Below, in pieces: positions 1 through 29,894 of a stretch of DNA of 29,894 nt; position 1 is the stretch's first letter, and each line of letters starts with the position of its first letter. The DNA is from a virus, in the IMG/VR virus record IMGVR_UViG_3300046506_000171, positions 1-29,894 of that record, one strand, 5' to 3'. A program made the position numbers and the translations under genes. Under the pieces are notes generated by a model, which made no database searches, had not been told where the DNA came from, and saw nothing but the letters and a program-made list of their open reading frames with translations.

Positions 1-9
1 CGCGCCGTT

Positions 10-99
10 GGAGAGATGCCAGAGTGGCCGAATGGGACGGATTCGAAATCCGTTGTACCTTCACCGGTACCTAGGGTTCGAATCCCTATCTCTCCGCCA
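10..99 (+). tRNA. tRNA-Ser (anticodon CGA)
   Basis: Class II (long variable arm) tRNA that decodes UCG serine codons. The 7-bp acceptor stem is formed by 10-16 and 89-95, with discriminator G96 and an encoded CCA at 97-99. The anticodon CGA lies at 44-46 in a loop closed by GGATT/AATCC, and the T arm carries the usual GGTTCGAATCC core. The variable arm at about 53-71 is long, as expected for serine tRNAs. It is followed directly by a prophage whose integrase lies 2.4 kb away, so the 3' part of this gene is the likely attachment site, with the gene kept intact by integration. Confidence 0.97.
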
Positions 100-116
100 T
101 TATTGAATAAGACTAA

Positions 117-151
117 GCCCCTGAAATGGTTAAACATTTCAGGGGCTTTTT
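117..151 (+). terminator. Intrinsic terminator after tRNA-Ser
   Basis: A perfect 12-bp stem (117-128 with 135-146) closes a 6-base loop and is followed by five T at 147-151. It should end the tRNA transcript. Whether it belongs to the host or to the phage depends on where the att core ends, which cannot be set without attR. Confidence 0.85.
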
Positions 152-169
152 CGTTTGTTCGGTTTTTTT

Positions 170-191
170 TAGGGCATTTTTAGGGCATTTT
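170..191. repeat. Tandem 11-bp direct repeat, possible integrase arm site
   Basis: TAGGGCATTTT occurs twice head to tail, at 170-180 and 181-191, inside a T-rich tract just beyond the tRNA. Short direct repeats beside the att core are often arm-type binding sites of tyrosine integrases. That role is inferred only from position. Confidence 0.45.
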
Positions 192-379
192 GATATGCCT
201 ATTTGCTGAAATTACTGATCTCTTTTAGTGACCTTTCGTGCCTGCGTGGCACCTTTTTTTGGATTTGGCAAAAACTGTCACTTTCTGCTGATGTTTTTTT
301 CTGGGTATAGGTGTGCGATAGCTGAGGTTACCTATGCAAGCCTAACCAAAGTTAGCTAGACTCCGCGCATGATTCGCTT

Positions 380-428
380 CATTCCTGCAACAGGAATGCT
401 CAGAGCGCGTGTGAAACGGATTCACACG
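380..428. promoter_or_regulatory. Two tandem perfect hairpins upstream of the cargo operon
   Basis: CATTCCTG/CAGGAATG (380-387 with 391-398, 3-base loop) is followed after nine bases by CGTGTGAA/TTCACACG (408-415 with 421-428, 5-base loop). Neither is followed by a T-run, so simple terminators are unlikely. The right arm of the second palindrome contains TTCACA (421-426), a possible -35, with TCTAAT at 446-451 as a weak -10 (19-base spacer). It could be an operator over the cargo promoter or a structured leader. Confidence 0.4.
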
Positions 429-463
429 ATTCTCAGTACCATCAATCTAATTAGTGAATTTCG

Positions 464-1174
464 ATGACGCAGACCACCGCTTGGACCACCGAGACGCTTC
501 GTTTCTCTCTCCTAGGAGTTCCTGAGGGTGTAAAGGTGTCTTGGCAATCCATCGTGGGCATGGAGCCAGAATCGGTTACGAATCGTCCAGCACAACAGCT
601 ATCCATCCAGGAAGGTCCTTTCGAGGGCGGGAGACTGATCATTACCTCCCATCCTGGTCGGGTTGATATTACGCTTGCAGCATTGCCACATGACCCGACA
701 AGTCATCCAACGTTGGGTGATTTTTCTAGTGTCAGCGCAAAGTTTGAATCTCGGCTGTGCGCCCTTAAATTACCGACAGTTGCCCGATTGGCAATGGGCG
801 CAATCCTGAATGTTTTTCCCGGTTCAGTGGAAAGAAGTCACGTAATGTTTAAAGAGTTAGTGCCAGAAGTAAGTTTTGGTGCTGATGCCTCTGATCTTAT
901 GTTTCAGGTAAACCGAGTTAAGAAGTTTCCAAAAATTAGCGGCATGATAATGAATAGGCTGACCAAATGGTCTCAGTTGTTAAGTCAGACTGTTCAATAT
1001 CAAAATCATGAAGCGTTAGGCACAAAGCAGAATCATCTTATCCAGCTTGAATTGGATATAAATACTCACGCCAATTCTAAGCTTCCACATGCTGATGCGT
1101 ATAAGACTATTATTGCGGCATTCTTCAGTGAAGCTCGACTGTTAGCAGGAGTTGAAGCAAATGCAAATGGATAG
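464..1174 (+). CDS. Cargo cassette protein 1, unknown function
   Basis: A 236-residue soluble protein with no signal peptide or membrane segment. I do not recognise it firmly. The C-terminal part, with a strand reading LIQLELDINT (about 192-201) followed by a long helix, vaguely recalls the sporadically distributed TIGR04255 family; this is a weak resemblance, not an assignment. It is the first gene of a tight three-gene rightward operon, and its end overlaps the start of the next gene. No Shine-Dalgarno sequence is evident before the ATG, and a possible -10 (446-451) lies so close that a very short leader is conceivable. Codons such as TTA, ATA and AGA are frequent, unlike the GC-rich phage genes to the right, which suggests separate acquisition. 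Its place between attachment site and integrase suggests a lysogeny-expressed accessory role such as defence. Confidence 0.8.
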   Translation: MTQTTAWTTETLRFSLLGVPEGVKVSWQSIVGMEPESVTNRPAQQLSIQEGPFEGGRLIITSHPGRVDITLAALPHDPTSHPTLGDFSSVSAKFESRLCALKLPTVARLAMGAILNVFPGSVERSHVMFKELVPEVSFGADASDLMFQVNRVKKFPKISGMIMNRLTKWSQLLSQTVQYQNHEALGTKQNHLIQLELDINTHANSKLPHADAYKTIIAAFFSEARLLAGVEANANG

Positions 1175-1826
1175 TGCACCTTATGTTGTTGAGTCGTCAG
1201 TGATGATGGCTCCAATCGAAAGGCGGATCACGGATTTTTATGATTCCAATCGAGCCGCGTTGGTTGTAAGTCCAAGCTCGACTTCTAACTACCCCGCTTA
1301 CGAGTTGCGTTCTCGGACGGTTTCTTATGGTTCGTCTAGTAAGGATGTCGTCAACGTTGCTGCTGCGCAAAATCAAAGCTTTAATAAAAGTGGCATTCGC
1401 GTATTCGACGCAAAAGAAGGATGGATAGTAAACGAGCTTGTCAATGTTCAGGTGAAGTCCCTGACGGGCAACTTGATAGATGCTATACAAGAGCAGCTCG
1501 ATTCAATTTATGCGGTGGATGCTGCGGCTGTTATTGACCCGGATCAAAGTAGAGTGGCAATCCGAGCTGTTGTAGATGTTGTTGAAGACTACATAAAAGA
1601 TAAAGATCTTTGGAGCTTGAATGAGCTTTTAGCTTTGGCGGAGCCAGCGTCCATGAGAAGGATTACGAGTGTATCTGTATTGCGTACATCCTTCCGAGTA
1701 CGCGATAAGCTTAGTAACTGGCCTACACTTTATGATCTTGTCTCGGCGCACCTGAAAGAAACGGGGCAGGATCCTGAACGCGCGTTGCGTGGTTTGTCTC
1801 GGCCTAAGGTAGTTCAGATTGCCTGA
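1161..1826 (+). CDS. Cargo cassette protein 2, unknown function
   Basis: A 221-residue soluble protein of unknown function. The ATG at 1161 is chosen because AGGAG (1147-1151) lies nine bases before it; a TTG at 1152 and a second ATG at 1167 are poorer fits. The start overlaps the end of cassette gene 1 by 14 bases, so translation is probably coupled. The first ~100 residues are polar and Ser-rich. The second half (about 100-221) looks helical, with acidic and leucine-rich stretches, and ends in a basic segment. No catalytic motif was recognised. Low GC content and tight spacing match its two partners, which suggests that the three proteins form one functional unit. Confidence 0.8.
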   Translation: MQMDSAPYVVESSVMMAPIERRITDFYDSNRAALVVSPSSTSNYPAYELRSRTVSYGSSSKDVVNVAAAQNQSFNKSGIRVFDAKEGWIVNELVNVQVKSLTGNLIDAIQEQLDSIYAVDAAAVIDPDQSRVAIRAVVDVVEDYIKDKDLWSLNELLALAEPASMRRITSVSVLRTSFRVRDKLSNWPTLYDLVSAHLKETGQDPERALRGLSRPKVVQIA

Positions 1827-2466
1827 GGTTAAACTAATTGGAGATGTAGGGTTGTTCGGGGCTGCAATACTACAGACACAAACTCCCGGACAACGGCATG
1901 CCGCATTAGTGTTTAAAGATCGTAGTAAGACTCATTTGAGTCTTCTTCATCTTGCATGGCATTACACCTTGAAATGTGACCCGTTCAATGCTCCTTATCG
2001 ATCAGTGCCTAGTAAGCATTTTGACGATGAAGAGCTTGAGCTATTTGCGGAACACGCATCAAGATTGTATGACGAAAATATTGCCGGTATTCCATATGGT
2101 ATGGAATATACGGGGGCGTCTGTCTTTAATGGTAATTTGAGTTTTATTGATTCCCCAGGTGCTGGGTTGACGTGCGCAACTTTTATTTTAGGATTTTTTG
2201 ATAGTTTGGGGTTTGAGATTCTCGATCTTTCGTCTTGGCAAAGCCGAGAGGATGATACTCAGTGGCAAGCGAACATTTATGCCGCGCTTGAGCCCCATCT
2301 TACTCCGGAGCGCGCTGATTCTCAGCGAAACTTAATCGGTGCAGCTTATAGATTTAGACCGGAAGAGGTGGTTGGCTCTTTTGGGGTTTTTGAGTCTTCC
2401 CCCATAAAATTTGCTGATGCTGTAGATGTCGGAGTTAAGCTTCTAGACGAAATGCGTACTAAATGA
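1819..2466 (+). CDS. Cargo cassette protein 3, possible permuted papain-like fold
   Basis: A 215-residue protein read from a TTG at 1819, which overlaps the end of gene 2 by 8 bases; TAAGG (1805-1809) is a suitable ribosome site. No catalytic family is certain. The order of conserved-looking residues recalls circularly permuted NlpC/P60-like enzymes (LRAT, YiiX and relatives). His27 stands before a hydrophobic strand (HAALVF), further His residues follow at 39, 44 and 48, and Cys119 begins a hydrophobic helix (GLTCATFILGFFDSLG), as the catalytic Cys does in that fold. If right, it would act as a cysteine peptidase, amidase or acyltransferase and be the effector of the cassette. The assignment is inference from motif order only. 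Confidence 0.75.
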   Translation: MPEVKLIGDVGLFGAAILQTQTPGQRHAALVFKDRSKTHLSLLHLAWHYTLKCDPFNAPYRSVPSKHFDDEELELFAEHASRLYDENIAGIPYGMEYTGASVFNGNLSFIDSPGAGLTCATFILGFFDSLGFEILDLSSWQSREDDTQWQANIYAALEPHLTPERADSQRNLIGAAYRFRPEEVVGSFGVFESSPIKFADAVDVGVKLLDEMRTK

Positions 2467-2472
2467 TTCACG

Positions 2473-2497
2473 GGTGGCTCCTTGTTAAGGAACCACC
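2473..2497. terminator. Possible bidirectional terminator between convergent genes
   Basis: A 9-bp stem with one mismatch (2473-2481 with 2489-2497, 7-base loop) fills the 43-base gap between the cargo operon and the convergent integrase gene. There is no strong T-run on either strand, so it is a weak candidate. Confidence 0.35.
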
Positions 2498-2509
2498 ATG
2501 AAATGTTTT

Positions 2510-3724
2510 CTAAGGTCTAAATCCCAACATTTTCGACACGATACCCGCCATGCTCTTGGTGTCCTTCGGTATCCACCTTCCGTAATGCTTTCTTACCATC
2601 GTTGTATCAGCATGCCCGAGCTGCCGGGCCACCCATTCAACTGGAACATAGCTCGACAGCATCTGGCTGGCAAAGGTGTGTCGACACTGGTTGGCCCCTC
2701 GGTGGCGAACTTCCGCCTTTTTCAGGTGGGCGGTAAACCAGTTGCTCAAAGTCTTGCCGCTCCAGAGCAAACCACTGGTGGAGCTGCGAAAAAGAAACCT
2801 GACCTTCATCTTCTTTGAGGTGATGTTGTCACGCTGGATCACGGTGATATCTACGGCTGGTGCTTCTTTGGCGGCGGTAACAATCTCCCGCATCAATTCA
2901 AGAGCTGGGTCTATCAGTTCGACGACTCGCACCCTGGAGCGCTCTTTGGGGACTTTGAACTCACCAACGACCAGTGCGCGCCGGACTTGCACCAGGCCAG
3001 CATCAAGGTCGACATCTTCAACGGCAAGCGCAATGACTTCGGACAGCGACAGCCCGGCCCAGCAGTTGAACTGAATCATTCTGGCATCAGCCCGCCGGAC
3101 GGGATCCGCTTTACCGATCAACTCGATCTCGGTGCGGCTGAAAGGATCGGCGTGTTCCAGGTCGACGTCCGATCCCACGTTGCTGATCCTTTCGAGCGGG
3201 TTAGTTTTCAGAATTCCATCGCCGAAGGCATCGGCCCAAACCCCGCGGACGACGGTGAAGATATCATTCACCGTCTTTGGCGCCAGGCCTTGCTTGAGCA
3301 ATTGCGCCTGAAACAACTCGATGTCGCTTTTACTGATATCTACGATTCTGCGTTTTCCGAACTTACTGTCGACGTGCACTGCCTTGCTTACGTAGTTGAC
3401 TACTGTGCTCGATGCTTTGAGCGCTCGCTGAACCTCCAGCCACCGATCGATGCCTTCCTTCACGGTTCGCTTGAGTGAAGGGCCACCGGTGCCGGTGAAC
3501 ATGGCGGCTCTCGGTGAGTTGGGGAAGTGGGCCGCGTAATCGAAGCGCCCCTCTTTGATTTCGGCGAGGATGGTTCGACGCTTGTTGTCGGCATAAGCGA
3601 TCGCGGCCTTGTTTACCTTCGAGATCCCTTCCAGCTGCTCTCGGCACCGTTGGCCGTTGAAGATGAACCATATGCGCAGTTGCTTGCCGTTCATCTCTAC
3701 GCCTGTCGGCATCTTGTCGATCAT
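2510..3724 (-). CDS. int: Tyrosine-family site-specific integrase
   Basis: A 404-residue phage integrase that would recombine attP with the tRNA-Ser site. It has an N-terminal arm-binding region, a SAM-like core-binding domain (about 85-180) and a C-terminal catalytic domain. Visible catalytic elements are a Lys near 258-260, Arg348 in NQCRHTFAS, His371 in QLGHADTTM and the nucleophile Tyr381 in RKHYGRWI. Two positions deviate. The first Arg, normally in GLRxSE, aligns with Ser226 in AGLSLSE, and the HxxR histidine aligns with Asn345. The second change is seen in related integrases; the first is unusual. The gene reads towards the attachment site and starts within an ATGA overlap with the excisionase gene, so both are probably made together from the leftward transcript. 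Full length and intact frame argue for a functional gene. Confidence 0.95.
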   Translation of the reverse strand: MIDKMPTGVEMNGKQLRIWFIFNGQRCREQLEGISKVNKAAIAYADNKRRTILAEIKEGRFDYAAHFPNSPRAAMFTGTGGPSLKRTVKEGIDRWLEVQRALKASSTVVNYVSKAVHVDSKFGKRRIVDISKSDIELFQAQLLKQGLAPKTVNDIFTVVRGVWADAFGDGILKTNPLERISNVGSDVDLEHADPFSRTEIELIGKADPVRRADARMIQFNCWAGLSLSEVIALAVEDVDLDAGLVQVRRALVVGEFKVPKERSRVRVVELIDPALELMREIVTAAKEAPAVDITVIQRDNITSKKMKVRFLFRSSTSGLLWSGKTLSNWFTAHLKKAEVRHRGANQCRHTFASQMLSSYVPVEWVARQLGHADTTMVRKHYGRWIPKDTKSMAGIVSKMLGFRP

Positions 3725-3936
3725 GGTTTCCCTTCCATCCAGCGTTCAATGGCCGCGCGGTTGTAGACAATTACGTTGGCCGGGTCGTACCGCCAGTGCT
3801 TGCCCTCAAGCCAAAGGCCCCGGGTACGGTATTTACGAACAGCTTCGGTGCTCAGGCCGAACACTGGGTACAGCAAATCCTGGCGGAACCAGGCGCCGGG
3901 GGTGATGTGGAAGTCGAGTTTCTCTGCGGCGCTCAT
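3721..3936 (-). CDS. Excisionase-like DNA-binding protein
   Basis: A 71-residue protein with a predicted winged-helix DNA-binding unit: LSTEAVRKYRTRGLW is the recognition region and a second basic element precedes IERWMEGKP. It resembles the small excisionases found directly before phage tyrosine integrases, which bend attachment-site DNA and steer the integrase towards excision. The ATG at 3936 is chosen over an upstream one at 3993 because GGAGA stands about 7 bases before it. The stop codon overlaps the integrase start (ATGA), and its own start overlaps the stop of the 57-aa gene, so the three form a translationally coupled block. The family role is inferred from size, motif and position. 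Confidence 0.8.
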   Translation of the reverse strand: MSAAEKLDFHITPGAWFRQDLLYPVFGLSTEAVRKYRTRGLWLEGKHWRYDPANVIVYNRAAIERWMEGKP

Positions 3937-4106
3937 TGTGGTTTCTCCCCTGCGCGCCGGGCGATGCCTTCGGCCTGGCGCTGCTTGCTGCATTTATGGT
4001 GGTTGCCATGTGCCCGCGACTTATTGCACTTGTCGCAGATCGTGATCAGGTCGAGGGGCGGCATTTGTCCACGACGGATTCGGACAGTTCGGCGAAGTGC
4101 AGTCAT
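3933..4106 (-). CDS. 57-aa Cys/His-rich mini-protein (putative zinc binder)
   Basis: A small gene easily missed by length cut-offs. It begins with MTALRRTVRIRRGQ and carries a compact putative zinc site of CDKC followed eleven residues later by HKC (Cys24, Cys27, His41, Cys43 roughly, with further His nearby). The rest is strongly basic. Both ends overlap neighbours by ATGA: the start overlaps the stop of the membrane/coiled-coil gene, and the stop overlaps the excisionase ATG. The tight packing on both sides is good evidence that it is translated. It may be a nucleic-acid binding accessory factor or a degenerate HNH-like zinc element; the function is unknown. Confidence 0.7.
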   Translation of the reverse strand: MTALRRTVRIRRGQMPPLDLITICDKCNKSRAHGNHHKCSKQRQAEGIARRAGEKPQ

Positions 4107-4522
4107 GCAGCAACCTCGGGCGCAGCCGGCTCCAGTAGGTTGGCTATGGCTAAAGCTTTATCGCGCAGAAGGCGTGAGTCCCGTTCCAGTTTCTTGCCTG
4201 TTTTAAACGCACTGAAGGCCTCTGCTGCGATACGCAGTTTTTCGGCGATTTCCAGCAGGATTAGTTGGTGTTCTTCGCGGAGAGCAGAGCTGTCCTTGAG
4301 TTTTTTGCAATGCTGGGCAAGCCGCTGGTGATCGGCTCGAATGAACTGCAGGGACGCTTCAAGTTCGCGGATGGTTTTGGCGGTTTCGGCACGCTGATTG
4401 TTGGTGACTTCGTCAACTCCTTCGATGCGGCCGTCAACCAAGCCGCCTCGATAGCCGATCCAGTAGAGAAGGGCAGCCGCGATGATGATGGTGATCAGTG
4501 CGCAGATTTGAATTGCTGTCAT
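4103..4522 (-). CDS. Membrane-anchored coiled-coil phage protein
   Basis: A 139-residue protein with one N-terminal membrane helix (about 5-22, CALITIIIAAALLYWIGY) followed by a Gly-rich turn and a long charged coiled coil (about 38-125). Topology suggests the helical part lies on one face of the inner membrane as an oligomer. AGAGG lies eleven bases before the ATG. The stop overlaps the next gene (ATGA). Such proteins are frequent in Pseudomonas prophages, but no function is established to my knowledge. The layout (anchor plus coiled coil) would also fit a superinfection-exclusion factor or a lysis accessory protein; neither can be shown here. Confidence 0.8.
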   Translation of the reverse strand: MTAIQICALITIIIAAALLYWIGYRGGLVDGRIEGVDEVTNNQRAETAKTIRELEASLQFIRADHQRLAQHCKKLKDSSALREEHQLILLEIAEKLRIAAEAFSAFKTGKKLERDSRLLRDKALAIANLLEPAAPEVAA

Positions 4523-4600
4523 GTGCTGTGTACCTCTGTAGAGCCCGCCGTCAGGATTTTTGGTGAGAGGCTGGCGGCGGGGTGTTACTTGGGGGATTAG

Positions 4601-5422
4601 TTACAGGGTGGCTTCGTACAGCGGTACTTCGCCGATTTCGCTCTGGATCTTCTGGCGAACGGCGTTGTAGGCCTCTTCAAGCACCTTGTCCGGGCGTACC
4701 AGCTCGAACCACATTTGCAGACGACCTTCCAGAATGCGGTAGCGGAAGCGGGCAGGGACGCAGAAAGCGTCACCACCGAGGAACGGTTTCACGGCGATGA
4801 AAAATTGTTCAGGGATGCGCAGTTGGCCTGCTTCGCCGGCACGCCCGTCGATTTCTTCGTTGTAGGTCAGTTGAACCTGGCCGTTGTCGAGGCGGGTGCC
4901 TTGGCGGAAGGTGATGTTTTTCTTGGCTTCCAAGGTACGGCTAATTTCCAGCATGTCGGCAGGGCTTGGGTCGTTCGCTTCGTTTTCGCGCTGGGTGATG
5001 TCCCTGACGTTCTCTTCGATGAACTCGGCGAACGTTGCTTGATCCATGCGCTTGCGGTCGTTCTCTTTCCAACGACCCCACTCGATGCTGGTAGGGCAAC
5101 GGTACGTGGCGACGTGGTCGCGCCAGGCGGGGGCTGTTGGCTGGTGGTAGTCGATGACTGCCAAGAAGGTTCGGCCTTCGGGGCCGTTGCAGAACACTGC
5201 AGTCGCGGCATCGGCGAAGCGGTTCACGTATGCAATGAAGGACTCGGCATCAAGCACGGTGAGTTTCTGGCGCGTGCGGGTTGGGTGCGGTAGCAGGTGC
5301 TCAAGGGTGTGGACGCCCACGCCGTCAGGAAGCAGGGCAATGGGTGCTGCCAGCCCTTGATGATCAATCGGTTTGCCGATCGCCTGTGCGAGGGTGACCA
5401 GTTGTTGAATGGCTTGTTGCAT
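4601..5422 (-). CDS. DUF2303 (YfdQ-type) phage protein
   Basis: A 273-residue soluble protein that I recognise as the DUF2303 family, named YfdQ in the E. coli CPS-53 prophage. The family is common in early regions of temperate phages, and its biochemical function is not established. Typical features are the N-terminal helical part, the central FLAVIDYHQPTAPAWRDHVATY region (about 87-107) and a beta-rich C-terminal half ending near a RYRILEGRLQMWFELVRPDKV segment. The ribosome site GGAG stands 8 bases before the ATG. It is separated from the gene on each side by short leaders that contain the recurrent CCTCTCACC motif on the coding strand. Confidence 0.88.
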   Translation of the reverse strand: MQQAIQQLVTLAQAIGKPIDHQGLAAPIALLPDGVGVHTLEHLLPHPTRTRQKLTVLDAESFIAYVNRFADAATAVFCNGPEGRTFLAVIDYHQPTAPAWRDHVATYRCPTSIEWGRWKENDRKRMDQATFAEFIEENVRDITQRENEANDPSPADMLEISRTLEAKKNITFRQGTRLDNGQVQLTYNEEIDGRAGEAGQLRIPEQFFIAVKPFLGGDAFCVPARFRYRILEGRLQMWFELVRPDKVLEEAYNAVRQKIQSEIGEVPLYEATL

Positions 5423-5473
5423 TGGATGTGCTCCGTTGGGTGATGCTGTGGTGAGAGGTTTTCGAATCAGGCG

Positions 5474-5818
5474 TTACGGGCTGACGTGGCGCAGTTTTTC
5501 CGGCACTGGGTCTTCGCTGACTGTGCGCAACGGTAGGTCCTGTTGTCGTGGGTCGCGGCGGGTCAAGTTGCCCTCGGGGGTCAGGAAGAACAGGGATGTG
5601 CCGCGAGACAGGATCGGTTCTTTCGCTTTAACGTCGGCCTTGATGGTCATCTGGCCACTGCCGTCAGGTTTGTAGGTGAGCTTGATGGTCAGTTCACCGC
5701 CCTTGCCTGTCTGGCGGATGGCATCGACCAGGCTATGTTGGGTTTCGCTGAGTTCATCAAGTAAGCCTCCGGCCTCGATGTCCCGTAGCGTGTCGATGAA
5801 GGGGCGTGCTTTGCTCAT
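5474..5818 (-). CDS. Hypothetical protein, partner of the DUF2303 gene
   Basis: A 114-residue acidic/basic mixed protein with no membrane segment. The start at 5818 (MSKARPFIDTLRD) has GAGG about 8 bases upstream and is preferred to an in-frame ATG at 5869, which has no ribosome site and would reach into the gap behind the PrtN-like gene. Residues about 40-70 look like two beta strands (GELTIKLTYKPDGSG, then MTIKADVKAKEP), followed by a polar tail. Proteins of this type sit beside DUF2303 genes in several prophages. I cannot assign a function. Confidence 0.78.
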   Translation of the reverse strand: MSKARPFIDTLRDIEAGGLLDELSETQHSLVDAIRQTGKGGELTIKLTYKPDGSGQMTIKADVKAKEPILSRGTSLFFLTPEGNLTRRDPRQQDLPLRTVSEDPVPEKLRHVSP

Positions 5819-5876
5819 GTGCTGTGCCTCATTGAGTGGATGTTGTCTGCCCCTGGACGGCAGGGGCACCGTTGAA

Positions 5877-6119
5877 TCAGGCTGCTTCCAGCGCCGCTTG
5901 AGCGTCGAGGAAGGCGGCCAGGTTGTGCAGGTACACCACCGGTTTGGTCCGCGCTGAGCTGTGCAGGCGTGTCACGACCAAAGCAATGCGGCCAGCCTTG
6001 ATCTCACTCAGCAGGTAACGGTCCGTGCGGATGTGCGGGAAGTACTGTTCCCGCACTGCCGTCAGAGACGGGCAAGGTGTGGCGAACTGCTTGCGAAGTT
6101 GGTCGAGGGTATTGCTCAT
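5877..6119 (-). CDS. PrtN-like pyocin activator family protein
   Basis: An 80-residue protein of the PyocinActivator (PrtN) family. In P. aeruginosa, PrtN switches on pyocin genes after DNA damage relieves PrtR repression. Family features are a TPCPSLTAVREQYFPHI segment, a helix with LLSEIKAGRIALVVTRLHSS that forms the DNA-binding part, and the closing VVYLHNLAAFLDAQ. It starts in an ATGA overlap with the gene before it and lies in the leftward operon controlled by the phage repressor, so it should appear on induction. It may activate phage genes or host pyocin-type genes; the target is not shown by the sequence. Confidence 0.85.
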   Translation of the reverse strand: MSNTLDQLRKQFATPCPSLTAVREQYFPHIRTDRYLLSEIKAGRIALVVTRLHSSARTKPVVYLHNLAAFLDAQAALEAA

Positions 6120-6499
6120 GCCGCGACCTCCCCGAACCCCTCCGTTGGGGGCACCAACTTGAGCCGGATCAGTTCGGCGAGGCTTTCTTTGCTCTTGCCC
6201 ATGCCGGCGGCGCAGACGTTGCCTTTTTCATCAGCGACAACGGCGCCGAATGGATACTCGGGCGAGTTGGTCGGGGTGACATAGGCCACTTGGCCTTCTT
6301 GAATCACGTTGTTGACACAGCGAAAGACCTCGGCCAGTTCCACTGTGCGGCAAGGCACGCTGTCCAGCAGATCAATGGCTTCGCTTGCGGCGCCGATCAG
6401 TGTGGCGCGGCTGACCACGCCCGGGCTGTCCAGGTAGATCGGGATCAGTCTCAGGGCGCCGAGGGCTTGGGTGTAGGCATTGAAGTAGTTGGTTTTCAT
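6116..6499 (-). CDS. Hypothetical leftward-operon protein
   Basis: A 127-residue protein of unknown function. The ATG at 6499 (MKTNYFNAYTQALG) overlaps the stop of the KilAC-type gene by four bases and is preferred to a start at 6550 that lies well inside that gene. The N-terminal half is helical (about 8-75). The C-terminal part includes a Gly-rich stretch (GAVVADEKGNVCAAGMGKS) that resembles a beta hairpin. There is no membrane segment or evident catalytic motif. Its stop overlaps the ATG of the PrtN-like gene, so it belongs to a coupled chain of three genes. Confidence 0.8.
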   Translation of the reverse strand: MKTNYFNAYTQALGALRLIPIYLDSPGVVSRATLIGAASEAIDLLDSVPCRTVELAEVFRCVNNVIQEGQVAYVTPTNSPEYPFGAVVADEKGNVCAAGMGKSKESLAELIRLKLVPPTEGFGEVAA

Positions 6500-6771
6500 G
6501 CAGCGGCGTCCTTGTGCGTGATGGTGATGCCCAGCTTCTTGGCCAGCCATTGCACGCCGGCCTCGGTGACCATCACCACGGCGTAATGCTTGTAACGGTT
6601 GGTGGTCCCGATCTGGACGCTGCGCGGGTCTGAAAACAGATTGCCGCCGCCACGGTGGTGGCTGGCCAGGTCGCCGCTTTGCGTCAGCACGCGGAGCGCA
6701 CGCAGTTGCTCGCGGAATTTCCGGGTTTTGATTCCGAGCACTGCGGCGGTTTTGTCCAGGGTGCGATTCAT
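6496..6771 (-). CDS. Stand-alone KilAC-type (antirepressor C-terminal) domain protein
   Basis: A 91-residue protein that resembles the KilAC/ANT domain found at the C-terminus of phage antirepressors. It has an initial helix-turn-helix-like part (TAAVLGIKTRKFREQLRAL), a central linker, and the typical ending VMVTEAGVQWLAKKLGI. Such domains bind DNA or repressors. Here it lacks the usual N-terminal Bro/AntA partner, so it may work alone or with another protein. GAGGA lies about 8 bases before the chosen ATG at 6771. It follows the dNMP kinase after 10 bases and overlaps the next gene by ATGA. Confidence 0.72.
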   Translation of the reverse strand: MNRTLDKTAAVLGIKTRKFREQLRALRVLTQSGDLASHHRGGGNLFSDPRSVQIGTTNRYKHYAVVMVTEAGVQWLAKKLGITITHKDAAA

Positions 6772-6781
6772 GGTGCTGTCC

Positions 6782-7348
6782 TCAGGCGACTGCTGCACGG
6801 GCGTGCAGCGTGTCCACGATGTGGTTGACGTTCGTGAACAATTCATCGAAGGAGCCATCGTTTGTCAGCCGCAAGTCGCCAAGAGCAACCTGGATTCCGT
6901 TTTCGCTGCTGTGCGGTTTTACGGGTGTAGCCACCACGCGATCCATGTGAACTACGACGCCGCCGCGCTTACGGATGAAGTCCGCTTCGTTGTTGAACCG
7001 AACGTCGCTGACGACGAAGCCGCGTGCGGTGTCGTGGGTGCGTGCCAGTAGGTCGAGGTTCTGCGCGGCCAGTAGCAGCCACAGTTCAGGATGCACGCTG
7101 TTGCGGCCCCACTCGGTGCCCAGGGACTGCATCAGCTCGCGGGGTGAGCGTCCCAACCATGGCAACGCTTGTTCCTTTTGCTCGCCTTCGAAGTCGCACG
7201 GGCTCAGGTTGAGGATGTGCATCAGGCCGTCACGTAACGGATCAGCGAACGCGTAGGACTGGAATCCGTGATTGTTCACCAGGTGTTGTGCCGCAGTGTC
7301 TTTTCCCGAGCGAGCCCGCCCAGCAAGGCCGATTAGAAGTGTCGTCAT
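6782..7348 (-). CDS. Deoxynucleoside monophosphate kinase (P-loop)
   Basis: A 188-residue cytosolic kinase of the phage deoxynucleotide monophosphate kinase group, which converts dNMPs to dNDPs with ATP to feed phage DNA synthesis. The N-terminal P-loop reads GLAGRARSGKDTAA (about 7-20). It is followed by a substrate-binding LID/NMP region with FADPLRDGL and the motif GRSPRELMQSLGTEWGR, then VVSDVRFNNEA (Walker-B-like). The ATG at 7348 is preceded by GGGGAGGGGAGG, a very strong ribosome site. An ATG at 7366 would require translation through that site and is rejected. Length fits the family. Confidence 0.88.
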   Translation of the reverse strand: MTTLLIGLAGRARSGKDTAAQHLVNNHGFQSYAFADPLRDGLMHILNLSPCDFEGEQKEQALPWLGRSPRELMQSLGTEWGRNSVHPELWLLLAAQNLDLLARTHDTARGFVVSDVRFNNEADFIRKRGGVVVHMDRVVATPVKPHSSENGIQVALGDLRLTNDGSFDELFTNVNHIVDTLHARAAVA

Positions 7349-7545
7349 GCTGCCTCCCCTCCCCATGGGCCGATGTCGTCAGTTACGACAGGGGGGACAG
7401 GAAGGGCAGTAGCAGGGCGACCGATATTGATGATGACCAGCAGGCCGGTGCGGTGTTGAATGGCTTCGACTGCGGCGGGGCAGGTGGTCGCTGCCGGGTG
7501 TAGATACACCGGGCAGCGGGTAGGGCTGTGCTGTGTCGTTTGCAT
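7345..7545 (-). CDS. Small hypothetical protein, first gene of leftward operon
   Basis: A 66-residue Pro- and Thr-rich protein (MQTTQHSPTRCPVYLHPAA...) with a hydrophobic central segment LLVIINIG (about 36-43). It is the first reading frame after the leftward promoter, and its stop overlaps the dNMP kinase ATG (ATGA), which supports translation. The ribosome site is weak (AAGAG, nine bases before the ATG). There is no known family; it might act mainly as a leader that couples the operon. Confidence 0.55.
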   Translation of the reverse strand: MQTTQHSPTRCPVYLHPAATTCPAAVEAIQHRTGLLVIINIGRPATALPVPPVVTDDIGPWGGEAA

Positions 7546-7558
7546 GTTTCGTGCTCTT

Positions 7559-7567
7559 GGTGAGAGG
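7559..7567 (-). promoter_or_regulatory. Recurrent CCTCTCACC leader motif, copy A
   Basis: The 9-mer CCTCTCACC lies on the coding strand within about 12 bases of the -10 of the leftward promoter, so near the 5' end of the transcript. Further copies on the coding strand occur at 5450-5458 (minus), 4562-4570 (minus) and 8682-8690 (plus), and a near copy at 13532-13540 (plus). All lie between genes. Confidence 0.45.
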
Positions 7568-7578
7568 TAACGATACAA

Positions 7579-7617
7579 ACGATACAAATACGTATTGATC
7601 CAGTCAATACGTATTTG
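7579..7617 (-). promoter_or_regulatory. Leftward early promoter with repressor operator
   Basis: On the minus strand TTGACT (7607-7602), a 17-base spacer and TATCGT (7584-7579) form a good sigma-70 promoter. It is overlaid by a perfect 14+14-bp inverted repeat with a 5-base centre (7585-7598 with 7604-7617). The core TATTGATCCAGTCAATA (7593-7609) matches two operators at the repressor-cro intergenic region. The bound repressor would cover the -35 and spacer and silence the leftward operon. A 9-bp tandem repeat ACGATACAA (7570-7587) follows, with a second potential -10. Confidence 0.8.
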
Positions 7618-7637
7618 AATTGATTTCGGCGCTGGTC

Positions 7638-7663
7638 ACAAAAAAGCCCGCTAAGCGCGGGCT
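7638..7663 (-). terminator. Intrinsic terminator of the repressor gene
   Basis: A perfect 7-bp stem (7645-7651 with 7657-7663, 5-base loop) is followed on the minus strand by six T (7645-7640). It ends the repressor transcript just before the leftward promoter and so separates the immunity transcript from the leftward operon. Confidence 0.85.
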
Positions 7664-7683
7664 CTATCTGGTGGAGTTATGTA

Positions 7684-8364
7684 TTAAAAAATTTCGAGTT
7701 TTGAGAACACCACGCCGCAAATCATCGCATTAGATCCTAATTCAATGATTGGCTCTGGCCATGCTGGGTTCAACGGCTTCAGGAATCGTCGGCTTCCCTC
7801 CATGACCAACTGTTTAAACGTCGCTTCTTGGCTATCGACTAATTTGGCGATGACGAGTGACCCGTTCTCTGCGTCCTTCGCTGGATCTACAAAAATGATG
7901 TCGCCGTCTCGGAATGAGCGACGTTCGTGTTGGTTAAACATCGAAAGCCCCCGCACTCTTAGAGCGTAACTCTGACTGCTGTGGGAGGCAGCACAAGGCA
8001 ACCAAAGCTCCGCGTCATCGAGTGTTCTCACATCCGCGACTTCACACCAAGCTCCTGCTTGAACCCATGAAATCAATGGGACATATCCTTTAATCGCTGG
8101 GCCTGGCTCTACGTTGATTTCTGGTGCATTGGACTCTGTTACCAGATCAGGACCTGGGTCATTGTGTTCGCCTCCCTTCCAGAGCCAATTGCTGCTGACC
8201 TTTAGAGCTTTGGCTATCTTTTCGACATTTTCGTGGCGTGGGCTGGCAACCGAATTCGTCACGATTCTATGAATTGTCGGTTGAGGTACGCCCGAGCGTC
8301 GGCCGAGTTCTCCTTCGGATAGTCCCAGCTCTTGCATGCGGTGAGCGATGCGGTTGCCAATCAC
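7684..8364 (-). CDS. LexA/CI-type phage repressor (HTH + S24 peptidase)
   Basis: A 226-residue lysogeny repressor. The N-terminal HTH_XRE domain (about 3-60) has its recognition helix around PQPTIHRIVTN. The C-terminal S24 domain contains the Ala103-Gly104 cleavage bond in WVQAGAW, Ser141 in VRGLSM and Lys174 in VIAKL as catalytic dyad. In this family RecA filaments trigger self-cleavage, so DNA damage should induce the prophage. The gene reads leftward from a promoter overlapping the operators at 8402-8443 and ends at its own terminator. The combination of this repressor with a PrtN-like activator parallels the PrtR/PrtN pair of pyocin control. Confidence 0.95.
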   Translation of the reverse strand: MIGNRIAHRMQELGLSEGELGRRSGVPQPTIHRIVTNSVASPRHENVEKIAKALKVSSNWLWKGGEHNDPGPDLVTESNAPEINVEPGPAIKGYVPLISWVQAGAWCEVADVRTLDDAELWLPCAASHSSQSYALRVRGLSMFNQHERRSFRDGDIIFVDPAKDAENGSLVIAKLVDSQEATFKQLVMEGSRRFLKPLNPAWPEPIIELGSNAMICGVVFSKLEIF

Positions 8365-8387
8365 TTTTTTCTGCCTTGATTCAAAAA

Positions 8388-8443
8388 CGTATCGAGGATT
8401 GTATTGAATCGATCAATACGTTTGTGTATTGTGTCGATCAATG
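8388..8443. promoter_or_regulatory. Switch region: divergent promoters and two operators
   Basis: The rightward promoter has TTGAAT at 8404-8409, a 17-base spacer and TATTGT at 8427-8432. The leftward repressor promoter has TTGATC (8416-8411), 17 bases and a weak GATACG (8393-8388). Two 17-bp operators match that of the leftward promoter: TATTGAATCGATCAATA (8402-8418) and TATTGTGTCGATCAATG (8427-8443), centred 25 bp apart. The first covers the rightward -35 and the second its -10. The repressor promoter is the weaker of the two, as in lambda-type switches. Confidence 0.8.
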
Positions 8444-8465
8444 CGAAAGCGCATCGGTGAACGAT

Positions 8466-8663
8466 ATGACTATCCAAGAAATGCTCGCGGAGCTACTGCG
8501 GTCTGGTTTATCCCAACGGGTTATTGCAGAGCGCGTAGGCACCACGCAGCCGACCATCAATCGGGCCGCTAAAGGTGCAGATGTTCGGTATGTAACTGGG
8601 AAGGCAATTGAGTGCCTTTACACCCAAGAAAAAGAAACCGCTGGCCTGCAATCGGCAGCTTGA
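8466..8663 (+). CDS. Cro-like helix-turn-helix protein
   Basis: A 65-residue protein, divergent to the repressor, with a single HTH (about 14-37: GLSQRVIAERVGTTQPTINRAAKG). By size, position and motif it is a Cro-type regulator that should bind the same operators and favour lytic growth. ATG 8466 is chosen; an in-frame GTG at 8457 would add three residues. No strong Shine-Dalgarno sequence is seen. It is first in the rightward early operon, followed by a 140-base leader with two hairpins before the CII-family gene. Confidence 0.82.
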   Translation: MTIQEMLAELLRSGLSQRVIAERVGTTQPTINRAAKGADVRYVTGKAIECLYTQEKETAGLQSAA

Positions 8664-8669
8664 AAGGGT

Positions 8670-8709
8670 GCTGAGCCGGGGCCTCTCACCAAAGATCCCC
8701 CAGCTCAGC
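8670..8709 (+). promoter_or_regulatory. Leader hairpin presenting the CCTCTCACC motif
   Basis: GCTGAGC (8670-8676) pairs with GCTCAGC (8703-8709), and inner GGGG (8678-8681) pairs with CCCC (8697-8700). The loop 8682-8696 displays CCTCTCACC. There is no T-run, so it is not an intrinsic terminator. It may be an RNA-protein recognition element between the Cro-like and CII-family genes. Confidence 0.45.
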
Positions 8710-8779
8710 TACGACGACACACAGCACATGCACATCGGTCGTGGTCGTAGGATAGGGTTTACCCAAGCCTATGGCTACA

Positions 8780-8800
8780 CCGTAAATAGGGGATTTACGG
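8780..8800 (+). promoter_or_regulatory. Hairpin with ribosome site in the loop, before the CII-family gene
   Basis: CCGTAAAT (8780-8787) and ATTTACGG (8793-8800) form a perfect 8-bp stem. The loop AGGGG (8788-8792) is the only Shine-Dalgarno-like sequence for the ATG at 8804. Translation of the CII-family protein could be modulated by this structure, or the palindrome could be a protein-binding site. Confidence 0.55.
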
Positions 8801-8803
8801 TTT

Positions 8804-9292
8804 ATGAGTCGCACAGATCTTTTGCCGGACGCGGGTCCGGTTCTTCCTCTACGCCAAGCGATCTATCGCGCGGGTCGTGACTACAAGGGCGGAATCACCG
8901 CCCTTGCCTTTGACATGGTGTTGGACAACGACACCCTTCAAAAGAAACTCAAGCTTGACGAGGAGCGCCGCTGGCTGAACCCGGATGAGCTTGAGGAAGT
9001 AATCAGGCTGACCGGTGACTCGCGCTTGCTCGATGCGTTGATGAGGCCAGCGGGTGCGGTTTGGTACCGACCGGTGCCGGTCCCAGCAACACGCGATGCA
9101 CTGAAAGCCGTAGGTAAGCTACTGGGCGAGACGGGGGAATTCGTGGCAGCAATGCATGACGGCGCCGCCGATAACGTCTGGGAGCTTCACGAAGTCAAAG
9201 ACCTCGAAAAGCAGGGTATGGATGTGATCCGCGAAATCCTCGGCATCATGGCGGGTGCCCGTCAGGCGATGGAGGATCGCAAAAATGGCTGA
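8804..9292 (+). CDS. Phage regulatory protein of the CII family
   Basis: A 162-residue protein of the Phage_CII regulatory family (PF06892 type), known from P2-like and other phages of Gram-negative bacteria. It is not the lambda CII fold by name alone. The N-terminal part (LRQAIYRAGRDYKGGITALAF, then a helix with LDNDTLQKKL) is the DNA-binding region, followed by RRWLNPDELEEVIRLTGD, typical of the family. The C-terminal helices probably oligomerise. It is thought to influence the lysis-lysogeny choice or early replication gene expression. It lies in the rightward operon and overlaps the TraR gene by 8 bases. The ribosome site is in a hairpin loop. Confidence 0.85.
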   Translation: MSRTDLLPDAGPVLPLRQAIYRAGRDYKGGITALAFDMVLDNDTLQKKLKLDEERRWLNPDELEEVIRLTGDSRLLDALMRPAGAVWYRPVPVPATRDALKAVGKLLGETGEFVAAMHDGAADNVWELHEVKDLEKQGMDVIREILGIMAGARQAMEDRKNG

Positions 9293-9491
9293 CGATATCG
9301 ATCGCGCTAACGACCAGGCTCAATATCTGCTCGACGTTGCTCTTCACCGCAGTCGCCGTATCCCTTCAAGTCGCGTCAGCGCTCAATTCTGCGAAGACTG
9401 CGATGACCCTATCCCGTTGCTTCGACAGCAGACGATTCAGGGGTGCCAGACCTGTGTCAGTTGCCAGGGGTTGCGGGAGCGGCGCAGATGA
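9285..9491 (+). CDS. TraR/DksA-family C4 zinc-finger protein
   Basis: A 68-residue phage TraR-like protein. The C-terminal zinc finger reads FCEDCDDPIP...GCQTCVSC, with two CxxC-type pairs about 17 residues apart. The short N-terminal helix carries DDIDRANDQAQ, which contains acidic residues as at the tip of TraR. TraR proteins enter the RNA polymerase secondary channel and mimic ppGpp plus DksA, changing promoter choice without ppGpp. The gene overlaps both neighbours: 8 bases with the CII-family gene and ATGA with the primase. It may tune host or phage promoters early in infection. Confidence 0.9.
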   Translation: MADDIDRANDQAQYLLDVALHRSRRIPSSRVSAQFCEDCDDPIPLLRQQTIQGCQTCVSCQGLRERRR

Positions 9492-12184
9492 CTGATCACG
9501 ACAACCGATTGCCTACTGCTGATTGGGCTCAGTTTTACGTTGATACGTTTGGTTTGGCGCTGGTTCCGATTGAGCCAGGTCAGAAAGGCCCGAAGGGGAT
9601 GGGCTGGAACAAGCCGGGTGGGTACTTCACTGATTCGGCAAGGGCTGCGGCGTTCTGGACAAAGAAGCCTGAGCACAACCTTGGTGTTGTGCTGGGTCCC
9701 AGCCGTATCTGTTCCTTGGACGTCGATGACGTACAGTGGACACGGCATGTTCTCTACGACCTGCTGGAAATTGATCTTGATGCGATGGCGTTGGTGTTTC
9801 CGACCGTGGTTGGTAACCCGGCGCGATTTCGCATTATGTTTCGTGTTCCTGACGGGCTTGAATTGAGCCGTCATGCGCTGGCGTGGCCCAACGAGAAAGA
9901 TCCTGACGGGTCGATACACAAAGCGCTGATCACCAAGGCAAAAGCAGCGAAGGAAGCAGGTGACGCGGCTGCCGAAGCTGACGCGCGGGCTGAAGCGGAT
10001 GAATACCAACGCATTACGGTGTTCGAGCTGCGTGGCGGATTGGTGCAGGACGTATTGCCGCCATCGATTCACCCAGGCACTGGCAAGCCCTACACCTGGC
10101 GCACGCCCCCAAGCTCTGTTGATGGCTTGCCGGTGCTTTCGCCTGAGTTGCTGAAGATCTGGAACAACTGGGACATCTTCAAGCGCGATGCTGAGGCCGC
10201 GTGCCCGTGGGCACCCAAACCGAAGACACCTGCGGCGAAAGTCATCAAACGTCCACCGCCCGCCGCAGGCAAGCCCTCGGTTATCGATGAATTTAATCGC
10301 AGTCACGACGTTGAAGAGCTGCTGCGTGCCCACGACTACATCAAGCGTGGCGGTAAGTGGCTGTATCCACACAGCAGCACCGGGCTGCCGGGTGTGACGG
10401 TCAGTGACGGCAAGGCCTATTCGCACCACGGCGCTGATCCGCTCGCGAACGGGCATCAGAACGATGCGTTCGAGGTGTTCTGTTTGTTGCAACACGGTGG
10501 CGATCAGTCGCGAGCGGTAAAGGATGCGGCACGATTGCTAGGAATGCAGCATTCAGCTCGGCCTGATCTGCGCGATCTTCCCCCGACCCCATCCGATGAG
10601 TTGGGCGAGCCGAGCTCGGCGGTGGCGCCAGCCAGCGAGGCCGCTTCGGCTCCTGAGGGGGGCGCGGGGGATGCGCTGACGTTTGAACACATCCTTCGTC
10701 GATTTGCGCTGGTGGAGGGTACGACCCATGTTTGGGACTTCGACCAATCGCGAGTGATGAAGAAATCCGCATTCGAGGCCCGGGTCGGTAAGCCCTTGGC
10801 CAAACAGTGGCTCGAGGACACCGAGCGCCGCAAACTGATCTCGGACGATCATGTTAGAGACATCGAGCAATCGCGGCGGATGGCGGGTAAGAAAGGCGGC
10901 GCCTTCGGTATGCCGCCGACCGAGCGTTACGTCTACATCGATGGCACGAAGGATGTCTGGGACCGGGAAAAGAAACGGCGTGTAGCGGAGGGCGCGGTGA
11001 AGATGGCCTTGGGTGACGCTTACGCGTTGTGGCTGAACAGTAGCGAGCGGCGCACGGTGGATGTGGACCATATCGTGTTTGACCCGACCATGACCAAAGA
11101 TCCGGCGGTCTACATCAATACCTTTGATGGCCTGCCGCTTGAGCCGCTCAGGGACGATGCCGCATGTGCCAACTTACGGTGGCTGATCTCGTTTCTATGT
11201 AACCACGATGAAAATGCGGCGCTCTGGTTGACTCGCTGGCTGGCGTTTCCGCTGCAGCACCTGGGCGCGAAGATGGATACCGCTGTGCTGATGCATTCCA
11301 GCATGGAGGGCTCGGGTAAGAGTCTGTTTTTCGCCGATACCATGGGCAAGTTATACGGCCAGTACGCCGCGACAGTCGGACAGACCCAGTTGGAAAGCAA
11401 TTTCAACGCTTGGCAAAGCCGGAAGCTTTGGGCCGTGTTCGAAGAGGTGGTCAGCCGCGATCAGCGCTACAACCAAGTGGGCAAGATCAAGCACCTGGTC
11501 ACGGGCAAAACGGTGCGGATGGAATCTAAGTTCATCAATGGCTGGGAGGAGTCCAACCATATGAACGCGGTTTTCTTGAGTAACGAGATCATGCCGTGGC
11601 CGATCAGTGACAGCGACCGCCGGATGCTGGTGGTCTGGCCCTTGGAGACTTTGCCGGTGGAGCGCCAGAAAGCCATCGGCCAGGAATTGGAGCAGGGCGG
11701 TGTCGCAGCTCTTTATGGCTGGCTGTTGTCGGTTGGTTTGGGCGACTTCAATCAGCGAACACGCCCACCATCAACTGACGCCCGTGAACGCCTGGTGGCC
11801 TTGAGTCGGGCCGGTTGGCAGACGTTCCTGCATCTGTGGAAATACAGCGAACTGGGGCAGGGACTCTGGGGGCCTTGTCTTTCCACTGACCTTTACTCGT
11901 TGTTCCTTGAGTGGTGTCAGCGCAACAAGGAACACGTAATGAGTCAGACTAAGTTCTCGCTGTTCATCAACTCCGAAGTGGAAAAAACGCGCTCGATACC
12001 TTGGACCGATGGGAGTAATCGCAAGTTTGGTGCGTTCTTCTTTCCGGTTGATCAGGATGCTTCCCCGTCCCCATCACTGAAGTCGGCTGAGCTGGGTGTA
12101 ATGGTTGTCGCCTGGCGGGCAAGGGCGAAGCTGGCAGGTTGGAATGTTGACAGCTGGGACCACATTAAGGCGGCTGCCGCATGA
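9488..12184 (+). CDS. Replication protein: Prim-Pol-like primase and DUF5906-type helicase
   Basis: An 898-residue replication protein. The N-terminal part (about 10-200) resembles bifunctional primase-polymerase domains, with VPIEPGQKGPKG and the metal-binding DxD in CSLDVDD (Asp78, Asp80). A second module (about 270-360) has a WLYPHSSTGLPGVTV segment of the kind seen before phage helicases. The C-terminal helicase has Walker A GSGKS (608-612), Walker B-like LWAVFEEV (647-654) and a sensor/Arg region around FLSNEIMPW...SDRRMLVVWP. The ATG at 9488 overlaps the TraR stop (ATGA); an upstream ATG at 9443 lies inside that gene. It is followed at once by an iteron-like repeat array, probably the origin it acts on. 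It would synthesise primers and unwind phage DNA. Confidence 0.9.
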   Translation: MTDHDNRLPTADWAQFYVDTFGLALVPIEPGQKGPKGMGWNKPGGYFTDSARAAAFWTKKPEHNLGVVLGPSRICSLDVDDVQWTRHVLYDLLEIDLDAMALVFPTVVGNPARFRIMFRVPDGLELSRHALAWPNEKDPDGSIHKALITKAKAAKEAGDAAAEADARAEADEYQRITVFELRGGLVQDVLPPSIHPGTGKPYTWRTPPSSVDGLPVLSPELLKIWNNWDIFKRDAEAACPWAPKPKTPAAKVIKRPPPAAGKPSVIDEFNRSHDVEELLRAHDYIKRGGKWLYPHSSTGLPGVTVSDGKAYSHHGADPLANGHQNDAFEVFCLLQHGGDQSRAVKDAARLLGMQHSARPDLRDLPPTPSDELGEPSSAVAPASEAASAPEGGAGDALTFEHILRRFALVEGTTHVWDFDQSRVMKKSAFEARVGKPLAKQWLEDTERRKLISDDHVRDIEQSRRMAGKKGGAFGMPPTERYVYIDGTKDVWDREKKRRVAEGAVKMALGDAYALWLNSSERRTVDVDHIVFDPTMTKDPAVYINTFDGLPLEPLRDDAACANLRWLISFLCNHDENAALWLTRWLAFPLQHLGAKMDTAVLMHSSMEGSGKSLFFADTMGKLYGQYAATVGQTQLESNFNAWQSRKLWAVFEEVVSRDQRYNQVGKIKHLVTGKTVRMESKFINGWEESNHMNAVFLSNEIMPWPISDSDRRMLVVWPLETLPVERQKAIGQELEQGGVAALYGWLLSVGLGDFNQRTRPPSTDARERLVALSRAGWQTFLHLWKYSELGQGLWGPCLSTDLYSLFLEWCQRNKEHVMSQTKFSLFINSEVEKTRSIPWTDGSNRKFGAFFFPVDQDASPSPSLKSAELGVMVVAWRARAKLAGWNVDSWDHIKAAAA

Positions 12185-12198
12185 CTACGCCTAATAGT

Positions 12199-12489
12199 GT
12201 GTTGGGTGTGTTGGGTGTGTGTCGGGTTGGTTTCGGTTACCCAACACAGTTTCGGTCCTTTATTTGCGCGGGTTTCCGGCTGTTGTGCTGGGTGTGTTGG
12301 GTTTGGCGTCGCGTGCGCGCATGCGTGACGTTATTTGCACTGAATACAACGGTAAGAATTTTTTCTTATGCGAGGACAGAAAAACCCAACAAACCCAACA
12401 CACTCAACTCAAAGTTAATAAGAGTATTGATTTTAAAGGGATTTATTTGTGTTGGGTTTGTGTTGGGTAGTGGTTTTTTTGTGTCGGGT
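12199..12489. repeat. Array of GTGTTGGGT repeats, candidate replication origin
   Basis: About eleven copies of GTGTTGGGT (some with one change) occur in 291 bp. Plus orientation copies start at 12199, 12208, 12219, 12285, 12294, 12449, 12460 and 12481. Minus copies lie at 12239-12247, 12384-12392 and 12393-12401. Between them is AT-rich DNA (about 12331-12380 and 12405-12448). Iterons plus an AT-rich unwinding zone directly behind the primase-helicase gene fit an origin. An open frame of 111 codons (12181-12516) with ATGA overlaps at both ends also spans this stretch; its product is low-complexity and probably reflects the G/T-rich repeats. Confidence 0.65.
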
Positions 12490-12512
12490 TCGGTTTTTCG
12501 GGGGGTAGGGCG

Positions 12513-12995
12513 ATGATCGAGGCAATGGAAGTGCTGCTGAAGCACTGGGGTGAGCAACTTCGGCGCAATGGTGAGGTGGGTGGCATGGGTAGCCCAATGG
12601 CAACGATCATGGAGTGGGGCGGATGTGCACCGCGCGGCACTCCCGGATCTCGGATCATTATGGGGACTGGTGCGGGGCCTGATGCAGTAGCTCAGGAAGT
12701 CGGTGCGGCTCTTTCAGAGATCGCCCGACAAGATGGGCGGGGAGAAAGGCTGCTGCAATTGGCGGTCTTGCGCTATGGCGACGACCCTGCACCGACTTGG
12801 ATTTCGCAGATGCATGAGCTGGGGTATGTGTCCAAGGCGAAGCAAACCTACTACGACCTTGTGCACAGTCTTCATGTGCGACTCTATGAGGTGTTGGCCG
12901 AGCGCAAAGATGCACGCAAATGGCTTACCGCTGGTCGGGGCGCTTTACCTCAAAGTCTCCTCAAAGTTGCGTCAAAGTTGCGTCGAGCTGGTTAA
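12513..12995 (+). CDS. Phage protein before the lysis genes, possible late regulator
   Basis: A 160-residue soluble protein. The N-terminal half contains the stretch WGGCAPRGTPGSRII (about 35-49). The C-terminal half is helical (AKQTYYDLVHSLHVRLYEVLAERK, about 110-133), and a basic tail follows. Proteins of this type lie between the replication module and the holin in Pseudomonas prophages, the place where lambda carries antiterminator Q. A Q-like role is inferred from position and the helical, basic C-terminus only; no domain proves it. It ends at 12995 inside a hairpin, and 190 bases of structured non-coding DNA follow before the holin, as would suit a late-promoter/leader region. Confidence 0.78.
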   Translation: MIEAMEVLLKHWGEQLRRNGEVGGMGSPMATIMEWGGCAPRGTPGSRIIMGTGAGPDAVAQEVGAALSEIARQDGRGERLLQLAVLRYGDDPAPTWISQMHELGYVSKAKQTYYDLVHSLHVRLYEVLAERKDARKWLTAGRGALPQSLLKVASKLRRAG

Positions 12996-13080
12996 CCGAA
13001 AATGCCCTCTTTTCGGTTCCGTACTCAGGGGGTAAAAAGTCACCAAGATATGAATTCTGCGCCTCGGCGCTTCCCCTGAG
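12994..13080 (+). promoter_or_regulatory. Structured intergenic leader before the lysis/late genes
   Basis: A perfect 9-bp stem (12994-13002 with 13010-13018) overlaps the stop codon of the gene before. It is followed by CTCAGGGG (13024-13031) pairing with CCCCTGAG (13073-13080) around an inner GCGC/GCGC hairpin (13059-13062 with 13067-13070). No clear promoter was identified. The region could be a processed leader, a small RNA or an antitermination site. Confidence 0.4.
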
Positions 13081-13121
13081 CACGTGCTGTGCACTCCGTC
13101 CTGGCAAGCGCCGCGACACTG

Positions 13122-13153
13122 AAAACCCTGCCCTCCGGCGGGGTTTTCTTTTT
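13122..13153 (+). terminator. Intrinsic terminator upstream of holin
   Basis: An 11-bp stem with one G-T pair (13122-13132 with 13137-13147, 4-base loop) is followed by a T-rich tract. It lies between the possible late regulator and the holin gene, where an antiterminator would have to act for late expression. Confidence 0.8.
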
Positions 13154-13186
13154 GTGTTTGGCGCGCTCTTTCACTTGAGGCACAAC

Positions 13187-13531
13187 ATGACAAATGAGCA
13201 GCAAGCGCTGGCAGAGATGCCGATCTGGTTAGTGATCGTCCTGGCCTTGGTCGGCGGCGTATCCGGTGAAATGTGGCGAGCAGATAAAGACGGGGCGCGG
13301 GGCTGGGCATTGTTGCGGCGCCTGGCGCTTCGGTCCGGTGCCTGCATTGTCTGCGGGGTGTCGGCGATGATGCTGATGATCGGCGCGGGCATGACGATCT
13401 GGACGGCCGGCAGCTTGGGTTGCCTGACCGCGATGGCCGGCGCTGATGTCGCGATCGGGTTGTACGAGCGCTGGGCTGCCAAACGGTTGGGCGTCAGTGA
13501 AATGCCCGCCGAATCTAATCGTTCTGAATAA
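13187..13531 (+). CDS. Phage holin family protein
   Basis: A 114-residue inner-membrane protein with three hydrophobic segments (about 12-29, 51-72 and 74-90), short charged loops and a charged C-terminal tail ending in ESNRSE. This matches three-helix phage holins of the type found in Pseudomonas and P2/HP1-like phages, which form membrane lesions to release the endolysin. The ATG at 13187 has GAGG seven bases upstream. No endolysin gene lies nearby in this window; it is probably downstream of the tail genes, as in related prophages. Confidence 0.82.
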   Translation: MTNEQQALAEMPIWLVIVLALVGGVSGEMWRADKDGARGWALLRRLALRSGACIVCGVSAMMLMIGAGMTIWTAGSLGCLTAMAGADVAIGLYERWAAKRLGVSEMPAESNRSE

Positions 13532-13567
13532 CTCTCACCCAGCCACTCATTTAGTAGGTCTCCGGCA

Positions 13568-14068
13568 ATGAATGAATCCAGGCAGCAGCAGATGCTTGCA
13601 GGGCAATCTTCCATCGCTCAAAAAATCTTTAGTTATGTACCCATTCAATCATGCTGGGCCGCTCGTGATATTCACGGCGCCGTCCTGGCGGCCAATGTCA
13701 GTGGCGCATCTGCCTATGCTATACGCCGCGCTCTTGGTGAGCTCAAAGATGCCGGGCTGATCAGGGAGCCAATCGGCGGAAAGTTTCAGCGGGCTGTAGC
13801 CACACCCAAATCCAAGAAGGAGACAACCATGCCTCAGGCATCCAAGCAGTCCGTTGCATCGACGAAAACAACCGATGGCGCGCTGGACGTATTGGCAACC
13901 CTGTCGGGTGAAGTGGTGAGCCTGTCTGAAGAGTTCAGCAAGCGCATGAAGGTATTGGCTGGCCGCATCGAAGAGGTAGCCCTGTCGGTAGAGGCTGAGC
14001 GCGAAAGTAATGCTGAAGCCATCGTCAAAGCCAAGCGACTGCAAGAGGCGCTGCGAGAATTTGCGTAA
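13568..14068 (+). CDS. wHTH plus coiled-coil phage protein with internal start
   Basis: A 166-residue protein. Residues about 15-75 resemble a winged helix (SGASAYAIRRALGELKDAGLIREPIGGKFQRAV); residues 105-165 are a coiled coil (EEFSKRMKVLAGRIEEVALSVEAER). The full-length start at 13568 has a poor ribosome site. An in-frame ATG at 13829 (residue 88) has a perfect AAGGAG six bases upstream and would give a 79-residue coiled-coil protein alone. Both forms may be made. It lies between the holin and the terminase. The function is unknown; a regulator with a truncated partner, or a packaging accessory factor, are possibilities. Confidence 0.75.
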   Translation: MNESRQQQMLAGQSSIAQKIFSYVPIQSCWAARDIHGAVLAANVSGASAYAIRRALGELKDAGLIREPIGGKFQRAVATPKSKKETTMPQASKQSVASTKTTDGALDVLATLSGEVVSLSEEFSKRMKVLAGRIEEVALSVEAERESNAEAIVKAKRLQEALREFA

Positions 14069-14316
14069 ACACCCACCTTTGCTGTCCGGGGACGGCCTAC
14101 CGCTCGCGTGTCCTCGAAGTGCCACCCGCAGGTGGCGAGCTGGGGTAGGTGCACCGGTTTGGGGCGCCGAAAACTGCCGGGGACCCTGGGGTTATTCGGA
14201 GGGTACGGGGTCGGAAACCCGCGGGAAGTTGTTAGCGGCAGAGTCTCCAGCTTACTGAAATTCAATCCATTGAAATTGAAAGATTTCCATTGAAAAGCCG
14301 TTGAAAAGGAGGGCTT
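14069..14316. other. Non-coding region before terminase, candidate cos/packaging site
   Basis: A stretch of 248 bases holds no credible gene. The first 160 bases are GC-rich with G-runs (14175-14215). The last 60 are AT-rich with four TTGAAA copies (14270, 14276, 14290, 14301), two of them within repeated CCATTGAAA. A GpA-type terminase follows; lambda relatives have their cos site directly before the small terminase gene. The cohesive end itself was not identified. The strong ribosome site AAGGAGG of the next gene lies at 14307-14313. Confidence 0.5.
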
Positions 14317-14919
14317 ATGACAGAACCAATGTACCTGTCAAAGAGCGCCTTCGCGGCTCGGATCGGTAGGGCACCCAGTTACATCACCTGGTTGAAAAAC
14401 AACAACCGCTTGGTGCTGACCGCTGACGGAAAGCAGGTCGATGTCATGGCCAGCGAAACGTTGATTCGCGACACCGCTGACCCCAGCAAGGCCGCCGTCG
14501 CTGACCGGCACCACCAAGACCGGCTTCAGCGTGACGTTTACAGCCAGTTATCCAGTCAGGTCGAGCCGACTTCAATGGCTGCGCCGCCGCCCGCGATCAT
14601 CCCTGCGGGGCAACTGCCCGACTTCCAAAAGGCCCGGGCACTCCGCGAACACAACCTTGCTCAGCTCGCCGAGATCGAGTTGCACAAGGCGAAGGGCTCG
14701 CTGGTCGTCCTGTCAGCGGTTAAAACCGGCGCCTACAACGCCGGCCGCATGCTGCGCGACCAACTGCTCGGAATGCCTCCACAACTCGCTCCCGAACTGG
14801 CGTCCATGACAGACCCTTGGGAAATCGAAAAGCACCTGACGGCGGCGATTCGTCGCTCACTGGAAGACGCTGAACGCATGTCTTCAGCGGACCTTGAACA
14901 AGCACTGACCACGAGTTAA
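14317..14919 (+). CDS. terS: Terminase small subunit (Nu1-like)
   Basis: A 200-residue DNA-recognition subunit of the packaging motor. The N-terminal winged-helix part (MYLSKSAFAARIGRAPSYIT, about 5-24) recalls lambda Nu1 and would bind the packaging site. The middle is Pro-rich (about 88-100), and the C-terminal half is helical (FQKARALREHNLAQLAEIELHKAKG), which suits oligomerisation and contact with TerL. Residues 118-140 with a KGSLV...VKTGAYNAGR pattern are typical of this group. AAGGAGG precedes the ATG. TerL follows after four bases. Confidence 0.85.
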   Translation: MTEPMYLSKSAFAARIGRAPSYITWLKNNNRLVLTADGKQVDVMASETLIRDTADPSKAAVADRHHQDRLQRDVYSQLSSQVEPTSMAAPPPAIIPAGQLPDFQKARALREHNLAQLAEIELHKAKGSLVVLSAVKTGAYNAGRMLRDQLLGMPPQLAPELASMTDPWEIEKHLTAAIRRSLEDAERMSSADLEQALTTS

Positions 14920-14923
14920 GCCT

Positions 14924-16939
14924 ATGCCCACGGAATATACTGACGGTGCAGAGGTGTACCGCGAGGCGTATTTCCGTGGGCTGCGGCCCGACCCGGATGT
15001 CTGGATCGATCAGTGGGCCGACGAATACATGCGGATCCCGCGTGACACCGGCGCCGCTGAGCCCGGCAAATACCGCACCTCGCGCACGCCGTATGCCCGC
15101 GAGCCGATGCGTTGCCTGTCGCCGGCTCACCCCTGTAAGCGCGTGGTCACCATGGTGGCCTCGCAGTTGATGAAAACGCAGATCGCCTTGAACTGGATCG
15201 GCGGCCTGATCCATATGGCACCGTCGAACATCCTGACTCTGTTGCCAAGCCTTGGCCTGGCCAAGCGGGTGTCCTCGCGGATCAGCAAGACGATCAAGGC
15301 CACACCGGTATTGCGAGAGCGTGTGGCGTCCAGCCGATCGCGGGACTCGCGCAACACCATGGACACCAAGGAATTCGAGGGCGGTTCGTTGTACGTCACG
15401 ACTGCCGGCTCGGCGGCCAACCTGGCCGAGCTGTCGGCGCGCTACGTGTACGGCGACGAGATCGATCGTTGGGAGGTAGACATCGGTGAAGAGGGTGACC
15501 CGATTGAGCTAGCCGAAACTCGAGGCAGTACCTTCGGCCGCAACGCGAAGTTCTACTTTTCCAGCTCGCCGACGATCAAAGGCGCATCACGGATCAATGA
15601 TCTGTTCGAGGGCAGCGACCAGCGTTACTACTACGTCCCGTGCCCGAGCTGCGGACATATGCAGACTCTGGAGTGGGAGCGACTGCATTACTCGAAAGAT
15701 TACAGCGTTGTGCATTACGAGTGCGCAGGTCCTGATTGTGACGTACTGATCGAGGAGTACCACAAGGGCGAGATGCTTGCCAAAGGCGAATGGCGTGCCC
15801 ATGCCGAGGGCGACGGTGAGACGATCGGCTTTCACCTCAATGCGCTGTATTCGCCGTTGGGTTGGATGGACTGGAAGTCACTGGCCAAGCAATTTGAGAA
15901 AGCCAAAAAGGCCCAGGCGAAGGGCGATCTTGAACCGATGCAGGTGTTCTACAACACCCGTCTGGCGAAGGTCTGGGACGCAGCCCAAGAGCAAACCAAA
16001 GCCGATGTGCTGAGAAAACGAGCGCGGCTGGAAGACTTCACCCTAGGCTCGCTGTCGGCTGCCGTGCTGATGATTACCGGTTCCGTCGACGTTCAGGCCA
16101 ACCGCCTGGAGTTCATGGCCATGGGATGGGGCGTCGGCATGGAGCGCTGGGTTGTCGACTACCAGGTGGTTTCCGGGGATCCCTCAGACGAACGCACCTG
16201 GGCTGCACTGGACGAATTGCTGAAGGCCAAATACCGCCACCCGTGTGGTGTCGGCCTTGGCATTCTCGCGGTAGCCGTCGACTCCGGTGGCCACCACACC
16301 GATGAGGTCTACCAGTTCTGCCGCGTTCGCCGCTGGCGGAATGTGTTCGCCATCAAGGGTGCGAGCAAACCCGGAAAGCCGGTGATTGCTCAGCGCCCGT
16401 CGATGGTCGACGTGACCTGGAAGGGCCAGACCGAACGCAACGGCGCCGAGCTGTGGTTCGTCGGTACCGACACGGCCAAGGACTGGATCTACAACCGCTA
16501 TCCGTTCGAGTCCGGACCGGGTGCACTGCACTTTGCCAATGACCTACCGGATGACTTCTTTGATCAGTGCGTCGCGGAGCGCAAGGTTGCGCGCTACATA
16601 CGCGGACACAAACGCATTGAGTGGGTCAAGGGCAAGGCCGAGCGTAACGAAGCACTCGACTTGATGGTGTATTGCCTGGCCATGGCACATTACCTTGGCC
16701 TCAACCGTTACAAGGAACACGACTGGGAGCGAGTGCGTCAGTCCTTGGCGCAGTCTGGTCTGTTCGACGACGCATTGGGCATCAAGCCTGTTCAAGGCGA
16801 ACGCGTCACCGGACCAGCAACACCAGTTGCTGCGCCGCAATCGGCTCCACAACCTACTGCTCCGATCGTGCAATCGCGACCGGCAGCACCGCCACCTCAA
16901 CGCCGCAGCTCCACCAGCGGTTATCTGAAGAGACGCTGA
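14924..16939 (+). CDS. terL: Terminase large subunit, GpA family
   Basis: A 671-residue packaging ATPase/nuclease of the lambda GpA family. The ATPase part has a degenerate Walker A around VASQLMKTQIALN (78-90), as is usual for GpA, and Walker B YVYGDEID (174-181). A Cys-rich insert (Cys240, Cys243, Cys267, Cys272) looks like a zinc ribbon. The nuclease part (about 380-600) contains GSVDVQANRLE and AVDSGGHHTDEV with candidate metal-binding Asp residues. It cuts concatemeric DNA and drives it into the prohead. The C-terminal 60 residues are Pro/Gln-rich and probably flexible. It is intact and of normal family length. Confidence 0.96.
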   Translation: MPTEYTDGAEVYREAYFRGLRPDPDVWIDQWADEYMRIPRDTGAAEPGKYRTSRTPYAREPMRCLSPAHPCKRVVTMVASQLMKTQIALNWIGGLIHMAPSNILTLLPSLGLAKRVSSRISKTIKATPVLRERVASSRSRDSRNTMDTKEFEGGSLYVTTAGSAANLAELSARYVYGDEIDRWEVDIGEEGDPIELAETRGSTFGRNAKFYFSSSPTIKGASRINDLFEGSDQRYYYVPCPSCGHMQTLEWERLHYSKDYSVVHYECAGPDCDVLIEEYHKGEMLAKGEWRAHAEGDGETIGFHLNALYSPLGWMDWKSLAKQFEKAKKAQAKGDLEPMQVFYNTRLAKVWDAAQEQTKADVLRKRARLEDFTLGSLSAAVLMITGSVDVQANRLEFMAMGWGVGMERWVVDYQVVSGDPSDERTWAALDELLKAKYRHPCGVGLGILAVAVDSGGHHTDEVYQFCRVRRWRNVFAIKGASKPGKPVIAQRPSMVDVTWKGQTERNGAELWFVGTDTAKDWIYNRYPFESGPGALHFANDLPDDFFDQCVAERKVARYIRGHKRIEWVKGKAERNEALDLMVYCLAMAHYLGLNRYKEHDWERVRQSLAQSGLFDDALGIKPVQGERVTGPATPVAAPQSAPQPTAPIVQSRPAAPPPQRRSSTSGYLKRR

Positions 16940-16940
16940 T

Positions 16941-17147
16941 ATGTCCTTTACCCAAAAGCACCTCGACGCGGTTGAGGCGGCCATCGCACGCGGTGAAAAA
17001 GTCGTGCGCTACACCGACCGTACCGTGGAATACCGCACCATCGACGAACTGCTCAAGGCGCGCGAAGAAATCCGTACGTCACTGATCAGCGCTGCCGGAC
17101 CGCGCTCGCGGGTGGTTCGGCTGACCCACGGAGGCAAAGGACTCTAA
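16941..17147 (+). CDS. Head-tail joining protein, gpW family
   Basis: A 68-residue lambda gpW-type protein, which plugs the portal after packaging and permits tail attachment. Family features are two helices around a beta hairpin: SFTQKHLDAVEAAIARGEKV, then the hairpin VRYTDRTVEYRTIDELLKAREEI. It lies in the order seen in lambda (A, W, B). The stop overlaps the portal ATG by one base (TAATG). Confidence 0.93.
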   Translation: MSFTQKHLDAVEAAIARGEKVVRYTDRTVEYRTIDELLKAREEIRTSLISAAGPRSRVVRLTHGGKGL

Positions 17148-18628
17148 TGGCCCGTCACTTTCCGACGCTCACCCGCAACGGATTCGTGTTGCCGTCGAAC
17201 ATCAAGGCCAGTTACGAAGGTGCCGGCGAGGGCCGTCGATCCACTGGCTGGGAGGCGCCCGACAACGGTATCAACAGCATCAACACCCCGGCACTGCGCA
17301 ACCTGCGCTCACGTTCCCGGGCAGCGGTTCGCAACGACCCGTATGCCTTCAACGTGATCGATAAGCGCGTCAGCAACCTGATCGGTACCGGTATCACGCC
17401 GCGACCTAAGACCGACGACGAAGCCCTGCGCAAATTGCTGCAGGAACTCTGGGACGACTGGGTTGATGAGTCGGACGCCGATGAGCGCACCGACTTCTAC
17501 GGCCAGCAGGCGCTGGCGGCGCGCACGGTCGAAACCTCGGGCGAGTGTTTTGTGCGGCTACGACCTCGCGCTTTGGACGAAGGCCTCGCGGTACCGCTAC
17601 AGCTCCAGATCCTGGCCCCGGAGTTTGTCCCGCATGATAAGTTTGAGACCACCAAAACCGGCAACCTCATCCGCGCCGGCATCGAGTTCACCCCGGGTGG
17701 CAAGCGGGTGGCGTATTGGATGTACCTGTCGCACCCGCGTGATGCATCGTCGCTGAACGCCGGTTACAACCAGTTGGTGCGCGTGCCGGCTTCGCAGGTA
17801 CTGCATATTTTTGAGCCGGTCGAGCCAGGCCAGTTGCGCGGTGTGCCGCGCTTGTCACCGGTGCTGAAGCGCCTGCGCAGTCTCGACAACTACGACGACG
17901 CGGTGTTGTTCCGCCAAGAGGTGGCCAATCTGTTTGCCGGCTTCATCAGTCGTCCGGCTCCGGACTCAGGGCAGACACCCCGAGACCCGGTCACCGGCCA
18001 ACTTCTGGATCTCGACCGCGACGGCTTCACGCCGATGGTCGCGCTGGAGCCCGGCACCATGCAGGAGCTGGGGCCGGGTGAAGAGGTCGAGTTCTCCAAA
18101 CCGCCGGATGCCGGCAACAACTACCCGGACTTCATGCGGCAGCAGCTGATGGCTGCGGCGGCGGGGACGGGCACGCCTTACGAGATCCTCACCGGCGACA
18201 TGCGCGAGGTCAACGACCGGGCGCTGCGTGTGGTGCTCAACGAGTTTCGGCGTCGGCTTGAGCAGCTGCAATTCGGTGTCTACGTGCACCAACTTTGCCG
18301 TCCGGTTCGGGCTGCCTGGATGGACATGGCGGTGTTGTCGGGTGTCCTGGTGCTGGACGACTACACCCAGCGGCGTCGTGAATACCTGCGTACTCGTTGG
18401 GTGCCGCAAGGTTGGGCCTACATCCAGCCCGTACAGGACGTACAGGCGCGGCGGATGGAAGTACAAGCGGGCTTCGCTTCGCGCAGCGAGATGGTGCTGC
18501 GCACCGGCTATGACGCGGAAACGGTCGACGCGGAAAACGCTGCTGATCTGCAACGAGCCACGACCCTTGGCCTTAATTACAACACTCTCGACGCCGTCGT
18601 CACCAACGACGACAAGGAGCAACCATGA
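17147..18628 (+). CDS. Portal protein, lambda gpB family
   Basis: A 493-residue portal protein that forms the dodecameric ring at one capsid vertex, through which DNA enters and leaves. Recognisable family blocks are ARNDPYAFNVIDKRVSNLIGTGI-like (around 60-85), WVDESDADERTDFYGQQ (about 105-121), HIFEPVEPGQLRGVPRLSPVL (about 221-241) and EILTGDMREVNDRALR (about 345-360). The length agrees with lambda gpB relatives. The end overlaps the protease start (ATGA). Confidence 0.95.
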   Translation: MARHFPTLTRNGFVLPSNIKASYEGAGEGRRSTGWEAPDNGINSINTPALRNLRSRSRAAVRNDPYAFNVIDKRVSNLIGTGITPRPKTDDEALRKLLQELWDDWVDESDADERTDFYGQQALAARTVETSGECFVRLRPRALDEGLAVPLQLQILAPEFVPHDKFETTKTGNLIRAGIEFTPGGKRVAYWMYLSHPRDASSLNAGYNQLVRVPASQVLHIFEPVEPGQLRGVPRLSPVLKRLRSLDNYDDAVLFRQEVANLFAGFISRPAPDSGQTPRDPVTGQLLDLDRDGFTPMVALEPGTMQELGPGEEVEFSKPPDAGNNYPDFMRQQLMAAAAGTGTPYEILTGDMREVNDRALRVVLNEFRRRLEQLQFGVYVHQLCRPVRAAWMDMAVLSGVLVLDDYTQRRREYLRTRWVPQGWAYIQPVQDVQARRMEVQAGFASRSEMVLRTGYDAETVDAENAADLQRATTLGLNYNTLDAVVTNDDKEQP

Positions 18629-19785
18629 GCAAGAAAGCGCGACCGCGAATTTACAACCGCGCTGGTAAGCGCGTGCAGGTGCAGGACAAAACCTGGTACG
18701 CGTTGCAGGCCAGCGGCGAAGCTACCGAGCGAGTGATCGAAGTCTTTGTCTATGGCGAGATCGGTACCTGGGGCATTACTGCCAATCAGTTCGTGCAGGA
18801 TCTACGTGCGATGGATGATGGTGTCTCACCGGTCATTGCGGCATTCAACAGTATCGGCGGCGACTTGTTCGACGGGCTGGCGATGCACAACGCGCTGTCG
18901 CGTCTGGGCGAGCGTTGCACCGGCCGGATTGACGCATTGGCGGCCAGTGCGGCCAGCGTGGCGGTATGCGGTGCACACCACGTAGTCATTGCGTCGAACG
19001 CCATGCTGATGATCCACAACCCCTACACATATGCCGGAGGGGATGCTGAGGACTTCCGCCGAGTCGCTGATGTCCTTGATCAGACCCTGGAGGCGATCAT
19101 CGCGGCCTACAAGGCCAAGGCGCCGGACATTGATGACGCCGAGCTGCGGCGCATGGTTAACGCCGAAACCTGGCTGACCGCCAATGAAGCAGTCGCCTTG
19201 GGGCTGGCCGACGAAGTCGGTGATGGGATCAAGGTGAAGGCGTGCCTCGGCCAGGGTGCTGTGTTGCAGCGTTACCAGCACGCACCGGCTGCGTTGCTGG
19301 CCCAGCTCGATGAGCCACCCGAAGCGGATCCGGAGCTGGAGCTGGAGCCGATCGATCCGCCATTGGTGCCGGCGGTGGTCGATTCGGCCAAGTTGGCACT
19401 GATGATCACCCAGCGCTGCACGGCGGCGGGCATCAGCAACCTGGTCGAGCCGCTGCTCAACTCGACCCAGCTCGAAAGCGAAGAGATTGTTCTGGCCGGC
19501 CTGGCACGCGCCAAGGCGGTGAATGACCTTTGCGTGGCGGCGCGTTTGCCGGAGTTCAGCGCCGAGTACGTTTCAGCGGGGCTGGATGCTGCGGCGGTCC
19601 GGGCGCGTCTGTTCGACAAAATCGTCACCAGCGGCAAGGGCTTTGAAATCGATAACAGCCTGCCGCTGGACAACGACCCAGCACCGAAGGTGCTGGCCAA
19701 ACAACCTGACCCCACCTCGATCTGGGCTTCGCGACAAGCGGCTCAATCTGGAACTGCGCACGGCGCGAAAGGAGCAAGACCATGA
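18625..19785 (+). CDS. ClpP-like prohead protease (lambda gpC type)
   Basis: A 386-residue S49/ClpP-fold head maturation protease. Visible are the oxyanion-loop NSIGGDLFDGLAMHNAL (75-91), the nucleophile Ser108 in DALAASAAS and His131 in MLMIHNPY; the third catalytic residue probably lies near 170. The C-terminal region beyond about 230 is acidic and helical. In lambda the corresponding end of gene C encodes the scaffold Nu3, so a scaffold function there is possible, but no convincing internal start was seen. It overlaps both neighbours by ATGA. Confidence 0.92.
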   Translation: MSKKARPRIYNRAGKRVQVQDKTWYALQASGEATERVIEVFVYGEIGTWGITANQFVQDLRAMDDGVSPVIAAFNSIGGDLFDGLAMHNALSRLGERCTGRIDALAASAASVAVCGAHHVVIASNAMLMIHNPYTYAGGDAEDFRRVADVLDQTLEAIIAAYKAKAPDIDDAELRRMVNAETWLTANEAVALGLADEVGDGIKVKACLGQGAVLQRYQHAPAALLAQLDEPPEADPELELEPIDPPLVPAVVDSAKLALMITQRCTAAGISNLVEPLLNSTQLESEEIVLAGLARAKAVNDLCVAARLPEFSAEYVSAGLDAAAVRARLFDKIVTSGKGFEIDNSLPLDNDPAPKVLAKQPDPTSIWASRQAAQSGTAHGAKGARP

Positions 19786-20126
19786 CCATCAAAAAAGAGC
19801 CGATCCACGCGGGTGAGTTTCTCCTCTCTGAGGGCGCCGGGAACATTTCGCGGGAAACGATCAACGTTGCCGCTGGCCCTGCGCTGAATCCTGGCCAAGT
19901 CCTCGGTCTGGTGACGGCCACGGGCGAGTTTTCGCCGTATGACCCAGCCGCCGAAGACGGTACTCAGGCTGCCGTGGCGATCCTCTACGGGCAGCTGGGA
20001 GAGTCGGACATCGTGCGCCGTAGTCGCGCTGTGGTGCGCTTGGCTGAAGTCAGTGAAGTGCATCTGACCGGGCTTGATCCTGAGGCTGAAAAGGACCTGG
20101 CCACCCATTTTCTGATCGTCCGCTAA
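19782..20126 (+). CDS. Head decoration protein, gpD family
   Basis: A 114-residue protein of the lambda gpD family, which binds trimerically on the expanded capsid and stabilises it. The family pattern is LLSEGAGNISRETINVAAG, a Gly-Pro-rich turn (PALNPGQVLG) and a C-terminal domain with AAVAILYGQL...RSRAVVRLAEV. GAAAGGAGC lies before the ATG. A terminator-like hairpin follows the gene. Confidence 0.92.
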   Translation: MTIKKEPIHAGEFLLSEGAGNISRETINVAAGPALNPGQVLGLVTATGEFSPYDPAAEDGTQAAVAILYGQLGESDIVRRSRAVVRLAEVSEVHLTGLDPEAEKDLATHFLIVR

Positions 20127-20147
20127 GACCATCAGTCGCGTTTCCCC

Positions 20148-20170
20148 AGCCCGCCTTGAGCGGGTTTTTT
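20148..20170 (+). terminator. Terminator-like hairpin before major capsid gene
   Basis: CCCGC (20150-20154) pairs with GCGGG (20160-20164) around a 5-base loop, followed by six T. The ribosome site TGGAGA of the capsid gene lies 7 bases after the T-run. It may be a partial terminator or a 5' end protecting the capsid message. Similar units occur at 23294-23315 and 27787-27810. Confidence 0.6.
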
Positions 20171-20189
20171 CATTTCTGGAGAGTACCCC

Positions 20190-21185
20190 ATGGCCGAGAT
20201 CGCCATTTTTGACGACGAAGCGTTCACCGTCACTGCGCTGACTGCTGCACTCAACGATCAACCCTATTTGCCAGGGCGCATCAGTGCTTTGGGTCTGTTC
20301 CGCGAGGAAGGTATCACCACCCTGACTGTACAGATCGAAAAGGACGGCGACACCCTGGCACTGGTGCCTGCCGGTGAGCGGGGTGGCTCTGGCCTGGTGG
20401 TCGCGGCCAGCAAGCGCAACCTGATCCCGTTCAACACCGTCCACCTGCCGGAACGCTTCACCATCAAGGCCGACGAGATCCAGGGCATTCGTGCTTTCGG
20501 TACTCGCACCGAGCTGCAGGCGGTGCAGGATGTGGTCAATGCCCGCCTGGCCAAAGCGCGCCGTCAGTTGGACGCGACCCATGAGTTCCAGCGCATGGGC
20601 GCCCTCAATGGCCTGATCCTCGATGCTGATGGTTCGACGGTGCTGTTGGACCTTTACGACCGCTTCGGTGTGCAGCGTCAGAAGCTGCCCATGGGCTTGG
20701 CGGACCCGGGTACTGAGCTGCGGGTTAAGTGCGGCGAAGCTCTGGATATGCAGGAGGACGCGCTGGGCAGTGTGACCAGCACCAGTTCCCGTGCCTTCTG
20801 CGGCAAGAACTTCTGGAACAAGCTGATCGTCCACAAGTCGGTCAAGGAAACTTACCTCAACAGCCAGCAGGCGGCGGCCTTGCGTGGTGATGCCCGGGAG
20901 AGCTTCGAGTTCGGCGGCATTATCTGGGAACGTTACCGTGGCAAAGTCGCCGGGGTGTCTTTCGTCCACGACGACAAGGCGTTGCTGGTCCCTGAGGGTG
21001 TGCCGGACCTGTACATCTCGGTGTTCGCTCCGGCCGACTACATGGAGACGGTCAACACTCAGGGCATTCCGTACTACAGCATGATCGAGCCACTGCCGTT
21101 CAACAAAGGCATGGCCGGTGAAGCCCAGTCCAACCCGTTGCACCTGTGCACTCGACCGCGTGCACAGATCCTCCTGGAACTCTGA
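20190..21185 (+). CDS. Major capsid protein, gpE family
   Basis: A 331-residue major head protein of the lambda gpE family (HK97 fold). Family blocks are FTVTALTAALNDQPYLPGRI (about 11-30), KRNLIPFNTVHLPER (about 72-86), ARLAKARRQLDATHEFQRMGALNG and the C-terminal CTRPRAQILLEL. The ribosome site TGGAGA stands 9 bases before the ATG. The dedicated hairpin-ribosome-site leader fits the need for high expression. Confidence 0.95.
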   Translation: MAEIAIFDDEAFTVTALTAALNDQPYLPGRISALGLFREEGITTLTVQIEKDGDTLALVPAGERGGSGLVVAASKRNLIPFNTVHLPERFTIKADEIQGIRAFGTRTELQAVQDVVNARLAKARRQLDATHEFQRMGALNGLILDADGSTVLLDLYDRFGVQRQKLPMGLADPGTELRVKCGEALDMQEDALGSVTSTSSRAFCGKNFWNKLIVHKSVKETYLNSQQAAALRGDARESFEFGGIIWERYRGKVAGVSFVHDDKALLVPEGVPDLYISVFAPADYMETVNTQGIPYYSMIEPLPFNKGMAGEAQSNPLHLCTRPRAQILLEL

Positions 21186-21187
21186 CC

Positions 21188-21508
21188 GTGGGCTTTCGTG
21201 ATCTGATCGCCGAGGTTGACGCGGTGGTGTTCGAAACGCTGGGCGACACCGCGAGAATCGAGGGCCGTGATGAGCCGGTGCTCGGCATGTTCGCAGCTCC
21301 CTGGCTGCAACCGAAGTTCGGCAAGCTCAACACCGGATTGCGTGAGCCTCGGTTTGAGATTCGCGTCAGCGACTCTCATGGGTTGGAGCAGGGTTTGCTG
21401 GTCACCATTGATCTGCCGACATTGGATGGCGGTGGCGAATATGACTTGTTTCAGCTCGAACCGAGTGGCGACGGTCTGGTCGCCTTGATCCTGAGGATGC
21501 GCGCATGA
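21188..21508 (+). CDS. Head-tail attachment protein (FII-type connector)
   Basis: A 106-residue protein resembling the Phage_attach family (lambda gpFII), which joins the portal complex to the tail. It has an N-terminal helix FRDLIAEVDAVVFETLGD, then a beta-rich body with KLNTGLREPRFEIRVSD. It begins with GTG at 21188, two bases after the capsid stop; no ATG is available at the right place. CTGGA before it is a fair ribosome site. The end overlaps the next gene by ATGA. Confidence 0.82.
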   Translation: MGFRDLIAEVDAVVFETLGDTARIEGRDEPVLGMFAAPWLQPKFGKLNTGLREPRFEIRVSDSHGLEQGLLVTIDLPTLDGGGEYDLFQLEPSGDGLVALILRMRA

Positions 21509-22170
21509 GTGTCGGTAGCTACTTCAAACCATCGGCCGGTGGCGGGATGCTCTCGATCCAGTCCTCGGCCGCCGATCTACAGACGTTTCAGGAGTTTGCC
21601 AAGGTGGTGCCCAAAGCAGCCGCCGCGGCTCAACGTCGAGCGATCAATAAAACGTTGGGTTGGCTGCGCACCCACATTGCGCGGGCCGTCAGCCGGCAAG
21701 AACGCATTGCCGTTGCGGCGGTTCGTCAGCGCTTGCGCAGCTACCCGGTCTCCGGCGGGGCCACCAGCGGCAAGTTGTGGTTCGGTCTTAACGCGATTGA
21801 GTCCAGCCGGATCGGTCGAGCGCGACAGTCTGGCAGCGGTGTGTCGGTCGCTGGGCGGCGTTACCAGGGCGCCTTTCTGAAAAAGGTTTACGGCAACAAG
21901 CCCGATATCTGGATTCGTACGGCGAGCAAGCATTTCAACTCGGACGATTATCCCGATAGCACGGTGTCGTCGGGTGGCGGCGCCAGTTCGGGATGGGTCG
22001 CAGAAAACGGCGATCGCTTTCCGCTGGCCAAGGCCAAGGTCTCGCTGGAGCAGGCGCGTCCGCACTTCGACACTTGGGTCAAACGCGCTGATGCGCGTTT
22101 GCTGGAAATCCTGCAGCAGGAGTTCAACTTTGAGCTGCAGAAGTATTTGAAGGGGACGGCCAATGTCTGA
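21505..22170 (+). CDS. Minor tail protein Z-like
   Basis: A 221-residue protein resembling the prophage minor tail protein Z (lambda gpZ) family. It begins the joining between lambda-type head and P2-type tail genes. A helical N-terminal region (FAKVVPKAAAAAQRRAINKTLGWLRT, about 30-55) is basic. The centre carries KLWFGLNAIESSRIGRA, and the C-terminus is helical (ARLLEILQQEFNFELQKYLKG). It probably helps tail completion or connection. The start overlaps the connector stop by ATGA; the end overlaps the next gene by 8 bases. Confidence 0.8.
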   Translation: MSVGSYFKPSAGGGMLSIQSSAADLQTFQEFAKVVPKAAAAAQRRAINKTLGWLRTHIARAVSRQERIAVAAVRQRLRSYPVSGGATSGKLWFGLNAIESSRIGRARQSGSGVSVAGRRYQGAFLKKVYGNKPDIWIRTASKHFNSDDYPDSTVSSGGGASSGWVAENGDRFPLAKAKVSLEQARPHFDTWVKRADARLLEILQQEFNFELQKYLKGTANV

Positions 22171-22675
22171 CGAGCCTTTTAGTCTTGATCAGCTCTACCT
22201 GGCGATTGAACAGCACCTGCTGAACAGCCTATCGGGGATCAAAGCGGTGACGGCCTGGCCGAACATCAAGGATCGGATTGCACTGCCGGTGGTGTTCATT
22301 GAAATGGCCGAGTTGGAGCCTGGTAAAGACATTGGCACCGGGGAGACAACCCTGATTTGCAAGTTCGAGGCGCGGATCATCGTCGACCCAATCAAGCCTT
22401 ACCATCATCAGCAGGCCGCGCACCTGGCGGCGCAATTAGCCGTGTTGCTGCGCATGCAAACCTGGGGCATTGCGGTCGAGCCTGCTGAGTTTGTCCAGGC
22501 CATGCAGGATTGGACCAAGCCGGAGCTGGATGGTTACGTGGTCTGGTTGGTGGAATGGACGCACCAAATTTACCTGGGCGTTGAGGAATGGCCATGGCCG
22601 GACGAACCGCCGGGCTCGCTGGTGCTTGATATTGAACCGGGGGATGGGCCTGTTTCGCCGGAGGATCTGCCGTGA
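22163..22675 (+). CDS. Tail completion/terminator-like protein
   Basis: A 170-residue protein without a firm family. It has an N-terminal helix (DQLYLAIEQHLLNSL), a beta-alpha body (PVVFIEMAELEPG, KFEARIIVDP, AAHLAAQLAVLLR) and a Trp/Pro-rich C-terminus. This pattern and its place between the Z-like gene and the spike gene fit tail terminator proteins (gpU or P2 gpR/S-like), which stop tail tube growth. The function is inferred from position and overall fold pattern. Confidence 0.7.
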   Translation: MSDEPFSLDQLYLAIEQHLLNSLSGIKAVTAWPNIKDRIALPVVFIEMAELEPGKDIGTGETTLICKFEARIIVDPIKPYHHQQAAHLAAQLAVLLRMQTWGIAVEPAEFVQAMQDWTKPELDGYVVWLVEWTHQIYLGVEEWPWPDEPPGSLVLDIEPGDGPVSPEDLP

Positions 22676-23277
22676 GCTACGCCAGTGCAGAGCATGACCG
22701 CATGATCGCAGCCATGTTGATGCCGTGCGTGGTGGTTGGGGTGGATCTGGCGGCACCGGCGGTGCGGGTGTCGAACGGCGAATGGACCAGCGCCTGGGTG
22801 CGCTGGCACAGCCTCGCTGCCGGCAAGGCGCGGCACTGGCGGGCGCCAAGTCTGGGCGAGCAGGGGGTGTTGTTTAACCCCAGCGGTCAGGCGGGCATGG
22901 GAACGTTTATCCCGGGGTTGTACGGGGATGCTGGCGGCCAGCCGGATAACCGCGATCATGTGGAAGTCTGGCGGTTTGACGATGGCGGCTCGCTGATCTA
23001 CGACTGGGCGGCCAAGACCTACACCATCACCCTGCCCACCGGCACGGTATCCATCAAGGTCGGCAGCACCGTGGTCACTGTTACGGATAACGCCGTGTCG
23101 ACCAAGGTCGGTGGCACCGAGGCGGCGTTGACCGCTGATTCGGTGGCGGTCAAATCGACGGCCATCAAGTTGACCGGCGCGGTGCTGATCGACGGCACGT
23201 TACACGTAACGCAAGCCGTCACCAGTGCGGCCTCGATCATGGCGACCGGAGCAAGCGACAACCACCACACACACTAA
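22672..23277 (+). CDS. Baseplate assembly protein V, tail spike
   Basis: A 201-residue P2 gpV-type spike protein. It has an N-terminal OB-like domain (VVGVDLAAPAVRVSNGEWTS...), a central linker GEQGVLFNPSGQAGMGTFIPGLYG typical of the family, and a repetitive beta-helix (about 118-185) rich in Val/Thr/Ser with SIKVGSTVVTVTDNAVSTK. It ends in DNHHTH, the HxH-type metal site at the tip that binds iron in P2 gpV. The trimer sits at the centre of the baseplate and pierces the outer membrane on sheath contraction. Confidence 0.92.
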   Translation: MSYASAEHDRMIAAMLMPCVVVGVDLAAPAVRVSNGEWTSAWVRWHSLAAGKARHWRAPSLGEQGVLFNPSGQAGMGTFIPGLYGDAGGQPDNRDHVEVWRFDDGGSLIYDWAAKTYTITLPTGTVSIKVGSTVVTVTDNAVSTKVGGTEAALTADSVAVKSTAIKLTGAVLIDGTLHVTQAVTSAASIMATGASDNHHTH

Positions 23278-23293
23278 TCAATCACCTTTTGAG

Positions 23294-23315
23294 GCCCGCC
23301 CTGTGCGGGCTTTTT
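23294..23315 (+). terminator. Terminator-like hairpin before small tail-region gene
   Basis: GCCCGC (23294-23299) pairs with GCGGGC (23305-23310) around a 5-base loop, followed by five T. CTGGAGA, the ribosome site of the next gene, begins at 23321. It has the same layout as the units at 20148 and 27787. Confidence 0.6.
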
Positions 23316-23331
23316 CATGCCTGGAGAAAAC

Positions 23332-23547
23332 ATGGCCAAGACCACCGATAAGCCTGCCGCCGATCAGTCGCCGGCGGCGGATCTGCTGCTGAAGTTCCGC
23401 GACACGGTTTACACGTCGCGCACCCTGATCATCCCGGCCACCGGCCGCACGCTGTTGGTGGCCAAGGGCGAGGTCTCGGTGTCGGTATCCGATGAGCAGG
23501 CCGTGAGCTACCTCAAGGCCAACGAAGAATTCGAGCCCCTGGAGTGA
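23332..23547 (+). CDS. Small tail-region protein, unknown function
   Basis: A 71-residue protein with a polar N-terminus and a compact beta-alpha body (LLKFRDTVYTSRTLIIPATGRTLLVAKGEVSVSVSDEQAVSYLKAN). The ATG at 23332 has TGGAGA six bases upstream; an ATG at 23317 overlaps that site and is rejected. Small genes of this type often lie between gpV and gpW in Pseudomonas P2-like tail clusters. The dedicated hairpin and strong ribosome site suggest a protein needed in many copies. The function is unknown. Confidence 0.78.
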   Translation: MAKTTDKPAADQSPAADLLLKFRDTVYTSRTLIIPATGRTLLVAKGEVSVSVSDEQAVSYLKANEEFEPLE

Positions 23548-23552
23548 GTTAG

Positions 23553-23879
23553 ATGATCGGAATGGATCGCCACACCGGCCAACCCATTTCCGGCATCGAG
23601 CACTTGCGGCAGTCCATGGCCGACATTTTGGGCACGCCGCTCGGCAGCCGCCGGCACCGGCCGGAATACGGCAGCAAGCTCAGTTCTTTTGTCGACTTGC
23701 CCGTTAACGCCGGTTGGAAAAGCTCGGTGCAAGCGGAGGCTGCTCGGGCCCTGGGGCGCTGGGAGCCACGCTTGAGGCTGGAGAGCGTGCGTGTGCTGTC
23801 GGTGCTGGGCGGGAAAATCAATCTGAGCATTGCCGGCGAATACCTCGGCGACGGCTTTCTGGTGGAGGTGAGCGTATGA
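23553..23879 (+). CDS. Baseplate protein W (gp25-like)
   Basis: A 108-residue wedge protein of the gpW/gp25 family. The hallmark motif GIEHLRQSMADILGTPLGSRRHRPEYGSKL spans about 12-42 and contains the conserved EYG element. It joins the baseplate wedge to the sheath in contractile tails. The stop overlaps the J gene ATG (ATGA). A weak ribosome site (GTGAG) lies upstream. Confidence 0.93.
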   Translation: MIGMDRHTGQPISGIEHLRQSMADILGTPLGSRRHRPEYGSKLSSFVDLPVNAGWKSSVQAEAARALGRWEPRLRLESVRVLSVLGGKINLSIAGEYLGDGFLVEVSV

Positions 23880-24763
23880 GTGGCTTGGATCTGTCGGCGC
23901 TGCCGGCGCCGGAAGTGCTGGAGCCTCTGGACTTCGAAGACACTTACGCGGAAGGGCTGGAAACGTTTCGCGGCTACATGGGCGACAACTGGACCGCCAC
24001 GCTGGAGAGCGACCCGGTCACCAAGGTGATCGAGGTCGGGGCCTACATCAAACTGGGTAATCGGGCCCGGGTTAATGACGCGGCCAAGGCCTTGCTACTG
24101 GCGCACGCCATCGGCAGTGACCTTGATCAGTTGGGCGCTAATTACAACCTAAAGCGCCTGGTGATCCAGGCCGAAGACCTGGCAGCGGTGCCGCCGGTGC
24201 CGGAGATCAAGGAAAAGGACGATCCGTTTCGCGAGCGCATTCAGTTGGCCTTTGAGGGGCTGACTACGGCGGGGCCGCGTAACAGCTACATCCTGCACGC
24301 GCGCAACGCCTCGGGGCTGGTGGCGGATGCCTCGGCCGAAAGCCCGTCACCGTGCTGCGTTACGGTAACGGTGTTGAGTTCGGAAGGGGAAGGGCTGGCC
24401 AGCCCCGAGTTGTTGGCCACCGTGGCGGCGGAGCTGGATGATGAAGACGTGCGGCCCCTCACGGACTTTGTGACGGTGCAGAGCGCCGAAATTATTCACT
24501 ACCGCGTCGAGGCCATTTTGCACATGAACGGCGGCGGGCCGGAGGGCGACGCCAGTCTGACCGAGGCCACTAAACGCTTGGCGGCCTGGATCAATCCGCG
24601 CAAGCGCTTGGGCGTGGAGGTGGCGCGCTCGGCGGTAGACGCGCAGCTACACGTCGCTGGCGTTTCCCGGGTTGAGCTGGCCGGATGGGTGGACCTGGCC
24701 CCGAGCAAGGCGCAGGCGGCGTTCTGCACCGGTTTCGCCGTGGTGCCGGCGGGGGCAACATGA
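23876..24763 (+). CDS. Baseplate protein J
   Basis: A 295-residue P2 gpJ-type wedge protein. Family features are an N-terminal LDLSALPAPEVLEPLDFEDTY segment, the helix DAAKALLLAHAIGSDLDQLGANYNLKR (about 77-103) and FRERIQLAFEGLTTAGPRNSYILHAR (about 118-143). The C-terminal part contains LHVAGVSRVEL. The ATG at 23876 overlaps the W stop (ATGA); longer upstream extensions would run inside gene W. The end overlaps gene I by ATGA. Confidence 0.93.
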   Translation: MSGLDLSALPAPEVLEPLDFEDTYAEGLETFRGYMGDNWTATLESDPVTKVIEVGAYIKLGNRARVNDAAKALLLAHAIGSDLDQLGANYNLKRLVIQAEDLAAVPPVPEIKEKDDPFRERIQLAFEGLTTAGPRNSYILHARNASGLVADASAESPSPCCVTVTVLSSEGEGLASPELLATVAAELDDEDVRPLTDFVTVQSAEIIHYRVEAILHMNGGGPEGDASLTEATKRLAAWINPRKRLGVEVARSAVDAQLHVAGVSRVELAGWVDLAPSKAQAAFCTGFAVVPAGAT

Positions 24764-25371
24764 CCAGCCTGCTGCCGAGCAATAGCACGCAACTGGAGCG
24801 CGCCCTGGAGGCGGCGTTTTACGAGCGCACGATCATCCCGCTGCGCACCCTCTACAACGCTCAAACCTGTCCGGTTCATTTACTGCCCCATCTGGCGTGG
24901 GCGTGGTCGGTCGATCGCTGGGACCATCGTTGGTCCGAGGCGACCAAGCGCAGCGCCATTGCCGCGTCGTATTACATCCATGCCCGCAAAGGCACGATCG
25001 GCGCTCTGCGCCGCGTGGTCGAGCCGCTGGGCTACCTGGTCGAAGTTATCGAGTGGTTCGAGACGGTGCCGAAGGGGGCGCCGGGCACCTTCGCGCTGAA
25101 GGTCGGTGTGCTGGACACCGGGATCACCGAAGAAATGTATCAGGAACTGGAACGCCTGATCGACGACGCCAAGCCGGTAACTCGGCACATGACCGGCCTC
25201 GATATCACGCTGGAAACCCGTTTAGACGCCTATGTCGGTATCGCTGTGTATGACGGCGACGAGATCGATGTTTACCCCTGGAACAATCCCGATATTGACG
25301 TGGTGATTCAGGGCTACCACGGCGTTAGCGAATACACCCTCGACGAATTGGACGTGTACCCCCATGGTTAA
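24760..25371 (+). CDS. Tail protein I
   Basis: A 203-residue P2 gpI-type baseplate protein. The family blocks are LLPSNSTQLERALEAAF, LLPHLAWAWSVDRWD (about 42-56) and SYYIHARKGTIGALRRVVEPLG (about 71-92). The C-terminal tail has repeated Asp/Tyr/Val segments (DEIDVYPWNNPDIDVV, DELDVYPHG). It probably links J to the fibres. The ATG at 24760 overlaps the J stop; the end overlaps the fibre gene by 8 bases. Confidence 0.93.
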   Translation: MTSLLPSNSTQLERALEAAFYERTIIPLRTLYNAQTCPVHLLPHLAWAWSVDRWDHRWSEATKRSAIAASYYIHARKGTIGALRRVVEPLGYLVEVIEWFETVPKGAPGTFALKVGVLDTGITEEMYQELERLIDDAKPVTRHMTGLDITLETRLDAYVGIAVYDGDEIDVYPWNNPDIDVVIQGYHGVSEYTLDELDVYPHG

Positions 25372-27163
25372 TGCAAACTCTATTTTCGGCGGCATGCTCA
25401 CAACGTTAGGGGCCGCCAAGAAAACCAACTGCGATGCGCTCGGTGTCCCGTGGGAGCCGCGCTACATGCTGATCGGCGATGCCAACGACACCGACCCAGT
25501 GCCCAATCCTGCACAGACCCAGCTGGTCCATCAGGTTTATCGGGCTCAAATCAACCAGCTCTACGTGTCGCCGACGGACGACAATATCCTGATCGCCGAG
25601 CTGGTATTGCCGCCCGACGTCGGCGGCTGGTGGATTCGCGAGCTGGCACTGGAAGACAAGGACGGGGTGTTTTCGGCGGTGGCCAACGCCGCGCCGAGCT
25701 ACAAGCCATTGCTTGCGCAAGGCTCTGGGCGCAATCAGGTGGTGAGGATGCACATCATCACCAGCGGCACCGCGAACATTCAGCTGAAGATTGACCCGTC
25801 CGTGGTGCTGGCCACCCGATCCTACGTCGATCAAAAGACGTTGGGGATACGGGACTACGTCGATCAAAAGGTGCTGGAGGAGCTGGGCAAGCAGGACTTT
25901 AAGCACTCGGTGCTGGTGGCGACCACCGCCCCTGTGGTGCTAAGCGGCCTTCAGACCATTGATGGTGTGGCCTTGAGCGCTGAGGCGCGGGTGTTGGTGA
26001 AGAATCAGGCCGCGCCCAAGGACAACGGCCTGTACAGCGTGTCGGCGGCGGGTATGTGGACGCGTAGCGCGGATGCCGATAGCAGTCTGGAAGTGACGCC
26101 CGGGTTGTTTGTGCATGTCGAGCGCGGCACCACCAACGGCGACAGCATTTGGCAACTGGTGACGGATGCGCCGATTGTCCTGGGCGTGACGGATCTACTG
26201 TTTGAAATGGCGGCCGGGCGCACCGGTGTCAATGCCGGCACGTACCGCAGTGTGACAGTGGACAAATACGGTCGAGTGGTGGGCGGGACCAACCCGACCA
26301 CGCTGGCCGGTTATGGGATCACCGACGCCTTCACCAAAACCGAAACAATCGACTTGATTAACGGCGCGGGCCAAATCCCGTTAGTGGAGGTCAACACCTC
26401 AAGGCCCTTGGTGGCGAACGAGTTGGGGCTTGTCCTGATTGATGCCAGCGCAGGGGCGTTGACGGTTGAGCTGCCCGACGCCAACTCGGCGCTGGGTGTT
26501 CGTGGTGTGGTGGTGCGGCGCGTCGACAACACCAGCAACCGGTTGATGATCAAGGCCGCCGGTAGCAATAAAATCAAGTTCCACGCGCACTTGCGGGCCG
26601 AGGGGTATCAGTTTTTTGTCCTGATGGGGGCCGGGGATTATTGGCATTTGCGCAGTGATGGCAAGGGCAACTGGATACCGATTGCGCGCTTAGACGGTAC
26701 GGCACTCGGGCGGCCCGTGTTTGAAACGATCACCGTATTGAATCCGGGTGGTCACGCTCCGTTGGGCAATAACGTCTTGGTTCGTGCCGACTGGCCATGG
26801 TTGTGGGACCACGCTCAGCAGTCGGGAATGCTGACTACGGAAGCCGCTCGTGGGGGTATGGAGGGCGGTTGGACCTCGGGCGATGGCGCGACCACGTTCC
26901 GCTGTCCAGATGCGCGCGGTAAATTCTTCCGAAACCTTGACGAGTCTGCCGGGATCGATCCGGGCCGTGTGGCGGGCAGCTATCGGCTCGATGATTTCAA
27001 GAGTCACGCCCACTATTCAGCTTCCACAGGCTACGGCACGCAGGCGATGGGCGGCGGGAGCATCACCTATGCCACCCCGACTGGTGGCAGCACTGGCGCC
27101 GCTGGCGGCGCTGAGACAGTCCCGAAACACATCGCCTATCCGGGCCGAATTAAAGTGATCTGA
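25364..27163 (+). CDS. Tail fibre protein (gpH type) with collar-like tip
   Basis: A 599-residue receptor-binding fibre. The N-terminal P2 gpH-like baseplate-attachment domain spans about 1-160, with FGGMLTTLGAAKK and WWIRELALEDKDG. A short repeat YVDQK occurs twice (about 154-170). A beta-rich shaft follows, with RVLVKNQAAPKDNGLYSV and YRSVTVDKYGRVVGGTNPTTLAGYGITDAF, then a shaft-tip region and a C-terminal tail-collar-type domain (RCPDARGKFFRNLDESAGIDPGR, SHAHYS, GGAETVPKHIAYP). The tip should determine the host range. Its chaperone follows after 7 bases. Confidence 0.9.
   Translation: MVNANSIFGGMLTTLGAAKKTNCDALGVPWEPRYMLIGDANDTDPVPNPAQTQLVHQVYRAQINQLYVSPTDDNILIAELVLPPDVGGWWIRELALEDKDGVFSAVANAAPSYKPLLAQGSGRNQVVRMHIITSGTANIQLKIDPSVVLATRSYVDQKTLGIRDYVDQKVLEELGKQDFKHSVLVATTAPVVLSGLQTIDGVALSAEARVLVKNQAAPKDNGLYSVSAAGMWTRSADADSSLEVTPGLFVHVERGTTNGDSIWQLVTDAPIVLGVTDLLFEMAAGRTGVNAGTYRSVTVDKYGRVVGGTNPTTLAGYGITDAFTKTETIDLINGAGQIPLVEVNTSRPLVANELGLVLIDASAGALTVELPDANSALGVRGVVVRRVDNTSNRLMIKAAGSNKIKFHAHLRAEGYQFFVLMGAGDYWHLRSDGKGNWIPIARLDGTALGRPVFETITVLNPGGHAPLGNNVLVRADWPWLWDHAQQSGMLTTEAARGGMEGGWTSGDGATTFRCPDARGKFFRNLDESAGIDPGRVAGSYRLDDFKSHAHYSASTGYGTQAMGGGSITYATPTGGSTGAAGGAETVPKHIAYPGRIKVI
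25822..25870 (+). repeat. 16-bp direct repeat within tail fibre gene
   Basis: CTACGTCGATCAAAAG occurs at 25822-25837 and 25855-25870, exactly 33 bases (11 codons) apart, encoding the YVDQK repeat. It marks a small in-frame duplication at the junction of the attachment domain and shaft. Confidence 0.85.
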
Positions 27164-27170
27164 GGTTCTA

Positions 27171-27728
27171 ATGAATATCTATTTATTTGACCCGCTCGGC
27201 ATTCTGTCCGGGCCGTTTGAGTTGTCAGAGTTTCCGGAGGTCCCGGGGTTTGGCCAATATCTGCCGGGCAATAACGTCCAGCTGGAAAATCCTTTGGCCC
27301 AGCCCGAGGCTGGCCACGTATGGGCGCTGGTCGATGGGGAGCCGCAACAATTGGCCGACTATCGCGGCATGGTTTTCCGCACGGAAGTACCAGGCGTCGC
27401 GGAGGAGTATTCCAAGCTTGGCGATCTGCCTGAAGGACTGACCGCCAAACGCTGGCCGGGTCAGTTCTACGTGTGGGCTGGTGGGGATTGGGTTCTGGAT
27501 GAGGCGGCGCAGATTGCAGCGGCGCTAGCGGGCGAGCGAGCGTGGCGCAATGTACAGGTTGCCGCGACTGACTATCTGGCAATGCCGGATTACCCGATCA
27601 CCGCTGAACAGCGATCCGAGCTGTATGCCTACCGCCAGGCGTTGCGCGATTGGCCGGATGTGACGCTGTTCCCTGATCAGGCAGGCCGCCCCCAGCCCCC
27701 GGCATGGATTGCCAGCTTGGCCCAATAA
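27171..27728 (+). CDS. Tail fibre assembly chaperone
   Basis: A 185-residue protein of the phage tail assembly chaperone group that assists folding and attachment of the fibre tip. The C-terminal domain is diagnostic: a helix with ERAWRNVQVAATDYLAMPDYPITAEQRSELYAYRQALRDWP (about 122-162), then PQPPAWIASLAQ. The N-terminal part (PGFGQYLPGNNVQLENPLAQP) probably contacts the matching fibre. It ends at a strong terminator, so fibre and chaperone close a transcription segment. Confidence 0.88.
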   Translation: MNIYLFDPLGILSGPFELSEFPEVPGFGQYLPGNNVQLENPLAQPEAGHVWALVDGEPQQLADYRGMVFRTEVPGVAEEYSKLGDLPEGLTAKRWPGQFYVWAGGDWVLDEAAQIAAALAGERAWRNVQVAATDYLAMPDYPITAEQRSELYAYRQALRDWPDVTLFPDQAGRPQPPAWIASLAQ

Positions 27729-27756
27729 CGCCCCGCACTGACGGGGCGTTTTCTTT
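27727..27756 (+). terminator. Intrinsic terminator after fibre chaperone
   Basis: A perfect 9-bp stem (27727-27735 with 27742-27750, 6-base loop) overlaps the stop codon and is followed by a T-rich tract. A 12-bp palindrome GTTACGCGTAAC (27760-27771) lies just beyond it. Confidence 0.8.
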
Positions 27757-27786
27757 TCCGTTACGCGTAACACGAACATCCCTGAC

Positions 27787-27810
27787 AGCCTCGCTTATGC
27801 GGGGCTTTTT
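27787..27810 (+). terminator. Second terminator-like hairpin before tail sheath gene
   Basis: An 8-bp stem with one G-T pair (27787-27794 with 27799-27806, 4-base loop) runs into a T-run, and the sheath ribosome site TGGAG follows at 27817-27821. It has the same hairpin, T-run, TTTCTGGAGA layout as before the capsid gene. Confidence 0.6.
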
Positions 27811-27831
27811 CGTTTCTGGAGATTGAGCCTT

Positions 27832-28998
27832 ATGAGTTTCTTTCACGGCGTCACCACCTCGTTGATCGACAACGGCGCACGGACTATTTCGCTGCCGTCG
27901 TCGTCGATCATCGGTCTGTGCGACACCTTCACCCCGGGCATGCTCGGCGGCGGCACAGCCCTGGCCGGCGAGCTGAAGCTGATCACGTCCGAGCGTGAAG
28001 CCATCGCCGCGTTCGGCGCCGGTGCGGCGATTACCAAGGCCTGCCAGGCGATCTACGCCAAGGCCAAGGCGGTGATTGTCGCTATCGGCGTGCCCAAGCT
28101 GGAAGACGCTGCGCTGCAAACGTCCGCCATCATTGGTGGCGTTCTCGCCGGTGGCCAGCGTACCGGCCTTCAGGCGTTGCTGGACGGCAAGAGCAAGCAC
28201 AACGCCCAGCCGAAACTGCTGATCGCCCCGGGGCATTCCTCGACGCAAGCGGTGGCCACCGCCATGGATGCCCTGGCTGGCAAGTTGCGCGCGATCGGCA
28301 TCATCGACGGGCCGAACACCACCGATGAGGCGGCCATGGCCTACGCCCTGGAGTTCGGCAGCAAGCGCCTGTTTATGGTCGATCCCGGGGTGCAGTTCTG
28401 GGACACCGTGCTCAGCGCGACGGTCGATGCCCCGGGCTCGGCCTGGGTCGCGGGGCTGTTTGCCTGGACCGATGCCACTTACGGCTACTGGGCGTCGCCG
28501 TCGAACAAGGAGTTTGTCGGCATCACCGGCACCACGCGCCCGATCGAGTACCTGGACGGCGACGAAACCTGCCGGGCCAACCTGCTGAATAACGCGAACA
28601 TCGCGACGATCATCCGGGATGGCGGCTATCGCCTATGGGGTAACCGCACGCTGTCCAGCGATCCGAAATGGGCGTTCGTCACCCGGGTACGGACCTGCGA
28701 CATCCTAATGGATGCGATCCAGGCGGGGCACAAGTGGGCGGTCGACCGCTCGATCACCAAGACCTACGTGCAGGACGTGACGACTGGGCTTCAGGCGTTT
28801 ATGGCGGACCAGAAGAACGCTGGCGCGGTGATCAACTTCGAAGTCTACGCCGACACGGAACGGAACACGGCCGCCCAAATCGAGCAGGGCAAAGTGTTCT
28901 GGCGCATCCGCTTCACCGACGTGCCGCCGGCCGAAAACCCGAATTTCCTCATTGAAGTCACCAACGAATGGTTGACCGAAGTTCTTGAAACCGCCTAA
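27832..28998 (+). CDS. Tail sheath protein FI
   Basis: A 388-residue contractile sheath protein of the P2 gpFI family. Recognisable are the N-terminal FFHGVTTSLIDNG, SSIIGLCDTFTPG (about 26-38), the central ALEFGSKRLFMVDPGV and the C-terminal domain with NGGYRLWGNRTLSSDPKWAFV-like text and TDVPPAENPNFLIEVTNEW. The ATG at 27832 is chosen; a TTG three codons earlier would sit within two bases of the ribosome site. Hundreds of copies polymerise around the tube and contract on injection. Confidence 0.95.
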   Translation: MSFFHGVTTSLIDNGARTISLPSSSIIGLCDTFTPGMLGGGTALAGELKLITSEREAIAAFGAGAAITKACQAIYAKAKAVIVAIGVPKLEDAALQTSAIIGGVLAGGQRTGLQALLDGKSKHNAQPKLLIAPGHSSTQAVATAMDALAGKLRAIGIIDGPNTTDEAAMAYALEFGSKRLFMVDPGVQFWDTVLSATVDAPGSAWVAGLFAWTDATYGYWASPSNKEFVGITGTTRPIEYLDGDETCRANLLNNANIATIIRDGGYRLWGNRTLSSDPKWAFVTRVRTCDILMDAIQAGHKWAVDRSITKTYVQDVTTGLQAFMADQKNAGAVINFEVYADTERNTAAQIEQGKVFWRIRFTDVPPAENPNFLIEVTNEWLTEVLETA

Positions 28999-29010
28999 GG
29001 GGGCCGCTCA

Positions 29011-29514
29011 ATGATTCCTCAAGTTCTCTCCAACATGAACGCCTTTGTCGACGGTGTGAGTTTCGCCGGCGACGTGCCAACCCTGTCGCTGCCCAAGCTG
29101 ACGCAAAAAACCGACGACTATCAGGGCGGCGGCATGTCCGCCCCGATCGAAATGGCCATGGGGCTGGAAAAGCTGGAAGCGGCGTTTACCACCAACGGCG
29201 TGCGCCGTGAGTCGCTGAAGTACTTCGGCTTGGCCGATCAGACCGCGTGCGCCATCGTCTTTCGTGGCGCCTTCCGGGGCTTAAAAGGGGTGGTGACGCC
29301 GGTTGTGGTGACCCTGCGCGGCGGTATCAAAGAGGTCGACATGGGCGACTGGAAGCCGGGCGACAAGGCGGAAATCAAGCACGCGATCAAGGCCGTTTAC
29401 TACAAGCTCGAAATCGACGGTCGCGTGATGTACGAAATCGACCCGATCAACATGATTCAGGTGATCGACGGTGTCGATCAACTGGCCGCAGAACGCTCGG
29501 CCGTCGGCCTCTAA
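29011..29514 (+). CDS. Tail tube protein FII
   Basis: A 167-residue P2 gpFII-type tube protein. It begins MIPQVLSNMNAFVDGVSFAGDV and continues with LPKLTQKTDDYQGGGMSAPIEMAMGLEKLEAAFT, both characteristic; the C-terminus has YYKLEIDGRVMYEIDPINMI. Stacked hexamers form the DNA channel inside the sheath. AAGGGGG lies about 8 bases before the ATG. The sheath-tube pair and the following E gene follow the P2 order. Confidence 0.95.
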   Translation: MIPQVLSNMNAFVDGVSFAGDVPTLSLPKLTQKTDDYQGGGMSAPIEMAMGLEKLEAAFTTNGVRRESLKYFGLADQTACAIVFRGAFRGLKGVVTPVVVTLRGGIKEVDMGDWKPGDKAEIKHAIKAVYYKLEIDGRVMYEIDPINMIQVIDGVDQLAAERSAVGL

Positions 29515-29526
29515 GGACTAAAGAAC

Positions 29527-29838
29527 ATGACTCAAGTAAGCCTGAACAAACCGTTGCCGAAGTGGCTGGAACTCACCGACGACGGCGTTACCGTCACGCT
29601 GGCCTACAAGGCCAATATCAGCAGTGTTCTCGTCGACAAGGTGACGATGCGCGCGCCCAGCGTGAGGGACATGGAGGCCGCCAAGGCGGCCGGCGGTGGC
29701 GAATACGACAAGATGGAAAAGAACCTGTTTTGCAGCTTGATCATGGCCACCGAAACGGATCTGGCGTCCCTGAAAATCAAAGACTACAACCGCTTGCAGG
29801 CCGGCTATTTTCGTCTGGTTGAAGAAGACGACGTGTAA
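29527..29838 (+). CDS. Tail assembly chaperone, gpE family
   Basis: A 103-residue P2 gpE-type chaperone (PF10109 type) needed to load the tape measure. It starts with a beta region (KWLELTDDGVTVTLAYKA), then the family segment KVTMRAPSVRDMEAAKAAGG and a helical end (LKIKDYNRLQAGYFRLVEEDDV). In P2 this gene is also read with a frameshift to make E+E'. A second frame at the end of this gene continues past its stop to the window edge, which fits that organisation. Confidence 0.9.
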   Translation: MTQVSLNKPLPKWLELTDDGVTVTLAYKANISSVLVDKVTMRAPSVRDMEAAKAAGGGEYDKMEKNLFCSLIMATETDLASLKIKDYNRLQAGYFRLVEEDDV

Positions 29839-29894
29839 CGAAACCACCCTCAAGGCACTGGCCCGACGCTTGGCAAAAGAGACTGGTTTCTCGG
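29819..29894 (+). other. Partial overlapping frame, possible E' part of the tail chaperone
   Basis: The frame one base ahead of gpE is open from about 29773, after a TGA, to the window end, and reads ...NETTLKALARRLAKETGFS in its last part, a protein-like amphipathic helix. It has no ATG; a TTG at 29819 has no ribosome site. A +1 (or -2) translational shift from gpE is therefore conceivable, as with other phage tail chaperones. The true end is outside the window. Confidence 0.4.

Follow-up and report, generated by a model that had tools for sequence, protein, structure and literature searches.

Several proteins arise in two forms from in-frame internal or dual starts, among them the long and short forms of McrB, the Tn5 transposase and its inhibitor, and lambda C/Nu3 and S. 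The short forms of McrB and Tn5 lack the N-terminal DNA-binding part, and the two starts of lambda S lie only two codons apart. All of these are different proteins from phrog_4405, the phage family considered here. According to PMC10327210, RpnL/RpnS employs an internal in-frame start that yields the C-terminal oligomerising domain alone. Both RpnL/RpnS and phrog_4405 thus feature an internal-start C-terminal oligomeriser, but Rpn is described there as a PD-(D/E)XK nuclease and toxin, whereas phrog_4405 is a predicted winged helix with no nuclease domain in its AlphaFold model. The same paper describes Cas10d/Cas11d, where the short internal product was shown to co-assemble with the full-length protein; for phrog_4405 such co-assembly is predicted, and Cas10d is an unrelated protein of a CRISPR effector complex. 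SpaO, as described in PMC12132427, pairs a long protein with a short variant corresponding to its C-terminal 101 residues, a comparable long/short arrangement that differs in being a type III secretion scaffold. In-frame internal starts are also known in phages, where secondary translation products are described for the endolysins CTP1L (PMC4777826), LysIME-EF1 (PMC7098653) and Ms6 lysA (PMC3111421); these too are second, shorter products within a phage gene, but they are cell-wall enzymes rather than DNA-binding proteins. The phrog_4405 case would add to this list.

The gene in question lies in a virus record of 29,894 nucleotides, here called the window. On balance, we favor reading it as a gene-within-gene that encodes a long winged-helix form and a short coil form that may tune it. 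Literature searches, mostly at listing level, returned no report of a second product of phrog_4405 or of its phage D3 member orf76, nor of a mixed long/short winged-helix assembly of such kind. The annotated records of the intact copies examined, model phage D3 included, list the long form only; gene callers give one product per frame, and the predicted second protein is therefore missing from these annotations. Phage PACT201 seemed at first to carry the coil as a gene of its own; this was set aside, since frameshifts break the full gene there and the annotated ORF starts at the internal ATG by accident.

Predicted domain architecture of the phrog_4405 protein

The window protein matches the phrog_4405 profile over almost its entire length (E 5.8e-48, residues 1-165 against profile positions 1-167 of 168), and D3 orf76 is a relative from the same family. 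In the AlphaFold model, a winged helix (residues 1-76) is followed by a disordered linker, with pLDDT <50 across residues 79-101, and by one helix (residues 105-165) with a sharp hydrophobic period of 3.5 residues, as in coiled coils. The internal start, at residue 88, lies about midway along this disordered stretch. A D3-type member at 32% identity is predicted to share this layout of winged helix, linker and helix. Fold comparisons of residues 1-81 gave generic winged helices, with Fur (Z 9.3) and Orc2 (Z 9.2) scoring alike; at E <= 0.001 Foldseek matched the model to no PDB entry, and the fold search says no more of the model than that it contains a winged helix. Sequence searches of the window protein gave a best E of 0.14 against PDB, no match above cut-off in Pfam or at cut-off in NCBIfam, no match in PADLOC, and no holin match in PHROGs or Pfam. 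The predicted winged helix makes the long form look DNA-binding.

An internal ribosome site in the window gene

The preliminary description held that an AAGGAG motif lies six bases before an in-frame ATG, and direct reading of the sequence confirms this, the spacer occupying 13823-13828 (Table 1). The two ATGs are separated by 261 bases, or 87 codons, in the same frame, and the two products proposed from them, a winged helix with coiled coil and a coiled coil alone, are supported by the domain model and by the conserved start codon. The likeness to lambda-type dual starts drawn at the same time holds as an analogy of layout, but does not extend to lambda S itself, given the distance between the phrog_4405 starts and the lack of a holin match. 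The anti-Shine-Dalgarno energy is -4.5 kcal/mol at the full-length start and -8.8 at the internal start. Across 37 genes of the window the main starts have a median energy of -5.9, and 11/37 are weaker than -4.5. In these genes an energy of -8 or better precedes 31/404 in-frame internal ATG or GTG codons (15/155 for ATG alone); at such a prevalence, the AAGGAG-ATG of a single sequence could be due to chance and is weak evidence by itself. Its conservation among relatives is what lifts the predicted internal start beyond chance.

Table 1. Features of the phrog_4405 gene, in window coordinates.
Feature	Coordinates	Strand	Basis
Full-length CDS, phrog_4405	13568..14068	+	166 aa; profile match; relative is phage D3 orf76
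Weak ribosome-site remnant AGGT of full-length start ATG 13568	13556..13559	+	Sequence; energy -4.5
Winged-helix domain, residues 1-76	13568..13795	+	AlphaFold model; fold matches over residues 1-81
Linker, residues 77-104	13796..13879	+	AlphaFold; residues 79-101 pLDDT <50
Internal Shine-Dalgarno AAGGAG, codons 84-85	13817..13822	+	Sequence; synonymous constraint at codon 84, not 85
Internal start codon ATG, residue 88	13829..13831	+	ATG/GTG/TTG in 142/146 distinct relatives; tree
Short CDS for the predicted 79-aa product, the coiled coil alone	13829..14068	+	Translation; conservation in relatives
Single long helix, residues 105-165, heptad (3.5-residue) hydrophobic repeat	13880..14062	+	AlphaFold; periodicity

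Conservation of the internal start codon

Relatives were collected from viral contigs (44, 80, 73 and 1 loci on partly overlapping contigs, the 80 being the best 80 of 265 relatives) and from species genomes (26 loci), as well as from phages and plasmids. Matches occurred in 19/398 genomes of the G001 genus and 5/369 of the G001 class, three of the five being marginal and G001 itself entering both counts. The 257 ORF hits reduce to 155 distinct proteins, of which 146 are full length and form 42 clusters at 80% identity. The other nine are partial, frameshifted or broken in profile coverage, and include KPP25 and HRDY3, whose genes were inspected manually. Tests on 40 representatives omit L052 and L256, in which neither ATG nor GTG occurs close to the aligned codon: in L052 the internal site is displaced, while L256 is a weak member whose linker lacks both codons beside the aligned one. 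Displaced starts were used for L040, L046 and L203. Both the column count and the 40-row tests contain one doubtful entry, phage R18, where a ribosome site precedes ATG 117 but not ATG 90, the aligned one.

Retention of the internal start in relatives had been proposed as a check, and a start codon is indeed found at the aligned position in 142 of the 146 distinct full-length proteins: ATG in 115, GTG in 26 and TTG in one, with ATC, GCC, ACC and ATA once each. By cluster representative (n=42), the counts are ATG 32, GTG 5, TTG 1 and other 4. Every valine at this position is encoded by GTG (26/26), as against 90/322 of the other valines of those genes, and on the tree the GTG label needs seven changes, six of them forced by well-supported branches. 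GTG-only valine is not unique to residue 88, since GTG is one step from ATG; at residue 9, all three valines among the 42 representatives are likewise GTG. Residues 9 and 127, the remaining Met-rich internal columns, drift to Leu and Ile via several codons. In these alignments residue 88 is therefore set apart by the absence of Leu/Ile drift, and not by GTG alone.

As a control, 55 Met-majority columns were taken from eight neighbouring gene families (of ten families, two were dropped because their sequences were too few, and another two gave no Met column). The holin rows in this control are out of frame, the gene's start having been set at 13189 in place of 13187. No control column combined 97% start codons with two or more GTG, and only 3/55 had any GTG, although the control sets are smaller (19-27 sequences in contributing families) and mostly closer, which gives them less power than the test.

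Ten more distant genes were hand-picked from the Pseudomonas phages R18, KPP25, R4900a, CRPAP1904 and HRDY3 (314 kb), the Xanthomonas phages Rb1, CP2, Olaya and SAC (4 of 11 records taken), and the Erwinia phage UCB24. Linker lengths vary, and in all ten the linker contains an in-frame ATG preceded, at 3-8 bases, by a purine-rich site. Shine-Dalgarno energies range from -4.3 to -7.0; the mRNA around the site is open, its windows lying between -2.8 and -8.6 where the genes average -13 to -18. The linker of the KPP25-like proteins (R18, 180 aa; KPP25, 218; R4900a, 175; CRPAP1904, 178) comprises Pro-Ala-Gln repeats that differ in number between close relatives, and despite this variation AAGGAACCCAG(C/T)-ATG is kept directly before the coil. 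Four distant queries against the viral contigs returned no still more distant relatives.

Silent sites, mRNA structure and ribosome-site strength

Synonymous change was measured in 97 rows sharing 50% identity or more with the window protein, which were compared as disjoint pairs in 20 sets (45-48 pairs each in five of them). The 15 lowest of 157 nine-codon windows are all centred on codons 80-95, with a minimum z of -5.2 at codon 91 and an observed/expected ratio of 0.62 at codon 88. At codon 84, which supplies the AAG of AAGGAG, there are 0.9 synonymous changes where 11.3 would be expected, while codon 85 is unconstrained (14.7 against 12.8 expected); constraint extends to about codon 99. 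Before correction for amino acids, dips near codons 33 and 125 were as deep as that at the start, but these disappeared or shrank after correction (0.97 at codon 34 and 0.82 at codon 124) and were discarded.

The mRNA is also unusually open at this site. Across the 40 representatives, a 60-base stretch placed at the internal start folds less stably than its synonymous shuffles (mean z 1.17, combined p 2e-11), and it is the most open of 27 offsets scanned (mean -6.4 kcal/mol, z +1.20, t 9.7), although the rows are related, and the t and p values thus overstate their independence. Windows more than 20 codons away have means of -13 to -19 and z of -0.7 to 0.1. Shine-Dalgarno strength was dropped as proof of the start: the internal site averages -5.9 against -4.8 in synonymous shuffles, which is not significant (combined p 0.07, 40 representatives), because the Lys-Glu codons spell the site anyway. 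A scan of 12400-15000 for sigma-70-like promoters found none that could serve the short form, and tRNA was the sole Rfam match.

The full-length start had also been called weak. This holds in the window gene but does not generalize as a family rule, the internal site being stronger than the full-length site in 6/40 representatives, tied in one and weaker in 33. In the representative of one cluster of 18 distinct proteins (L222), the internal site is weak (-3.6) and the ATG is kept. With start strengths so varied, the ratio of long to short product probably differs among phages, and the window's group probably lies at the short-form-rich end. Taken as a whole, the sequence comparisons show an internal in-frame start codon with a ribosome site kept by selection, as in genes-within-genes.

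Genomic context

The window is a virus record beginning beside a tRNA-Ser, in which a Prim-Pol primase, phrog_4300, a holin (PF16085), the phrog_4405 gene, and the small and large terminase subunits follow one another. Within the window's own group the phrog_4405 gene lies between holin and terminase, and a holin is upstream in two relatives. Eight upstream neighbours of relatives were compared with PHROGs: four are replication genes, encoding a DnaC-like loader (L222), lambda-P-like proteins (L230, L120) and DnaB (L231), one is phrog_6028, two belong to other function-unlabelled families and one has no match. The scanned upstream neighbours in 8P, Arace01 and R18 had no match of known function. 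Downstream, NinB or NinG is present in 13/42 representatives. In D3 the gene sits between DnaB, with a 39-codon ORF intervening, and DksA/HNH/NinB, and in Xanthomonas phage Olaya it is preceded by an exonuclease and SSB. This synteny suggests a DNA replication/recombination programme, though not in every phage.

Other features of these loci were observed in passing. Both phrog_6028 (L210 5201-5992) and the lambda-P-like loader of L120 (1869-2684) weakly match phrog_1524 (E 4e-4 and 7e-6), which makes phrog_6028 a candidate for a helicase loader not yet recognised as such. A strong terminator-like hairpin, 12 pairs followed by TTTTT, lies in the window at 13121-13148, after phrog_4300 (12513-12995) and before the holin. 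By eye, phrog_4300 resembles Q-type antiterminators; its match to NCBIfam PA0613 is weak and below cut-off (E 5e-8), and together with the hairpin it could form a possible antitermination switch. The roughly 250 bases before the small terminase subunit (14069-14316) appear by eye to be non-coding and partly G+C-rich, and are a candidate cos/pac region. Between the tRNA-Ser and an integrase-like ORF, three head-to-tail ORFs (464-2466, by eye) comprise uncharacterised cargo beside the integration end, with no PADLOC match at E 0.1.

Proposed mechanism and alternative explanations

Our analysis suggests that ATG 13829 is very probably used for translation. Ribosomes starting at ATG 13568 would produce the 166-aa protein, with its winged helix, floppy linker and coiled-coil helix, and those starting at ATG 13829 within the linker would produce the 79-aa coiled coil alone. 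Both products would carry the coiled coil, which makes co-assembly a natural mechanism, and the short form probably hetero-assembles with the long form. The short form would then set the number of winged helices per oligomer, tuning or damping its action on DNA; more tentatively, it might tune the long form's action in replication or recombination.

That the Lys-Glu-x-x-Met of the linker is simply a conserved peptide which mimics a start by chance is very improbable. The frequency of strong sites before internal start codons in the window and the unexceptional Shine-Dalgarno strength relative to shuffles both allow for it, but such a peptide does not account for ATG/GTG exchange without Leu/Ile drift in 142/146 proteins, for synonymous and mRNA-structure minima that coincide with the site, or for the lack of any similar column among the 55 controls. 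The residue moreover falls in a disordered linker, and site and ATG are kept where distant members have rebuilt that linker. It is almost as improbable that the conserved RNA is another element, such as an operator, an RNA-binding site or a domain-boundary pausing site; this would suit the extension of synonymous constraint to about codon 99, but leaves the ATG/GTG exclusivity unexplained, and the Rfam and promoter scans offered no candidate beyond tRNA. Nor do we expect that in the window's group the short form alone matters and the long form is vestigial: its main start is indeed weaker than the internal one, but the N-terminal frame is intact, its amino acids are conserved, and its synonymous sites vary as elsewhere in the gene, and we regard this reading as highly unlikely.

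Other alternatives accept the internal start and differ in what the short product does. It is possible, if rather doubtful, that it is a complementary structural subunit needed by the long form, as Cas11d is with Cas10d, instead of a damper. Retention of the site across phages of several host genera is as expected of an obligate part, and PMC10327210 describes a comparable case, but judging from start strengths the long:short ratio varies greatly from member to member, and nothing in the sequences separates cooperation from damping. An intragenic antitoxin on the RpnL/RpnS pattern, in which a toxic long form is counteracted by the short one, is improbable. The layout with a short C-terminal oligomeriser is the same, and the varying repeat number of KPP25-like linkers recalls the variable Rpn repeats of PMC10327210; against this, the AlphaFold model has no nuclease domain, PADLOC finds no match, and this is a phage gene that often adjoins replication/recombination genes. 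We thus retain the reading of a long winged-helix form tuned by a short coil form.

In its broadest form, which we offer only as speculation, the short form would be an obligate second product of phrog_4405, and a two-size oligomer would time or organise phage DNA replication/recombination in an Ideonella replicon and in phages infecting Pseudomonas, Xanthomonas and Erwinia, the largest of them 314 kb long. The pattern of evidence, comprising ATG/GTG exchange as the only drift of the start codon, a synonymous dip, open mRNA and negative control columns, provides an inexpensive and general way to look for hidden in-frame starts across phage families. Overall, phrog_4405 offers a small, testable system for how phages may tune DNA-binding proteins with truncated partners.
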